64,000 bases of DNA from a bacterium (lineage in GTDB: Bacteria > UBA4055), in contig JAKQBN010000030.1 in the NCBI GenBank assembly GCA_029559475.1, positions 77,783 through 141,782 of the forward strand, written 5' to 3'. This document shows positions 1 through 64,000 of this stretch, in pieces. The translations under genes and the position numbers were made by a program. Positions within the stretch are counted from its first letter, which is position 1. Each line of letters begins with the position of its first letter. The notes beneath the pieces were generated by a model, which was not told where the DNA came from, did no database searches, and worked only from the letters and a program-made list of their open reading frames with translations.

Positions 1-1734
1 AGATGAATCTATCCAATGAGAATCCTCAAGATATAAAACAGCTTTATCTTCAGAAATTATCTTATTGAATATAGATAGTGCTATTCCTGTAAATAAATCT
101 TTTAATCCCGGATCAGGATCATCTGAACTACTTTCCTTCCACGATAAGAATGAGGAATACAGATCTGTGTTCTCCTCTTCTCCAATAGATTTCATCAGTG
201 ATCTCAACTTCTTTAACTTAAGATTCAGCGGATCCAGAATATTTACTCCGGCGAATTCAGCTATAAATTCTTTAACCGCAAAGAAAGGATTGTTTTTCGT
301 ATATGAAAGGCAGCCGACAAGATAACACCGGGAACTTTTCTCCCTTTCTTCAATAAGCCTGCTAACAAGAACTGATTTTCCCAGTCCCGCTTCGGCTTTA
401 ATGTTTATCAGAACAGCTTTTCTTTTTTTTACAGCTTCCCAATACATTTCCTGCTCTTTTTTCCTTCCGATCAGCTTTATTTTTTTATGCTTTTCTGTTT
501 CTGTGAACGTATTGAAATCATACGCAGAAAAAAGTTCAGCTACGCCTTTCAGATTTAATTGTCTCTCAGGACCGGTATTTATTCCGGAGATCCTCTCTTT
601 GATCTTTGATGAAATGATCACTTCATTTATTCGGGCTGAAGCCATCAGTCTTGCGCTGATGTTAACTGTATTTCCTATAACGGTAAATTCTCTTCTGTCT
701 GAAGCTCCTACAACTCCGAAATAAATATTACCGTTGTTTATGCCCGCTTTTAAATCTATGCCTGAAGGTTTATTAAGCTTGATCTCCTGAATAGCTCTCA
801 AAGCGTATTCTTCATTCTTCTCTGTAGCTACCGGAGCGCCAAAGAGAGCTATAATTTTATTCCCCTTATCGCCCATATCGATCTTATTTATAAAGCCCTG
901 ATATTTTTTTACTGTCGATGATGTTAAAGAATAGAACTCATTGAGAAGTCCGTAATTAAAATCGCTGTCATATTCTACTCCCGTAAAGTTCATAAAAATC
1001 ACAGCGCAGTTCCTAAGTTCCCCTTTTTCCAATGCGCCCGCATCTTCCCTGACTATCAGTTCATCGTCTATAAAAGATTTATACCATTCGTACTCTTTCT
1101 TATCTGATCTTTTCAGGATAGTTCTGTTTGATTTCTTCCCTTTTGAAAACTCTTCAATATCAAGTTCGTAAAAACTGTCTCTTTTTTTACATTTTCCGGC
1201 AGCTTTTTTCATACCTCCCGCAATTATTATTTCACCCTGAACCGCGTGATGTTCGCATTCACAGGCTGTATCGAGAGTATCTCCGGCAATGAAATACTGT
1301 TTATTTTCATTTCCGAGCATTCCTATAATTGATTCACCGTAAGCGATCCCGATCTTCATTTTAATAGAACAGTCACCTGCTATGGTTTTTATTTTATAAA
1401 ATCTCCTTACTGCAGCCTGCATATCGACAGCTGTTAGAACTACGTCCTCCTTATTTATCTGCTCAGGGAAAAATACTGTTATCGCGTCACCACCGAATTT
1501 ATATACTGACCCGCCTCCGAGAGTAACTATACCGATCAGATCCTCGAATACTTCATTCAATATTCTCGATATTTCTTCAGATCCTTCTTTTCCTTTTGCT
1601 GTCAGCTTTTCCGACAGCTGCGTGAAACCTGAGAGATCTGCGAACATTACAGAACCTTCTATACGTAAATAGCCGTTCTTTTTAATTTCTTCGTAAACAT
1701 CGGCGAAATGTTTAGGTACATATTTTGACAACAT
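1..1734 (-). CDS. Adenylate/guanylate cyclase with AAA-type ATPase domain (3' end beyond the window)
   Basis: The minus frame is open from the start to base 1, giving 578 codons without a stop. Residues ~20-180 form a class III cyclase homology domain: FADLSGFTQLSEKL carries the first metal-binding Asp and KFGGDAITVFF the second. A second, degenerate cyclase domain follows (~225-385). It has FMNFTGV where the metal Asp is expected but keeps REFTVIGNTVNISARLM. An ATPase domain then begins with AEAGLGKS as P-loop and ends at the window edge at a Walker B-like YLEDSHWID. The order cyclase-cyclase-ATPase is that of soluble adenylyl cyclase-like proteins, whose ATPase part is usually followed by TPRs. 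I chose ATG 1734 because AGGA lies 7 nt upstream; an in-frame ATG at 1761 has no clear ribosome site. Likely a cytoplasmic cyclic-nucleotide or regulatory ATPase; the ligand is unknown. Confidence 0.85.
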   Translation of the reverse strand, partial: MLSKYVPKHFADVYEEIKKNGYLRIEGSVMFADLSGFTQLSEKLTAKGKEGSEEISRILNEVFEDLIGIVTLGGGSVYKFGGDAITVFFPEQINKEDVVLTAVDMQAAVRRFYKIKTIAGDCSIKMKIGIAYGESIIGMLGNENKQYFIAGDTLDTACECEHHAVQGEIIIAGGMKKAAGKCKKRDSFYELDIEEFSKGKKSNRTILKRSDKKEYEWYKSFIDDELIVREDAGALEKGELRNCAVIFMNFTGVEYDSDFNYGLLNEFYSLTSSTVKKYQGFINKIDMGDKGNKIIALFGAPVATEKNEEYALRAIQEIKLNKPSGIDLKAGINNGNIYFGVVGASDRREFTVIGNTVNISARLMASARINEVIISSKIKERISGINTGPERQLNLKGVAELFSAYDFNTFTETEKHKKIKLIGRKKEQEMYWEAVKKRKAVLINIKAEAGLGKSVLVSRLIEEREKSSRCYLVGCLSYTKNNPFFAVKEFIAEFAGVNILDPLNLKLKKLRSLMKSIGEEENTDLYSSFLSWKESSSDDPDPGLKDLFTGIALSIFNKIISEDKAVLYLEDSHWIDSS

Positions 1735-1808
1735 AGTCCGATCCTGTTTTTGTTTATTCATGAAAATACATTAATATTAGTGTCAATTCAACTTTAAAAT
1801 ATATAATA

Positions 1809-1936
1809 TGCGAGACATAATTCATATAAAAACGGATAACGTTTACCCCTCTTTACCAGCCGGTACGAAATCAGCTATAAAGTGGCGATCGGCCTGATGA
1901 GGCAGGGTCAGTTTTGAGATGAAGTTATGTCGAGCT
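1809..1936. repeat. MITE-like inverted-repeat element, copy 1
   Basis: About 126 bp between the cyclase gene and polA. The left end TGCGAGACATAATTCAT and the right end GATGAAGTTATGTCGAGC are imperfect inverted repeats. The interior shares a 25-nt block (1885-1909) that is an exact reverse complement of 30237-30261. Aligned against the reverse complement of the other copy, similarity runs along the whole element. No ORF is inside. Confidence 0.8.
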
Positions 1937-1955
1937 ATAAACCTTATTGAAAAGG

Positions 1956-4649
1956 TCAGTGCGCATCAAGCCAGTTATCGCCTATCCCGATATTAACTTC
2001 GAGCGGAACCGACAACTCGACCGCATTTTCCATTTCGTTCCTAATGAATGCTGAAAATTTATCAACGATGTCTTCTCTTACTTCAAAAACCAATTCGTCA
2101 TGTATCTGAAGCAGCATTTTTGCTTCGTAGCCGTCCATCTTTGAATCTATCCTGATCATAGCCATCTTTATAATATCAGCCGACGCTCCCTGAATAGGCG
2201 CGTTGACCGCCGCTCTGACCGCAGCACTCTTAATGTTTTTGTTGGACGATCTGATCTCGGGGATCTCCCTTTTTCTGCCGAACATGGTTTTGACATAGCC
2301 GTACTGCTCTATGAAAAGTGTTGTATCGTCAATATATTCTTTGATCTTGCTGAACTGTGAAAAATACAGGTCAATGAAATCTGATGCTTCCTGAAAGCTG
2401 ATCCCCATGTCTTCGCTAAGCCCGAATTTCGTTTTTCCGTAAAGAACCGCAAAATTCGTGGTTTTTGCTCTTGATCTCATTTCTTTTGTAACTTCATCAA
2501 TGCTGACACCGTATAATTTCGATGCGGTAGCCTTATGAATATCAACACCCTGCCTGAAAGCTTCGGTAAGATTTTCATCTCTGCACAGATGCGCAAGAAT
2601 TCTCAATTCTATCTGGGAATAATCCGCAGAAATAATTTTATATCCGGGTTTCGGAATAAAAGCTGTCCTGATCTTTTCCCCGACCTCATTCTTGATAGGA
2701 ATACTCTGAAGGTTCGGATTCGCCGATGAAAGCCTGCCTGTTGTGGCTATATGCTGCAAAAACGTCGTATGTATCCTTCCGGTCGGCTTGTAAACATACT
2801 TTAAAAGTCCTGCGGCATAAGTGTTGTTCAGCTTTGACAACTCCCGGTACTTCAAAAGATAATCAGCTATCGGCATTCCCTCATACGCGAGCTTTTTTAA
2901 TACGGCGTGATCAGTTGAAAATGTCCCGCTTGTGCCCTTTCTCCCGCTTTTCATGTTCAGCTTCTCGAACAGTACCTGGCTGAGCTGCTTTGGAGAATCA
3001 AGATTGAACTCTTCTCCCGCAAGCATATAAATAGTCTTTTCAAGTTCCTTTGCCGCCGAAGCCATCTCTTTTGAAATATTTTCAAGAACCGGCTTTTCGA
3101 TCCTGATGCCGTACCTTTCCATGATGAAAAGAACTCTTAAAAGCGGTATTTCCATATCGTAAAATATTTTTTCGATCTCTTCATCCGAGTGTATATCTTC
3201 TTTGATCTTAAATGAACTTCTGAAAATAAGCTCTGATTTCTCGCATTCAGTTATCTTTTTTTCAAAGCCAGTTTCTTTTTCTTCTATCGCAAAATGATTA
3301 AGGTAATTTCTTGCTATCCCTGAAAGGTCATGGTTATTAACGCCGCTCCTGACCAGAAAATCTCCAAGAAGAATATCGAATAAAGCGCATTTAACTTCAA
3401 ATCCGTAATTTTTCAAAGCGTGAAGGACTCTTTTCAGGTCATAGCCTATCAGAGTGATATCGCTGTCGTCGAGTATTTCCTTAAAATCCGTGAGAAAGTC
3501 ACCTATAGAATCTTTATCTTCCGAATCAAAAAGGCTCATCTGTTCATTTGCCTCTTTGAAATCTTTGCTGACAAAATAAGATTCATACTCTTTTAAAGAA
3601 ATTGAAATGCTTTTAATTTTTAATTCGAGAAGATAATCTCCTTCAATATCCAGCCTCATTGAAAACTTTGCCGATTTTTTTATCCTCTTTATTAGCTGAT
3701 CTACATCCTTTTTTTCCGCGATCGTATGGAAATCATATTTGCTGTGGTCATATCTGTCAGCCTTGGTGCGCTCTGTCTGAACTCCCTGCTTTTTTTCAAG
3801 ATATTCGAGAAGACGCTTCATATTGAGCTTATAAAAATAATCTGCCAGTTTCTCAAAATCGTAGCTTTTGATGTGAAGTTTTTCCTCGTCAAGTTCGACT
3901 TCGAGATCTGTTTTTAAGGCTACCAGCTCCGCTGAAAGTTTGATAATATCTTTACTGTTAAGAAGTGATTCTCTTACGGCATTCCCGCCCACTTTATCAA
4001 TATTTTCGAAAATTCCTTCAATAGTTCCGTGTTCCTGAAGCAGCTTTATCGCAGTTTTCCTTCCGACTTTAGGCACTCCCGGAATATTGTCTGATGTATC
4101 TCCGGTAAGAGTGAGAAAATCTTTTATCTGTTCGGGATAAAGCTCGAACTTCTGCTTAACCCCTTCCCTGTCGTATATGGTCTGATCCTTTGGGTCGTAA
4201 ACGAAAACCTTATCGTTCACAAGCTGGGCAAGATCTTTGTCGGATGAAAAAATATAAACCGTGTATCCTAAATCAGGCGCGATTTTGCTTATAGCTCCAA
4301 TAAGGTCATCAGCTTCGAAACCTTCTCTAGAGATGGTCTGGATCCCTGTGGCTTCGATCATTTCGTACAGAAGCGGGATCTGATTCCTCAGCTCCTCCGG
4401 CATTTTCTCGCGGGTAGCTTTATATTCTGGATATAGATCGTGTCTGAATGTGGGGGCGGCAGTGTCAAGAACGATCGCCATATACTCCGGAGCTTCATTC
4501 TCGATCAGGTTGAAGAATGATGAGAAGAATCCGTATAACGCGGATACATTAAAGCCTTCCTTAGTTATCAGCGGCTTTGCTCCAAATGCAAAAAACGCCC
4601 TGTATATCAGGCCGTAGCCGTCTATAAGATATAATTTTTTCTCATTCAA
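1956..4649 (-). CDS. polA: DNA polymerase I
   Basis: An 897-aa family A DNA polymerase for repair and Okazaki-fragment processing. The N-terminal ~290 residues are the 5'-3' exonuclease (LIDGYGLIYRAFFA, GFEADDLIGA, GDTSDNIPGVPKVGRKTA). The polymerase domain has motif A DYSQIELRILAHL, motif B RSRAKTTNFAVLYG and motif C QIHDELVFEV. The middle 3'-5' exonuclease domain looks inactive: a DIE remnant of motif I survives, but motif II (NLKYD in E. coli) reads DLKRV and I find no YxxxD motif III. Motif B has NFA where NFG is usual. The start is TTG at 4649 with AAGGT 7 nt upstream; the nearest ATG is out of frame. It lies 70 nt downstream of a PEGA-FGE gene on the same strand. Confidence 0.97.
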   Translation of the reverse strand: MNEKKLYLIDGYGLIYRAFFAFGAKPLITKEGFNVSALYGFFSSFFNLIENEAPEYMAIVLDTAAPTFRHDLYPEYKATREKMPEELRNQIPLLYEMIEATGIQTISREGFEADDLIGAISKIAPDLGYTVYIFSSDKDLAQLVNDKVFVYDPKDQTIYDREGVKQKFELYPEQIKDFLTLTGDTSDNIPGVPKVGRKTAIKLLQEHGTIEGIFENIDKVGGNAVRESLLNSKDIIKLSAELVALKTDLEVELDEEKLHIKSYDFEKLADYFYKLNMKRLLEYLEKKQGVQTERTKADRYDHSKYDFHTIAEKKDVDQLIKRIKKSAKFSMRLDIEGDYLLELKIKSISISLKEYESYFVSKDFKEANEQMSLFDSEDKDSIGDFLTDFKEILDDSDITLIGYDLKRVLHALKNYGFEVKCALFDILLGDFLVRSGVNNHDLSGIARNYLNHFAIEEKETGFEKKITECEKSELIFRSSFKIKEDIHSDEEIEKIFYDMEIPLLRVLFIMERYGIRIEKPVLENISKEMASAAKELEKTIYMLAGEEFNLDSPKQLSQVLFEKLNMKSGRKGTSGTFSTDHAVLKKLAYEGMPIADYLLKYRELSKLNNTYAAGLLKYVYKPTGRIHTTFLQHIATTGRLSSANPNLQSIPIKNEVGEKIRTAFIPKPGYKIISADYSQIELRILAHLCRDENLTEAFRQGVDIHKATASKLYGVSIDEVTKEMRSRAKTTNFAVLYGKTKFGLSEDMGISFQEASDFIDLYFSQFSKIKEYIDDTTLFIEQYGYVKTMFGRKREIPEIRSSNKNIKSAAVRAAVNAPIQGASADIIKMAMIRIDSKMDGYEAKMLLQIHDELVFEVREDIVDKFSAFIRNEMENAVELSVPLEVNIGIGDNWLDAH

Positions 4650-4719
4650 GATAATACCTTTTTTTTAACCTTGGTGGAAAATAAGTTTTAATAGCCTGTT
4701 TTGCAATCTAAAACAGAGT

Positions 4720-6186
4720 TTATTTAATGCTTCTGACCATTCTGAAGCCTATATAAAAATATTTGTCATTGGGATTGTAAAGATTTCTGCAGCATACTCT
4801 TGCGCATTTTTCGTAATTGAACCAGCTTCCTCCTCTTATCACTCGAAGAAAACCTTTTACCGGACCTGTAGGATTGGATAAATTCTTTATATCATCCGGA
4901 TAAACATCATACCAGTCCCAGCACCACTCGCTGACGTTACCTGTCATATCGTATAATCCAAGTTCATTAGCCTTCATTCTGCTTCCAACTGAACATGTTG
5001 ATTCTTTTGCGGTTTTCGTATAGACAGCCACTTCTTGTATCCTGTCGCTTCCGCTGTATAAATATTTATGGGATTTCTTTCCTCCTCCGGACGCATATTC
5101 CCATTCTGCTTCGGTAGGAAGCCTGTAGCCGTTCGCTTTAAAATCGCAGACAATATCGCTGCCGGTACCTGTATAACATTTCTGCAATCCCTCCGTCTCG
5201 CTCATTTTGTTGCAGAATTTTACTGCGTCGTACCAGCTTACGTTCTCTACGGGAAGACTGTCACCTGTAAATTCCGAAACGCTTTTTCCCATTATATAAT
5301 TCCATTCGGCCTGAGTTGTCTCATATTTACTGATATAAAAACTGCTGACGGACACTTTATGAATTGGAAGTTCATCAGTGCAGCCCTGACTTCCACCCAT
5401 TTCAAAAGAACCTCCTTCGACAAGAACGTATTCGCCTCCAATATCCGGTCCCGGTTTCAATTTCACGTTTCTTTTTACAGCTGTTCCCTGTTCTATTATG
5501 AACTCTTCACTGTAACTTTTATGGCCTTTCTTTTTTATTTTGAGCTTATAAACTCCGGCCGGCAGATTGGAAAAAGTCCTGTTACCGTAACATGAGTATT
5601 TATTGAACCCTTCCTCCCACAACTCCGTGAAACAGCTGTCAGGCGAAGTCGTGATCTGAACTGACCCGACGGGATAATCAGGATACATCATTATCGTTTT
5701 ATCTTCTTTATCAGACAGACTGACGGTCTTTTCTAAGGTCTTTGTGCTGTCCATTTCCACTTTCAACCTGTATTCACCCGGCTGAAGTTTAATTCTTTCA
5801 TATTCTTTTGTAAACTCTCCGTTGATAAATACTTTCACCTTCTTAAATGTGTTGATAGTAAGCGTCGCCCGAACATCTGCGAAAACATATTTCTTTCGTG
5901 TTTCAGGCGCTTTAACAACCAAAGTTTCTTCAATTTCTGGAAAACCTTTGATCGAAAGCGATACTTTATGCCTGCCCGCAGGATATTCGAATTCTACAGG
6001 AGTTATTCCTATCTCTTCATCAGCTATATAAACTTCCGCGCCTTCAGGTTCAGAAATGATAATGACTTTGGCTATCTGAACAGTAAATACCGGCTTTTTC
6101 ATTTGATCCTGAGATGTATTTAACGAATCCTGCGCGGACATTGTCAAAAACATTCCCGATATTAAAAACGGCAACAATAATCTCAT
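4720..6186 (-). CDS. Secreted PEGA-repeat protein with C-terminal FGE/SUMF1-like domain (paralogue 1)
   Basis: 488 aa with a signal peptide (MRLLLPFLISGMFLTMSAQ). A typical PEGA domain at ~42-100 contains SEPEGAEVYI. Two further PEGA-like beta modules follow (~105-165 and ~173-243). Residues ~250-485 are an FGE-sulfatase fold (VEGGSFEMG, YETTQAEW, VSWYDAVKFCNK, GYRLPTEAEWEYA, MTGNVSEWCWDWY, RVIRGGSW, GFRMVRS). A CARVCC stretch near the end resembles the paired cysteines of true formylglycine-generating enzyme. By spacing to RN and GFR, however, it falls on the RSAY-like positions of non-catalytic family members, so catalysis is doubtful. It lacks the N-terminal ~110-residue domain of some paralogues. 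It stands apart from the main array, separated by the ruvX-rluA run. Probably a periplasmic or surface binding protein. Confidence 0.85.
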   Translation of the reverse strand: MRLLLPFLISGMFLTMSAQDSLNTSQDQMKKPVFTVQIAKVIIISEPEGAEVYIADEEIGITPVEFEYPAGRHKVSLSIKGFPEIEETLVVKAPETRKKYVFADVRATLTINTFKKVKVFINGEFTKEYERIKLQPGEYRLKVEMDSTKTLEKTVSLSDKEDKTIMMYPDYPVGSVQITTSPDSCFTELWEEGFNKYSCYGNRTFSNLPAGVYKLKIKKKGHKSYSEEFIIEQGTAVKRNVKLKPGPDIGGEYVLVEGGSFEMGGSQGCTDELPIHKVSVSSFYISKYETTQAEWNYIMGKSVSEFTGDSLPVENVSWYDAVKFCNKMSETEGLQKCYTGTGSDIVCDFKANGYRLPTEAEWEYASGGGKKSHKYLYSGSDRIQEVAVYTKTAKESTCSVGSRMKANELGLYDMTGNVSEWCWDWYDVYPDDIKNLSNPTGPVKGFLRVIRGGSWFNYEKCARVCCRNLYNPNDKYFYIGFRMVRSIK

Positions 6187-6318
6187 ATTCGTACCAACTG
6201 GGCAATTTATATTAGTTCACTACTTTTAATATAATAAAGTCTTACGTTAAAACCTAATAAAATATTTCTTTTTTTCACTACATTTGATATATTGATGTCA
6301 AATTATGCAGGGAGCGTG

Positions 6319-6729
6319 GTGTCCAGGATTTTAGCTATAGATTACGGTGATGTGAGGATTGGTCTTGCACTAACCGACCCTTTAAAGATAATTTCATCGG
6401 GCTATAAGACAATAAAAAATGAAGGCGATGAAAAAATCATCGATGCTTTAAAAGCCATAATTCTTTCAGAAGAAGTTGAAAAGATAATACTCGGACACCC
6501 TGTAGGTCTCGACGGGAATAAGACGAAAAAGACCGTTCAGGTTGAGCAGTTCGGGGAAAAACTGAAACTCCTCGGAAAGGAAATTATTTTATTTGACGAG
6601 AGTTTTTCGTCAAAGAGGGCGCATCAGATTATCCACGAAATGGGGAAAAAGACGGGAAATAATAAGGAAATGATCGATATGCTGGCTGCTCAGGTGATCC
6701 TTGAAGATTATTTGAGGTCAGTACAGTGA
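6319..6729 (+). CDS. ruvX: RuvX/YqgF family Holliday junction resolvase-like nuclease
   Basis: The RNase H-like YqgF fold is recognised from ILAIDYGDVRIGLALTD at the N-terminus, ILGHPVGLDG in the middle and DESFSSKRAHQII near the end. Family members act in pre-16S rRNA 5' end maturation and have been proposed as resolvases. GTG 6319 is chosen because AGGGAG (6309-6314) precedes it and it gives the usual short N-terminus MSRILAIDYG. ATG 6295 (8 residues longer) or TTG 6292 remain possible but have no visible ribosome site. The stop overlaps the GTG start of the next gene as GTGA, so it heads a tightly coupled four-gene run. Confidence 0.88.
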   Translation: MSRILAIDYGDVRIGLALTDPLKIISSGYKTIKNEGDEKIIDALKAIILSEEVEKIILGHPVGLDGNKTKKTVQVEQFGEKLKLLGKEIILFDESFSSKRAHQIIHEMGKKTGNNKEMIDMLAAQVILEDYLRSVQ

Positions 6730-7766
6730 AAGATATTTTTTCTCAATATAAAGCGCCTGATAACATGAAAAGTTCTGACGGATCATCGAGATACGCTTTC
6801 GTCACTTTTTTGATGATGAACGACAGCTATCTGGCCTCAGCGCTTCTTATGGCATACGGGCTGAAAAATCAGAACTCTCAGGCCGATACTGTCTGTATGG
6901 TGACAGAAGAGATAGATGATGATACCTTGATCCCTTTAAAAATGATCTATGATCATGTAATCCGGGTAAAAAGGATATTTATTCCTCATAAAGAAAGGAA
7001 AGGAAGAGAAGACAGGCCTCTCTGGTTCACCCGGCTGAACTCACTTCTGCTTGGTCCTGACGGAAATTACGGATTAAAATACGAAAAGGTCTGTATCCTT
7101 GACGCTGATGTTTATCCGATAAGGAATTATGACACCTTATTCAGTGTCCCGACACCTGCCGGAATGCTGAATGAAAAAAAATCCAACTGTCTCGAGTGGG
7201 ATGATAACGGGAAGTACATTTATCCCGAATCAATAAAAAAGGAAGGCAAATGGAACTGGCATAAGATCTATGAGCCTGTCGCCCCTCACGGTTCGCCTAT
7301 CCCGAAAGAGGTAACTGACCGTCCGCTTCATGATCCCTCTAATCTTGGTCTGAACGGCTCAATTTATGTTTTCGACACAGATGCGAAAGAGCTTGAAAGC
7401 ATAGTTGAAGATGTTGAAAAACCTGAGATTAAAAGGCTTGTCGGCGACTTGTTCAAATGGCCGGACATGCAGTATTTTACGATTAGGTGGTCAGGACAGT
7501 GGCACAGCATCGACATAAAATTCAGTTCGTTCAACGGTTATCCTTCTTTGAAATATCTTTGCGGATGTCATTATTCCGGTTTTAAACCGTGGTATTTCAA
7601 GCAGAAAGGCCTGAAGAACTATATGGAGCATGAAGATTTCATTTTCTGGTATAAGAATTATATCTCCATGCTTGAAAATTATCCTGAAATGCAAAATATT
7701 AAAAGGCTTGTTAATATCAAAAAAAATATTTTGAGCCTCGGAGTAATAAATGATAAAAAAACCTAA
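6726..7766 (+). CDS. Glycosyltransferase family 8 (glycogenin/LPS-type)
   Basis: 346 aa. AFVTFLMMNDSYLASALLMAYGLK is a typical GT-A GT8 N-terminus, and ILDADVYP carries the DxD metal/nucleotide-sugar motif at D126-A-D128. The C-terminal HYSGFKPWYFK resembles the conserved H-x-x-G-x-KPW motif of GT8 enzymes. It probably transfers a hexose from a UDP-sugar to an unknown acceptor. The GTG start overlaps the ruvX stop, and the 3' end overlaps the next gene by 17 nt, so translation is probably coupled. The adjacent sugar-nucleotide epimerase suggests a shared role in surface glycan synthesis, which is an inference. Confidence 0.85.
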   Translation: MKDIFSQYKAPDNMKSSDGSSRYAFVTFLMMNDSYLASALLMAYGLKNQNSQADTVCMVTEEIDDDTLIPLKMIYDHVIRVKRIFIPHKERKGREDRPLWFTRLNSLLLGPDGNYGLKYEKVCILDADVYPIRNYDTLFSVPTPAGMLNEKKSNCLEWDDNGKYIYPESIKKEGKWNWHKIYEPVAPHGSPIPKEVTDRPLHDPSNLGLNGSIYVFDTDAKELESIVEDVEKPEIKRLVGDLFKWPDMQYFTIRWSGQWHSIDIKFSSFNGYPSLKYLCGCHYSGFKPWYFKQKGLKNYMEHEDFIFWYKNYISMLENYPEMQNIKRLVNIKKNILSLGVINDKKT

Positions 7767-8766
7767 GATCTTCATAAGCGGAGTAGCCGGATTTTTGGGC
7801 AGCCATCTTGCGGATATATTCATAGCTGAAGGCTACAAAGTTGCAGGCTGCGATAACCTTATCGGCGGATATCTGGATAATGTTCCGTCTGAAGTGGAAT
7901 TTTACCAGTATGACCTGAATTTCCATAATTCCGTTGTAAAGATCACGAAAGACTGCGATATAATTTTTCACTGCGCCGCTACTGCCTATGAAGGTTTGAG
8001 CGTATTCAGCCCTTATTTTGTAACTAAGAACATAGTTGAATCCTCCGTCTCTCTGATAACGGCGGCGATCGCGAACAAGGCTGAACGATTTGTTTTCTGT
8101 TCATCAATGGCAAGATACGGAACTCAGGACAAAGTTCCTTTTACGGAAGATATGACGCCAAAGCCGCAGGACCCGTACGGGATTGGCAAGTTCAGTTCGG
8201 AGCTGTTCTTAAGAAACCTCTGCGAAACTCACGGTATGGATTACGTCATAGCAGTTCCTCATAATATTATCGGGCCTCGTCAGAAATATGACGATCCCTA
8301 CAGGAATGTTGCCAGCATTATGATCAACCTTATGCTTCAGGGCAGACAGCCGATCATTTACGGCGACGGCGAGCAGAAAAGATGTTTCAGCTTTATTCAG
8401 GACGACATTGATATACTCTACAGGCTGGCTTTTGAAAAAAGCGCGGTCGGCGAAGTGATCAATATCGGTCCTGACGATGAGTTCGTAACTATAAATCAGC
8501 TTGCCGGTTGTATAGCTGAGATTATTGATTTTCAGCTTGATCCTATATATGAAAGGTCAAGACCGCAGGAAGTGGTCCTGGCAAACTGCTCGGCTGAAAA
8601 AGCGAGAATGCTTTTCGGATATACACCTAAAACAAGGCTGAAGGACGGGTTGAGATCAATGGTAGAATATATAAAAACCAGAGGACCTAAGCCTTTCAAA
8701 TATCACATCGATCTTGAAATAATAAACAGTAAAACGCCGGACACATGGAAAAACCGGAAATTCTAG
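7750..8766 (+). CDS. NAD-dependent epimerase/dehydratase (extended SDR)
   Basis: 338 aa. The N-terminal Rossmann motif is ISGVAGFLGSHL. The active site shows FCSSMARYG and Y143-G-I-G-K147, fitting the YxxxK of extended SDRs. IIGPRQKYDDPYRNVASIMINLMLQG and IYGDGEQKRCFSFIQDD are typical substrate-domain segments of UDP-glucose 4-epimerase-like enzymes. The exact sugar nucleotide cannot be told from sequence alone. It overlaps the upstream GT8 gene by 17 nt and the downstream pseudouridine synthase by 22 nt. Confidence 0.88.
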   Translation: MIKKPKIFISGVAGFLGSHLADIFIAEGYKVAGCDNLIGGYLDNVPSEVEFYQYDLNFHNSVVKITKDCDIIFHCAATAYEGLSVFSPYFVTKNIVESSVSLITAAIANKAERFVFCSSMARYGTQDKVPFTEDMTPKPQDPYGIGKFSSELFLRNLCETHGMDYVIAVPHNIIGPRQKYDDPYRNVASIMINLMLQGRQPIIYGDGEQKRCFSFIQDDIDILYRLAFEKSAVGEVINIGPDDEFVTINQLAGCIAEIIDFQLDPIYERSRPQEVVLANCSAEKARMLFGYTPKTRLKDGLRSMVEYIKTRGPKPFKYHIDLEIINSKTPDTWKNRKF

Positions 8767-9419
8767 CTCAAACGGCTGATTATGCCGTTATTTTTAAACC
8801 GGCAGGCCTTCCCTGTCAGCTTAAATCAGCATTCTCAGGTTATACTCTTGAATCAGAATTAAAACTCAAGCTGGGTAAGAATAAAATATTCTTTCCTCAC
8901 AGGCTCGATAAGATCACATCGGGACTTCTGATAGTAGCATTCGATAAAGATACTGTCGAATTTTTTAATAATGAGATCAGAAATAAACGACTCGGAAAAT
9001 ATTATCTTGCGCTGACTGAATCGAAGATAAATGATCCTCATACTCTTATAGGTTTACAAAAAAGATATATTAAAGTACACGATGACAATAGCGAGATCGT
9101 CAGAAGCGGAGGGCTTCCGTCATTTCTAGAAATTCTGTCTGTTGAACCCGCACCGGGAAATAATGAATGTTTTCATGTGCTGATCAGGCTTCTGACAGGC
9201 AGGATGCACCAGATCCGCGTTATGCTTGCGGATATGGGGATACCGTTATGCGGTGACAGGCTTTACAATCCCGGATCAAAATATAAAGAATTTTATCTTG
9301 AATCAATAGTGCTGAAATTCACTGATCCGGAAAATATTGAACAGCGTTTTTATTATAAAAACCCTAAGAGAATAATTGAAATAAGCGAAACTATAAAAGC
9401 TTTTTTAAACACTTTATGA
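8745..9419 (+). CDS. RluA-family pseudouridine synthase
   Basis: 224 aa. The catalytic motif HRLDKITSGLLIVA places the nucleophilic Asp at residue 55. LGKYYLAL and LLTGRMHQIRVMLADMGIPLCGDRLY are also RluA-family signatures. No S4 domain is present, so it is a minimal RluA/RluC/TruC-like enzyme; which rRNA or tRNA uridine it modifies is not evident. It starts 22 nt inside the epimerase gene and ends 11 nt before the convergent PEGA-FGE gene. No terminator is obvious in that short gap. Confidence 0.88.
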   Translation: MEKPEILAQTADYAVIFKPAGLPCQLKSAFSGYTLESELKLKLGKNKIFFPHRLDKITSGLLIVAFDKDTVEFFNNEIRNKRLGKYYLALTESKINDPHTLIGLQKRYIKVHDDNSEIVRSGGLPSFLEILSVEPAPGNNECFHVLIRLLTGRMHQIRVMLADMGIPLCGDRLYNPGSKYKEFYLESIVLKFTDPENIEQRFYYKNPKRIIEISETIKAFLNTL

Positions 9420-9429
9420 CGGGATTTTA

Positions 9430-10746
9430 TTATCTCCTTACCGATCTTGCTATCCTGAACCCGCCATCACTGTCGGCAGATTCAGGTCCGGAGTGTGTGC
9501 GGGATTTATATCCTAAGTCGCTGAAAACCGGATCACTTTTATAGCTGCTGCCTCTCAGTACCCGGGAATATACATTTGGATCGCTTCCGTCCGCTCCTGT
9601 AGGATCGGTCTGATATTCGCTTTTATAATAATAACACCAGTCCCAGCACCATTCATAAACATTGCCGGTCATATCGTAAATTCCGAGTACATTCGGTCTT
9701 TTTGTTCCTGCGGGATGACTTCTTCCGTCTGAGTTTGAATAATGCCATGCGACTTCATCAATAATATCACTTCCGCTGTATTTATATCCTAAATAAATTG
9801 GTCCTCCGCCGGCAGCATATTCCCATTCAGCTTCGGTCGGCAGTCTGTATCCGTTTGCGGAAAAATCGCATTTTATATTCTCGCCACTGCCGCTGTAGCA
9901 TTTTTTTAGACCTTTCTTTTCGCTTAGTTTATTGCAGAACTCTACAGCATCATACCATGTTATGCTGTCAACAGGGAAATTGAATTCAGACTGTTTGAAA
10001 CTCCCCTCTCCGGTTACTGAATTATAGATCTCCTTTGTAACTTCGAACATGCCTATGTAGAAATCGCTCAGAGTCACTTTATGTAACGGTTTTTCTAATT
10101 CCTCATTATTGTTTCCCATAATGAAAGTACTGCCTTTTACCAGAACTTCCGAACCGTAATCCCTTTCAAGGTCCACATTGAACAACGTACTGTCCGTATT
10201 GACTTCGATCTTTTTGTTCATTTTATAATAACCCGGCCCTGATACCGACAGTTCATGCGTACCTGTTCTTAACTTTATATTTCTTCCGTATCGTATAGGT
10301 TTCCCGTCAACCGATATCTCAGAATTTTCAGGCTTTCCTGTAAAATTCACGGACAGTTCTGTGATCTTCATTTCTTCTCCCGTGCCTCTGATCTCAATAC
10401 CGTAAACAGTATTAGAATTCAGACTGAAAGGAAATGCGTGTTTTTTTGTATCATAACCTTCTTTTTTGAAAATTATATCCCTGCTGTCCTGCTGCATATA
10501 AACAAAGTATATACCGTCCCTGTAATCGTGTTTTTCGTATCCCTGACCGTCGAACTGAAGATCTGAGATATCGCTATAGACCTTCAGGATCGCACACCAC
10601 TGCCCGAATATATCTTTTTGACCGTATTTTTGTGCCGAAAGGTCACCGGTGATCTGCTCTATATTTTTTGCGATCTCGAACTGAGCCCCGAATGATACAC
10701 CTGCCATTAATAATACAATACTGACTGATAATAGTTTAAAGCTCAT
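9430..10746 (-). CDS. Secreted PEGA/FGE-like protein (paralogue 2)
   Basis: 438 aa from ATG 10746, which overlaps the stop of the upstream paralogue as ATGA. A longer frame from 10833 would lie inside that gene and lose the signal peptide, so I rejected it. Signal peptide MSFKLLSVSIVLLMAGVSFGAQ. Residues ~20-130 are the N-terminal domain shared with paralogues 3, 5 and 6 (AQKYGQKD, WCAILKVYSD, YFVYMQQDSRDIIFKKEGYD). One PEGA-like module follows (~128-195), then the FGE-like domain (~200-435; GSTFIMGNNNEE, GYRLPTEAEWEYAAGGG, DMTGNVYEWCWDW, RVLRGSSY). No cysteine lies in the RVLRGSSY-GFR segment, so the formylglycine-generating activity of SUMF1 is not expected. Last gene of the long minus-strand run. 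Confidence 0.85.
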   Translation of the reverse strand: MSFKLLSVSIVLLMAGVSFGAQFEIAKNIEQITGDLSAQKYGQKDIFGQWCAILKVYSDISDLQFDGQGYEKHDYRDGIYFVYMQQDSRDIIFKKEGYDTKKHAFPFSLNSNTVYGIEIRGTGEEMKITELSVNFTGKPENSEISVDGKPIRYGRNIKLRTGTHELSVSGPGYYKMNKKIEVNTDSTLFNVDLERDYGSEVLVKGSTFIMGNNNEELEKPLHKVTLSDFYIGMFEVTKEIYNSVTGEGSFKQSEFNFPVDSITWYDAVEFCNKLSEKKGLKKCYSGSGENIKCDFSANGYRLPTEAEWEYAAGGGPIYLGYKYSGSDIIDEVAWHYSNSDGRSHPAGTKRPNVLGIYDMTGNVYEWCWDWCYYYKSEYQTDPTGADGSDPNVYSRVLRGSSYKSDPVFSDLGYKSRTHSGPESADSDGGFRIARSVRR

Positions 10747-12701
10747 TTTATGACGTCCGAAAAATTTCTTGCGACTCTGAAACCTTTTATCACGCTTCTG
10801 CTCTCGGGACTGCCCGAATATCTGCCGGTGCATTTTAAGTATCCGTCAGTAACATTATCCATCCAGTGACCGCCCCTCAAAACTCTTGGCGTTATATCCT
10901 TTGAATCAGGTCCTTTCTGGTCTGCTGATTCTGCATCTGAATAGTAATCATATCTGTCCCAGCACCATTCTTCCATATTGCCGCTCATATCATAAATACC
11001 GAGCTCATTAGGTTTTTTACCCGCAACCTTCTTTGTTGATTTATCATTATTCCCTGCATACTCTGCAACTTCATTAATGTCTTTGCTTCCCGAATATTCA
11101 AACCCTTCGCTTTTATTTCCGCCCCTCGCGGCGTATTCCCATTCGGCTTCGGTAGGAAGCCTGTAACCGTCTGCTTTGAAATTACATATGATATTGTCGC
11201 CTGAGCCGCTGTAACACTTTTCCAGCCCTTCTTTCTCACTCAGTTTATTGCAGAATTCTACAGCCTCATACCAGCTTAACTGATCAACAGGATTATTTTC
11301 ACCTTTGAATTCGCTCGGATTCTTCCCTGTCAGCTCCTGATATTGAGCCTGGGTAACTTCTGTTTTGCTTATATAATAATCATTTAATGTTACATCGTGG
11401 GGCGGGCCCTCGTCGCTCCACATATTGCTCCCCATTTGAAATTTACCTCCCTCGACGAAAACAAAATCCTTTCCTGCGTCATAACCTTCTTCAAGTTTAA
11501 TTTTCTTATTTATTTTAGCATCTTTCGTGACTATAACATCTTCAGCAGCTGTTTTAAAACCCTTTTTGCTGACTTTCAGCCTGTATGTGCCGGCAGGTAC
11601 ATTTGAGAAGGATTTTGACCCTGTGGACGTATATTTTTCTCCTCCTGCCTCAGAAAGTTCGATATTTGCGCCTTCAGGTATTACTGTTATTTGTACCGTT
11701 CCTGTAAAAATCTGAGGGAAAAGATCTATGGTCTTTTTTTCGTTCCTTTTTAGGCTTATTTTTTTTTCAACAGGCTGAACTTTACTCATTTCAATTTTTA
11801 CAGAGTGTTCTTTTGGCGGCAATTTTATATTTTTATATTCTGTGATCTGTTGCCCGTTTAGATATACTTTCGCTTTTTCATGCGTGTTTATTGTCAAAGT
11901 TGCTCGTATATCGGCTAATTGGTAAGTTTTTTTCGTCTCCGGCCTTTTGATAATTACTGTTTCCTCTATATCTTCGTAGCCTTCAGGAGCATCAATCCTG
12001 ATCCTGTATGTTCCTTCGGGATGATATGCCGGCAATGGAGTTTCGCCGATCCTGATGCTGTCGATATAAACAACAGCGCCGGGGGGATTTGAGTTTATCT
12101 CGAACTTGGCATTTTGGATTTTTTCAAGTTTATATTCGAACATTGTTTTATCGGTGCTGACTTCAATTATTTTCTTATAAGTTTCATATCCTTCGCTTAT
12201 TACTTTCAGTTCATGTTTTCCGACAGTTGTTTTTATGCTTTTTACACTGCCTTTTTCACTTCCGTCAAGAAATATGTTCGAATTTTCAGGCTCACCGATA
12301 AGGTTTATGGTAATATCTTCGATCTTTTTTTCTTCCCCGACTCCGGAAACTTCCAGAATATAAACCTTGTTGGATGCAAGCTGACGGGGGAACTGGTGTT
12401 TGAGAGAAATAAAGTCTGTTTTTATGAACTCGAGCATGCGGCTGCCGGGCTGCATGTAAACATGATAAATTCCATTGCCCATGTATTCCGACTTATCTAA
12501 TGTCATGCTCTTGAAAGCAAGATTTTCAATATCTGTCTTGACCTTTAAGATCGCCACATAGTCGCCGTTATGATCCTTATAGCCGTATCTTTGGGCCGTT
12601 ATACTGCCTGTATCCTCGTAAACATCCTTCACGATCTTGAATTGTGCTGAGAAGGTCAATACTGTTATAAGAAATATTAGTATAAGCTTAACTTTTTTCA
12701 A
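10743..12701 (-). CDS. Secreted multi-PEGA/FGE-like protein (paralogue 3)
   Basis: 652 aa, the longest of the family. Signal peptide MKKVKLILIFLITVLTFSAQ. The shared N-terminal domain (~20-130) is followed by four PEGA-type modules (~133-195, 200-265, 270-332, 340-405; for example NPPGAVVYIDSIRIGETPL). The FGE-like domain occupies ~412-645 (VEGGKFQMGSN, TEVTQAQY, GYRLPTEAEWEYAARGG, DMSGNMEEWCWDRYD, RVLRGGHW). The single Cys in YLKCTGRY does not form the FGE pair. A 119-nt AT-rich gap separates it from paralogue 4, large enough for an internal promoter, though I cannot define one. Coupled to paralogue 2 by ATGA. Confidence 0.86.
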   Translation of the reverse strand: MKKVKLILIFLITVLTFSAQFKIVKDVYEDTGSITAQRYGYKDHNGDYVAILKVKTDIENLAFKSMTLDKSEYMGNGIYHVYMQPGSRMLEFIKTDFISLKHQFPRQLASNKVYILEVSGVGEEKKIEDITINLIGEPENSNIFLDGSEKGSVKSIKTTVGKHELKVISEGYETYKKIIEVSTDKTMFEYKLEKIQNAKFEINSNPPGAVVYIDSIRIGETPLPAYHPEGTYRIRIDAPEGYEDIEETVIIKRPETKKTYQLADIRATLTINTHEKAKVYLNGQQITEYKNIKLPPKEHSVKIEMSKVQPVEKKISLKRNEKKTIDLFPQIFTGTVQITVIPEGANIELSEAGGEKYTSTGSKSFSNVPAGTYRLKVSKKGFKTAAEDVIVTKDAKINKKIKLEEGYDAGKDFVFVEGGKFQMGSNMWSDEGPPHDVTLNDYYISKTEVTQAQYQELTGKNPSEFKGENNPVDQLSWYEAVEFCNKLSEKEGLEKCYSGSGDNIICNFKADGYRLPTEAEWEYAARGGNKSEGFEYSGSKDINEVAEYAGNNDKSTKKVAGKKPNELGIYDMSGNMEEWCWDRYDYYSDAESADQKGPDSKDITPRVLRGGHWMDNVTDGYLKCTGRYSGSPESRSVIKGFRVARNFSDVIK

Positions 12702-12820
12702 TTTTTACTTCCATAAACGATAAATTATAACTTTGAAAAGTTAATAAAAGAATTTAGATTTTGCAAATAAATAGATTAATATGTATTAAAGCATTGCCAC
12801 CGGTACAGAATTGTTAAGTT

Positions 12821-14206
<1,386 letters not shown>

Positions 14207-14239
14207 CTGTCCATATAAATTAGAACTTGCGAAACGGAA

Positions 14240-16063
14240 CTATGGATGACGAACTACACGAAAGCCGGTAGTAAAGATCTTTTTGTCAGGAGGATAATAG
14301 TTCTGGAGGGTGATCAGGCTGCCAGACTCGTCACCGGCTGAGCATCCGCCGCGAACAACCCTGATAGAGCCGTCTGCGTACCCGTCCCAGCACCATTCTT
14401 CAACATTTCCGCTCATGTCATGAATTCCAAGTTCGTTCGGTTTTTTCGTTTCTACGGGTTGAATGACGCCGTTTTCAGTATTGTTAAAACACCATCCGAC
14501 ATCGTTTATTGAATTGCTTCCTGAATATTTGTATCCTCCGCTCCTTTTCCCGCCTTTCGCCGCATATTCCCATTCTGCTTCGGTAGGAAGCCTGTAGCCG
14601 TTCGCGCTGAAATCGCAAATAATGCCTGAGCCGGACCCGCTGTAACATTTCTGCCGCATTTCCGTTTCGCTCAGTTTGTTGCAGAACTCGACCGCTTCGT
14701 ACCATGTAACTGATTCCACAGGCAGATCATCCCCTTTCGATCTGCTCGGATCATTTCCCATTAAAGTTTTCCACTGGGCTTGTGTCACCTCCGTTTTTCC
14801 TATATAAAAATCGCCAGCCTTATAGCCCTGAACCAACACATAATCTGAGCCGGGTTCGAGCTTAATGCCCTTTTTCTCGAACGCATCTGCAGTCAGGTTA
14901 ATTTCCTGAGTTACGTTCTTAAAGCCTTTTTTGCTTACCTTAAGATTATATACACCGACTGGTATATTTGAAAAAGTTTTTGAACCTTTATCAGAATATT
15001 TCTCCCGTCCGTCTTCAGTCAGTTCTATTTTAGCATCCGGCGGAATTACTTCTATCCGAATCGTTCCGGTTGAGATGACAGGAAAAAGATCAAGTGTTTT
15101 GTTTTCTTTCTTTTTGAGTATGAATATTTTTTCAAGAGGTTTTGATTTGTTCATTTCAACTCTGACCACGCACCTCTGCGGCGTTAATTTCAGATCTATA
15201 AGCTCGGTCAGCTGCACGCCGTTAAGATATACTTTAGCGTTTTCGTTCGTATTAATTGTCAGTGTGGCTCTAATATCGTTAAGCTGATATTTCTTTTTCG
15301 TTTCAGGCGTTGTTATTTCAATAGCCTCCTCGATATCTTCGTAATTTTCGAATGAAAGTCTTATTCTGTATGTTCCCGGAGGATAAAATGTTGAGACCGG
15401 CGTTCTTCCGATCTGAACTCCGTCTATATACGCCTTTGCTCCGGCAGGTTCGGAATCAATCAGGAGAGAGGCTTCTTCGATCCTTTCCATTTTATATTTG
15501 AACAACGTATTTGCTGGTTTAACTTCTATTGTATCAACAACCGATCGGAAGCCGTCTTTTGAAATTTTTAATTCATGCCTGCCTACCGAAGCCGTCAGAT
15601 TCGATATGCTGCCTTTATCCTCGCCGTCAAGAAATATGACCGCATTCTCAGGCTCAACAAGAATATTTATGGTTATATCTTCCATTTGCTGTTGATCGGC
15701 TACGCCGTTAATCTCGATCATATAAACCGTATTCGATTTCAGTTTGAAAGGAAATTCATGATTTTTTGGTATATAGCCGTCCTTTTTGAACTTGATATTC
15801 TTTGTTTCAGGCTGAAGATATACGAGGTATATACCTTCCTGGTAATAATCGTGTTTTTCATATCCCATGCTTTCAAACTGCAGCTCTTTAACATTCGTGT
15901 GAACTTTCAAAATCGCGCACCAGTTGCCGTTAACGTCTCTGTAGGCGTACTTCTGAGCTGCCGGATCACCTGAGAGCCCGGTAATATCTTTTACGATCTC
16001 GAACTGGGCGGAAAAAACCAGTGATACTATTAAGAAAATGAATATGGTTCTTATTACTTTCAT
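14240..16063 (-). CDS. Secreted multi-PEGA/FGE-like protein (paralogue 5)
   Basis: 607 aa with signal peptide MKVIRTIFIFLIVSLVFSAQ. The shared N-terminal domain (~20-130) and four PEGA-type modules (for example SEPAGAKAYIDGVQIGRTPV) precede a shortened FGE-like domain (~400-605). Its beginning has lost the usual GGxFxMG...ExPxHxV segment: VLVQGYKAGDFYIGKTEVTQAQW joins directly. GYRLPTEAEWEYAAKGG, DMSGNVEEWCWDGY and RVVRGG are kept. No Cys pair occurs in the last motif (RGGCSAGDESGS). It shares this shortening with paralogue 6, which suggests the two arose by duplication. 22 nt from paralogue 6. Confidence 0.86.
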   Translation of the reverse strand: MKVIRTIFIFLIVSLVFSAQFEIVKDITGLSGDPAAQKYAYRDVNGNWCAILKVHTNVKELQFESMGYEKHDYYQEGIYLVYLQPETKNIKFKKDGYIPKNHEFPFKLKSNTVYMIEINGVADQQQMEDITINILVEPENAVIFLDGEDKGSISNLTASVGRHELKISKDGFRSVVDTIEVKPANTLFKYKMERIEEASLLIDSEPAGAKAYIDGVQIGRTPVSTFYPPGTYRIRLSFENYEDIEEAIEITTPETKKKYQLNDIRATLTINTNENAKVYLNGVQLTELIDLKLTPQRCVVRVEMNKSKPLEKIFILKKKENKTLDLFPVISTGTIRIEVIPPDAKIELTEDGREKYSDKGSKTFSNIPVGVYNLKVSKKGFKNVTQEINLTADAFEKKGIKLEPGSDYVLVQGYKAGDFYIGKTEVTQAQWKTLMGNDPSRSKGDDLPVESVTWYEAVEFCNKLSETEMRQKCYSGSGSGIICDFSANGYRLPTEAEWEYAAKGGKRSGGYKYSGSNSINDVGWCFNNTENGVIQPVETKKPNELGIHDMSGNVEEWCWDGYADGSIRVVRGGCSAGDESGSLITLQNYYPPDKKIFTTGFRVVRHP

Positions 16064-16085
16064 ATTTTAAGTTCTGCCTTTTTTT

Positions 16086-17552
16086 TCATGGAAGCCGCAC
16101 TACACGAAACCCGATGTGGGAGCTTTTATATCGCATAGTGCTGCTGTCGCGCGATGTAAACCGGCTTTGAATTGCGTCCACCAGCCATGAACCGCCCCGA
16201 ATAACGCGCGTCGCCCCTTCTATGTCCCAGTCCCAGCACCATTCCCACACGTTTCCGCTCATATCGTATATTCCGATCTCGTTAGGTTTTTTAGTAGCTA
16301 CAGGTTTCGATTTTATTCCTGAATTCAGGTTGAACCATCCGACTTCTTCTATCGAATCGCTTCCGGAAAACTTATATCCCATACTCCGGCTTCCGCCTTT
16401 CGCAGCGTATTCCCATTCAGCTCCGGTAGGCAGCCTGTAGCCGTTCGCTTTGAAGTCGCATTTTATACTTGCCCCTGAACCGCTGTAGCATTTCTGAAGG
16501 CCTTCCATTTCACTCAGTTTATTGCAGTATTTTACAGCATCACTCCAGCTTATAGTCTCGACCGGAAGATCCTCCCCTTTGAACTCGCTCGGATCATTTC
16601 CCATCACAGCTTTCCACTGGGCTTGAGTCACTTCGGTTTTGCCGATATAGAACTCTCCTGTTCTAAAACCCCGCACAAGAATATAGTCTCCTCCCGGCTC
16701 ATTGGTCTTATCATTACTAACGCTCTTTAAATCTTGTATATCTGACTGTGAGTCTGAATTTGAATTTTTGAGGACATATGATCTTTTTGTTTCAGGCCCT
16801 TTTATTTCGATAGTCTCCTCGAAATCTTCATAGCTGCCGAGTGATAGTCTTACCCTGTATGTCCCTTCAGGGTAAAATGATGAGACCGGAGTTTTCCCGA
16901 TCTGAACTCCGTCAATATATGCGATTGCTCCGCCCGGTTCTGAATCAATTACGATTACAGCTTCCGCTATTCTGTCAAGTTTATATTTGAACAATGTGTT
17001 CTTCGGATCGACATGTATCGTTTCGGTTCGGGACTGATAACCATCCTTTGTTATTTTTAATTCGTGACGGCCTACGGATGTATTCAGACTTATTATTCCG
17101 CCCTTTTCATCTCCGTCGAGAGTGATGATAGAATTTTCAGGTTCAACGAGAATGCTGATGGTAATCTCTTCTATCTTTTGTAATTCTCCTGCGCCTTTGA
17201 GTTCGAGCATGTAAACAGTATTCGGTTTCAGTTTGAACGGGAAGTTATGGCTTTTTGTGATACTGCCTTCTTTTTTAAACTTGAGATTCTTAGTATCAGG
17301 CTGAAGATATACAAGATAAACTCCTTCACCTCTATAATCGTGCTTTTCATAGCCTATCCCTTCGAACTGAAGATCTTTTACATCAGTGTGAACCTTTAAA
17401 ATTGCGCACCACTGGCCGTTGACATCCTTGTAGCCGTACCTTTGAGCCGTGAGGTCGCCGGGAAGTTCCGTAACATCCTTCACTATCTCAAACTGGGCAG
17501 AGAACGACAATGCTGCTATAAAAAATATTAGTATAAACTTAATCTTTTTCAT
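16086..17552 (-). CDS. Secreted PEGA/FGE-like protein (paralogue 6)
   Basis: 488 aa from ATG 17552 (MKKIKFILIFFIAALSFSAQ signal peptide), preceded by AGAAG; an in-frame ATG 17570 only adds MSRSVN. The shared N-terminal domain (~20-130), two PEGA modules (SEPGGAIAYIDGVQIGKTPV in the second), a Ser/Asn/Asp-rich linker (~268-295) and a shortened FGE-like domain follow. The otherwise invariant RLPTEAEWEYA reads RLPTGAEWEYA. The RGGSW-GFR segment has no cysteine. It looks like paralogue 5 with two PEGA modules missing, the linker sitting where they would be. First of the five-gene array, directly downstream of the FlgT/LPP20-like gene at 17577. Confidence 0.86.
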   Translation of the reverse strand: MKKIKFILIFFIAALSFSAQFEIVKDVTELPGDLTAQRYGYKDVNGQWCAILKVHTDVKDLQFEGIGYEKHDYRGEGVYLVYLQPDTKNLKFKKEGSITKSHNFPFKLKPNTVYMLELKGAGELQKIEEITISILVEPENSIITLDGDEKGGIISLNTSVGRHELKITKDGYQSRTETIHVDPKNTLFKYKLDRIAEAVIVIDSEPGGAIAYIDGVQIGKTPVSSFYPEGTYRVRLSLGSYEDFEETIEIKGPETKRSYVLKNSNSDSQSDIQDLKSVSNDKTNEPGGDYILVRGFRTGEFYIGKTEVTQAQWKAVMGNDPSEFKGEDLPVETISWSDAVKYCNKLSEMEGLQKCYSGSGASIKCDFKANGYRLPTGAEWEYAAKGGSRSMGYKFSGSDSIEEVGWFNLNSGIKSKPVATKKPNEIGIYDMSGNVWEWCWDWDIEGATRVIRGGSWLVDAIQSRFTSRDSSTMRYKSSHIGFRVVRLP

Positions 17553-17576
17553 ATTTACACTTCTGCTCAAAAAAAT

Positions 17577-19796
17577 CTAAAAACTGAAATCTGTAATTCC
17601 TATTATACTTCCGTCCGGATTTTTTTCCGGCTGCCAGGATCTGACATATATCTTCGGCTTTTTAGGATCGCCTAAATCCATCATCAGGAAGAGATAGCCT
17701 TCATCTGCGTAATTTGAGGAATAATAATTCTGCTTTATCTGGATGCCGTATATCCTTTCACCGTTTCCTGCTTTTTTAATATCCGTGCTGTCGAACTGAA
17801 TGTTGATGAATTCGTTCGATTTGAATGCCGATCTCAGATTTTCAATATACTCGCTCTTGCTCAGCTTTGTATATCTTACTTTATCCTTGATCTGGTTCTG
17901 CATCTCGCCTATGTTCTTGGTCGGGTCGGGGTTGAGCATCTTTCCGATTATAATGATCGCGTTCTCGGCAAAAATATTATTTATGTAATCAAGCTGTTTA
18001 AGGCAGTATGCGGTCTTGTAGAACTCCATGAACTGAATGATCTGCATTTTCTCGGCGGCTGTGGCGAATGCGTCGCTTTTTTTAAGAATGTCGCCTATTG
18101 AAGTGTTTGACAGGCTGAACGAAAGATGGTCTATAAGAAGGTCTTTGTTGAATATGATGTTGACATCCTCCATCGTGGCTTTCGTATTGCCTTTGTGGGT
18201 GAATTTCATCGGAATGGATCTGACCGTTATCTGATCGTTGACGATAGCGGTTTTTAAATCGAAAGTATCGGACATCATCCTGGCGTTGCCGTATTTTATT
18301 ATGGAATTGAACGTCTTTAAGCCTTCGGGAGTGAAGAATTTATCAATCCCTTCGTATTTGCATGACTTTATCGCTTTTACGATCTCGGCGGTGATTGAAT
18401 TGCAATTGTCGATCTGATCCTGACTTAAGTCTGTTGCCTCGTAATTCTTCTTCTCGGCAGGTTCGATCTTAGGTAAAACACTGTCCTGTACATTAGAATT
18501 ATTAACGGCAGACACATTATTGATCCTGAAATTCTCGACTTTTACAACAGGTTCAGAAACGACCGGCTTTGCCTGTTTTGCGTTCAGAGGGACGATTATT
18601 CTCGAAGTTTCGAATCGCGCTCCTGCCACGCCTTCTATCACCCGATTGAGCGATTTATTAATGCAGCTTTGCTTTTCGTACCTGTATTCGACATCGAATC
18701 TAATCCTGTCAAGATTCTTTGCGTACTCTCCGTAGAATTCGCAGCTTCCCGTTCCGTTCCTTACCGGCTGTTCTATGCTTGAGTCGCTACCCATAAAATA
18801 CCTGTAGTCAAGATCCTGAACAGGGCTGTTTCTGAACTTTGCCGTGAAATACACCGTTTTTGAATCTTTTTCTTCCCTGATGTCATTGATCTCGAAACTT
18901 AAAGATTTCATTATCGAATTTATCTTATCGGGCAATGCGAGAGCAAGCATTTTACCGGAAAATTCTTCGGGAAGATCATTTATCTTTATGTTCTTGTAGT
19001 ACGGATAGCTTCTTAAAAGAGACAGCCCCCAGTAATAATATCTGACTGCGCTTCCGACATTTAGATCCTTTTCGTGCTTTACGGCCATTCCGAGATACTC
19101 TCCGATCATTCTCACTCTTTGATCGAACATCTTCGGCAACTCGTCTTTTTTTATATATTTTAATACTGTCTCGCCCTCGGTCTTCCTTTTAAAATACTGG
19201 TCGAAATCTGTTCTGTATGTGCATATATTCGATCTGGTGTAATCGAAAAGATCTTCGCTTTCATCAATCAGATCTGCAAAATTATCTTTTATATCAACAG
19301 CGATATTCTCGATAAGCTTATCAGTAGCTCCGTCTTCGGCTTTTTTCGCGCTTTTATCCGACATCTCCCCGAAATAATACTGTCCGGACAGCTTAATATT
19401 TTCAATGCTGTCAGCGCTTTTTTTCTTGAGCTCTTCGGATAGTTCTTTCAATTTTCTAAGAACTTCATCCTCATTGATGTCGAAAGTGACAACACACTTA
19501 ATATAGCCTTCGTTCCTGTCGAGAACCGGATATTCTTCTTTTACATTTCTAACATCTGCCTCGATCTTTGCGACGATAATGTCTTTCTGAAGCTCATAAT
19601 CTTTTATAACAGTTTCGCTTGAAATGAACATCGCGAAGTTCTCAAGTCCGTTCCTTACAGCTTCCTTTTTAAACTTTTCCTTTGCTCCCGAAATAGAAAG
19701 ATCATCCCCGAACCTGCCTTCAGCCGTACCCTGAATATTTTTCGGCCAGACTGAAAATAATAAGCTAAGTATCGCTACAAGTACCGTTTTTTTCAT
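17577..19796 (-). CDS. Large secreted LPP20/FlgT-like protein
   Basis: 739 aa with signal peptide (MKKTVLVAILSLLFSVWPK). Residues ~20-110 resemble the LPP20/FlgT N-terminal alpha-beta domain (GTAEGRFG, AKEKFKKEAVRNGLENF, VKEEYPVLDRNEGYIKCVVTFDI). The middle part is unassigned. The C-terminal ~150 residues (FMEFYKTAYCLKQLDYI ... YLFLMMDLGDPKKPKIYVRSWQPEKNPDG) match the C-terminus I know from Bacteroidetes LPP20-type secreted proteins. Function unknown; periplasmic or outer-membrane-associated by inference. It sits between an LPP20-like gene (26 nt upstream) and the PEGA-FGE array (24 nt downstream), so these are probably one transcription unit. Confidence 0.8.
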   Translation of the reverse strand: MKKTVLVAILSLLFSVWPKNIQGTAEGRFGDDLSISGAKEKFKKEAVRNGLENFAMFISSETVIKDYELQKDIIVAKIEADVRNVKEEYPVLDRNEGYIKCVVTFDINEDEVLRKLKELSEELKKKSADSIENIKLSGQYYFGEMSDKSAKKAEDGATDKLIENIAVDIKDNFADLIDESEDLFDYTRSNICTYRTDFDQYFKRKTEGETVLKYIKKDELPKMFDQRVRMIGEYLGMAVKHEKDLNVGSAVRYYYWGLSLLRSYPYYKNIKINDLPEEFSGKMLALALPDKINSIMKSLSFEINDIREEKDSKTVYFTAKFRNSPVQDLDYRYFMGSDSSIEQPVRNGTGSCEFYGEYAKNLDRIRFDVEYRYEKQSCINKSLNRVIEGVAGARFETSRIIVPLNAKQAKPVVSEPVVKVENFRINNVSAVNNSNVQDSVLPKIEPAEKKNYEATDLSQDQIDNCNSITAEIVKAIKSCKYEGIDKFFTPEGLKTFNSIIKYGNARMMSDTFDLKTAIVNDQITVRSIPMKFTHKGNTKATMEDVNIIFNKDLLIDHLSFSLSNTSIGDILKKSDAFATAAEKMQIIQFMEFYKTAYCLKQLDYINNIFAENAIIIIGKMLNPDPTKNIGEMQNQIKDKVRYTKLSKSEYIENLRSAFKSNEFINIQFDSTDIKKAGNGERIYGIQIKQNYYSSNYADEGYLFLMMDLGDPKKPKIYVRSWQPEKNPDGSIIGITDFSF

Positions 19797-19822
19797 TTGA
19801 GTCCTGCTTTATAAATTAAAAC

Positions 19823-20935
19823 TTACTTTAAAATCGCCATTACTCTGCATTCGCCTAAAAACTTCTGAGTTTTAGCAGCATCGGCTATCTTAGCAGCATC
19901 GGCATCCGACAGAACTATATCGGCCTTGTTTTCGCCTTTCACTCCGACCGCTTTGATTATTAAAGGATTACTGCCAATACGTGTATTCTCTTTAGCTTTG
20001 TTCATATCTTTTAAATAACCGATCATTCCCTGCTGAGTCGCAAAGCTTTCCGACACCATTGAGCTTCCGTAAACTTCCGTTCCGGCCTGGCTGAATACTT
20101 TAGGCGCAAGGGCAGGTCTGACATCAACGCCTTTACAGTCTATTATAAGCCCGGTATAAGCAGCTGCTCCGGTTGAAGAGACTATATCTGAAAGTTTATA
20201 TGTCGCTTCAGGCACGATCGGATATTCTTCATCAAAATCCATGTTATCCATAAGAACCGACGCGAATCCCGGTATAGGCTGAAGATTGTCGCCGAGTTTT
20301 ACTTCGCAAGTGATCTCCACGCTGCCGTCGTCAAAGTATTTTTCGCTGCCTTTTACGGTATGGGCATTTTTTACTATCCCTTCAGCAAGCGCATCGATCT
20401 TGTCCATCTCGACAGCTCCGTCCTTCATCATTGATGCTGAGGCCAGATAAAGTCCTTTTGTCCTTTCGAGGATCTTTCTTTTTGCGTCAAGTTCTGCCGC
20501 CCTTAAAGCCATCGGTCTTGCTTTTCCTGCGCCGATCCCGGTTACCTGAACGACTTTTCCCGCCCAGTCCAGATCGCCGAGACTCATTTCCACGGTCATT
20601 TCAACAGTTCCGTCTTCTTTATATACGGGAGCTCCGACAAGCTCATAATATTTCGCTATCCCCTCAGTCTTTGTTGTTATCACATCTGAAGTGGTCATAG
20701 CTTCGCTGACCGTCGTCTCGCTTGTAACATACATTCCTTTCAGTTCTTCGATTATTCTCCTTACCGCATCCATTTCGGCGGCCCTTAATGCCCCGAACCT
20801 CCTCTGGGCAGCATTTTTGTGATCAGGATTCGGCATTCCTACGCCTGTAGCAGTAACTTTTCTTCCGATCATGTCAACCTGTGCAAATGCCGCCATTACT
20901 GTCAAAAGCAGCACGATGTTAAATAACTTTTTCAT
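19823..20935 (-). CDS. Secreted LPP20-family protein with tandem LPP20-like domains
   Basis: 370 aa with signal peptide MKKLFNIVLLLTVMAAFAQ. Two copies of an LPP20-like unit are visible: ALRAAEMDAVRRIIEELKGMYVTSETTV (~48-75) and ALRAAELDAKRKILERTKGLYLASASMM (~142-169), each followed by a short beta segment with V-x-M/C-E-V/M-x-L-G-D. The C-terminus (~210-370) resembles the LPP20-associated domain that binds no known ligand. Function is unknown; the family includes outer-membrane and flagellar-assembly-related lipoproteins, but no lipobox is seen here. 25 nt downstream of rpoD and 26 nt upstream of the larger FlgT-like gene. Confidence 0.82.
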   Translation of the reverse strand: MKKLFNIVLLLTVMAAFAQVDMIGRKVTATGVGMPNPDHKNAAQRRFGALRAAEMDAVRRIIEELKGMYVTSETTVSEAMTTSDVITTKTEGIAKYYELVGAPVYKEDGTVEMTVEMSLGDLDWAGKVVQVTGIGAGKARPMALRAAELDAKRKILERTKGLYLASASMMKDGAVEMDKIDALAEGIVKNAHTVKGSEKYFDDGSVEITCEVKLGDNLQPIPGFASVLMDNMDFDEEYPIVPEATYKLSDIVSSTGAAAYTGLIIDCKGVDVRPALAPKVFSQAGTEVYGSSMVSESFATQQGMIGYLKDMNKAKENTRIGSNPLIIKAVGVKGENKADIVLSDADAAKIADAAKTQKFLGECRVMAILK

Positions 20936-20960
20936 AATTTTCCTCTACCTGATTATATTT

Positions 20961-21830
20961 TTATCCTAAATAAGCCCTGAGAGCTTTTGACCTAGACGTA
21001 TGCCTAAGTCTTCTGATAGCCTTTTCCTTGATCTGGCGAACGCGCTCTCTCGTCAGCTCGAACTTTGCGCCGATCTCCTCAAGCGTAAGCGGATGGTCCT
21101 GATCTATTCCGAAATATAGCATTATTACTTCTTTTTCACGATTGGTCAAAGATTTTAGAGCAATATCTATTTCTTCCCTTAATGAATCGTCAAAAAGCTG
21201 TTTGTCCGGAGAAGGCTGTTTATCTTCTTTGAGAACATCCAGAAGCCTGTTATCCTCGCCCGGTGCGAATTCCGCATCTATTGAAAGGTGCTTACCGGAT
21301 ATCTTAAGAGTGTCTGTAACTTCGAGCTCTGTAGTCTCAAGAGCTTCTGCGATCTCCTCGGGTGTCGGTTCCCTCTCGAATTTCTTCTCAAGGCTTGTCA
21401 TTGCTTTTGTGATCTTGCTGAGAGCTCCGACTTTATTTAATGGAAGCCTTACCACCCTCGACTGCTCTGCTAAAGCCTGCAGTATCGCCTGTCTTATCCA
21501 CCAGACGGCGTATGAAATGAATTTAAATCCTTTAGTTTCATCGAACCTGTGCGCTGCTTTGATCAACCCCATATTACCTTCATTTATAAGGTCGATCAGG
21601 CTCATTCCCTGATTCTGATACTGCTTGGCGACCGATACCACAAAACGAAGATTGGCCCTGACAAGTTTTTCCAGTAATTTATCCTTGTCCGGACCATCCT
21701 CATGCATTTTTCGCGAGAGTTCAACCTCTTCTTCGGCATTTAAAAGATCTTCTTCACCTATCTCCTGGAGATATTTGTCAAGAAGCTGATTTGACCTTAC
21801 CGGCCCGCTGTTCCCGTTTGTTGCGCCCAA
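20961..21830 (-). CDS. rpoD: Primary-type RNA polymerase sigma-70 factor
   Basis: 289 aa. Region 1.2 is [22 protein letters not shown], region 2 is [58 protein letters not shown], region 3 follows, and region 4 has [29 protein letters not shown]. Region 1.1 and the non-conserved insert are absent, as in Bacteroidetes primary sigma factors of about 287 aa. The start is TTG 21830 behind a strong GGGGAGG. It lies in a co-directional run with clpB and htrA upstream and envelope genes downstream, so stress transcription could raise its level; this is inference. Being the only copy in the window it is probably the housekeeping sigma, but a second copy elsewhere cannot be excluded. Confidence 0.92.
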
Positions 21831-21869
21831 ATAGCCCTCCCCTCATCAGGTTATCAAGCGCCTTATTCA

Positions 21870-23384
21870 TCAGGGTTTCACGAGCACATAATCCTTTACA
21901 CCGTTCCTGATGAACTTGACGATGAAATTATCTTTTCTGCCCTTCAGCTTCGAGACCGCTTTTCTGAGATCATCTACCTTTGCGATCTGGAAGTGCTCTC
22001 CGGAAACTATGACCTTATCGATCACATCTCCCTCCTGCAGTTTTCCGGAAAGAACGGACTTGTCATCAATATCGGTTACAATTACGCCATTATCAATAGA
22101 AATATTATACTTTTTTTTGGTTTCGCCGTCAATGTTCTTTACGCTTAATCCGAGAAGGTCTTCCGATTCTTTTTCCGTTTTGACCTCCGGCTTATCGGCC
22201 GTCAGTGATGATCTGTCGCCCAGTTTTACAGAAATGTTCTTTTCTTTTCCGTCCCTTAATATCTTAAAATCGATCTTCTTGCCGGGGCTGTAAGCGGCAA
22301 GGTCGAATCTGAACTGTTCAAGATTCCTGATCTTTTTACCGTCCATTTCTATAATTATGTCGTCGGCTTTAAATCCCGCATCTTCAGCCGGTGTGTCTTT
22401 TTCAACAGTGGCTACAAGAACACCCTCCTGATTTTCTTTAAGTCCAAGGACTTCTTTTTCAGCCGGATTTATTTCTTTTGGCATTATACCCAGATAAGCT
22501 CTTTTAACTTTACCGTCAGTCATCAGGTTTTCTGAGATCTTCTTAGCCATGTTCACCGGGATGGCGAAACCTATACCCTGAGCCACGGCGTTAACTGCGG
22601 CATTGATCCCGATCACTTCACCTTTTATATTAAGAAGAGGACCGCCGCTGTTACCGGGATTGATCGCCGCGTCTGTCTGAATAAAATCCTGAAATACAGG
22701 TCCGTTCTGTAGTCCGATACCTGCTCTGTCTTTAGCGGATACAACGCCTACTGTTACGGTTTTCTCGAGGCTGTAAGGCGAGCCTATCGCTACAACCCAG
22801 TCGCCCACCCACAGTTCATCGGAATCGCCAAGCTTTGCTATCTTGTTGTCATCGAATTTCTTATCGACTTTTATAACAGCGAGATCAGTTTCAGGATCGG
22901 TTCCGATTATTTTTGCTTCCAGTTCATCGCCTGTGTTCAGCCTTACTATGATCTTATCTGCTTTTTCTACTACATGGTTGTTCGTCATTATAAAACCATC
23001 GGTAGTGTAAATGAAGCCTGATCCCTCGCCCTTCTGTATCTGCTTTCTTGTTTTCGGCTGCTGCTGCTGACGGGGCACTCCAAAGAAATTGTCGAAGAAA
23101 GGATCGGATTCAAAAAATCTGTCGAAAGGTGAGGTGTAATTGTATTCGAAGCTTCTTTCTGTTTTAATGTTTACGACTGCAGGCATCACATCTCTTGCTA
23201 TTACCGCGAATCTTGAATGCCCATATCCTGTATCATATATGTCCTGAACACCTGAGGAAGGTCCGGTTGACGATCCTGTTATGCCTGACGCTGATACTTT
23301 ATCGGTATAATCGAATTTTGCTGTAAGCAGAACTCCTAGAAGAAGGAAAACTCCCGCTATGATCAGATTCTTTATTATTTTCAT
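21870..23384 (-). CDS. degP: HtrA/DegP-family periplasmic serine protease
   Basis: 504 aa from ATG 23384, which has AGGAGAG just upstream and opens on the membrane-targeting segment MKIIKNLIIAGVFLLLGVLLTAKF. The longer frame to 23447 adds 21 residues and is less likely. The catalytic triad is visible: H137 in MTNNHVV, D167 in DPETDLAVIKVD and S246 in INPGNSGGPLL. Two PDZ domains follow (~265-365, GVLVATVEKDTPAEDAGFKADD, and ~400-500). It degrades or refolds misfolded envelope proteins. It lies 65 nt behind clpB and 39 nt before rpoD, so it is probably in the same stress-linked run. Confidence 0.95.
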   Translation of the reverse strand: MKIIKNLIIAGVFLLLGVLLTAKFDYTDKVSASGITGSSTGPSSGVQDIYDTGYGHSRFAVIARDVMPAVVNIKTERSFEYNYTSPFDRFFESDPFFDNFFGVPRQQQQPKTRKQIQKGEGSGFIYTTDGFIMTNNHVVEKADKIIVRLNTGDELEAKIIGTDPETDLAVIKVDKKFDDNKIAKLGDSDELWVGDWVVAIGSPYSLEKTVTVGVVSAKDRAGIGLQNGPVFQDFIQTDAAINPGNSGGPLLNIKGEVIGINAAVNAVAQGIGFAIPVNMAKKISENLMTDGKVKRAYLGIMPKEINPAEKEVLGLKENQEGVLVATVEKDTPAEDAGFKADDIIIEMDGKKIRNLEQFRFDLAAYSPGKKIDFKILRDGKEKNISVKLGDRSSLTADKPEVKTEKESEDLLGLSVKNIDGETKKKYNISIDNGVIVTDIDDKSVLSGKLQEGDVIDKVIVSGEHFQIAKVDDLRKAVSKLKGRKDNFIVKFIRNGVKDYVLVKP

Positions 23385-23449
23385 TTTTCTCTCCTGGTTT
23401 ATTTTTGCGTCATTTATACAATTCATTTTATATTTTTGTTCTTCCAATT

Positions 23450-26005
23450 TTAAAGTAATGTGCTCAGTTTTATTTCATCACCCGTTTTTATCTCCCCGCA
23501 AAGAAGCTTAACCGATAGATTATTAAGCACAGTTTTCTCTATAAGTCTTTTTAAAGGCCTTGCGCCGAATACAGGGTCATATCCTTTTTCTGTCAGGTAT
23601 TCCTGCGAAGCTTTGTCTATTATAATTTTGATATCTCTTTCTGCCAGCCTCTTATTTATATCAGAAAGAAGCCTGTCGGTAATTTGAAGTATCACATTTC
23701 TGCTCAGCTTATTGAATACGATTATATCATCTATCCTGTTCACGAATTCAGGTTTAAGAACTCTTTTGACCATCGAAATCAGCTCTTCCTTTTTCTGAAC
23801 TGAAACTTCTTCTATACCCACGAACTGGTCTGAACCTAAATTAGATGTCATAATTATAATTGTGTTCTTGAAATTAACAGTCCTTCCTTTATTATCTGTC
23901 AGCCTGCCGTCGTCAAGCACCTGAAGCAGAATATTAAATACCTGCGGATGGGCTTTTTCTATTTCATCGAACAAAACTATCGAGAAAGGTTTTTTCCTTA
24001 CAGCATCGGTTAGCTGTCCGCCCTCATCGTAGCCGACATATCCCGGTGGAGGTCCGATAAGCCTTGTCACTGAAAACGATTCCATATATTCGCTCATATC
24101 TATCCTGATCATTGCGGAATCTGAATCGAACATGAATTCGGCCAGCGCTTTGGCGAGCTCGGTTTTTCCCACGCCTGTTGAACCTAAGAAAATAAATGAG
24201 GCGATCGGTCTGTTCGGATCTTGAAGTCCCGCTCTGTTCCTGCGTAAAGCTTCGGAGACAACTTTAAGCGCTTCATCCTGCCCTTTTACCCTCATACCGA
24301 GCAGTTCTTCCATCTTGAGAAGCTTATCCTTTTCGCTTTCTAGAAGCTTATTTACCGGGATATGCGTCCAGCGTGAAATGATCTCCGCGATCTCGTTCTC
24401 TCCGATCTCTTCTTTGAGCATTTTTCTTCCGGACTGAAAACTTTCCATTTTAGAAGTAGCTTCATCAAGCGTTTTCTTGACGGCAGGGATTTCCTGATAC
24501 CTTAATCTTGATACTTTTTCAAGTTCGCCGCTCCTTTCTGCCGCTGATTCTTCATTTTTCAAGCTGTCGAGTTTCTTCGTATTCTCCCTTATGACAGTAA
24601 TGAATTCCTTCTCCTGTTCCCAGTGAACCTTGAGTTCATTCACCTGAGACTTGAGTTCGGCGATTTCCTTATTGATGTCTTCAAGTCTTTCTGCGGATTT
24701 CTTGTCCTTTTCTTTGCTGACGGCCTGCTTTTCGATCTCCAGCTGAATTATCTTTCTCTGAAGCATCTCGATATCTTCTGGCATAGATTCGATCTCAAGC
24801 TTCAGTTTCGCTGCAGCCTCATCAATTAGGTCGATCGCTTTGTCAGGCAGAAATCTATCGGAAATATATCTTGAAGACAGCTTCGCGGCTGAGATCAAAG
24901 CTCCGTCGGATATCCTGACCCCGTGATGAACTTCGTACTTATCCTTGATCCCCCTCAGGATAGATATTGTATCTTCGACCGACGGCTCTTCGATCAGAAC
25001 AGGCTGAAACCTTCTTTCAAAAGCCGCGTCTTTTTCAATATACTTTCTATACTCCGATATAGTGGTCGCGCCGATCACCTTGATCTCTCCTCTCGCAAGG
25101 GCGGGTTTCAGCATGTTCGAGGCATCCATAGAGCCTTCAGCCGCGCCTGTCCCGACAAGCGTATGCAGCTCGTCTATGAACAGTATCAATTTCCCTTCTG
25201 ATGCCTCCACTTCTTTCAGGACAGCTTTCAGCCTTTCTTCAAATTCTCCTCTGAACTTTGCTCCGGCAATTAGAGCTGCGAGATCAAGCGCAACAATTCT
25301 TTTGTTTTTCAGATTTTCAGGCACATCTTTTCTTACGATCCTGTGCGCTATACCTTCGGCAATAGCCGTTTTTCCAGTTCCCGGTTCACCGATCAGAACA
25401 GGATTATTCTTCGTTCTTCTGGTCAATATCTGAAGTACCCTTCTGATCTCTGCGTCTCTACCGATGACAGGATCAAGTTTTTCCTGCTCCGCAAGCTCGT
25501 TCAGATCCCGCGTATATTTCTTCAATACTTCGTATTTCGCTTCCGGGTCGGCATCCTTTATCTGCTGATTTCCCCTGACAGACTTTAAAAGTTTAAGTAT
25601 GGTGTCATGGTCAAGTTCAAGCTCATTGAAAATTCTGTAGAGAGATCCTTTTTTCTCTTTCAATACCGAGATCAATATATGCTCAAGGCTCAAATAGTCA
25701 TCACCCATATCTTGAGCTATTTTGAAGGATATCTCAAGTATTTCATTAAAACCTGTTGAAAGATACAGATGAATTGCGCCTGAATTAACTTTCGCAAGTT
25801 TTGACAGTTCCGTCTCGACCTTTGACGATACAATCGCAAGCTCAACTCCCGCCCTTTTCAGAAGAGTAGTGATAATATTCTCATCTTTTAACACATTAGA
25901 TATAAAATGAAGCTCGTTGATCTCCGGGGACTTCCTTTCCCTGGCAGTATTCATGGCGTCATTCAAGTATTCCTGCACTTTTATTGTCATCTTTTCGTAG
26001 TTCAT
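23450..26005 (-). CDS. clpB: ClpB protein disaggregase (AAA+)
   Basis: 852 aa from ATG 26005, preceded at 6 nt by AAGGAG. A longer frame (26065) would run through the promoter and is rejected. The N-terminal Clp repeat domain is followed by AAA-1 ([26 protein letters not shown]), the coiled-coil middle domain (~400-520), AAA-2 ([27 protein letters not shown]) and the C-terminal D2-small domain. With DnaK it resolubilises aggregated proteins. An apparent sigma-54 promoter lies upstream at 26049-26065, unusual for clpB. First gene of the long minus-strand run. Confidence 0.96.
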
Positions 26006-26048
26006 GTCAGACTCCTTTAGCCTTAGTTTACCATTCGGAGTAAATAAG

Positions 26049-26065
26049 TGCAAGTTGTATGCCAA
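26049..26065 (-). promoter_or_regulatory. Putative sigma-54 (RpoN) promoter of clpB
   Basis: The minus strand reads TTGGCATACAACTTGCA. This matches the -24/-12 pattern TTGGCAC-N5-TTGCW with exact GG-N10-GC spacing; the mismatches are two positions after TGGCA. Transcription would start about 12 nt past the GC, leaving a leader of roughly 30 nt before ATG 26005. No good -35/-10 pair is seen in the same stretch. Confidence 0.6.
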
Positions 26066-26149
26066 ACAAAAAAGATTTTTGATTTGCTTTTATCGGGCAA
26101 AATCTATAATTTACAGGTATCAAATAATCTAAAACTTGCGGAGTATGAA

Positions 26150-27937
26150 ATGAAAAATCTAACAGTTTACACAGCTCTGATAATTCTGCTGATCTTTGCT
26201 TTAATTTCGCCTTCCGAATACCTTAATGCACAACAACTAAATCTTAACATTATGGATACATATCTAATGTCTGATTCTGGAGCAAATATAAGAGGTCCTC
26301 AAGGAACAACTCTTGATGTTATGTTAATTAATAATAATGATACTATAAGACACACTAATATATTTCCTGAAAATGGAATGATTTTCATTAATAATGCTTT
26401 AACAGGCATAAATGATGATAATTATACTCCTTCTAACACAGATTTCATTAAAGTTGTAGGAAATAATGTTGTTTATAGTCCAAAAGTTAGCGAAACAAAG
26501 GGCAATAATAATAACAATTATACTGTAAAAGTTTTTAATTCTAAAGGAGAACTTGTATCAAATGTTGTTCCAAATAAACATGAAGGTTATATTACTGCTC
26601 ATTTTGATGGTAATGGTGTTTCTAGTGGAAAATATTTTTTTCAAGTTAATGATGGAAATAAATCAATTTCCCAAGGATTTTTATTTAATAAAGATAATTC
26701 TTCATCTGTAATTCCTTCTAATGTAATTGAAGAAATGAATAATAGTAAAGTTGAGAATAATTATGGAAACTCAAAAGGGTCTTCAAAATTTAGAGGAACT
26801 GTTGAAGCTCATTTTACTTATACTCCAAATGAAGCTGTTGATGCTCCTATAGAATATCAACATGAACCTAAAACTTTTGTTGAGTATATTGATGTTGCTG
26901 AAAGTGGAGATACTGATTATTTTCCTTATCACATACTTTCATCTTTAGAACAATATTTAGATGCATATTTTCAAGTAAATAATGTTCATACTAATTTACC
27001 TATTGCAAATGCTAATGCTAGATTATTAAACGGAGAAAAAGAAATTATTGGTTATGTGACTGCTGATAGTGAAGGAAAATTTTCTATTACAGGATTACCT
27101 TGTGATTCTACTTTTTGTGTTCAAGTTTCTGATGAAAATTTAAGAGGGATAGAGTATGATATTAGGATTCCTCCAAGAATAAGAATTAATGATGTATGTA
27201 ATCAACCTTATTTAGGAATTATTCCTGGTGATGGTGTTCATAAAATTGGTTTGGTTGTTGAACCTAGTGATTTTGTTGGAAAGTCTAATGGAACAAATAT
27301 TAATAATCCAAGTTTAACAATAGAAAGAGCTTTAGAAGGACAAATTCGTGTTGATACGATTAATGGAGATGGACTTGTGTTAAGAGATTATGTTATGGGA
27401 GATAAGATAAAAGTTTATAATCCAACTTCAGAGCAAGTAAATGCTATGGAAAAAACTGCAAAAGAAATATTTGGTGGAACAAATATAAATGATTATTTTA
27501 CAATTGTTGACACAGCAAGAATTGAACCTGGAGATATTTATAATTATATTACAGGAGATGAAAATGCAGGAATTAATTGGATTGGTAATGATGAAGATAG
27601 AACTGCTACTTGGGAGAAAAATATGTATAATAATAATGGAAAGATGTTTGCCAACATGTGTGTGGGTGGAGAAAGTAAATGTACTGGTTCATCAAGTGGT
27701 GTACACGAATTAATGTGGTATTTATACACTGATTGTGTTTTTAGTGAAGATAGTCCAATAAATCCTGAAGGTGGAAATATTGGAATAAATGACCCATTAT
27801 CTGTACAATATAGAAATGAAATAAATAAATCAAAGTATAAATTTGGAACTAATACTGGTGAATGTAGTGATTATTATATCAATGTTGAAAAATTTGATAG
27901 TTCATCAAATCCAACTAATGTCCTTATATTAAAATAG
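26150..27937 (+). CDS. AT-rich secreted protein of unknown function
   Basis: 595 aa from ATG 26150, with GGAG 6 nt upstream and a signal peptide (MKNLTVYTALIILLIFALISPSEYLNAQ). Residues ~120-190 look like a beta-sandwich of the kind found in FlgD or type IX sorting modules (YTVKVFNSKGELV, GVSSGKYFFQV). Residues ~290-350 resemble a carboxypeptidase-regulatory-like fold (LPIANANARLLNGEKEIIGYVTADSEGKF). The last ~200 residues are unrecognised; GVHELMWYLY starts like a zincin HExxH but has Trp at the second His. Codon use is very different from all neighbours: nearly all A/T at third positions (TTA, AAT, GAT, GGA, ACT), suggesting recent acquisition. It diverges from clpB and ends at a good terminator. 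Confidence 0.8.
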   Translation: MKNLTVYTALIILLIFALISPSEYLNAQQLNLNIMDTYLMSDSGANIRGPQGTTLDVMLINNNDTIRHTNIFPENGMIFINNALTGINDDNYTPSNTDFIKVVGNNVVYSPKVSETKGNNNNNYTVKVFNSKGELVSNVVPNKHEGYITAHFDGNGVSSGKYFFQVNDGNKSISQGFLFNKDNSSSVIPSNVIEEMNNSKVENNYGNSKGSSKFRGTVEAHFTYTPNEAVDAPIEYQHEPKTFVEYIDVAESGDTDYFPYHILSSLEQYLDAYFQVNNVHTNLPIANANARLLNGEKEIIGYVTADSEGKFSITGLPCDSTFCVQVSDENLRGIEYDIRIPPRIRINDVCNQPYLGIIPGDGVHKIGLVVEPSDFVGKSNGTNINNPSLTIERALEGQIRVDTINGDGLVLRDYVMGDKIKVYNPTSEQVNAMEKTAKEIFGGTNINDYFTIVDTARIEPGDIYNYITGDENAGINWIGNDEDRTATWEKNMYNNNGKMFANMCVGGESKCTGSSSGVHELMWYLYTDCVFSEDSPINPEGGNIGINDPLSVQYRNEINKSKYKFGTNTGECSDYYINVEKFDSSSNPTNVLILK

Positions 27938-27965
27938 ACTTAGATCTCAGAAACGATATAAGAGG

Positions 27966-27992
27966 AAACCGTCGAAGAAGGCGGTTTTTTTA
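27966..27992 (+). terminator. Intrinsic terminator after the AT-rich gene
   Basis: AAACCG (27966-27971) and CGGTTT (27982-27987) form a stem followed directly by a run of T. It ends the transcript of the 26150 gene and insulates the toxin-antitoxin promoter just downstream. Confidence 0.7.
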
Positions 27993-28008
27993 TTTTGGAT
28001 CAATTCTA

Positions 28009-28037
28009 TTGACAATCTCTAATATATTTATTACATT
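28009..28037 (+). promoter_or_regulatory. Sigma-70 promoter of the toxin-antitoxin operon
   Basis: TTGACA (28009-28014), a 17-bp spacer and TACATT (28032-28037). The predicted start falls among the ATTACA repeats at 28030-28055, so a bound antitoxin would block RNA polymerase. Confidence 0.7.
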
Positions 28038-28055
28038 GTATTACAAATGATTACA
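28030..28055 (+). promoter_or_regulatory. Putative operator: three ATTACA iterons at 10-bp steps
   Basis: ATTACA occurs at 28030-28035, 28040-28045 and 28050-28055, each separated by 4 bp. One helical turn between repeats is the typical spacing for cooperative ribbon-helix-helix dimers. The array overlaps the -10 element and ends just before the AAGGAG ribosome site of the antitoxin gene, fitting autoregulation. Confidence 0.7.
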
Positions 28056-28066
28056 AAGGAGTTAAT

Positions 28067-28285
28067 ATGAATACCACTGTGACCGTAAGACTGCCCGACA
28101 ACCTCGCGACTTCACTCGATGCGATCGCCAAAATTACCGAAAGATCAAGGTCTTTTCTTATCAAAAAAGCGATAGAATCATATATTGAAGAGCAGGCCGA
28201 TCTTCAGATAGCTCTGGACAGGCTTAGAGACACTTCCGATACGGAAATATCCGCCGAGGATCTCAAGAAAAGTCTGAATGTATAA
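28067..28285 (+). CDS. Ribbon-helix-helix antitoxin (CopG/RelB-like)
   Basis: 72 aa. The N-terminal TTVTVRLPDNLATSLDAIAKITERSRSFLIKKAIESYIEE is a classic ribbon-helix-helix: a beta strand with alternating residues, then two helices with the S-R-S turn. The acidic C-terminal tail (ISAEDLKKSLNV) is the likely toxin-neutralising part. AAGGAG lies 6 nt before the ATG. It overlaps the toxin gene by 8 nt, the usual antitoxin-first order of type II systems. Probably represses its own promoter through the ATTACA repeats. Confidence 0.88.
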   Translation: MNTTVTVRLPDNLATSLDAIAKITERSRSFLIKKAIESYIEEQADLQIALDRLRDTSDTEISAEDLKKSLNV

Positions 28286-28529
28286 AATAACTTTCAAGAA
28301 TTCCGTTACTCAGGATCTTAAAGGAATAGATAAAAAACAGATCAAGAGAATTCTGGATAAGATAGCGAAAGACCTTGCAGATAAACCTGAAAGCTGTCCT
28401 GAACTGAAAGGCAAGTTCGCAGGCCTAAGAAAATTCAGGATCGGAGATTACAGGATAATTTTTACGATCAAAGATATGCAGACGGTGTTGGTCTTGAGAA
28501 TAAGGCACAGAAAAGAAGTGTATGAGTAA
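28278..28529 (+). CDS. RelE/ParE-superfamily toxin
   Basis: 83 aa. MYKITFKNSVTQDLKGIDKKQIKRILDKIAKDL ... LKGKFAGLRKFRIGDYRIIFTIKDMQTVLVLRIRHRKEVYE has the complete RelE fold: strand, helical pair, then L-R-K-F-R-I-G-D-Y-R-I-I-F and the terminal R-x-R-H-R-K-E-V-Y. These basic and Tyr residues are those of ribosome-dependent mRNA interferases of the RelE class. ParE-type gyrase inhibition cannot be ruled out. Translation is coupled to the antitoxin by an 8-nt overlap. Confidence 0.88.
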   Translation: MYKITFKNSVTQDLKGIDKKQIKRILDKIAKDLADKPESCPELKGKFAGLRKFRIGDYRIIFTIKDMQTVLVLRIRHRKEVYE

Positions 28530-28565
28530 ATTCTCGAAAAAGAATTACCATTTAACGGAGCAAAA

Positions 28566-29747
28566 ATGATAGAAATACAAAAAGCGCTTGAACTGATAAC
28601 CGAGAACTGCCGGACTATGCCTAAGATCGAACTGCCTGTTCATGAGTGCCTCGGTTATGTCTGTGCAGAAGATCTTTATGCTAAACTCGATATGCCGCCT
28701 TTCGATAAATCATCAATGGACGGATACGCTTTCAAATGGCAGGACAGTAAAATCGAATACATTAATGATGGGATCATAGCCGCGGGAGATTCTTTCGACG
28801 AGCCGATTGAGGAAGGCCACTGTATAGCGATTATGACAGGCGCGCCTCTGCCTTTCGGGGCCGATACTGTGATCCCTGTAGAGATCACGGAAAAAGCCGG
28901 TGATAAGATCAGATTTACTTATCCCGCAAAAAAATGTGCCAATGTCAGTTATAAGGCCGAGGATATAAAAAAGGATGCTCTGATATTTCCTAAAGGTAAG
29001 ATTATAAGAACCCAGGACATAGCCTTAATTGTCGCCTCGGGATATTCTAAAGTTAAAGTTTCTTCGCTGCCTGAGATCGCTATTCTGAATACAGGCTCGG
29101 AGATAATTGAACCGGGAGAACCTCTGGACTACGGGCAGATCTATAATTCCAACGGAACAATGCTTTCAATTATGGCTCAGAATATCGGCATAAACGCTGA
29201 ATATTTAGGCATTGCAGCCGACGACGAAAAAAGCCTTAAAACGATGCTTTCTATCGGTCTGAAAAGCGATATACTACTTATTTCAGGCGGAGTATCTATG
29301 GGAGAGTTCGATCTCGTTCCGAAAGTTCTTCTCGACCTCGGCGTAAAACAGATATTCCACAAAGTCAGGATAAAGCCCGGCAAACCCGTTTTCTTCGGTA
29401 AAACGGACAAGTGCCTTGTTTTTGGTCTTCCCGGCAATCCGCTTTCGAACTTTGTCGGCTTTGAGCTGTTCGTGAAAACGGCCGTCAGAAAAATGACAGG
29501 ATCGGAAATTGTTCTTCCGGTTTTCAGCGAAGGTATCATATCTTCACAATTTAAACATAGAGCCGATAGAAAGAACTTTTATCCCGCTGCGCATAAGAAT
29601 AATGACGGTAAAATTATTGTCACTCCGGTGATCTCGCACGGCTCCGCCGACATTTCATCACTTTCCAAATCAAATTGCTTTATGATAGCTGATATAGATA
29701 AACTGGAATATTCACCGGGCGATAAAATCCAATTTCTGGAGGTTTAA
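28566..29747 (+). CDS. moeA: Molybdopterin molybdenumtransferase MoeA
   Basis: 393 aa. It inserts molybdate (or tungstate) into adenylylated molybdopterin. MPPFDKSSMDGYAF, IMTGAPLPFGADTVIPVE, NTGSEI, ISGGVSMGEFDLVP and FGLPGNPLSNFVGFELFV are the MoeA signatures; the C-terminal domain IV is present. ATG 28566 has CGGAG 5 nt upstream. Only one base separates its stop from the MOSC gene. The 36-nt gap upstream is too short for a Moco riboswitch. It implies that the organism makes a molybdenum or tungsten enzyme. Confidence 0.94.
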   Translation: MIEIQKALELITENCRTMPKIELPVHECLGYVCAEDLYAKLDMPPFDKSSMDGYAFKWQDSKIEYINDGIIAAGDSFDEPIEEGHCIAIMTGAPLPFGADTVIPVEITEKAGDKIRFTYPAKKCANVSYKAEDIKKDALIFPKGKIIRTQDIALIVASGYSKVKVSSLPEIAILNTGSEIIEPGEPLDYGQIYNSNGTMLSIMAQNIGINAEYLGIAADDEKSLKTMLSIGLKSDILLISGGVSMGEFDLVPKVLLDLGVKQIFHKVRIKPGKPVFFGKTDKCLVFGLPGNPLSNFVGFELFVKTAVRKMTGSEIVLPVFSEGIISSQFKHRADRKNFYPAAHKNNDGKIIVTPVISHGSADISSLSKSNCFMIADIDKLEYSPGDKIQFLEV

Positions 29748-29748
29748 T

Positions 29749-30198
29749 ATGAAAGGGAAAATTGTATCTATCAACATTTCCGATGAAAAGAAGAAACCCA
29801 AGAAGCCGATAAGTTCAGGCAAACTTATCGAGAATGTAGGACTAGAGGGAGATGCATACAACAAATCGGGACCGAGACAAATATCTATTACTTCAATGGA
29901 ACTTCTAAAAGAGCAGACCCAATGTCCGCGCGTTGGCAAGGGCGAGGATTTTATTGTCGGACCCGGAAATTTCTCAGAGACTCTGACAGTCGAAGGAATG
30001 GATCTTTCGGCTATTAATATCGGCGATGTTTTTACGGCTGGAGAAACGAAGTTCAGGATCTCGATGAAGGGAATGGAATGCTGGGAACACTGTCCCTGGA
30101 ATAAAGAAAAAGGTGAATGTCCGCTGCCCAAGCACTTCCTGTTCGCCGAAGTGATAAAATCCGGCGAGATCAAGGCTGGAGATGGAATTTCAAGTTAG
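29749..30198 (+). CDS. MOSC-domain protein
   Basis: 149 aa. GKIVSINISDEKKKPKKPISSG, LIENVGLEGDAY, RQISITSMELL and VGPGNFSETLTVEGMDLSAINIGDVF are the beta-rich MOSC fold; MECWEHCPWNKEKGECPLPKH includes Cys residues in the region where MOSC proteins bind a sulfur or cofactor ligand. Small stand-alone MOSC proteins in moa/moe clusters are thought to take part in molybdenum cofactor delivery or sulfuration. Starts one base after the moeA stop, so translation is probably coupled. Confidence 0.88.
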   Translation: MKGKIVSINISDEKKKPKKPISSGKLIENVGLEGDAYNKSGPRQISITSMELLKEQTQCPRVGKGEDFIVGPGNFSETLTVEGMDLSAINIGDVFTAGETKFRISMKGMECWEHCPWNKEKGECPLPKHFLFAEVIKSGEIKAGDGISS

Positions 30199-30209
30199 TC
30201 TATGATTCG

Positions 30210-30336
30210 TGCGAGACATAAGTTCACCTATAAACGGACCCTGCCTCATCAGGCCGATCGCTAGTTTGCAGCAGTTCGCGCACCTGCAGGTAAAGATAGT
30301 AACGGGATCCGTTTAAATCTGAACTTATGTCTCGCA
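30210..30336. repeat. MITE-like inverted-repeat element, copy 2
   Basis: 127 bp with perfect 17-bp terminal inverted repeats: TGCGAGACATAAGTTCA at the left and TGAACTTATGTCTCGCA at the right. The interior block 30237-30261 is the exact reverse complement of 1885-1909 in copy 1, so the two copies lie in opposite orientation. No clear target duplication and no ORF. Confidence 0.85.
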
Positions 30337-30557
30337 ACATTACCGACTGAGGTTATCAGTCGAGTTATATATATTGAGAAACGGGAGTGCATCCTAGCCT
30401 TGTTGTAGGTACGTGTTGATCTCAAACAAGCTATTGAACGGATGGCTGCAGGATGAGATCATGAATGAAGTTATATAAGGTGTATTCCTATCCGTTTAGA
30501 AAAATTATATGACGAGACCCTATTTAGCGGAATAAACAAACCGCATCATTTTCTCAC
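30337..30557. other. Intergenic stretch without a gene
   Basis: Between the repeat element and the dnaX promoter I see no convincing ORF or known RNA. There is a small hairpin GACTGA-N5-TCAGTC (30345-30361) and inverted pairs TGATCTC (30417-30423)/GAGATCA (30455-30461) and CATCCT (30390-30395)/AGGATG (30450-30455), which could not all form at once. Possibly the remnant of another element. Confidence 0.5.
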
Positions 30558-30586
30558 TTGCAAAATTCACATAATTTGACTATATT
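30558..30586 (+). promoter_or_regulatory. Promoter of the dnaX-ybaB-recR operon
   Basis: TTGCAA (30558-30563), a 17-bp spacer and TATATT (30581-30586), about 30 nt before the dnaX ATG. Spacing is ideal; the -35 element has one or two deviations from consensus. Confidence 0.55.
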
Positions 30587-30617
30587 TTCAGTCCTTTAAA
30601 AAACGGCAGGGAAGATA

Positions 30618-32306
30618 ATGAGCTATCTCGTTATAGCCAGAAAATACAGACCCCTAATATTCGAAGATGTGATCGGACAGGAACACGTAACGACCACGAT
30701 CACGAACGCGATAAAGAACAACAAAGTCCACCACGCCTATCTGCTCACAGGACCGAGAGGAGTGGGAAAAACAACTATCTCAAGGATCCTTGCCAAATCG
30801 CTGAACTGCGAAACCGGAGTAACACCGCGGCCGTGCTGTAAATGCAGGAACTGTCTTGAAATAGACCAGGGGATCAGCCTCGATGTAAAAGAGATAGACG
30901 GCGCTTCCAACAGAGGGATCGACGAAATAAGGGACCTAAGAGACGATATTAAATTCTCACCTGCTTCGAGCAGAAAGAAAATATATATAATCGATGAAGT
31001 TCACATGCTCACAAATCAGGCGTTCAACGCTCTTTTAAAGACGCTTGAAGAGCCTCCGGAACACGCGGTATTCATATTCGCCACAACAGAAGCCAACGAA
31101 GTTCCGGCTACAATACTATCCAGATGCCAGAGGCACGATTTCAAACGAGTGGAGATACCGGTATTAACAAAAGCTTTGAAAACCATCTGCGAAAAAGAAG
31201 GCGTCTCGATCGATGATGAATCATTGATAATGATTGCAAAAAGCGGTGACGGATCTGTAAGGGATTCACAGTCGACACTGGATCAGGTAATAGCCTACGC
31301 CGGAAATAGCGTAACCGCTCAGCTGACCTACGAAGCTCTCGGACTGCCCGGACTCGATATGTTTTTTGATTTTCTCGATATTGCCATATCAAAAAACACA
31401 GGTTCACTACTGACATTTATTGACGGGATATTCGGAAAAGGTCTGCACATAATCTCGTTCGTAAAAGGTCTGATGGAATTCTACAGAGACCTGCTAATCT
31501 TAAAAACAGTAAAAGACGCACGAATCCTCGACATGACCGGCGAGAACGTGATCCGGCTTGAAAAATATACTCAGAAATTCGGTGAAAAGGACATGCTGAT
31601 GTTCTTAGACATACTCAGCCAGTCTGTTTCCAGACTCAAATCATCGCCTTACCAGCGGATGGAATTCGAGCTTATTCTCTTAAAAATACTTCATCATGAG
31701 CCTGTAACCGAAATAGAAACTATACTACAAAAACTTTCTCTGATAGAAGGCGATCAGGAGATAAGCATAGATGAAATTGTAAAAGATGTTTCTTCTCGCC
31801 TGAACCTTCAGTCTGTTCAGACCCCTGCAGAAATTTCCGCTAAACAGGCAGAGATCAAAAAAAAAACTCCTGAAACAGTAGCGGAATCTGCCACACCGGA
31901 TTCAGAAATAAAATTCGGATTGAAAGAGATCACAGACAGATGGAAAGAATTTATCGCTTACGTTTCAGAAAGCAATTCGAAACTCAATTTTCTTGAATAT
32001 GGAGTGCCTTTCAATCTCAAAGACAACCGGAAACTCGAAGTAAAATTCGATCCTAAAGATAAAATATTCATGAATCTCTGCGACTCGAAAAAAGAAGAAA
32101 TAGAAAAGGAATTCGCAGCTTTTTATAAAGTTGATGATTTCAAAATAACTCTTATTAGAAGCGATGTAAAGGACAGCGAAAGAATAATTGAGATAATACC
32201 CAAAAAGAAAAAAACCGATGATGAAAAAAAGAACGACCTTCTAAAAGAAGCTCCGCAGCTGAAATTTTTATTTGAAGACCCGTTCAATTGTAAATTTGTA
32301 GATTAA
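30618..32306 (+). CDS. dnaX: DNA polymerase III subunits tau/gamma
   Basis: 562 aa clamp-loader ATPase. The N-terminal AAA+ domain has GPRGVGKTTISRILA, a zinc module (CETGVTPRPCCKCRNC), IIDEVHMLTNQAFNALLKTLEEPP and an SRC finger (LSRCQRHDFKR). Domain III ends near residue 360; the remaining part is a charged linker and a tau-type C-terminus. A run of ten A (31857-31866, Lys414-416) lies just behind domain III, where E. coli and Thermus make the shorter gamma form by slippage. First gene of a dnaX-ybaB-recR operon, a common bacterial order; ybaB follows after 17 nt. Confidence 0.96.
   Translation: MSYLVIARKYRPLIFEDVIGQEHVTTTITNAIKNNKVHHAYLLTGPRGVGKTTISRILAKSLNCETGVTPRPCCKCRNCLEIDQGISLDVKEIDGASNRGIDEIRDLRDDIKFSPASSRKKIYIIDEVHMLTNQAFNALLKTLEEPPEHAVFIFATTEANEVPATILSRCQRHDFKRVEIPVLTKALKTICEKEGVSIDDESLIMIAKSGDGSVRDSQSTLDQVIAYAGNSVTAQLTYEALGLPGLDMFFDFLDIAISKNTGSLLTFIDGIFGKGLHIISFVKGLMEFYRDLLILKTVKDARILDMTGENVIRLEKYTQKFGEKDMLMFLDILSQSVSRLKSSPYQRMEFELILLKILHHEPVTEIETILQKLSLIEGDQEISIDEIVKDVSSRLNLQSVQTPAEISAKQAEIKKKTPETVAESATPDSEIKFGLKEITDRWKEFIAYVSESNSKLNFLEYGVPFNLKDNRKLEVKFDPKDKIFMNLCDSKKEEIEKEFAAFYKVDDFKITLIRSDVKDSERIIEIIPKKKKTDDEKKNDLLKEAPQLKFLFEDPFNCKFVD
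31857..31866 (+). promoter_or_regulatory. A10 run in dnaX, possible programmed slippage site
   Basis: Ten consecutive A encode Lys414-Lys416 and the first base of Thr417. A -1 shift (or one extra A in the mRNA) gives Asn-Ser-stop (TGA at 31871), a product of about 418 aa. Loss of one A gives Leu-Leu-Lys-Gln-stop. Either would make a gamma-sized protein. Confidence 0.5.
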
Positions 32307-32323
32307 CTCAGGAGTAGTAGTAT

Positions 32324-32656
32324 ATGGCAGGAATGAACATGGATATGAGCACCCTTTTAAAACAGGCTCAGAAAATGCAGGAGGATATGCAGAGATCGCA
32401 GGAACTTCTGGAAACACAGGAAGTGGAAGGAAAAGCGGGCGGCGGAATGGTAAAGGTTCGCATGAACGGCAAAAAGAAGATACTTTCTATTAAGATCGAT
32501 CCTTCAATAATCGATCCCGAAGACGCGGAAGGTCTTGAAGATCTGATCACCGCGGCGGTAAATCAGGCGGCGGAAGAAGCTGATAAACTTTCAAATGATG
32601 AAATGACGAAGATCGTACCTAAACTTCCCAGCGGATTCAAGATCCCCGGATTCTAA
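32324..32656 (+). CDS. YbaB/EbfC nucleoid-associated protein
   Basis: 110 aa. MSTLLKQAQKMQEDMQRSQELLETQEVEGKAGGGMVKVRMNGKKKILSIKIDPS and DLITAAVNQAAEEADKLSNDEM are characteristic of the small DNA-binding YbaB family. It lies between dnaX and recR as in most bacteria; the stop and the recR start share one base (TAATG), so the two are translationally coupled. A homodimeric DNA-binding protein of uncertain detailed role. Confidence 0.95.
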   Translation: MAGMNMDMSTLLKQAQKMQEDMQRSQELLETQEVEGKAGGGMVKVRMNGKKKILSIKIDPSIIDPEDAEGLEDLITAAVNQAAEEADKLSNDEMTKIVPKLPSGFKIPGF

Positions 32657-33255
32657 TGACTGAAACATCTGAAATACTTGAAAATCTAGTAACTTCGTTT
32701 GCGAGACTTCCCGGGATCGGAAAAAAATCCGCTCGCAGGCTGGCTTATTATATAATAAACTCTGACGAAAAAGTAGCAAGTGAATTCTCAGCCGCTCTTA
32801 TTGACGCAAAAAAGAAGCTCGGCCTATGCAGGATATGCTACAATCTGACCGAAAATGAAACATGCGATATCTGCAGGGATCCGAAACGAAGCGGCGGTGT
32901 GATCTGCGTAGTTGAGAACTTCAGCGATCTTTATCTTTTTGAAAGAACAGGAATGCATAAAGGCACATATCACGTGATAGGCGGGCTGATAAATCCGCTC
33001 GAAGGGATAAATCCCTCGTCTCTAAAACTGTCTCAGCTTTTCGAAAGAGTTGAAAAACAAAAGCCCGATGAAATAATTATCGGACTCAACAGATCTGTCG
33101 AAGGCGATACGACCGCACTTTATATCGCTGAGAAACTGAAAGACAGCAGTGTCAAAATTTCAAGGCTCGCTACAGGGATTCCGGTCGGCGGAGAGATCGA
33201 ATATACTGATGAGATCACTCTCAAACAGGCATTCAGGGACAGAAAGGATATTTAA
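32656..33255 (+). CDS. recR: Recombination mediator RecR
   Basis: 199 aa, the usual family size. An N-terminal helix-hairpin-helix (FARLPGIGKKSARRLAYYII) is followed by a four-Cys zinc finger (CRICYNLTENETCDIC), a Toprim domain (VICVVENFSDLYLFERTGMHKGTYHVIGG) and a Walker B-like C-terminal segment (TGIPVGGEIEYTDEITL). It loads RecA on gapped DNA together with RecF/RecO. Starts on the last base of the ybaB stop. Confidence 0.96.
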   Translation: MTETSEILENLVTSFARLPGIGKKSARRLAYYIINSDEKVASEFSAALIDAKKKLGLCRICYNLTENETCDICRDPKRSGGVICVVENFSDLYLFERTGMHKGTYHVIGGLINPLEGINPSSLKLSQLFERVEKQKPDEIIIGLNRSVEGDTTALYIAEKLKDSSVKISRLATGIPVGGEIEYTDEITLKQAFRDRKDI

Positions 33256-33339
33256 AACCTGGTAATCAGATGACTTGACTTTAACCAAGTCCTTAGTTAT
33301 TTTCCGCTCATTATAAATTAACTGTTTACGGAGTATAGA

Positions 33340-34536
33340 ATGGGAAAACTGAAAATATCATCGAGAAATGAAATAATGCAGGCAAGCCCGATAAGAAAGC
33401 TTGCTCCTCTGGCTGTAAAAGCAAAAGCCGAAGGCGTTCACGTTTATCATCTGAACATCGGACAGCCGGACATAAAGACGTCTCAAAAAATGATAGACGC
33501 ATATCATAACATTCCTGAAGTGATCGAGTACGGTCCGAGCGAAGGTCTTCATTCATACAGAAAAAAACTCGTGCAGTACTATAAAAAAATGAAGATAGAT
33601 GTAAACGAATCGAATATTTTTATAACTACGGGCGGAAGTGAAGCAATAATATTTACGCTTTTATCAGCGCTCTCACCGGGCGATGAAGTCATAATTCCCG
33701 AACCGTTCTATACAAATTATAACGGATTCGCAGTAATGGCAGGAGTTAACGTGGTTCCTGTTACAACAAATATCGAGAACGGATTCGACCTTCCCGATAT
33801 GAAAGAATTCAAAGCTAAACTTACTCCGAGAACAAAAGCGATAGTTATATGTAATCCGGGCAACCCGACAGGTGCCGTATTCAAAAAGGAAAGGCTTCAG
33901 GAACTCGTCGATTTTGCGAGAAAGCATGACCTTTACGTCATCTCCGACGAGGTTTACAGAGAATTCACATACGACTGTAAAGCAACATCTATACTTCAGT
34001 TCGATGATTTTGAAGAGAACGCGGTTATGATCGATTCGACATCGAAAAGATATTCAGCCTGCGGTTCAAGAGTAGGATGCATCGTCACCCGCAATAAGGA
34101 ACTTCTCGGTCTCGTTCTTAAATTCGGTCAGGCCAGACTTTGTCCGCCAAGTGTGGATCAGCAGGCTGCTGAAGCCGCTGTCGATACACCGGATTCATAC
34201 TTCGAAGAAGTTCACAAAGAATATACGAAAAGAAGGAATGTCGCATATAAAGAACTGAAGAAGATCCCCGGAGCCGAGGTCCCTATGCCCATGGGAGCTT
34301 TTTATATGGTCGTCGGGCTTCCTATTGACGATGCCGATGATTTCGCGAAATGGCTTTTAACGGATTTCAGACATAATAAAGAAACCACTATGGTAGCTCC
34401 GGCTTCAGGTTTCTACGCTACGCCGGGTCTTGGAAAAAATCAGATAAGAATAGCTTACGTTCTAAAAGAAGCAGATCTGATAAAAGCCATCAATATACTT
34501 AAGATCGGACTTGAAGAATATAAGAAAAAGAAATAG
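33340..34536 (+). CDS. PLP-dependent class I/II aminotransferase (aspartate aminotransferase-like)
   Basis: 398 aa, fold type I. Visible signatures are VYHLNIGQPDIKT, a glycine-rich phosphate loop (TTGGSEAI), VICNPGNPTGAVF, ISDEVYREF with the PLP-binding Asp, and the Schiff-base Lys in DSTSKRYSACGSRVG. The C-terminal NQIRIAYV carries the substrate-binding Arg. Substrate specificity (Asp, Ala or others) cannot be decided from sequence. ATG 33340 has CGGAG upstream. A hairpin GACTTG/CAAGTC lies in the gap after recR but without a good T tract. Confidence 0.9.
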   Translation: MGKLKISSRNEIMQASPIRKLAPLAVKAKAEGVHVYHLNIGQPDIKTSQKMIDAYHNIPEVIEYGPSEGLHSYRKKLVQYYKKMKIDVNESNIFITTGGSEAIIFTLLSALSPGDEVIIPEPFYTNYNGFAVMAGVNVVPVTTNIENGFDLPDMKEFKAKLTPRTKAIVICNPGNPTGAVFKKERLQELVDFARKHDLYVISDEVYREFTYDCKATSILQFDDFEENAVMIDSTSKRYSACGSRVGCIVTRNKELLGLVLKFGQARLCPPSVDQQAAEAAVDTPDSYFEEVHKEYTKRRNVAYKELKKIPGAEVPMPMGAFYMVVGLPIDDADDFAKWLLTDFRHNKETTMVAPASGFYATPGLGKNQIRIAYVLKEADLIKAINILKIGLEEYKKKK

Positions 34537-34550
34537 ATTGAAAGGGTTAG

Positions 34551-34817
34551 ATGTTCGGAAATAACAACCCGCAGAGGCAGTTTTCATACACTTCGTCAAA
34601 AAGCGTGAAGGTCGATAGAAACAAAGATATTCGCGACAGGATGAAAATTTCCTCGTTTTCGCTGCAGGATAAAAAACCTGATAAGAAAAGACTGATTCTT
34701 TTTGTAATAATGCTGCTTTTAGTAGTCGGGTTTATAATTTACATCGGATATTCTCCCGCTGATACCGACAGCTTAATAATACAGGAAAACGAACTGGAAA
34801 AAGTTAATGGACAATAA
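34551..34817 (+). CDS. Small single-pass membrane protein, function unknown
   Basis: 88 aa. A basic, Ser-rich cytoplasmic N-terminus (~1-57) is followed by one membrane helix (LILFVIMLLLVVGFIIYIGY, ~58-77) and a short acidic tail, so it is probably anchored N-in. AAAGGG lies 4 nt before ATG 34551. It is 14 nt behind the aminotransferase and overlaps the next gene by 11 nt, so it belongs to the same operon. I recognise no family. Confidence 0.7.
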   Translation: MFGNNNPQRQFSYTSSKSVKVDRNKDIRDRMKISSFSLQDKKPDKKRLILFVIMLLLVVGFIIYIGYSPADTDSLIIQENELEKVNGQ

Positions 34818-35316
34818 TCAGTACTATTTTGACGCGTATTTTGATTTTATAAATTTTGTTGACGAGAGAATAGCGGAACTGGAAAAGATCCATTCAAAGA
34901 ATCTTGTCTGCAAAAAGAAATGCTGCTTCTGCTGTATGAACACAACCGTGCTGCCCATTGAATTCTTTTCTATCCTTTCCAAAATAAAACTGTCAGGGAA
35001 AAAACCTGAACTTACAAATGAAAGCTGCGCTTTTTTGAAAAATTCACTGTGTCAGATCTATCAGATAAGACCCTTGATCTGCAGGACCCACGGACTTCTG
35101 CTTGCATACGGAAAGGACGATGATCCGCTTGCAAAAGACGTAACTTTCTGCGAACTGAATTTCACAAAAAGCATTCCTAAACTGACTGAAAAAAATGTTC
35201 TCGATATGGATGAACTGAATATCGAGCTTGTCAGGCTGAATGAAAAATTCTTAAAATCCTACGATGGGGAATTGCCCGAGCGTATGGAACTTTCCGATAT
35301 AATAAAATACCTATAA
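34807..35316 (+). CDS. YkgJ-family cysteine-rich (metal-binding) protein
   Basis: 169 aa. The Cys clusters CKKKCCFCCMNTTVLPIEFF, CAFLKNSLCQIYQIRPLICRTHG and FCELNF follow the YkgJ (Fe/Zn-cluster) pattern C-x2-CC-x-C...C-x-FL...C-x-IY-x-RP-x-x-CR. The family is thought to bind a metal or iron-sulfur cluster; its role is unknown. The start overlaps the preceding gene by 11 nt, and the 3' end overlaps the convergent acyl-CoA ligase gene by 6 nt. Confidence 0.85.
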   Translation: MDNNQYYFDAYFDFINFVDERIAELEKIHSKNLVCKKKCCFCCMNTTVLPIEFFSILSKIKLSGKKPELTNESCAFLKNSLCQIYQIRPLICRTHGLLLAYGKDDDPLAKDVTFCELNFTKSIPKLTEKNVLDMDELNIELVRLNEKFLKSYDGELPERMELSDIIKYL

Positions 35317-37995
35317 TTCTTTCTCAACTTCAACCGTCGAGTCATCCTGTCTTTCCAGAAGAATAAAATCCCGTTTTTTGAATAAAGCTATCATTCTTTG
35401 ATTATCTGAAGTAGTCTGAGCGTATATTTTCCTGATCCCCCATTTTTTTGCAATCTCTATGCAGAAATCAGTTATTATCCCGCCGAGATCCTTGTTCTGC
35501 CACTTATCAGTTATTAGAATAGCGTACTCAGCTGTATTATGCTCCGGATCCGAAATAAGCCTGCCTACGCCCAGCAGTTTCTTCCTGCCTTCTTCTTCGA
35601 TCTCCGCTACAATGGCTATTTCCCTGTCATAATCTATATAACAGTATCTTGTAGCAACATCATGGGAAGACCACTGGAAAAAATATCTGAAACGTGAGTA
35701 AATGGATTCTTTAGAACAGCTGCCCAGCAGTTCAAGCCATAAAGGTTCATCTTCAGGTTTGATCGGTCTTAAAATAATGTTCTTATTATCGGCTTTGATC
35801 TTATCATTAACGAATTCTTCCGGGTATGGTTTCAAAGCCAGATGCGAATATTTTTCGATATTTTTGCCCGACATTTCAAGATCTACAACAACTCTCGAAT
35901 CAAGAGCGTAAACTCCTTCAGGTCCGGCAATAAGAGGATTTATGTCTAACTCAGTGATCTCGGGATAATCGGCGGCAAGATATGAAAGTCTTATCATTAC
36001 TTCGATTAGCTTATCTATATTTACGGGCTGCTTTCCCCTGTAGCCTTTAAGAAGAGGCCATATTTTGAGGTCTTCGAGCATCCTTCGCGCCAGTCTTTCG
36101 TTCAAAGGTGGAAATCCGAGAGACCTGTCGCTGAATAATTCGGCAGTAACTCCGCCCGAACCTACTAAAATTACTGTGCCGAAAACCGAATCTTTCTTGA
36201 TTCCGAGGATAAGTTCGACCGAATCCTTCATTTTTACCATCTTCTGGACTGTAACTCCTTCAATGTGCGCTTCAGAACATTTTTCTTTTACGCTGGAAAT
36301 TATCTTTTTATGCGATAAACGTGCCGTCTGATCAGAATTTATATCTACGATCACTCCTCCCGAATCTGATTTGTGAGTAATATCCGGTGAATTGATCTTG
36401 AATACAACGGGATAACCTATCCTGTTGGATATCTTCACTGCTTCATTTTCGTCTTTTGCGTTAACGGGCATTGTAACGTTAATGTCGTACGCAGAAAGCA
36501 GTTTTTTTGAATTTTCTTCGGACAGAATTTTTATTTCATTCTGCGTTATTGCCCTGAATTCTTCCCTTATCTTTTTTCTATTCAGAGAAAAACTGACAGG
36601 GATATCTCTCGGTGTTTCATATAAAGTTTCCAGATTCCTTGAATATTCCACCAGTGTCATAAAAGCCCTGACAGCCTGCTCAGGTGTTTTATATGCCGGT
36701 ATTCCGTTATCATTAAGTATTTTGACGCCTTCGCTCATGTTCTTTCCGCCAAGCCATGACGCGAGTATAGGTTTTTTTGTTGTTTCCTGAAGTTCACCGA
36801 TAGCCTTTGCCGTATTTGCAGGATTGGTCATTGCCTGAGGAGTTAGAATAACAAGGACAGCATCGCAGTTTTTATCTTCAAGAACGACTTTTACTGCTTT
36901 TGCGATCCTTTTGGATCTTGCGTCTCCCAGAACATCTACAGGATTTCCGTGCGACCATTGTTCGGGCAGGTTCTCGTTCAGAACTGCCATAGTTTCTTCA
37001 CTTAGTCTGGCCAGTTTACCCTTTGAATCTATAAGGGCATCAGTAGCCATTACTCCTGGTCCACCCGCGTTCGTAATAATGCCCAGTCTCGATCCTTTCG
37101 GGAATCTGTTCCTGGCTATAAGTTCTGCGCAGTCGAAAATCTCTCCGATATCATAGACCCTCGCCAACCCTATCCTTCTGAAGGCCGCGTCATAAACGTT
37201 ATCTTCGGATGCAAGAGCACCGGTATGCGATGCCGCAACAGCTGCGGATTCGGGAAATCTTCCCGCTTTATATACTATTATAGGCTTTGAACGGGCGAAG
37301 GCTCTTGCTGCAGTCATAAATTTACGCACGTCGTTTACGGATTCTATGTAAAGAATAATCGATCTGGTGTTCTCATCCTCTCCGAAATAATCAATGAGGT
37401 GCCCGTAATCGACGTCGATCGTATTTCCTATAGAAACAAAACTTGAAAATCCGATCTTTTCCTCTTTTGCCCAGTCAAGAACCGAAGTGCAGAGAGCTCC
37501 TGATTGAGAAATAAAAGCGATATTTCCCTTATCGGGCATATTTCCTGCGAAGCTTGCGTTCAGGCCGATCCCGGGAATGATAACACCCAGGCAGTTCGGT
37601 CCAATTATTCTCATATTTTTAAATCTTGAACGTTCATTTTTTATCATTTCCTCGAGCTGTCTGCCTTCTTCGCCTGTTTCTTTAAATCCTGATGACATTA
37701 TGATTATCCCGGATATTCCCGCCTCTCCGCATTTCCTGACCCATTCCGGAACGGTTTTCGCGGCTGAACAGATTATTGCAAGATCGGGTTTTTTCGGAAG
37801 GCTTTCCAGATCAGGAAAACACGGCATTGCCATTACAGCCTCTATATCCTGATTTATGGGGTAAACAACTCCCTTATATCCGCTTCCCGCTATGTTCGTC
37901 AGAACTTTTCCGCTTACGCTGTTAGGATTAGAAGATACTCCTATAAGAGCAATTCTTTTCGGGTTGAATATACAGTCGAGATTATGAACGTTCAT
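35311..37995 (-). CDS. ADP-forming acetyl/acyl-CoA ligase fused to GNAT acetyltransferase
   Basis: 894 aa from ATG 37995, which has GGAG 8 nt upstream; ATG 38004 lies directly on that GGAG and is less likely. Order of domains: CoA-binding Rossmann (NPKRIALIGVSSNPNSVSGKV), ligase-CoA domain (GPNCLGVI, YKAGRFPESAAVAASHTGALASEDNV, with the His of the phosphohistidine loop kept), ATP-grasp (~480-700; YPVVFKINSPDITHKSDSGGV) and a C-terminal GNAT domain (~725-890; GVGRLISDPEHNTAEYAILITDKWQNKDLGG). This is the layout of ADP-forming acyl-CoA synthetases and of Pat-type protein lysine acetyltransferases. The retained SHTGA loop favours ligase activity; the GNAT may be regulatory. Just 27-40 nt behind the rpoC-tRNA-Phe terminator. 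Confidence 0.9.
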   Translation of the reverse strand: MNVHNLDCIFNPKRIALIGVSSNPNSVSGKVLTNIAGSGYKGVVYPINQDIEAVMAMPCFPDLESLPKKPDLAIICSAAKTVPEWVRKCGEAGISGIIIMSSGFKETGEEGRQLEEMIKNERSRFKNMRIIGPNCLGVIIPGIGLNASFAGNMPDKGNIAFISQSGALCTSVLDWAKEEKIGFSSFVSIGNTIDVDYGHLIDYFGEDENTRSIILYIESVNDVRKFMTAARAFARSKPIIVYKAGRFPESAAVAASHTGALASEDNVYDAAFRRIGLARVYDIGEIFDCAELIARNRFPKGSRLGIITNAGGPGVMATDALIDSKGKLARLSEETMAVLNENLPEQWSHGNPVDVLGDARSKRIAKAVKVVLEDKNCDAVLVILTPQAMTNPANTAKAIGELQETTKKPILASWLGGKNMSEGVKILNDNGIPAYKTPEQAVRAFMTLVEYSRNLETLYETPRDIPVSFSLNRKKIREEFRAITQNEIKILSEENSKKLLSAYDINVTMPVNAKDENEAVKISNRIGYPVVFKINSPDITHKSDSGGVIVDINSDQTARLSHKKIISSVKEKCSEAHIEGVTVQKMVKMKDSVELILGIKKDSVFGTVILVGSGGVTAELFSDRSLGFPPLNERLARRMLEDLKIWPLLKGYRGKQPVNIDKLIEVMIRLSYLAADYPEITELDINPLIAGPEGVYALDSRVVVDLEMSGKNIEKYSHLALKPYPEEFVNDKIKADNKNIILRPIKPEDEPLWLELLGSCSKESIYSRFRYFFQWSSHDVATRYCYIDYDREIAIVAEIEEEGRKKLLGVGRLISDPEHNTAEYAILITDKWQNKDLGGIITDFCIEIAKKWGIRKIYAQTTSDNQRMIALFKKRDFILLERQDDSTVEVEKEL

Positions 37996-38031
37996 TTTTT
38001 TCATCTCCGTTTTGAGATTTTTCTAAAAGAC

Positions 38032-38060
38032 AAAAGGCTTTGATCTCTCAAAGCCTTTTT
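38032..38060 (-). terminator. Terminator of the rpoBC/tRNA-Phe operon
   Basis: AAAAGGCTTTGA (38032-38043) and TCAAAGCCTTTT (38048-38059) form a 12-bp stem with a 4-nt loop, near perfect, with T-rich flanks on both strands. Placed 7 nt beyond tRNA-Phe on the minus strand. Confidence 0.8.
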
Positions 38061-38066
38061 ATCTTC

Positions 38067-38142
38067 TGGTGCCTCCTCGCGGAATTGAACCACGGACACA
38101 AGGATTTTCAGTCCTTTGCTCTACCGACTGAGCTAAGAAGGC
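38067..38142 (-). tRNA. tRNA-Phe (GAA)
   Basis: The minus strand gives acceptor GCCTTCT pairing with AGGAGGC (one G-U), D arm AGCTCAGTCGGTAGAGC, anticodon loop CTGAAAA with anticodon GAA, T loop GGTTCAATTCC, and an encoded ACCA 3' end. It lies 84 nt behind rpoC and before a strong terminator. Confidence 0.95.
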
Positions 38143-38226
38143 ATCAATTATCGGTACGGGGTCTAAATATACAATTATTTCAATACCTTGTCAAGCAACT
38201 TTTCGCTCATTTCAAGGCTCGGAGAA

Positions 38227-41200
38227 TTAATTTCTGTAACCGTCCTCTTCGGGTTCTTCTTCTACTGATTCCTCTTCGAATTTATTCTTTACTGTTATGT
38301 AGTTATACTTTGCTAGTCCGGTTCCGCAGGGGAGAAGATTACCCATTATCACGTTCTCCTTAAGTCCTTCGAGGTAATCGGTGGAAGACTTGATGGCAGC
38401 ATCTGTAAGTACCTTCGTAGTTTCCTGGAATGATGCCGCTGAGATGAACGAATCCACCTGAAGGGCAGCTTCAGTTATACCGAGAAGAAGAGGCTTGTAC
38501 GTAGCGGGTCTTGCGGGTCTGAAAACTATCTGTTTCTTGCCTTCTTCGGACAATTTTTTATTCCTGTTCTCGACTTCATAAGTAATTAGCATCTCGCCTG
38601 TTTCGAATTTTGAGTCTCCCGTATCTGTAATTATTACTTTATCATATATCTCGGAGTTGTTCTTTGAAAGAACGAATTTACTTACTTTATCACCTTCAAG
38701 GAAAGAAGTATCACCAGGATTTACTATCTGAACCTTCTGGAGCATCTGCCTTACGATCACCTCGATATGCTTGTCGTTCGGATTCACTCCTGAGCCTCTG
38801 TAAACCTCCTGGATCTGGTTGACTAGGAAGTGCTGAACTTTCGTAGTTCCCAGGATCTGAAGAATATCATCCGGTTTTATCGAACCTTCAGTAAGTTTTT
38901 CTCCCGCGTAAATAATATCGCCGTCGTGAACCAGAATATGCTTTCCTCGCGGAACGTTGTAGGTTCTTACTTCGTTTCCGTTTAGATCTTCGACCATTAT
39001 GATCTGTGAAGTTCCTTTAAAATCTCCGTATTTTACAACGCCGTCGATCTCAGACAAAATCGCGGGATCTTTCGGATCACGGGCTTCGAAAAGCTCACTT
39101 ACCCTCGGCAGACCTCCGGTGATATCCTTGGTCTTACCCTGGCTTCTCTGCATTTTGATCAGGATCTGGCCGGCTTTTACCTTGTCGCCGTCGTCGATCT
39201 GGAGAGCACCGCCTGAAGGAGGCAGATATTTCGCGATCTCGTTCCCGTTCTTGTCCACTATGAAAATAGTCGGTTTCAGTGATCTTTCCTTAGGCTCGAT
39301 CATTACTTTATACTTCAGTCCGACCTTATCATCAACTTCGGTCTTGAAAGTCGAACCTTCGACTATATCCTTGAATTTAACTTTTCCGTTCTTCTGCGAT
39401 AAAATCACGTAGCTGTAAGGATCCCATTTGAACAGGATCTGGCCTTTTGTGACCTTTTCTTTGTCAGAGACCAGAAGTGTAGCTGAATACGGAAGTTTTT
39501 CGCTCATTACTTCTTTTCCGAATTCATCGATAAGCCTTAACACTCCGTTCCTTCTGATAACTATGTGACTTTTTTCATAATTTACGGTTTCGACATCAAC
39601 AAGCTCGATGATACCGTCGTATTTCGCGAACTCTTCAGATTTTATAGTAGCGATATCAGCAGAACCCCCGACATGGAACGTTCTCAGAGTAAGCTGTGTA
39701 CCGGGCTCCCCGATTGACTGCGCTGCCATGATCCCGACTGCTTCTCCGATAGAAACAAGATTTCGTGTAGTCAGATTCTGGCCGTAGCATTTTGCGCAGA
39801 TGCCTTTTTTCGATTCGCATGTAAGAACCGATCTTATTTTTACTTTCTCAACATTGTGATTTACAATCTTCTTAGCTATGACCCTGTCGATCAGCGTTCC
39901 GGCTTCGCAGATTATCTCTCCGTCGGGATTTTCGCTGAAATCAACAACATCTTCAGCTAGAACCCTTCCATAGATCCTGTCCTCGAAGTTCTCGAGAACT
40001 TTATCGCCTTCTTTCAGATCTGAGATATCTATTCCCATGATAGTATGGCAGTCCTCTTCTGTAACAACAACATCGTGAGCCACATCGACAAGTTTTCTGG
40101 TAAGATAACCGGCGTCTGCCGTTTTTAAAGCTGTATCCGCTAGACCTTTCCTTCCTCCGTGAGTCGAAATAAAGTAGTCAAGTATTGAAAGTCCATCTAT
40201 AAAGTTCGTCTTTATAGGATTCTCGATTACAGAGTCTGACGACACTTCAATGTTTTTCTGAGGTTTCTGCATTAGTCCCCTGATACCGCAGATCTGTTTG
40301 ATCTGTGTTCTGGAACCCCTTGCTTTCGAGTCCATCATCATGAATACAGGGTTGAATCCGCCTTTATCCAGCCTGAGGTTATCGTACATGTCCTGTTCTA
40401 TCTTATTTGTGGCTTTTGTCCATTCGTCAACTACCTTATTATATCTTTCCGTATCAGTTATCTGACCTTCATCGTATGATTCCTTGATCAGTTCGATCTT
40501 TTTCTCAGAAGATCTTAACACTTTATCTTTTAGGGGAGATATCACGAAATCGTCAAGTCCAATTGATATTCCGGATTTGGTTGCGTATTTATATCCGAAG
40601 TCCTTAAGCCTGTCGAGGAACAGGGCGGTTTTACTGAATCCGACCTTTTCTATCGCTTCCTCAATTATCTTCTCGACCTTTGAGCTTATCATAGTTTCAT
40701 TATAAAATTTGCTCTTTGTAAGTTCCTGCGGAAGCACTTCGTTAAAAAGTATCATTCCGGGCGTAGTGTCGATAAAATCGCCTCTGAAAAAATATTTTAT
40801 GTCGCTATGATAACTTATCGCGCCGAAGTCGAGAGCCAATTTAATTTCATCGATGTTGGAGAATATTTTCGGGTTTTTATCTCTTTCTGCGTTTCTTTTT
40901 GTCATATAATAGATCCCGAGAACCATGTCCTGCGTAGGATAAGCTATAGACCTTCCGGTAGCCGGATGAAGCAGATTGTGTGATGCCATCATCAATAGAC
41001 GGGCTTCGAGTTTCGCCTCTGGTGAAAGAGGAAGGTGAACAGCCATCTGGTCACCGTCGAAGTCGGCGTTGAAAGCTTTACATACGAGCGGATGCAGCTG
41101 GATCGCTTTTCCTTCTATCAGAACAGGCTGAAATGCCTGAATACCAAGTCTGTGAAGAGTCGGAGCCCTGTTGAGAAGTACGGGATGACCGTCAACCAGG

Positions 41201-42918
41201 TTTTCAAGAAGTTCCCATACTTTATCGGTACCTTTCTCGATCTCTTTCTTCGCATTCTTGATCGTCGTAACATTAGGATCGTATTCGATTAGTTTTCTAA
41301 TAAGGTAGGGCTTGTATAATTCAAGAGCCATTTCTTTCGGCAGCCCGCACTGGTGAAGTTTAAGCTGAGGACCTACAACGATAACGGAACGGCATGAATA
41401 ATCCACCCTTTTACCAAGAAGATTGCTTCTGAACCTACCCTGTTTTCCTTTAAGTGAATCGGAAAGCGATTTTAAAGCTCTCTTACCGTCACTTCTCACA
41501 ACATTGTTCTTTCTGCCGTTGTCGAACAGAGAATCTACGGCTTCCTGTATCATCCTTTTCTCGTTCCTTACGATCACTTCAGGCGCTTTGATCTCGAGCA
41601 TTTTCTTCAGACGCTTGTTCCTTATAATAACCCTTCTGTAGAGATCGTTCAGATCCGATGTGGCGAACCTTCCGCCTTCCAGAGGTACCAGCGGTCGAAG
41701 TTCGGGAGGGATCACAGGAATAACGTCCAGAACCATATATTCAGGCTTGTTAGTTTCCATGTTGTTTTTAAAGGATTCAACAACATTGAGCTTTTTAAGA
41801 ATATCCTGTTTGTTCTGCTCAGATGTTTCTTCCTCGATCTTTTTTCTCATTTCGGCTGAAAGCTGCTTTATATCCGTATCTTTCAGCAGCAGCCTTACTG
41901 CCTCAGCGCCGATCTCCGCTTTGAACTGGTCATATGAAGAATATTCATTTTCATACAGCTCTACTTTCTCGATCAGAGAGTTATAATCGCTTTCTGACAT
42001 CAGCGACTTGTATTTCAGGTCTTTGACGGTGCTGACGAACTTGAGATTCACTACGTCTCTAATCAGTTTATCGAAAATAAGCACATCTTTTTTATCTTTG
42101 ACAGGAATAGATCTGATATCCTTGTCATGATCTACGAATTCAGCAAGGATCTGCATGAAGTCATAATCATCGTAAAGGATCGAATATATCCTTTCACGGA
42201 TGTCTTTTTCTCTGTATTTATCAGCTACGAACCTTTCGATCATATCCTCTATTTCGTTTACTCTTTCAGACAGTCTTGTGTAAACTTTTTTCGTATGATC
42301 GTTCTCTTCGAAATTTCCGTAAAATTCTTTCAGAACAACGTTTGTCGCTTCTTTTTGCGAATCGTCCTTAATAGAAAGATATAACAGCTTTTCAAGTTCG
42401 GTAATGAATTTGTGGTATTTTTCGAGATAGCTTTTATTGTATCTTTCGATTAAAAGCTGGTAGTCTTCAACGATTTTTCCCGGTTTAATGACTACGTACT
42501 TTTCATAATATATTATCTGTTCAAGCGTTTTAACAGTATAGTCTAAAAGATTACCTATCTTAGAGGGAAGCGAGCGGAAGAACCAGATGTGAACGACCGG
42601 AACTGCAAGCTTTATGTGACCGATCCTCTCTCTTCTTACGCTTCTTCTGTTGACTTCGACATTACATTTATCGCAGACTATACCTTTATATCTTGAACCT
42701 CTGTATTTTCCGCAGGAACATTCCCAGTCTTTCTGAGGCCCGAAGATCCTTTCGCAGAAAAGACCGTCCCTTTCCGGTTTATATGTTCTGTAGTTCACAG
42801 TTTCGGCTTTAGTAACCTCGCCTTTACTTGTTTTTAAAACTTCATCGCTTGATAAAAGTTTTATCGAGAACTTTGAAAAGGCTTTATGAAGAACATCTCT
42901 TTGACGCAATCTTGGCAT
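38227..42918 (-). CDS. rpoC: RNA polymerase beta' subunit
   Basis: 1563 aa, longer than the E. coli protein (1407). The N-terminus MPRLRQRDVLHKAFSKFSIKLLSSDEVL resembles FCB-type RpoC. The first zinc site is CSCGKYRGSRYKGIVCDKC; the catalytic Mg loop is NADFDGDQMAVHLPLS; the bridge-helix region lies near STHGGRKGLADTALKTADAGYLTR; the second zinc site is CESKKGICAKCYG. Much of the extra length seems to be in the region after the second zinc site and in the acidic tail, but I cannot place it exactly. 55 nt behind rpoB. Confidence 0.98.
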   Translation of the reverse strand: MPRLRQRDVLHKAFSKFSIKLLSSDEVLKTSKGEVTKAETVNYRTYKPERDGLFCERIFGPQKDWECSCGKYRGSRYKGIVCDKCNVEVNRRSVRRERIGHIKLAVPVVHIWFFRSLPSKIGNLLDYTVKTLEQIIYYEKYVVIKPGKIVEDYQLLIERYNKSYLEKYHKFITELEKLLYLSIKDDSQKEATNVVLKEFYGNFEENDHTKKVYTRLSERVNEIEDMIERFVADKYREKDIRERIYSILYDDYDFMQILAEFVDHDKDIRSIPVKDKKDVLIFDKLIRDVVNLKFVSTVKDLKYKSLMSESDYNSLIEKVELYENEYSSYDQFKAEIGAEAVRLLLKDTDIKQLSAEMRKKIEEETSEQNKQDILKKLNVVESFKNNMETNKPEYMVLDVIPVIPPELRPLVPLEGGRFATSDLNDLYRRVIIRNKRLKKMLEIKAPEVIVRNEKRMIQEAVDSLFDNGRKNNVVRSDGKRALKSLSDSLKGKQGRFRSNLLGKRVDYSCRSVIVVGPQLKLHQCGLPKEMALELYKPYLIRKLIEYDPNVTTIKNAKKEIEKGTDKVWELLENLVDGHPVLLNRAPTLHRLGIQAFQPVLIEGKAIQLHPLVCKAFNADFDGDQMAVHLPLSPEAKLEARLLMMASHNLLHPATGRSIAYPTQDMVLGIYYMTKRNAERDKNPKIFSNIDEIKLALDFGAISYHSDIKYFFRGDFIDTTPGMILFNEVLPQELTKSKFYNETMISSKVEKIIEEAIEKVGFSKTALFLDRLKDFGYKYATKSGISIGLDDFVISPLKDKVLRSSEKKIELIKESYDEGQITDTERYNKVVDEWTKATNKIEQDMYDNLRLDKGGFNPVFMMMDSKARGSRTQIKQICGIRGLMQKPQKNIEVSSDSVIENPIKTNFIDGLSILDYFISTHGGRKGLADTALKTADAGYLTRKLVDVAHDVVVTEEDCHTIMGIDISDLKEGDKVLENFEDRIYGRVLAEDVVDFSENPDGEIICEAGTLIDRVIAKKIVNHNVEKVKIRSVLTCESKKGICAKCYGQNLTTRNLVSIGEAVGIMAAQSIGEPGTQLTLRTFHVGGSADIATIKSEEFAKYDGIIELVDVETVNYEKSHIVIRRNGVLRLIDEFGKEVMSEKLPYSATLLVSDKEKVTKGQILFKWDPYSYVILSQKNGKVKFKDIVEGSTFKTEVDDKVGLKYKVMIEPKERSLKPTIFIVDKNGNEIAKYLPPSGGALQIDDGDKVKAGQILIKMQRSQGKTKDITGGLPRVSELFEARDPKDPAILSEIDGVVKYGDFKGTSQIIMVEDLNGNEVRTYNVPRGKHILVHDGDIIYAGEKLTEGSIKPDDILQILGTTKVQHFLVNQIQEVYRGSGVNPNDKHIEVIVRQMLQKVQIVNPGDTSFLEGDKVSKFVLSKNNSEIYDKVIITDTGDSKFETGEMLITYEVENRNKKLSEEGKKQIVFRPARPATYKPLLLGITEAALQVDSFISAASFQETTKVLTDAAIKSSTDYLEGLKENVIMGNLLPCGTGLAKYNYITVKNKFEEESVEEEPEEDGYRN

Positions 42919-42973
42919 TCTTAACTCCTGTTTTTAGTACCGATTGAGTTTTGGTTTTCACGATTTAACTGGT

Positions 42974-45900
42974 TTATTCCAGTTTTACATCGAGATTCAA
43001 TCCGTAAAGCTCTTTTATCAGCACGTTGAAAGCTTCAGGTATACCCGGTTTGGGAATTTCCAGTCCTTTGACTATAGCTTCATAGACTTTCGTTCTTCCG
43101 TTAACGTCGTCGGACTTATATGTTAACATCTCCTGCAGAATATGAACTGCTCCGTAAGCTTCTAGAGCCCATACCTCCATCTCGCCGAACCTCTGACCGC
43201 CGAACTGAGCTTTTCCTCCGAGCGGCTGCTGGGTTATCAGCGAATACGGTCCTATAGATCTTGCGTGAAGTTTATCTTCAACAAGATGTGAAAGTTTGAG
43301 CATATAGGTTACGCCTACAGTGATCTCCTGATGGAATTTTTCTCCTGTGAGACCGTCGTAAAGAACGGTCTTTCCTGATAGAGGAAGCTTTGCTTCTTTG
43401 AGTTTTTTCTTTACATCCTCCAAAGTAGCTCCGTCAAAAACCGGGGTCGCGTATTTCTCTCCGAGCATCCTTCCGGCCCATCCCAGATTCGTTTCGAATA
43501 TCTGTCCGGGATTCATCCTTGAAGGAACACCGAGAGGGTTAAGGATTATATCGACCGGAGTACCGTCTTCCATATACGGCAGATCTTCTACCGGAACGAT
43601 CCTGGAAACGATACCTTTGTTCCCGTGTCTTCCGGCCATTTTATCGCCGATCTGTATCTTTCTTTTTTTAGCGATATAGACTTTCACTAGCTGAATTATT
43701 CCCGGGGGAAGCTCATCGCCGTAAAGCATTCTCTGCCTGTCTCTCTGATAATCCACGTTCAGCTGATCGACGATCATCGAATAATTGGTAATGATCTCCG
43801 AAACCTTTTCGTTGATCTCATCGCTGTCGGTCCATTCAGTTGATATATTCGAATCTTCAATGTTTAATTTAAGGAAAGACTTCTGAGTCACCTTTTCATT
43901 CTTCCCGAGAACGACTACTCTTGTTCCCTTTTCTTTCTGAAGACATACAACGTCGCAAAGTATCTGCTTATCCTTTAAAAGCGCGTAAAGTTCGGCGGAT
44001 CTTTCTTCTTCGAGAAGAGCCAGATCGTCATCGTACTTTTTCTTAAGCTTTTTCATTTCGTCTTTTTCTTTGCTTTTGCGGACAGCGTCCTTTTTCTTTC
44101 TCGAGAAGATCTTAGTCTCTATGACTATACCTTTATCTCCGGGAGGAACTTTAAGTGATGCGTCTTTTACCTCTCCTGCTTTTTCACCGAAAATAGCTTT
44201 TAGAAGCTTGTCTTCGGGTGTAAGATTGACCTCTCCTTTCGGAGTGACTTTACCGACCAGTATGTCGCCGGGATAGACCTCTGCGCCGATTCTGATTATT
44301 CCGCCGTCGTTAAGATTCTTGGTCGCTTCTTCGCTTACGTTCGGGATCTCTCTGGTAAGTTCTTCTTCACCTCGTTTAGTTTCTTTTACGCTTGTTTCGT
44401 ATTCTTTGATGTGTAGGGATGTGAAAACGTCCTCTCTTACCATTCTTTCGCTTAATATGATCGCATCTTCAAAATTATATCCGTTCCATGACATGTACGC
44501 GACAAGCACGTTTTTTCCAAGAGCTAGCTCTCCGTTGTCCGTAGCTGCGCCGTCCGCGAGAATATCGCCAGGTTTTACTTTATCGCCCACGTTCACGATG
44601 GGAACATGATTAACGCATGTATCCTGGTTCGTTCTGAAGAATTTAATGAATTTGTAATATATTTCATCGGGATCTTTTGGATCTTTTTTCTTTGTGACTT
44701 TTACCGTACATCCTTTTGCGTCGATCCTGCTTACAACACCTTCAACTGTGGATTCTACCATCGCCTTGGAGTCAACAGCGATCTTTCTTTCCATTCCTGT
44801 ACCTACGATAGGAGCTTCTGTCTGTAGAAGAGGAACGGCCTGTCTCTGCATGTTCGAACCCATCAGTGCCCTGTTGGCATCATCGTTCTCAAGGAATGGG
44901 ATCAGATTGGCTGCTGCTGATACCACCTGTGTAGGTGAACAGTCCATATAGCTGATCTGGTGAATATCATTTCCTAATTTTACGCCTTCTGTAGCGTGTG
45001 CCACCGGAAAATCACCCCTGTATCTTGATAAAATAGATTCTGGAGTTATGAAACTGCCTTTTTCATCTAAAGGTGCATTCGCCTGGGCTATAAGATTTCT
45101 GTCTTCTTCGTCAGCCGTAAGGAATTCTATCTCGTTGGTAACTCTTCCCTTTTTCACTTTCCTGTAAGGCGTTTCGATAAATCCCATCTCGTTGACTCTC
45201 GCATATGTAGCAAGTGAGGAGATAAGACCGATGTTCGGTCCTTCTGGGGTTTCTATCGGGCAAAGCCTTCCGTAGTGTGTGTAATGAACGTCCCTTACTT
45301 CGAATCCGGCTCTGTCTCTTGTAAGACCTCCGGCTCCAAGTGCGGAAAGCCTTCTTTTGTGAGTGATTTCGGCAAGAGGATTAACCTGATCCATAAACTG
45401 AGAAAGCTGGTTGGTACCGAAGAAAGCGTTTAATACGCTTGAAAGTGTTTTTATATTTATCAGATCTGCTATGGCTAGTTCTTCTTCAGGTTTTGCCAAT
45501 GACATTCTTTCTTTTATCGTTCTGCTCATTCTGGAAAGTGCAATTCCGAACTGATTCGCCAGCTGCTCGCCTACGGTTTTGATCCTTCTGTTTCCTAGAT
45601 GATCGATATCGTCAACTATCTTTTTTCCGTTCTTGATCTCTAGAACTTCCTGAACTATCGAAATTATATCGAAGTCCGTTATCAGGATTGTATCGAGATA
45701 AGACTCTTTTATCATGTTGAAAATGTCTTTTTTGTCAGCGTCTTTAGTTTTTTCGAGTGCCTTGATTACTTTTTCAACGGGGAACAACTGATAATTATCG
45801 GAAGCAACTTTCAGCCTGACCATTCTCTTCTTGTTCATTTTTCTGAAGTAGTTCAGAAGTGCGTCCATTCTGTGGTCCATCTTCTGATTGATCCTGTACC

Positions 45901-46966
45901 TTCCCACATCGCCGAGATCGTATCTTTTATCGTCAAAGAACATTCTGTCAAAATGCTTTCTCGCCGTGTCAATATCTGGAGCCTCGGTGGATCTCAGCTG
46001 CTCGTATATGAACATCAGGGCATCATCCTGATTGGTTGTGATGTCTTTACTTAAAGTGTTCAGAAGAAGGTTGAATTTCAGCCTTTCTTTCGGTTTAACG
46101 ATAGATATCTGGCTTACTTCGTTCTCGTAAAGAACATCAAGCTGCTGAGCAGTAAGTTTGGTACCTATCGGGAGAATGAGCGGCTGTCCAGCATGACCTT
46201 TTTCCGGAGTTTTGGGGTTTGTGATGATAATTTCTTTAAAAAGTATCTTGCCTACAAGCTCGGGCAGATTTTTTTTATTCAGCTTAATCTTTTCTGACAG
46301 ATCGAACATCGAATAGATCTCTTCATTCGAAGAAAATCCCATCGCTCTAAGAAATATGGTTACAGGGAATTTCTTTTTCCTGTCGATATATACCTGCAGA
46401 GAGTCATTTATCGTCGTCTCGAATTCGAGCCACGAACCTCTGAAAGGTATTATTTTTGCAGAAAATAGCGTGGTCGAATTTGGGTGAACTCTTGATGAAA
46501 AGAACGCTCCCGGAGATCTGTGAAGCTGAGTTACTATAACCCTTTCAGCTCCGTTGATTATAAATGTGCCTTTCGGGCTCATCATGGGAACTGTTCCGAA
46601 ATATGTTTCGGACTCTATGGTCTGCTGATACTCGTCAGAATCGTCGGCTTTCTTTGAAAGCCTGAGCCTCACTTTTAAAGGTGCACTGTATGTAGCGCCG
46701 ATCTCCTGGCATTCTACCACGGAGTATTTCGGCTGGCCTACGGAATAATCGATATATTCAAGCAGATATCTTTCTCTTGTGTCAGTTATCGGAAATGTGT
46801 TCTTAAAAGACTGGTGAAGGCCGGAATTTCTTTTTTTGTTTCCCTTGATGCTCTTTTGAATGAACGTGTCAAAAGACGCCAGCTGAAGCTCGAGAAGGTT
46901 CGGCATTTCAAGAACTTCACCGATCCTCGAAAATGAAATTCTTTTACCGTTTTCGCTTTTCTTCAA
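42974..46966 (-). CDS. rpoB: RNA polymerase beta subunit
   Basis: 1330 aa. The rifampicin-site segment [43 protein letters not shown] keeps the residues equivalent to Asp516, His526 and Ser531 of E. coli. A notable change is SALGAGG where SALGPGG is usual. [35 protein letters not shown] near the C-terminus is diagnostic. The start is TTG 46966 with a perfect AGGAGG 7 nt upstream. The two hairpins in the 241-nt gap after rplL probably lower its expression relative to the ribosomal genes. Confidence 0.98.
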   Translation of the reverse strand: [1330 protein letters not shown]

Positions 46967-47021
46967 ATTTAGTCCTCCTGCTTTTTTAGATTTTTATTCA
47001 GGGACTTTCCCGCGCGCAAAT

Positions 47022-47066
47022 AAAAAAAAGCCCAACATATACTTTAAAGTAGTTATGTCTGGCTTT
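47022..47066 (-). terminator. Hairpin attenuator 2 in the rplL-rpoB gap
   Basis: AAAGCC-N2-ACATA (47028-47038 region) pairs with TATGT-N2-GGCTTT (47054-47066); on the minus strand it is followed by eight T. It lies closer to rpoB. Confidence 0.7.
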
Positions 47067-47141
47067 GATTTAATGAACATTTTACGCCCGGTTTAATGTT
47101 ATGGTTACTGATTACGGATAACAGCGGTTTTTATAAGACAG

Positions 47142-47175
47142 AAAAAGTTATTCCCGCTTTGTCGAGAATAACTTT
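47142..47175 (-). terminator. Hairpin attenuator 1 in the rplL-rpoB gap
   Basis: AAAGTTATTC (47144-47153) and GAATAACTTT (47166-47175) form a perfect 10-bp stem with a 12-nt loop, followed on the minus strand by TTTTT. It begins 33 nt after the rplL stop. Confidence 0.75.
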
Positions 47176-47207
47176 CCCTTTATTAAAGGTCTATACATGA
47201 AATGCTG

Positions 47208-47573
47208 TTATTTAAGATCAGCCTGTCCGCCTGCTTCTTCTATTTGAGCTTTCATTTTCAGAGCTTCTTCTTTCGGTACTGATTCTTTTACTGTGCTCGG
47301 GCATTTGTCGACCAGGTCTTTCGCTTCTTTCAGTCCGAGGCCGGTCATCTCTCTGATCACCTTGATGACCTGGATCTTTTTATCTCCAGAAGAAATAAGC
47401 ATTACGTTAAAATCTGTCTTTTCTTCTTCCTGAGCAGCTTCTGCGGCCGCTGCAGGTCCGGCAACCATAGTAGGCGCTGCCGCTGTTACACCGAATTTTT
47501 CTTCGATCGCTTTAACAAGCTCGGACAGCTCCATTGCTGTCATTTTTTCCAGTTTACTTAATATTTCCTGCAC
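47208..47573 (-). CDS. rplL: Ribosomal protein L7/L12
   Basis: 121 aa, the usual size. An N-terminal dimerisation helix ([26 protein letters not shown]) is joined by an Ala-rich hinge (~35-50) to the C-terminal factor-binding domain ([41 protein letters not shown]). Forms the ribosomal stalk with L10. 31 nt behind rplJ. Confidence 0.98.
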
Positions 47574-47604
47574 GAAATCCTCCGTTACGGTTTTTTATTA
47601 TAAT

Positions 47605-48120
47605 TTACATATTCTCTTTTTTCGTTTTTACTGCATCCAGCGTACGGGCCAGTTTTGCCATAGGTTCGTTAAGCACGCTTGCTATCATAGATAACAGAGC
47701 ATTCTTCGACGGCAGGTCTTTGATCACGGACATTTTGCCGGCGGGATAGAATTCGTTTTCGAACATACAGCCTTTTATGACGAGTTTTTCATTCTTTTTG
47801 GCAAAATCGAAAAGTATCTTTGCAGGCGCCGACGGATCTTCAAAAGCGAAAGTCACGGAATTGGGTCCTTTAAGTATCTTCTCAAAATCCGCGCTGTATT
47901 TGGTTCCTTCAAGCGCTTTGTTGACGAGAGTATTTTTGAATACTTTCATCTCCGATTTTGTCGATCTCAGGTCTTTTCTCAGACGCGATATGTTCTCAAC
48001 ATCTATGCCGTCGTACCTGGTGATATAGAAAGCGGAAGAGGACTGCAGTTTCGTTCTGATCTCGTCGATAACTTTCTGTTTCTCAATAACCTGTTGTTTT
48101 ACGATTGTAGCTTCAGTCAT
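47605..48120 (-). CDS. rplJ: Ribosomal protein L10
   Basis: 171 aa. SSAFYITRYDGIDVENISRLRKDLRSTKSEMKVFKNTLVNKAL is the RNA-binding N-terminal domain; the C-terminal helix that carries L7/L12 dimers follows (SVLNEPMAKLARTLDAVKTKK). The 34-nt gap to rplA is too short for the extended autoregulatory leader seen in E. coli, so L10 autocontrol, if any, acts elsewhere. Confidence 0.97.
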   Translation of the reverse strand: MTEATIVKQQVIEKQKVIDEIRTKLQSSSAFYITRYDGIDVENISRLRKDLRSTKSEMKVFKNTLVNKALEGTKYSADFEKILKGPNSVTFAFEDPSAPAKILFDFAKKNEKLVIKGCMFENEFYPAGKMSVIKDLPSKNALLSMIASVLNEPMAKLARTLDAVKTKKENM

Positions 48121-48154
48121 TTTTTTCTCCGATAATAATGTTAGCGGCCCGGAA

Positions 48155-48856
48155 TTAACCGATCAGAGCCGTCAGCGAATTTCTGTCAATTTCGTAACCT
48201 AAACCCATCGTTGAAGATATTGTCACCTTCTTAAGATAAGTTCCTTTTGCCGCGCTCGGTTTAAGCGCTAATATCTTTTTAATGAATTCAGTAAGATTTT
48301 CTTCGATCTGGATCTCTGAAAATGACGCTTTTCCGATTCCGACCTGAACGATACCTTTCTTTTCTGTTCTGAAATCGATCTTACCGGCCTTTACTTCTTT
48401 TACAGCCTGGGCAACGTCGTTAGTAACTGTTCCGCTTTTCGGGTTGGGCATTAGTCCTCTCGGCCCGAGAACTTTTCCGAGACGGCTGATCTTCGCCATC
48501 ATATCCGGTGTAGCTATTACTACATCTATATCACTCCAGCCTTCCATGATCTTATTCATATAAACTTCAAATCCTGCGTAGTCTGCTCCTGCTTCCAGAG
48601 CTTCTTTGGCTTTTTCTTCCATCGCGAATACGAGAACCCTTACGGTTTTACCTGTTCCGTGCGGAAGGGATACAACGCCTCTTACGATCTGATCGGCGTG
48701 TTTGGGATCTACTCCCAGATTAACTGCAACCTCGATCGTCTCGTCAAACTTGGCCGTAGCGTTTGCCTTGCAGTATTTTACGGCGTCTTTTAACTGAAGA
48801 CCCTTTCTTTCTTTTACCGCTTCGAGCATCTTGGTTATTCTTTTCGTGTTTTTCAT
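48155..48856 (-). CDS. rplA: Ribosomal protein L1
   Basis: 233 aa. [43 protein letters not shown] and [34 protein letters not shown] are L1 signatures. Forms the L1 stalk on 23S rRNA and commonly represses its own operon by binding rplK-rplA mRNA. 66 nt behind rplK. Confidence 0.98.
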
Positions 48857-48922
48857 TTCTTCCCCGTAGATCTAATTTTATCTGTAAAATGATCTGCGCT
48901 CCGGCTATAGCGCGCTTTTCAT

Positions 48923-49348
48923 TTATTTTTTTACGATTACGCCCATGCTTCTGCAGGTTCCTGCGATTATAAGTTTTGCGGCTTCAACGTCGTTCGCGTT
49001 AAGGTCTTCCATCTTTTTCTTTGCGATCTCTTCAAGCTGTTCCTGAGTGATGGTACCTACTTTTTTTACGTTGGGTTCCGGAGATCCTTTTTCCAGCTTC
49101 AGCGCTTTTCTGATCAGCATCGAAGCCGGCGGTGTCTTCATTATAAACGTGAAGGATTTGTCCTGATACACAGTTATAACGACCGGAATTATATCGCCTT
49201 TCTTATCCTGGGTTCTGGCGTTGAAAGTCTTGCAGAACTCCATGATGTTGACTCCTTTCTGACCGAGAGCAGGTCCGACCGGAGGAGCCGGGGTCGCCAC
49301 GCCTGCAGGCAGCTGGAGTTTTATGAATCCGATAATCTTTTTTGCCAT
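48923..49348 (-). CDS. rplK: Ribosomal protein L11
   Basis: 141 aa, the standard size. The N-terminal domain has [37 protein letters not shown] with the conserved prolines that interact with thiopeptides; the C-terminal rRNA-binding domain ends in [14 protein letters not shown]. 25 nt behind nusG. Confidence 0.98.
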
Positions 49349-49373
49349 TTGATAAACCTTCTATTTTAATTTT

Positions 49374-49904
49374 TTATTCATATTTAACCTGAAGGAAATC
49401 GAGATCTACAGGTGTGCTTCTTCCGAATATCGTCACCATTACTTTCAGTCTCTGCTTCTCTTCATTTATTTCGCTTATCGTTCCGCTGAAATCAGTGAAA
49501 GGTCCGTCGACGATCTTTACGAAATCCCCGACTTTATAAATGTTCTCGACTTTTTCCTTTCCGAAAGACGCCCTTGCTTTTTCGAGCATTCTCTCAACTT
49601 CTTTTTTTGATAATTCCTGAGGTTTGTTCTTCGGTCCTACAAAATTCAGCACTTTTGAATTGCTTAAAAGAAAATGCTCTATCGATCTGCTCAAATGGCA
49701 ACTGATAAAAACATAACCCGGATAGAAAAGTCGCAGTTTTTTAACTTTTTTACCGTTCCTCATCTGAACAACTTCTTCGGATGGAACAAATACTTCGGTC
49801 ACTTCATTTTTATAACCGAGTCTTTCTATTTCGCTTTCAAGGAATTCTTTGGTCCTTATTTCCTCTCCGGTCAGAACATGCAGTATGTACCAGTTAGCGC
49901 TCAA
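49374..49904 (-). CDS. nusG: Transcription termination/antitermination factor NusG
   Basis: 176 aa. The NGN domain (NWYILHVLTGEEIRTKEFLE; LFYPGYVFISCHLSRSIEHFLLSNSKVLNFVG) is followed by a KOW domain (VGDFVKIVDGPFTDFSGTISEINEEKQRLKVMVTIFGRSTPVDLDF). Binds RNA polymerase and Rho or ribosomal S10. Follows secE after 24 nt. Confidence 0.98.
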   Translation of the reverse strand: MSANWYILHVLTGEEIRTKEFLESEIERLGYKNEVTEVFVPSEEVVQMRNGKKVKKLRLFYPGYVFISCHLSRSIEHFLLSNSKVLNFVGPKNKPQELSKKEVERMLEKARASFGKEKVENIYKVGDFVKIVDGPFTDFSGTISEINEEKQRLKVMVTIFGRSTPVDLDFLQVKYE

Positions 49905-49928
49905 TTTGGTTTTCCCGATTTTATTAGA

Positions 49929-50111
49929 TTAATTAATGAAGATGCCTATCAGCCAGTTTAAAAGCTGGTCCGATCCGAAAATGAACAGTACGAGAAGAAT
50001 GGTAATGCCTATTACGACTTTTGTAGAACCCCATACTTCCGGTTTTGAAGGCCATGATACCAGTTTCATTTCTTTTACGGTGGATCTGAAAAATTCTATT
50101 ATGCTGTTCAT
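49929..50111 (-). CDS. secE: Preprotein translocase subunit SecE
   Basis: 60 aa, the short single-helix form. FFRSTVKEMKLVSWPSKPEVWGSTKVV is the conserved amphipathic region and a single membrane helix (VIGITILLVLFIFGSDQLLNWLIGIF) follows. Stabilises SecY in the Sec translocon. Lies 17 nt behind tRNA-Trp and upstream of nusG, the usual order. Confidence 0.96.
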   Translation of the reverse strand: MNSIIEFFRSTVKEMKLVSWPSKPEVWGSTKVVIGITILLVLFIFGSDQLLNWLIGIFIN

Positions 50112-50128
50112 CCTTACTCCCGTTTTCT

Positions 50129-50206
50129 TGGCAGGCGTTGAGGGATTCGAACCCCCGACACTCGGTTTTGGAGACCGATGCTCTAGCCGGGCTGAGCTAA
50201 ACGCCT
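50129..50206 (-). tRNA. tRNA-Trp (CCA)
   Basis: Minus strand: acceptor AGGCGTT/AACGCCT, anticodon loop CTCCAAA with anticodon CCA, T loop GGTTCGAATCC, discriminator G and an encoded CCA end. Placed between rpmG and secE as in many bacteria. Confidence 0.96.
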
Positions 50207-50212
50207 GTTATT

Positions 50213-50362
50213 TTACTTAGTTTCCTTGTGAAGCGTATGTTTTCTGCAGAACTTGCAGAATTTTTTAAACTCAACCCTGCCTGAGTGTTTTGATTTGTTC
50301 TTATCGGTGTTGTAATTTTTTCTTTTACATTCGCCGCAGGCAAGAATTACCATATCGCGCAT
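50213..50362 (-). CDS. rpmG: Ribosomal protein L33
   Basis: 49 aa. The frame reads [20 protein letters not shown], then a basic stretch, and ends [15 protein letters not shown]. The pairs CGEC and CKFC are the zinc-binding L33 form. ATG 50362 has GGAG 6 nt upstream; an in-frame ATG at 50374 would add MEHK but overlaps that ribosome site. It lies between tRNA-Thr (27 nt) and tRNA-Trp (6 nt). Confidence 0.95.
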
Positions 50363-50389
50363 TTTATGCTCCATTATTTTATTTCAACA

Positions 50390-50462
<73 letters not shown>

Positions 50463-50473
50463 CTATTTCAGAA

Positions 50474-50512
50474 TAAAAAGAGCAAGCTGTAATTTCAAGC
50501 TTGCTTCTTTTT
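50474..50512. terminator. Bidirectional hairpin inside the tRNA cluster
   Basis: AGCAAGCT (50481-50488) and AGCTTGCT (50498-50505) form an 8-bp stem with T-rich flanks on both strands (TCTTTTTA on plus, CTTTTTA on minus). It splits the tRNA-Thr-Tyr-Gly group from tRNA-Thr(GGT)-rpmG-tRNA-Trp-secE and may act as attenuator or processing site. Confidence 0.65.
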
Positions 50513-50517
50513 ATCAG

Positions 50518-50590
50518 AGCGGGAGACGAGACTCGGACTCGCGACCCTCAGCTTGGAAGGCTGATGCTCTACCAACTGAGCTACTCCCGC
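50518..50590 (-). tRNA. tRNA-Gly (TCC)
   Basis: Minus strand: acceptor GCGGGAG/CTCCCGC, D arm AGCTCAGTTGGTAGAGC, anticodon loop CTTCCAA with anticodon TCC, discriminator T, CCA not encoded. Confidence 0.95.
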
Positions 50591-50596
50591 TTGTTG

Positions 50597-50679
50597 TGGG
50601 CCAGGATGGGTTCGAACCACCGTAGGCTGACGCCAGCAGATTTACAGTCTGCCTCCTTTAGCCGCTCGGACACTGACCC
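50597..50679 (-). tRNA. tRNA-Tyr (GTA)
   Basis: Minus strand: acceptor GGGTCAG/CTGGCCC (one G-U), anticodon loop CTGTAAA with anticodon GTA, long class II variable arm, T loop GGTTCGAACCC, discriminator A, CCA not encoded. Confidence 0.95.
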
Positions 50680-50684
50680 GCAAA

Positions 50685-50758
50685 TGCTAATAGAGGGACT
50701 TGAACCCCCGACCGGCTGATTACAAATCAGCTGCTCTAGCCAACTGAGCTACATTAGC
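50685..50758 (-). tRNA. tRNA-Thr (TGT)
   Basis: Minus strand: acceptor GCTAATG/TATTAGC (one G-U), D arm AGCTCAGTTGGCTAGAGC, anticodon loop TTTGTAA with anticodon TGT, T loop GGTTCAAGTCC, discriminator A, CCA not encoded. First gene of the cluster. Confidence 0.95.
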
Positions 50759-50774
50759 ATAAATCCGGACAGCA

Positions 50775-50803
50775 AAGTTATTAAAATTTTAATATGAAGT
50801 CAA
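50775..50803 (-). promoter_or_regulatory. Promoter of the tRNA-ribosomal protein-rpoBC cluster
   Basis: On the minus strand TTGACT (50798-50803), a 17-bp spacer and TAACTT (50775-50780), about 17 nt before tRNA-Thr(TGT). Good -35 and spacing, weaker -10. Confidence 0.6.
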
Positions 50804-50821
50804 GAACTTTTTTAAAGATTT

Positions 50822-51100
50822 TTAATCTTTTTTACCGAAGATCGATTTTAAAAAACCTGAAGTTTTTCCATTCTCTTTTCCTTTTTCAGCCTTACTTGAG
50901 ATGATTCCTACTATATTGCTTCCGATGTTGGGATTTATCTGTTTCTGAAATTCGTAAAAATCATTCCTGTATCCTCCTTCATTGAAAAATCTTTCGGCTC
51001 TGGAAATTAACGAAGAATAGTTGTTAGAATTTTTCGACTTTATCAATGTGATCAGCTTTAATACTTCATCTTTCTTCTCATAGATTTTTCTATCCAGATG
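50822..51100 (-). pseudogene. C-terminal continuation of the gene at 51101-52000, cut off by an amber codon
   Basis: Directly after the TAG at 51103-51101 the same frame stays open for 92 codons and reads like protein (HLDRKIYEKKDEVLKLITLIKSK ... FLKSIFGKKD). The only start inside is TTG 51046, without a ribosome site, so independent translation is unlikely. Most simply this is the 3' part of a longer gene (about 391 sense codons in total) broken by a nonsense change, or reached by readthrough. No family recognised. Confidence 0.6.
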
Positions 51101-52000
51101 CTATCTGTCGAGATTAAGGTTCAAGAGACTGCCTGTTTCTTCAGCTTCTTTGATCATAACCGATACGTTCTTTTTCAGTATTTCCCAGTCTTCGAGCCAT
51201 ATAGACGGTTTTAACTTGTCTATCTGTCTATTCAGATTTATGATCATATTCTGTTTTTTCGCATTCACTATCTCTGTTATTTTAGAATCCGTTCTATTGA
51301 TAAGTTCTACAGCTTTATTCATAAGATCGTATCTTCTGCTCTGAAAAAGCTTGTCGATCAGAAGATACTGCTCCTGCAGTGTTTTTATTTCTTTCGGCCC
51401 GATATAATCTTTATATTTTGCAAAGAAATTTTTCGAAACTTCGTATTTTTTTTTTGCGACAAGGTATATATTGGTGTATTTTTCCTTATTATCGGTGTTT
51501 ATTCTATTCAGTTCATCGAACATTTCATCGGATCTAAGCTCATAAAACACATAACTGTCGCGTCTGAGTATATCTTTTAATAGGTTCAGTTTGTTATGAA
51601 ATTCAATAAAGATCTCGGGATCGACCATACAGGAATCTTCTGCATATTTTTCAATAAGACGCTCTGCTTCGATTACTTTCGCGTTATATTTTTCAAGAGA
51701 AGACGTTTTTTTAGCGTTCAAATGATATCCGATCTCATCCATGACCGGCAGTATTTCGGCTTCGAATCTGATGTACGGTTTTTTTATAGTCCACGGGATT
51801 TTGTTTTTCAGTATTAGGAATTTGTCGGTATCTTTTTGGGAAAAACGTACATTTTCAGGCATATCTTCAGTAATTCTTAATGCACAGAGATAACTGAAAA
51901 AAGAATCCGGCCTGATAAGGTTCTCGATCTGAGTTATCTTTAGAAGAGTGTCTCTTCCGTCTGAAGTATCCGAATATTTACTTTTAATAAAAGTGATCAT
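51101..52000 (-). CDS. Helical protein of unknown function (ends at in-frame TAG)
   Basis: 299 aa, rich in Lys, Glu and Leu and mostly helical by appearance (for example NDKEKYTNIYLVAKKKYEVSK-like segments and LIDKLFQSRRYDLMNKAVELI), with no signal peptide or membrane segment. The start overlaps the stop of the TPR gene (ATGA), so the two are translationally coupled and probably work together. The TAG stop is followed by 92 further codons in the same frame (50822-51100), so the product may be truncated. I recognise no domain. Confidence 0.65.
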   Translation of the reverse strand: MITFIKSKYSDTSDGRDTLLKITQIENLIRPDSFFSYLCALRITEDMPENVRFSQKDTDKFLILKNKIPWTIKKPYIRFEAEILPVMDEIGYHLNAKKTSSLEKYNAKVIEAERLIEKYAEDSCMVDPEIFIEFHNKLNLLKDILRRDSYVFYELRSDEMFDELNRINTDNKEKYTNIYLVAKKKYEVSKNFFAKYKDYIGPKEIKTLQEQYLLIDKLFQSRRYDLMNKAVELINRTDSKITEIVNAKKQNMIINLNRQIDKLKPSIWLEDWEILKKNVSVMIKEAEETGSLLNLNLDR

Positions 52001-53049
52001 CTGACATTATTATCTTCAATAAATTCGATTCCCAGATCTTTAAGCTTTTGGAGCAGGCTGTTCTTCTTATCATTCCTCAGTTTTTTAAAATAATCGGTAA
52101 GTTCATATCCGATATTTTTAAAATCATCGTCAACATCGGCTTTTACAGCGTAAATGAAATCAAATCTTTTGACAGCTTCATCGAGATATTTTAGGGAATT
52201 TTCAGGATCGTTCAGAGCCGCGTAATACTTGGCTGTGCTGAAATATAATTCAGGCATGTTTATGAATTCCTTGTCTATAGCTGACAATGTATATTCGACC
52301 GCTTTTTTATAGTCCGATCTCAGGTAAGAGATCCATCCCATCAGAAAATCGCATAATGCCGAAAGATAACTATTCCCGAAATCCGCCGCAGTCTTTGCGG
52401 CTTCGATTATTGACTGTTCTGCTTTGTTCAGATCGAAATAAGCTGCAGGCTTTAAATATATCAGCCCGAGCAGGAACCGCGCGAACAGATTACCTTCATA
52501 TTCTTTTACGCATTCCTCAGTTTTCTCCTTTATTTGTGTCAAAAGAACAAAATCTGCGGGATTCTCCAGATATTCTAAATAATCTTCTGCTGTCCGAGTC
52601 CATTTTTCAAAAAGTTCGATCCTGCCGGTCGATCTCAGCGCTTCTTTTACAGAATTGACGGCATCAGTCGAGTCTTCTGATCTTAATTCAAAGAGCCATA
52701 TAATATCGAACATCTCTATTGAAAATGCAGCTCCGAGATTGTAGAAGGACACATCCTTTTGTGCGTTCCTTTCTATTTTGGCCAGCCTGGCTGTAATTAT
52801 TTCTTCTAAAAAAGGTTTTTCTTCTGCGGTCATTAACTCCGGAGTCAGTTCCATTTCAGCAAAGCTTCTTCTGATTATGTCGTTCTCTTTTATCTCATTC
52901 GAATTCGCATCGCATGCTTTAGATATGATATTCATACCTTTCAGATTGACCTTTTTTAATCCTTTACTGTTTACGCTGATAAAATAATTCTGTTTTAGAA
53001 AATCCTTGTAGCTGATATTCATTTTGTTTGAAAAAGGTTTTAGTAGCAT
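51997..53049 (-). CDS. TPR-like repeat protein, function unknown
   Basis: 350 aa without signal peptide. The C-terminal half has TPR-type helix pairs (GNLFARFLLGLIYLKPAAYFDLNKAEQSIIEAA; LCDFLMGWISYLRSDYKKAVEYTLSAI; PELYFSTAKYYAALNDPENSLKYLDEAVKRF). The N-terminal ~100 residues are unassigned. ATG 53049 has AGAGG 5 nt upstream and a consensus sigma-70 promoter ~45 nt further. It heads a two-gene unit with the amber-interrupted gene. A scaffold role is inferred from the repeats only. Confidence 0.75.
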   Translation of the reverse strand: MLLKPFSNKMNISYKDFLKQNYFISVNSKGLKKVNLKGMNIISKACDANSNEIKENDIIRRSFAEMELTPELMTAEEKPFLEEIITARLAKIERNAQKDVSFYNLGAAFSIEMFDIIWLFELRSEDSTDAVNSVKEALRSTGRIELFEKWTRTAEDYLEYLENPADFVLLTQIKEKTEECVKEYEGNLFARFLLGLIYLKPAAYFDLNKAEQSIIEAAKTAADFGNSYLSALCDFLMGWISYLRSDYKKAVEYTLSAIDKEFINMPELYFSTAKYYAALNDPENSLKYLDEAVKRFDFIYAVKADVDDDFKNIGYELTDYFKKLRNDKKNSLLQKLKDLGIEFIEDNNVR

Positions 53050-53094
53050 CAGAGCCTCTAAGAATTGTTTTAATTCCGTTAACCGTAAACGCGG

Positions 53095-53123
53095 ATTATA
53101 GCATATTTATTCTTATAAATCAA
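53095..53123 (-). promoter_or_regulatory. Consensus sigma-70 promoter of the TPR gene
   Basis: On the minus strand TTGATT (53118-53123), a 17-bp spacer and a perfect TATAAT (53095-53100), about 45 nt before ATG 53049. Confidence 0.75.
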
Positions 53124-53202
53124 CCCATTATTTTTTAAACATATTTTCTTTGCTTTTTTTTCTGTTAAATCTTATTTTGCTTCCTGCTTTGGAGAGCAGG
53201 CT

Positions 53203-53400
53203 ATGAAAGGAATTACAACAATAATATTCAATGATACCGTAATTGGCTCAACAGATCAGCCCGTGACCTATCAGCGCGAGACTGATACCCAGATCGAATA
53301 CAGGGTCACTGATATAAAAAGAGACCATACGGTTTCGATCTTTTCTGAAACCTCGATAAAGTTTATAGCCGATCCGAATTTTAATATCGAAAAGATCTAA
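53203..53400 (+). CDS. Small hypothetical protein
   Basis: 65 aa: MKGITTIIFNDTVIGSTDQP, continuing in a beta-rich acidic protein that ends FIADPNFNIEKI. No signal peptide, membrane segment or known motif. Codon use fits the chromosome. A ribosome site GGAG lies 8 nt upstream but inside a CCTGCT/AGCAGG hairpin just before the ATG. It stands alone, divergent from the TPR gene and overlapping the convergent ABC permease gene by 4 nt. Coding is plausible but not certain. Confidence 0.5.
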   Translation: MKGITTIIFNDTVIGSTDQPVTYQRETDTQIEYRVTDIKRDHTVSIFSETSIKFIADPNFNIEKI

Positions 53401-54221
53401 AAATCCGACCTTTTAAAAATAACAAGAGATATCCATACGGCTATTACTCCCGAAATGAGCGAGATCCAGATTGAACCGAGAGTGAATTCCTGTGACATGA
53501 TAATATTGCTTAGAAGAACTAGAGTTTCATTAACCTTGGGCAGCATAAAATGAAGGATACTGACAGAATTTTTATAGAAAGAATCGTTCAGAACACCGAA
53601 CTGTGCGATAGTTCCGATTATCGGCGCAAGAATAAAAACAATAAAATATGTGAGCAGAAGTGACACAACTCCGCTTCTTACGAACAGGGCGATCAGTGTC
53701 ATTAATGCGAAAATGTTGAAGAAGAATACTAAAATGATCAGGCCTGAAAACAGGTACCTGAAGTTCCAGATACCGAATTTTACCGAAAGTATTATCCACG
53801 AGAAAGCTATTAAATACAGCACTGTAGCAGCCACAACGGCTAAAGCTCCTGAAAATCTCTGATAGAAAATATTGTCTCTCGACAGCGGTTTGGAGAGGAT
53901 CAGGTCAATGTTGCCTTTTTTTAGCATATCTGGAAACAGACCTGATGTGGCGAAGAGGGCGATGAAAAGCGAAATGAAGAAAACGGTTCCGGCTATTCCT
54001 GTCTGAATATATCCGAGGATCTTTTCCGCTGAAGGCATATTCGTGTCCCCGTTGACCTGATTACCGAAAAGGTTTAGGATAACCTTTGAATCTATACCGC
54101 CGATCCTGATATTCAGCGCGAACATCAGAGTCAGGCAGAATATTGTGGCCAGTATAAAAACCGTAATTATGATCTTTTTCGAAAGAAGCTCTTTTATTGT
54201 AAGCCGAAATAAACCGTTCAA
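53397..54221 (-). CDS. ABC transporter permease (ABC-2 type)
   Basis: 274 aa with about six membrane segments (IIITVFILATIFCLTLMFALNI; AGTVFFISLFIALFATSGLF; ALAVVAATVLYLIAFSWIIL; FSGLIILVFFFNIFALMTLIALFV; VVSLLLTYFIVFILAPIIGTIAQF; LISGVIAVWISLVIF). DMLKKGNIDLILSKPLSRDNIFYQRFSGA is typical of ABC-2 permeases. 10 nt behind the ATP-binding gene; together they form a simple exporter of unknown substrate. Confidence 0.87.
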   Translation of the reverse strand: MNGLFRLTIKELLSKKIIITVFILATIFCLTLMFALNIRIGGIDSKVILNLFGNQVNGDTNMPSAEKILGYIQTGIAGTVFFISLFIALFATSGLFPDMLKKGNIDLILSKPLSRDNIFYQRFSGALAVVAATVLYLIAFSWIILSVKFGIWNFRYLFSGLIILVFFFNIFALMTLIALFVRSGVVSLLLTYFIVFILAPIIGTIAQFGVLNDSFYKNSVSILHFMLPKVNETLVLLSNIIMSQEFTLGSIWISLISGVIAVWISLVIFKRSDF

Positions 54222-54231
54222 ATCAACTCCG

Positions 54232-55137
54232 TTATTTAAGGACTTTAATGAAATAATCTTCCAGCGAGTTCTTTAACTGCTCGATGTTTTCAATTAATAT
54301 TCTCTCTTTTCTGATCTCATCAATGATCTCATTCAGCTTCTCGGGACAGCTTATTGCTGCACTAAATCCGCCCGCTGTCTGAATGTTCTCGATACTGAAT
54401 TTTCTGAATATTTCAGAAACCTGACCGTTTTTTGATTTTTCAACGCATATCTGATAGCGGCCCGTGCTTTCGAGAAAATCCGAAGTTTTTCCTTTTCTGA
54501 TGAGAACGCCCTGCTTGAGAATGGCGATATCATCCGATATCCTTTCGACCTCGCTGAGAAGATGCGAATTGATAAATATGGTTTTTCCGCTGTTCTTCAG
54601 ATCTAATAATATTTCTCTTATTTCTATCCTTCCTATCGGATCTATTCCGTCGGTCGGTTCGTCCAGAAAGATTATTTCGGGATCGTTTATGAGCGCTTGA
54701 GCCGTTCCCAGCCTCTGAAGCATGCCCTTGGAGTATTTTCTAAGTTTAAGGTTCTTTCTTTCGTCGAGTTTGACTTTTTTTAAGAGATCAGGGATTCTTC
54801 TTTTGAGATCATGATCTGAAATGCCTGACATTTTTCCGTAATAATACAAAAACTGCTCTCCGTTCAGATAACCGGGAAATCTGTGGTCTTCCGAAAGATA
54901 TCCGACTTTTTGTCGCGCTTTGGGATCGGAAATATGGGTTCCTAATATCCTGCCTTCGCCTTTTGTGGGAACGGCAATTCCGAGCAACAGCCTGAAAAGC
55001 GTTGTTTTCCCTGCGCCGTTCGGACCCAAAAGACTGAATATGGTGCCTTTTTCAACATTGACCGAAAAATCAGAAAGCGCCTGGACTTTGCCGCGCGGAT
55101 AATACTTGCTTAGTCCTATGGATTCAATAGCCGGCAT
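54232..55137 (-). CDS. ABC transporter ATP-binding protein
   Basis: 301 aa. Walker A LLGPNGAGKTTLFRLLL, Q-loop VGYLSEDHRFPGYL, signature YSKGMLQRLGTAQALI, Walker B IIFLDEPTDGIDPIGR and switch His NSHLLSEVERISDDIAIL are all intact. A C-terminal ~85-residue domain (DFLESTGRYQICVEKSKNG...) is typical of ABC-2 exporters. The ATG overlaps or adjoins the pepD stop by one base, and the permease follows. Confidence 0.92.
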   Translation of the reverse strand: MPAIESIGLSKYYPRGKVQALSDFSVNVEKGTIFSLLGPNGAGKTTLFRLLLGIAVPTKGEGRILGTHISDPKARQKVGYLSEDHRFPGYLNGEQFLYYYGKMSGISDHDLKRRIPDLLKKVKLDERKNLKLRKYSKGMLQRLGTAQALINDPEIIFLDEPTDGIDPIGRIEIREILLDLKNSGKTIFINSHLLSEVERISDDIAILKQGVLIRKGKTSDFLESTGRYQICVEKSKNGQVSEIFRKFSIENIQTAGGFSAAISCPEKLNEIIDEIRKERILIENIEQLKNSLEDYFIKVLK

Positions 55138-56579
55138 TATATTTTTTCAATTAAATTTTTTAGATAGTTCCAGAAATTTCCGACCGATCTTATCGACACT
55201 CTCTCATCGGGTGAATGTGCTCCGAACACGTCGGGGCCGATGGAGATCATATCCATGCCGGGATATTTTTTTCCGATAATGCCGCATTCAAGTCCTGCAT
55301 GCACCGCAAGGATCTTCGGCTTTTTTGAGAAAAGTTCTTTATGGACATCAACAGCTGTCTTCAACAGTTTAGATTTGGGATCAGGTGTCCATGCAGGATA
55401 GGGGTCTTTACACTTGTATTCAAATCCTGCAAGCAAGGCGTGGGCGGCTACTTTGCCTGAAATATCGTGAATTGATGATTCTACCGAGCTTCTCTGGCTT
55501 GTGAGAATAAAAATCTCGTTCCTTTCTGTTTTAACCGCAGCCAGATTCGTGGATGTCTGAACGAGCCCCTTTATCTCGCCGCTCATTGAATGAACTCCGT
55601 GGGGAAAAGAATGGATCATGTTCAGAAGATTATTCTTCTCTTCATCAGCGAACGCATCTTCGGACGATTTTATCTTCTCGTATCTTATCTGAATTCTCTC
55701 TTCGATATTTTTATACTCGTTCAAATAGACAGCAGAACAGCGCACAGTCTCTTTTTCAACAGTTTTCAAGTCTTTTTCATTTAAAGTGACAACCGCGTTC
55801 GCTTCTCTAGGTATCGCGTTATGCTTTTCTCCGCCGTTAAAACCGACCATATCAAAACTCACGGATTTATTTATATCCCATAAAAATCTCGCAAGGATCA
55901 GAAGCGCATTTGCGTGTCCTCTGCTGATAGCTATCCCTGAATGCCCCCCCTTAAGCCCTTCGACAGTAATTCTGCAGGATATTTTCTTATCGTTCTTTTT
56001 TCTTTTCACATTCTTTTTTGACAGAGAAGTTGTCATTCCGCCGGCGCATCCTATAAAAATGGATCCTTCTTCTTCAGTGTCCAGATTTAATAAAAATTTT
56101 CCGGTCACGAATCCGGGAGTAAGAGCATTCGCTCCGGTAAGTCCTGTCTCTTCATCGACTGTAAAAAGGCACTCTACCGGTCCGTGAGAAATATCTTTAC
56201 TGTCGAGAACGGCAAGCGAAGCCGCAACGCCTATTCCGTCATCAGCTCCAAGTGTCGTTCCTTTTGCTTTTATAAATCCTTTATCTTCATACAATTCAAG
56301 CGGATCTTTCAGAAAATCGTGTTTCGTTCCTTCGTTTTTTTCACACACCATATCTATATGTGACTGCAGAACTACGGCGGGGCTTTTTTCTTTTCCTTTC
56401 GATGCATTTTTAAATATTACAATGTTTCCGGCTTTGTCTTTTTTATATTTCAGTTTTCTTCTTTCGGCAAAATCGACCAGATATTGAATTATTTTTTCTT
56501 CGTGCCCAGATGGCCTCGGTATTCTGCTTATTTCAAAAAAGTATTTCCATATAAGTTGTTTTTCAAGATCTTTCAGCAT
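55137..56579 (-). CDS. pepD: Aminoacyl-histidine dipeptidase (M20C)
   Basis: 480 aa, the usual size. Zinc ligands are visible in LQSHIDMVCEK (His), LGADDGIGVA (bridging Asp), DEETGLTGA (catalytic and ligand Glu), LNLDTEEEGSIFIGCAGG and the late VHAGLECGIIG; the lid domain holds VEGLKGGHSGI. It hydrolyses Xaa-His and other dipeptides in the cytoplasm. Start at ATG 56579, 9 nt behind the MBL-fold gene. Confidence 0.93.
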   Translation of the reverse strand: MLKDLEKQLIWKYFFEISRIPRPSGHEEKIIQYLVDFAERRKLKYKKDKAGNIVIFKNASKGKEKSPAVVLQSHIDMVCEKNEGTKHDFLKDPLELYEDKGFIKAKGTTLGADDGIGVAASLAVLDSKDISHGPVECLFTVDEETGLTGANALTPGFVTGKFLLNLDTEEEGSIFIGCAGGMTTSLSKKNVKRKKNDKKISCRITVEGLKGGHSGIAISRGHANALLILARFLWDINKSVSFDMVGFNGGEKHNAIPREANAVVTLNEKDLKTVEKETVRCSAVYLNEYKNIEERIQIRYEKIKSSEDAFADEEKNNLLNMIHSFPHGVHSMSGEIKGLVQTSTNLAAVKTERNEIFILTSQRSSVESSIHDISGKVAAHALLAGFEYKCKDPYPAWTPDPKSKLLKTAVDVHKELFSKKPKILAVHAGLECGIIGKKYPGMDMISIGPDVFGAHSPDERVSIRSVGNFWNYLKNLIEKI

Positions 56580-56587
56580 GACATCTC

Positions 56588-57538
56588 CTAGAGTTTGATT
56601 TCCATTCCTTCGTTGGATATTATGATTTCCAGATCTGATCCCGGATATTTTTCCGACCTGTATTTAAGGGCAGAATAATAAAGAGACGCGATCTTTTCGT
56701 CATTGTTTTCGTGATTGTGATGATATAGAACGAGCTTTTTTACATTTGAATTTACCGCAGCGTCAACTCCGATCTCGGCTGTGGAATGTCCGTAATTGTA
56801 TCTCTGAGCCAGTTCGTTGAAATTATATTGGCTGTCAAATATCAGAATATCAGCTCTATTGAAAAATTCGAAATAATGGTTCAGTACTGAATTAGCCGTA
56901 TATTCGCCGTCTGTGGCATATACAACGGACATTCCTGAAGCATCGGTAACTCTGTAGCTGTACGATCCGTTAGGGTGGTTCAACCTCATCGAACTGATCT
57001 TAAAACTGCCAATACTTACATTTTCCTTTTCTTCAAGTTCGTAAAAATTCATTTTGCAAGGTCTGCTTTCCAGGCTGATCGGGAAATAACTCCCGTTCTG
57101 CTGAAGTTCCAGCATTTTCTCGAAACCTTTATGATGCGAATAAAAATTAATTTGTACATCTTTAAAATGAACGGGCGAAAAAAAAGGCAGGCCGTTTATG
57201 TGATCCAGATGAAGGTGTGAAAAAAAGATATTGTATTCTTTTTTTTTTTTGTTAAAAAACCTTCCGGCTAAAAGATCTCCTCCGAGTTTTCTTATACCGG
57301 TTCCGGCATCGAATATCAGAAGGTCTTCTCCGTCATCTATTGTCACGCATGATGTATTGCCGCCGTAAGTGGTTCTGAGGCCGTCCGGAAGTGAATCTAT
57401 GAATGACTGTTTTCTGTCGGCAGATGAAAGATCTTTTCCGGCCGATAACTCCAGTATTTTTTCGATCTTCTCTCTATACTGATCAGGATCGAGCGGAGAA
57501 CAAATGCTTCCTCTTACTCCCCAGAACTTTAAATTCAT
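56588..57538 (-). CDS. MBL-fold metal-dependent hydrolase
   Basis: 316 aa. MNLKFWGVRGSICSP is the start of a common MBL subfamily. The metal motif is SHLHLDHINGLPFF, with further ligands in YATDGEY (Asp) and the later HNHE region. TTYGGNTSCVTIDDGEDLLIFDAGTGIRKLG is typical. It probably cleaves a phosphodiester or cyclic nucleotide; PhnP- and RNase Z-like proteins are relatives. A run of twelve A on the coding strand encodes four Lys near residue 97 (complement of 57239-57250), so length variation there would shift the frame. Confidence 0.87.
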   Translation of the reverse strand: MNLKFWGVRGSICSPLDPDQYREKIEKILELSAGKDLSSADRKQSFIDSLPDGLRTTYGGNTSCVTIDDGEDLLIFDAGTGIRKLGGDLLAGRFFNKKKKEYNIFFSHLHLDHINGLPFFSPVHFKDVQINFYSHHKGFEKMLELQQNGSYFPISLESRPCKMNFYELEEKENVSIGSFKISSMRLNHPNGSYSYRVTDASGMSVVYATDGEYTANSVLNHYFEFFNRADILIFDSQYNFNELAQRYNYGHSTAEIGVDAAVNSNVKKLVLYHHNHENNDEKIASLYYSALKYRSEKYPGSDLEIIISNEGMEIKL

Positions 57539-57704
57539 TCTTCACCGTTTTTTTATTTCAACCTTGAAAATATATCCATTCAACAGTGATCTTGCAAGAA
57601 ATTTATTTAATTATTGCTCATAGATCGAGTAATCTTCCTTGATTTTATAATAAAATGCATTTAAATTTACTTCAACTCATAAACAGAAAATGGAGGACGG
57701 GTCA

Positions 57705-59438
57705 ATGAAACGATTCTTAACAATAACGCTGGCGTCAGTGCTTATCTTTTGCTCAGGCTGCAGCAAGCAGGCTGAAACTAATGCGCCTGATACATCCGTA
57801 ATAGCTCAAAAATACGCGCCGGAGTCTTCCATTGCGGTTTTGAGGTTCTCTTCGGTAGAAAAGCTCTTTTCTACTTTTAACATTAAACCGGAATCAGTTA
57901 TGGGTCAGGAAGTCTCTAACGACAGATCAGAGATGACGCAGATATTAGGATTCGACCCTATGGATCTTACCCAGTACGATCAGAAAGGATTCGACATTAA
58001 GAAAGAATTCGGTTTCGTACTCAGCAGCTTTCAGGCGGACAGCTCCGGGATCGATAATTCGAAAGCTGATATCGGATTTCTTGTTCCCGTAAAAGACAAA
58101 GATAAAGCCTATAAATACGTAAAAGAGACTCTCGAAAAAAATAAAGAAGAGGGTATGAACGTTTCGGAAGCGAGCGGAATGATAAGCATAACATCAGATC
58201 AGGAACCGGGTTTTCTTGCTACGATCAAAGCTGATAAAGAATACATGGCTTTCAACATCTCGATGAACACTCAGCAGACAGCCGGAATTTACTTTGACTG
58301 CAAAAAACATCTTGCAGACACGCCGAATTACGCAGAAGTCGCGAAATCGCTAAATCTTGGAACAGACGCGTCTTTCTACATGGATTTTAAAACTTTTTTC
58401 AATGCTGAGAATGAAAAATCTTTAAGCTCGATATCTATAAATCCGATGATTCCTCAAAATGAGATGAAAGCTCTCGGGCTTTTAAAATCCTACAGAGGGA
58501 TCGGAGCGGCTTGCGATCTGTCAAAATCGGATCTTATCGTTAACATGGCAGCTTTTATCGATAAGGACAATCCTTTTAACAAGCTCATCGAGAACACAAA
58601 ATCAGATAAATCAGTTATTCTCGGTTTTGAGAAAAGACCGGCTCTGCTTTTCGCTTTTATGGTCAACATTAAAGAATACCTGAATTTCTATCTCGACACT
58701 GCTACCGAAGAAATGAAAGGCGAATTTGAAAGCAAAACAGCCGAGATCAATCAGGAATGGGGTATCGATATAAGAAAAGATTTTATCGACATTCTTGCAG
58801 GCAGCGTGAATCTTGGTCTTTATGACGGCGGAAGCATAAATCTGATGCAGTATAATGCAGTCGTTAACTTTAACGTCACAGATCCTGCAGCTATTATCAG
58901 CCTGATCGAAAAAACAAAAGCGAGAACCGGTATAACCGAGATCGAAGCTTCTCAGTTCGAACAGATGTTCCAGATTCAGGGTGACGGAAAAGTAAAAGTT
59001 TATCAGTTCTATGCCGGAGTTCCTGTATTCATAGCAATTGAAAATGATAACGTTTCGATAATTTCAACAAAAGATTACGTAACGGATATATTGAATAAAA
59101 GCAATGCGAAATTCATCGACAAAGCCAATAAGGACATAGCTCCGAAACTTAAGAACGATCAGAATTTTTTCTTTCTTGACATAGCTGAAGCTTATCTCGC
59201 AGCTAAGAACCTGTATATGTTCTATGCCGGAATGTCCGGGCAGGATAATATTCTGAACGCTGAAGCCGATAAATTCGTGTCTAACTTTGAGTACATTTAT
59301 TCAGGCGGTAATTTCAAAGGAGAAAAAGCCGTATCGGAATTCATCGTCAAAACCAAATTCACTAAACCTTTCTTTATAGCTCTTCAGGAAGAATGGGATA
59401 AAGTAAAAGCCTCTCAAACGGCTGAAGCAGAAAAATAA
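57705..59438 (+). CDS. Predicted lipoprotein, function unknown
   Basis: 577 aa from ATG 57705, with GGAGG upstream; the ATG at 57690 lies in that ribosome region and is rejected. MKRFLTITLASVLIFCSGC looks like a lipoprotein signal, though the -3 residue is Cys, not the usual Leu/Val. The mature part repeats segments such as YAPESSIAVLRFSSVEKLFSTF, FYMDFKTFFN, LLFAFMVNIKEYLNFYLD and VPVFIAIENDNVSIIST, resembling DUF3352-type proteins. No catalytic motif. Likely outer-membrane or periplasmic. Divergent from the MBL gene and closed by a strong terminator. Confidence 0.8.
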   Translation: MKRFLTITLASVLIFCSGCSKQAETNAPDTSVIAQKYAPESSIAVLRFSSVEKLFSTFNIKPESVMGQEVSNDRSEMTQILGFDPMDLTQYDQKGFDIKKEFGFVLSSFQADSSGIDNSKADIGFLVPVKDKDKAYKYVKETLEKNKEEGMNVSEASGMISITSDQEPGFLATIKADKEYMAFNISMNTQQTAGIYFDCKKHLADTPNYAEVAKSLNLGTDASFYMDFKTFFNAENEKSLSSISINPMIPQNEMKALGLLKSYRGIGAACDLSKSDLIVNMAAFIDKDNPFNKLIENTKSDKSVILGFEKRPALLFAFMVNIKEYLNFYLDTATEEMKGEFESKTAEINQEWGIDIRKDFIDILAGSVNLGLYDGGSINLMQYNAVVNFNVTDPAAIISLIEKTKARTGITEIEASQFEQMFQIQGDGKVKVYQFYAGVPVFIAIENDNVSIISTKDYVTDILNKSNAKFIDKANKDIAPKLKNDQNFFFLDIAEAYLAAKNLYMFYAGMSGQDNILNAEADKFVSNFEYIYSGGNFKGEKAVSEFIVKTKFTKPFFIALQEEWDKVKASQTAEAEK

Positions 59439-59444
59439 TATCAG

Positions 59445-59468
59445 GACCGCTCCGGCGGTCTTTTTTTT
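59445..59468 (+). terminator. Intrinsic terminator after the lipoprotein gene
   Basis: GACCGC (59445-59450), loop TCCG, GCGGTC (59455-59460), followed by eight T. It lies before the hldD start. Confidence 0.9.
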
Positions 59469-59483
59469 AAACGGGAGAAGATC

Positions 59484-60458
59484 ATGATCCTTGTAACCGG
59501 AGGAGCCGGATTTATAGGCAGCGCGGTAGTTTGGGAACTTAACCGCAGAGGAATTGAAGACATAGTCATCTGCGACCACCTTGGAAGTTCCGATAAATGG
59601 AAGAATCTTAGAGCGCTGAAATACGCGGACTACATTGAAAAAGACGAATTTCTGTCCCACCTCGTTTACGGGACGGTCCCTTTTAAGTTCAGTTCGGTTA
59701 TCCACATGGGAGCCTGCTCATCGACGACCGAGACAGACTGCTCATATCTGGCTGAGAATAATTTCGCCTATACGAAGATCCTCGCCGAATTCTGCATTAA
59801 GAACAGGATCAGGTTCATATACGCATCGAGCGCTGCGACCTACGGAGCCGGAGAAAAAGGTTTTAAGGATGATCTGAACTCGATAGAAAAGTTAAGACCT
59901 TTGAACATGTATGGATATTCAAAGCAGATGTTCGACCTGTACGCGAAAAGAATGAAATGGTTCGACAGGATCGCGGGAATAAAATTTTTCAATGTTTACG
60001 GCCCGAACGAATATCATAAGGGCGAAATGAGCAGCAAGATATATAAAGCCTATTACGAAATCCTAAATACCGGAAAGATCAGACTTTTCAAGTCGGGCGA
60101 TCCGAAATGGAAAGACGGCGGATCCGTCAGAGATTTCGTTTATGTTAAAGACTGCGCGAAGATCATATGCGATATGATGAATGACAAGTCAATAACAGGA
60201 CTTTTCAATCTCGGCAGCGGAAAGGCGCGAAGCTGGAACGATCTCGCTGCCGCGGTTTTTAAAAGCATGGACAGAAAATTAAAGATCGAATACTTTGATA
60301 TGCCTGATAATTTGAAAGGCAGATATCAGTATTTTACCGAATCAGATAACTCCGGTCTTAAGAATTCCGGCATTAGATTAAAATTCACTTCTCTTGAAAA
60401 AGGTGTCGAAGATTATATGAAAAATTATCTTATCCCGTTAAAACACCTCGGAGACTGA
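59484..60458 (+). CDS. hldD: ADP-L-glycero-D-manno-heptose 6-epimerase
   Basis: 324 aa. MILVTGGAGFIGSAVVWELNRRGIEDIVICDHLGSSDKWKNLRALKYADYIEKDEFL is closely similar to known HldD/RfaD N-termini. The catalytic region shows ASSAATYGAGEKGF and YGYSK (Tyr and Lys of the SDR pair). FFNVYGPNEYHKGEMSS is diagnostic. It makes the heptose of LPS inner core, supporting an outer membrane. The terminator upstream means it needs its own promoter in a 15-nt gap or depends on read-through. Confidence 0.95.
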   Translation: MILVTGGAGFIGSAVVWELNRRGIEDIVICDHLGSSDKWKNLRALKYADYIEKDEFLSHLVYGTVPFKFSSVIHMGACSSTTETDCSYLAENNFAYTKILAEFCIKNRIRFIYASSAATYGAGEKGFKDDLNSIEKLRPLNMYGYSKQMFDLYAKRMKWFDRIAGIKFFNVYGPNEYHKGEMSSKIYKAYYEILNTGKIRLFKSGDPKWKDGGSVRDFVYVKDCAKIICDMMNDKSITGLFNLGSGKARSWNDLAAAVFKSMDRKLKIEYFDMPDNLKGRYQYFTESDNSGLKNSGIRLKFTSLEKGVEDYMKNYLIPLKHLGD

Positions 60459-60650
60459 TCAGGCGTCTCCGCCGTAGAGAAACTCTCTTGATTTTCTTAT
60501 ATATTCAAGCTTTTTGAGTTCTGCTTCCGAGATCTCGCCCCTGTTCTTCTTTTCGATAAGTTCGAGCATCTCCAAAAATTCGGCATCCATAAGATCGTTG
60601 AATTCCTCGTCGATCTGATCCTGTTCATTCTTCTGTTCTGGATCTGTCAT
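60459..60650 (-). CDS. Small acidic protein downstream of cdaA
   Basis: 63 aa from ATG 60650 (MTDPEQKNEQDQIDEEFNDL at the start), strongly acidic and helical, with KKNRGEISEAELKKLEYI in the second half. It starts 26 nt inside the 3' end of cdaA and ends right next to the convergent hldD gene. A longer frame from 60686 exists but lies deeper in cdaA. No family recognised. Overlap with cdaA suggests coupled translation. Confidence 0.6.
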   Translation of the reverse strand: MTDPEQKNEQDQIDEEFNDLMDAEFLEMLELIEKKNRGEISEAELKKLEYIRKSREFLYGGDA

Positions 60651-61404
60651 AGCTGAAAAGTTTCTCCATTCTTTTTTTAAGATCATCCGCGTTATCGATC
60701 CTCAAAAGATCACCGTCATAAGCTATTCTCACTTCTCCGGTTTCTTCCGATACAATGACGATTATCGCGTCGCTTTCCTCCGAAAGTCCGACTGCCGCCC
60801 TGTGTCTGGTGCCGAACTGCGGTCCGATATCTTTTGTTGAGGCAGGCAGAATGCATTTTGCCGCTACGATCTGATCGTTCGAGACAACTACAGCGCCGTC
60901 ATGCAGAGGAGAAGCGGGATTGAAGATCGTAGCCAGAAGTTCCGGGCTTACATCGCTTTTTATCTGTATCCCGGATTCGATCACAGATTTTATTCCTACG
61001 TTCTTGCTTAGTACTATAAGCCCGCCGATCCTTTTCTCGCTCAGCATAAAAGCTGCTTTCGAGACCTCGTCGAATATCGTCTGCGTTTTTATCTGAAGCA
61101 GCCTGTTCAGTACTCTGTTCTGCCCGATGTGAGTCAATATTCTTCTTAATTCAGGCTGAAAAAGAATGAAAAATCCGAGCCAGAATATCGTTCTTAATGA
61201 ATTAATTATCCATGACATTATAGTCAGATTAAGAAATTCTGCGAATATCCCTATTACAACGACCGAAAGCATTCCTAAAAACATTGTCGTCGCTCTGGAA
61301 TCCTTAACGACGCTGTAAAGTTTATAGAACACGAAAGTAAATATCAGAATATCTGCCAGATCGACTATCGTAAAAGATATGAACCCTATTCTGAAAAGCT
61401 CCAT
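60625..61404 (-). CDS. cdaA: Diadenylate cyclase (c-di-AMP synthase) CdaA
   Basis: 259 aa. Three N-terminal membrane segments (~10-80; VDLADILIFTFVFYKLY, TTMFLGMLSVVVIGIFAEF, WIINSLRTIFWLGFFILF) precede a DAC domain with the motifs DGAVVV and RHRAAVGLSEESDA, the nucleotide-binding and catalytic sites. It condenses two ATP into c-di-AMP at the membrane. Upstream is tsaB with 7 nt between; no ybbR or glmM neighbour is seen here. Confidence 0.95.
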   Translation of the reverse strand: MELFRIGFISFTIVDLADILIFTFVFYKLYSVVKDSRATTMFLGMLSVVVIGIFAEFLNLTIMSWIINSLRTIFWLGFFILFQPELRRILTHIGQNRVLNRLLQIKTQTIFDEVSKAAFMLSEKRIGGLIVLSKNVGIKSVIESGIQIKSDVSPELLATIFNPASPLHDGAVVVSNDQIVAAKCILPASTKDIGPQFGTRHRAAVGLSEESDAIIVIVSEETGEVRIAYDGDLLRIDNADDLKKRMEKLFSYDRSRTEE

Positions 61405-61411
61405 AATGATC

Positions 61412-62044
61412 TTACCTGACCTTAAACTCCTTGTAATATTCCGGCTCGAACCCGTAATCTTTCGAAGCGGAATCTTTTCTCATGTATGCAAGCATACCAA
61501 CGTAAGCCGCATCCGGACTGTAGCCGGATTTGTAACTTTTATGCTCTATGAACTGCTTCTCGACATTTCCGGCTGCCAAACCATTAATATAATCATAATC
61601 TCCGTAAGGACGAACAACTATTTCATTTATTTTTCTAACATCTTTACCATCATAGCTGTAACCGGCGCTGAAAAAATCCTTCTGCCGTCCTTCGAGCAGA
61701 ATTTCGATCCTTTTTTCATCGGGAAAATCTGAAAATGCCTTTAGCGCTGCAGCATCCATCGATGAAACTGCGATTATTTTTTTGCCTGACCCTATCGCCA
61801 TTCCTTTGAATGCGCTGACGCCGACCCTGAGACCTGTGAACGATCCAGGCCCGGACCCGATCGCGAAAATGTCAATATCTCTGATTCTTATTCCTTCATC
61901 TTTCAATACACGGTCTATCATATCAAAAAGTTTCTGATTATGAGCCTGTTTGCCAGAATCTCTCAAGTCCGAAACGATCCCGCTGTCCTTAATAAGCGCG
62001 ACCGATGCGAATTCGGTTGATGTGTCTGCTGCTAGAATATACAT
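61412..62044 (-). CDS. tsaB: tRNA t6A biosynthesis protein TsaB
   Basis: 210 aa. ILAADTSTEFASVALIKD and IGSGPGSFTGLRVGVSAFKGMAIGSGKKIIAVSSMDAAA are TsaB signatures of the ASKHA fold. It partners TsaD and TsaE in making N6-threonylcarbamoyladenosine in tRNA. ATG 62044 shares one base with the tsaE stop, so the two genes are coupled. Confidence 0.95.
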   Translation of the reverse strand: MYILAADTSTEFASVALIKDSGIVSDLRDSGKQAHNQKLFDMIDRVLKDEGIRIRDIDIFAIGSGPGSFTGLRVGVSAFKGMAIGSGKKIIAVSSMDAAALKAFSDFPDEKRIEILLEGRQKDFFSAGYSYDGKDVRKINEIVVRPYGDYDYINGLAAGNVEKQFIEHKSYKSGYSPDAAYVGMLAYMRKDSASKDYGFEPEYYKEFKVR

Positions 62045-62487
62045 TATCCTATCCGTTCAATTATGATTTTTCTTCGGCTCTCATCAGTTGACGTTATCCT
62101 TACGTCGATCCTCTTTTCGGGAAGTTCCCCATCCAGCATTTCGGCCCATTCCACTATCGTTATGCTTTTTTCCTGACCTGCGAATTCATAAAACCCTATT
62201 TCGATAAGCTCTTCTGTCGAACCTATCCTGTAAAGATCAAAGTGATAGATCGAAAACATTTCCGTTTTATAAATATTCATTACAATATAGCTCGGTGAGT
62301 TCACGTATCCCTTAAACCCGAGCCCTCTGCATAACCCCCGGGTAAAAACTGTCTTACCTGCTCCCACATCACCGAAAAAACAGATGATGTCACTTTCTCG
62401 GACATTTTTTGAAAATTTTGAGGCTATCGATTCTGTCTCTTTTTCGGAATTACTCTCGAAATTCAATATTTCTCTTTCGCTTTTCAT
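62044..62487 (-). CDS. tsaE: tRNA t6A biosynthesis ATPase TsaE
   Basis: 147 aa. P-loop GDVGAGKTVFTRGLCRGLG, followed by VNSPSYIVMNIYKTEMFSIYHFDLYRI and SITIVEWAEML, typical of the YjeE/TsaE family. It supplies ATP hydrolysis to the TsaBD complex. First gene of the tsaE-tsaB-cdaA unit. Confidence 0.95.
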   Translation of the reverse strand: MKSEREILNFESNSEKETESIASKFSKNVRESDIICFFGDVGAGKTVFTRGLCRGLGFKGYVNSPSYIVMNIYKTEMFSIYHFDLYRIGSTEELIEIGFYEFAGQEKSITIVEWAEMLDGELPEKRIDVRITSTDESRRKIIIERIG

Positions 62488-62533
62488 CGCGTGAAATTTA
62501 ATTCAAAACGGACCTATATGCAATTCCATAAAT

Positions 62534-62561
62534 AAAAAAGGGAGCGCGAGGCTCCCTTTTT
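62534..62561 (-). terminator. Terminator after the surface-protein gene
   Basis: AAAAAAGGGAGC (62534-62545) pairs with GCTCCCTTTTT (62551-62561), 5-nt loop. T-runs on both strands make it bidirectional. It lies 23 nt behind the stop of the gene at 62585. Confidence 0.85.
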
Positions 62562-62584
62562 GTGAAATACAATTCATTGATGGT

Positions 62585-64000
62585 CTATTTCTTTGCTCCA
62601 AGTTTAATCGGTTTAGAAGAATTAAGACGTTTTATCTTTATTCCGTCCATTGCTGATTTGTTTACCGGTCCGATTTTAACATTATCGAATTCAGAAACAT
62701 ATCTGCCCGTATTGTCATATTGGAAAAGTCCGACCTCACCGCTGCTAAGCCTGTTGTCCTGATATGATCCGATGTAAACATCGTTAATAAAGAGATGGTA
62801 AAAATTTGTTCCGTTATCAACTATAACTTTGAGATTATTCCATTCGTTAAGTCCCTGATTAATAGCAGCGGAATACTGATATGTAACTGATACCCAGTTG
62901 CTTACCCCGTCGCAATAAGCAAGGTAAAAATATCCCGGCTGGCCATAGTTGATCATAAACTGCATTGATTTCCATATATTATCAGAGCTTTCTATTAGAG
63001 TATGATCAGCGTTTAGATATATTCCTGCATAAAAATTACCTGAAACTTTTCTGCAGTCAGCTTCAACATAATAGTTTCCTGTCAAAGGGACGTTATAATA
63101 TGCCGATGATGCTAACAGAGCAGAATCCTTTTCGCAGCGGTATAAGCTGTCAGCAATAGTCCATGTACCGTCATACGCTGTCCAGTTCTGCGCCAGCCCG
63201 TCATCGAAATTCTCATCTTCCTGAGCGGCAGGAGCTAATGCTTCGATTGTGAAGTAGTTGTCGCTTTCGTCGTAGATGTCCTGATCTACCGCGCTTGTGA
63301 TCCTGACCTTGTATTTTGTGCTTGTTGTAAGGTCGGCGGGAACAGTCCAGTTCTGGTCATTGTCGTTTATCGTGTTTGAAAATATTGTTCTTGCTAAAAC
63401 ATCGTTTTCGTACAGGTCGATTTTCACATACTCTGCAGAAAGGTTTTCTGTCCATGTGATAGGTACAACATCTGCCGGCTGATATACATTACCACCGTTC
63501 GGAGCTGTAACCGTCAGAATTCTGTTAGCATCCCATATACCTGTATATGTCGGAGGCTGCTGCGTAGTTCCCTTTATTTTATCACCGGTCACTATGCCGA
63601 TGTAAACGAAATCTGAATAATCAGGATCAATTAGTAATCCATTTCCTACTAGTGTCCATACACCTGTAAAAGTAGTATTGTCTACAATCTCCCATGTATT
63701 GTCATTTTTGAAGTTTAAATACATTGTACTCTTTGACCAGAAGTAATTCACCTGCCATTCGCCAACAATATCAACTGTCTCGTTTGCTGAGATACAGAAA
63801 TAATTATCGCTTTCATCGCTGGAAACAGGATTTATTACCTGAGCGATCTTGATCTTGTAATCGGCATTCGGTGTTATAGTATTCGGTACAGCCCAGTCAT
63901 AAGTTCCGAGACTGTCGGCTACCGTTGCGATGTTCTGCACAACACCCGTAGAATCAGCCAGGCTCAGAGTTACATCACCTTTTGATACCGGAGTCCAGGT
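62585..64000 (-). CDS. C-terminal part of a large surface/extracellular protein
   Basis: The frame is open from base 64000 to the stop, giving 471 codons with the 5' end outside the window. The GTG at 63940 is internal. Two copies of a Kre9/KNH-type beta domain are visible: one ends near DESDNYFCISANETV, the next reads LTVTAPNGGNVYQPADVVPITWTENLSAEYVKIDLYEN ... DESDNYFTIEAL. The last ~200 residues resemble a LamG/concanavalin-like lectin domain (FDDGLAQNWTAYDGTWTIADSLYRC ... FYHLFINDVYIGSYQDNRLSSGEVGLFQYD). The C-terminal tail (NSSKPIKLGAKK) is basic and short. Probably exported, possibly a sugar-binding or adhesive protein. Confidence 0.8.
   Translation of the reverse strand, partial: TWTPVSKGDVTLSLADSTGVVQNIATVADSLGTYDWAVPNTITPNADYKIKIAQVINPVSSDESDNYFCISANETVDIVGEWQVNYFWSKSTMYLNFKNDNTWEIVDNTTFTGVWTLVGNGLLIDPDYSDFVYIGIVTGDKIKGTTQQPPTYTGIWDANRILTVTAPNGGNVYQPADVVPITWTENLSAEYVKIDLYENDVLARTIFSNTINDNDQNWTVPADLTTSTKYKVRITSAVDQDIYDESDNYFTIEALAPAAQEDENFDDGLAQNWTAYDGTWTIADSLYRCEKDSALLASSAYYNVPLTGNYYVEADCRKVSGNFYAGIYLNADHTLIESSDNIWKSMQFMINYGQPGYFYLAYCDGVSNWVSVTYQYSAAINQGLNEWNNLKVIVDNGTNFYHLFINDVYIGSYQDNRLSSGEVGLFQYDNTGRYVSEFDNVKIGPVNKSAMDGIKIKRLNSSKPIKLGAKK

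What the first reader, a model, noticed from the sequence alone, without database searches (positions are those of the whole stretch)
9430..20935. Array of secreted PEGA-FGE proteins linked to LPP20/FlgT-like proteins
Five PEGA-FGE paralogues (a sixth at 4720) follow two LPP20/FlgT-like secreted genes with gaps of mostly about 20-35 nt. PEGA number varies from one to four; some members lost the N-terminal domain. A co-transcribed set with variable module number is the pattern of an envelope display or scaffold system. The FGE fold is also used non-catalytically in GldJ/GldK/PorK of Bacteroidetes secretion and gliding. The set as such is not one I know as a described system.
Basis: partly seen in the sequence, partly recalled or inferred. 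Interest (0 to 1): 0.75.

Follow-up and report, generated by a model that had tools for sequence, protein, structure and literature searches.

The report
Lectin-head protein array, retroelement-target ancestry
A row of bacterial envelope genes carries binding 'heads' of the type that related bacteria rewrite at random with a dedicated mutation-making retroelement; in this genome that mutator was not found, so the heads look frozen.

Summary
In detail: five secreted PEGA-FGE genes (9430-17552, minus strand) follow two LPP20/FlgT-like genes; a sixth lies beside polA. The reading changes. The FGE domain's best solved relative is TvpA, a Treponema target of a diversity-generating retroelement (DGR), ahead of FGE enzymes and PorK. 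Heads g1/g2 and g3 nest in two supported clades made mainly of DGR targets from sister genera. The orthologous array in UBP11 UBA4055 carries clear DGR variable regions (one head: 27/39 mismatches at template adenines, 3/66 elsewhere), a collapsed template repeat and, on another contig, a contig-end RT fragment. Another genus has a DGR whose target is an LPP20-FGE fusion, and 11 of 21 B-type loci lie by FGE/PEGA genes (about 1 expected), so the LPP20 link is real. In this genome no RT or template was found, and g1-g3 show only weak adenine bias, within the range of ordinary FGE tails. Best explanation: a stalk-plus-lectin-head binding repertoire of DGR-target ancestry, partnered with LPP20-type envelope proteins, its diversifier lost or unassembled. 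The parts are known; their coupling was not found described in the papers searched. New variant of a known kind.

The parts
19823..20935 (-). A: secreted protein with two LPP20-type repeats and a C-terminal domain
   Evidence: Pfam LPP20 E 4e-9; profile matches FlgP and an OmpA-like porin chain; orthologue 65% in UBA4055
17577..19796 (-). B: secreted 739-aa protein, LPP20/FlgT-like N-terminus, uncharacterised middle and C-terminal regions
   Evidence: No Pfam/NCBIfam hit; orthologue 59% in UBA4055 beside its array; linked to FGE/PEGA genes in 11 of 21 loci
16086..17552 (-). g1: NTD, PEGA x2, FGE-type lectin head
   Evidence: head nests with DGR targets
16113..16184 (-). g1 loop corresponding to a DGR variable region
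   Evidence: 17% identical to the g2 loop while the bodies are 70% identical; weak adenine bias
14240..16063 (-). g2: NTD, PEGA x3 (four beta domains in the model), FGE-type lectin head
   Evidence: head nests with DGR targets
14267..14338 (-). g2 loop corresponding to a DGR variable region
12821..14206 (-). g3: no NTD, PEGA x2, FGE-type lectin head
   Evidence: head nests with the second DGR-target clade
12848..12919 (-). g3 loop corresponding to a DGR variable region
10743..12701 (-). g4: NTD, PEGA x4, FGE-type head (TTG start)
   Evidence: head not placed in a DGR clade
9430..10746 (-). g5: NTD, one PEGA, FGE-type head; overlaps g4 by 4 nt
   Evidence: head not placed in a DGR clade
4720..6186 (-). 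g0: separate PEGA-FGE gene beside polA, conserved in other genera, loop not hypervariable; related but not part of the array
   Evidence: orthologues in G001, G002, G003; loop 75% against body 74% identical to G001

Best explanation
The array encodes envelope proteins made of a Sec signal, usually an N-terminal beta domain, a stalk of one to four PEGA beta-sandwiches and a C-terminal C-type-lectin head of the FGE subtype. The heads are probably ligand-binding, not catalytic, and those of g1, g2 and g3 descend from target proteins of diversity-generating retroelements (DGRs) of the TvpA type. In sister genera the corresponding 24-codon loop is rewritten by adenine-directed mutagenic retrohoming, including in the orthologous array. 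In this genome no reverse transcriptase or template was found, so the loops are probably frozen and drifting, and the repertoire is kept as several paralogous heads on related stalks. The LPP20 protein A and protein B are functional partners, perhaps a ring- or disk-forming envelope base; in two relatives an LPP20-type domain is fused directly to an FGE head. Shown: domains, ancestry of the g1-g3 heads, DGR action in relatives, the LPP20 linkage. Inferred: ligand binding, position in the envelope, the ring or disk base, loss of the DGR.
For: TvpA (2y3c) is the best solved match, 194 bits against 112 for the next. g1/g2 group with G005b and the G007 DGR target, g3 with DGR targets of G003 and G005, in supported clades built without the loop. 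The loop is 17% identical between g1 and g2 against 70% for the body; in g0 orthologues loop and body are equal. Tails of g1-g3 use CGN arginine codons while their bodies use AGR (p 2e-5), as DGR tails of relatives do; tails of g0, g4 and g5 do not. The UBA4055/G005 array heads are clear variable regions (G005b 27/39 adenine and 3/66 other mismatches, p 1e-12) with a collapsed template beside them and an RT fragment at a contig edge elsewhere. G007 has target, template, Avd-like gene and RT; the target is an LPP20-FGE fusion (23/39 and 0/66). B-type genes lie near FGE/PEGA genes in 11 of 21 places against 1.0 expected. FGE's catalytic cysteine pair is absent.
Against: g1-g3 do not stand out from ordinary FGE tails in adenine bias or C-ending codons, and loop dissimilarity is common among FGE paralogues at 55-65% body identity. 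g4 and g5 are not in DGR clades. No RT or template in this genome, which is only 92% complete. No ligand, no localisation, and no direct evidence that A and B bind the heads. The head did not fold well in the structure prediction.
Confidence: 0.6

Rival explanations
1. A still active DGR: RT and template sit in the unassembled part of this genome and rewrite g1-g3 in trans.
For: The genome is 92% complete; DGR loci break assemblies in G005 and G007, where RT or template lies at a contig end. Weak adenine bias in g1-g3, pooled p 3e-6 with the best-fitting template.
Against: Flanks of g1-g3 differ from one another by silent changes, which recent homing from one template would have erased; non-adenine mismatches are 32-38% against 0-16% in clear targets; neither same-genus genome has an RT.
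Confidence: 0.08
2. Ordinary paralogous envelope binding proteins: the FGE heads vary because the loop is the binding site and diverges fast, with no DGR in their history.
For: Weak adenine bias; other FGE paralogues also have dissimilar loops; g4 and g5 lie outside DGR clades.
Against: g1/g2 and g3 nest in two clades whose other members nearly all bear clear variable regions; arginine-codon shift confined to the tails of g1-g3; the orthologous array has variable regions and a template remnant.
Confidence: 0.2
3. A structural scaffold like PorK/GldK of type IX secretion: the FGE fold is used in a ring and not for ligand binding.
For: GldK/PorK models and structures match; SprA is encoded in the genome; LPP20/FlgP-type proteins form rings (PMC12222027).
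Against: Scores far below the GldK cut-off (71-102 against 350 bits); TvpA is much closer; no lipobox; a scaffold does not predict hypervariable loops.
Confidence: 0.07
4. Catalytic formylglycine-generating or related oxidase enzymes.
For: Pfam FGE-sulfatase and EgtB/PvdO-type matches.
Against: The catalytic cysteine pair at the FGE positions is missing in all six (residues Ser333, Cys336, Cys341 as given in PMC6328139).
Confidence: 0.02

Closest known systems
TvpA and other Treponema denticola DGR variable proteins, including target genes left in isolates without RT or template (PMC4891356)
   Same: FGE-subtype lectin head with the variable loop at the very C-terminus between RGGSW and GFR; several targets per genome; precedent for target genes that outlive the DGR
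   Different: Here heads sit on NTD-PEGA stalks in a tandem array with LPP20/B partners; no lipobox; RT and template not found
DGR of the related genome G007 (target LPP20-FGE fusion, template, Avd-like gene, RT)
   Same: Head is a close relative of g1/g2 (69% and 68% over the body); LPP20-type domain linked to the head
   Different: Fusion in one protein without PEGA stalk; DGR complete
Campylobacter FlgP basal disk and Vibrio FlgT (LPP20-type folds; PMC12222027)
   Same: Protein A matches FlgP by profile (E 4e-6) and may share ring or disk formation
   Different: Not in a flagellar gene neighbourhood here; ring formation untested
PorK/GldK of type IX secretion
   Same: Apparently non-catalytic FGE fold in the envelope
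   Different: Below the family cut-off, no lipobox, and a hypervariable loop
DGR-linked FGS (FGE) domains of the ternary conflict systems (PMC7159879)
   Same: TvpA-like FGE heads diversified by DGRs
   Different: Intracellular sensor systems with vWA and MoxR parts; here secreted proteins with PEGA stalks

Membership tests
DGR target protein, TvpA/FGE type | C-terminal C-type-lectin domain of the FGE subtype | tested here: met
   Best solved match TvpA, E 4e-56; Pfam FGE-sulfatase. By sequence only; the head was not modelled well
DGR target protein, TvpA/FGE type | Mismatches to a template repeat concentrated at template adenines | tested here: inconclusive
   g1-g3: weak bias, pooled p 3e-6, but within the range of ordinary FGE tails. 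Met in the UBA4055/G005 array
DGR target protein, TvpA/FGE type | Template repeat and DGR-type RT in the same genome | tested here: not met
   None found at 92% completeness; present wholly or in part in G003, G004, G005, G007. Hence filed as of DGR-target ancestry, not as an active DGR target
LPP20 / FlgP family (protein A) | Sequence match to the family model | tested here: met
   Pfam LPP20 37.1 bits against cut-off 25.9; FlgP chains E 4e-6
LPP20 / FlgP family (protein A) | Ring or disk formation | not testable with these tools
   Needs purified protein or microscopy
LPP20 family (protein B) | Sequence match to the family model | tested here: not met
   No Pfam or NCBIfam hit; only weak similarity of its N-terminus to LPP20-type relatives
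PorK/GldK (type IX secretion) | Score above the TIGR03525 cut-off | tested here: not met
   71-102 bits against 350
Formylglycine-generating enzyme | Catalytic cysteine pair | tested here: not met
   Absent at the aligned positions in all six

The most novel reading that the evidence does not exclude
A general envelope receptor platform: LPP20/FlgT-type ring or disk proteins carry exchangeable stalks with DGR-made lectin heads, so that a population holds a changing set of binding specificities; some lineages later lose the mutator and keep a fixed repertoire.
Probability: 0.25. Interest if true: 0.8.

Novelty: new variant of a known kind. Interest (0 to 1): 0.57.

Why it matters
It ties an unexplained gene cluster to a known mutation-making system and suggests how DGR-diversified heads are mounted in a diderm envelope: PEGA stalk modules plus an LPP20-type partner, which is fused to an FGE head in two relatives. 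Lineages with clear DGR variable regions, with a decayed template and without a detectable DGR at the same chromosomal site make the fate of such repertoires directly testable.

Tried and rejected
The scan for named relatives with protein B found nothing and with a 12-row NTD alignment could not run; a narrower alignment found only UBA4055. The structure of B failed (pLDDT 37) and the head part of g2 was not modelled well, so the head's fold rests on sequence; the PDB search of the g2 model returned only generic multi-Ig stalks such as pilins. A PorK-like scaffold and an active FGE enzyme were considered and set aside. Enrichment of C-ending codons as proof of DGR action on g1-g3 was tried and is not convincing. 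Loop-against-body divergence was checked against other FGE pairs and is suggestive, not unique. No paper was found that joins LPP20 or PEGA with DGR targets; the library lacks most subscription journals.

Full report
What is there. The minus-strand row reads rpoD (20961-21830), LPP20-type protein A (19823-20935), protein B (17577-19796), then five PEGA-FGE genes g1 to g5 down to 9430; a plus-strand rluA-like gene (8745-9419) lies beyond. FGE and PEGA assignments pass the Pfam cut-offs. Gaps are 26, 24, 22, 33, 119 and -4 nt (coordinates). A consensus scan gives promoter-like sites in number not far above the shuffles and places none with confidence, so one operon is likely but not shown; the 119-nt gap before g4 could hold a promoter.

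The site varies between relatives. Same-genus G002 has rpoD, an 88-aa gene and rluA next to each other, without the array (L056). g0 is separate: a conserved gene beside polA, with orthologues in G001, G002 and G003.

What the FGE domain is. The profile's best solved match is TvpA, the DGR-diversified protein of Treponema denticola (194 bits), then 5aoh, labelled CotH (112), then FGE enzymes (106). GldK and GldJ models match far below their cut-offs. The catalytic cysteine pair of FGE is absent.

The loop. Between RGGSW and GFR lies a 24-codon stretch that is 17% identical between g1 and g2, whose FGE bodies are 70% identical (p 1e-6); for g0 against its G001 orthologue the figures are 75% and 74%. 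This is where TvpA-type proteins carry their variable region (PMC6328139). In a wider comparison such divergence also occurs between other FGE paralogues at 55-65% body identity, so it is suggestive only.

DGRs in relatives. G003, G004 and G007 have RT genes, templates rich in AAC codons and FGE targets. In G007 the target is followed by the template, an Avd-like gene and the RT across a 31-nt contig overlap; target and template differ at 23 of 39 adenines and at 0 of 66 other bases, and the target is one polypeptide with an LPP20-type domain and an FGE head. In G005 both array heads are clear DGR targets: G005b against the G007 template 27/39 and 3/66, G005a against the G003 template 20/32 and 12/73. 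What reads as a collapsed template lies just 3' of G005b, and an RT fragment 79% identical to the G003 RT ends at the edge of contig C60.

The window's own heads. In a maximum-likelihood tree of FGE bodies without the loop, g1 and g2 group with G005b and the G007 target, and g3 with five DGR-type targets and the caspase-FGE gene of contig C79; g4 and g5 are unplaced. Tails of g1-g3 use CGN arginine codons (15 of 17) while their bodies use AGR (31 of 42), p 2e-5; tails of g0, g4 and g5 show no shift. Tails of DGR targets in relatives show the same shift, although the g0 orthologue of G003, which is no clear target, does too. The adenine bias of g1-g3 is weak: pooled p 3e-6 against 0.23 for g0-type controls with the best-fitting template, but in a ranking of 53 FGE tails they fall below the ten clear targets, among ordinary ones. 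No RT and no template were found in this 92% complete genome, and no RT in either same-genus genome. The simplest account is DGR ancestry followed by loss; this is an inference. Treponema isolates that lack RT and template but keep target genes are a published precedent (PMC4891356).

Modularity. G005b's NTD is 88% identical to that of g4, but its head is nearer g1 (69%) than g4 (65%); the PEGA stretches of G005a and G005b are 98% identical while their NTDs are 53% and heads 74%. Stalks and heads have partly separate histories.

The LPP20 link. Of 21 places in the 13 family genomes that match protein B, 11 lie within 5 kb of an FGE or PEGA gene, against 1.0 expected (orthologous places are not independent, so the p-value is too small). 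PEGA or FGE genes also neighbour B-like genes in two genomes outside the family, G057 and G066. LPP20-type and FGE domains are fused in G007 and in G006:C222. LPP20-type folds form rings or disks in flagellar motors (PMC12222027), hence the proposed base; that step is analogy.

Position in the cell. The signal peptides end in SAQ- or FAQ-like sites without a cysteine (sequence), and no sorting domain passes its cut-off, although SprA is encoded elsewhere in the genome. Periplasmic or outer-surface position stays open.

Verdict. The array is real and recurs in relatives. It is better read as a lectin-head repertoire of DGR-target ancestry on modular stalks with LPP20 partners than as a PorK-like scaffold. 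New variant of a known kind.

Noticed in passing
L134 and L159 (G007:C40 and C13): A DGR split over two contigs with a 31-nt overlap; its target is a secreted LPP20-FGE fusion.
   Followed up: yes
L053, L111, L112 (G003) and L054 (G004): Further DGRs with FGE targets; G003 has three RT genes, one with an internal stop, and two template copies on contig C8.
   Followed up: partly
L043:8438-9910 (G000:C79): Caspase-like FGE protein of this genome whose head nests with DGR targets but lacks a clear adenine signature; an LPP20-type gene lies two genes away.
   Followed up: partly
L162:5822-6100 (UBA4055, rluA side): A fragment of the array's N-terminal domain between rluA and type I restriction genes, suggesting that the UBA4055 array was broken by a rearrangement.
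   Followed up: no
L151, L152, L153 (G007, G008, G010): A second kind of B-like gene (N-terminal and middle parts) sits beside ribosomal protein genes without any FGE or PEGA neighbour.
   Followed up: no
L039:14051-18275 (G005 array): PEGA stretches of the two FGE genes are 98% identical while their NTDs are 53% identical, as after gene conversion.
   Followed up: no
L049:7271-8563 and L046:7173-8423 (G000): Zinc-ribbon FGE proteins with orthologues across the family and conserved loops: useful non-variable controls.
   Followed up: partly
L048:6646-9619 (G000:C62): Two nearly identical FGE genes in tandem, each followed by a lipoprotein-like gene.
   Followed up: no
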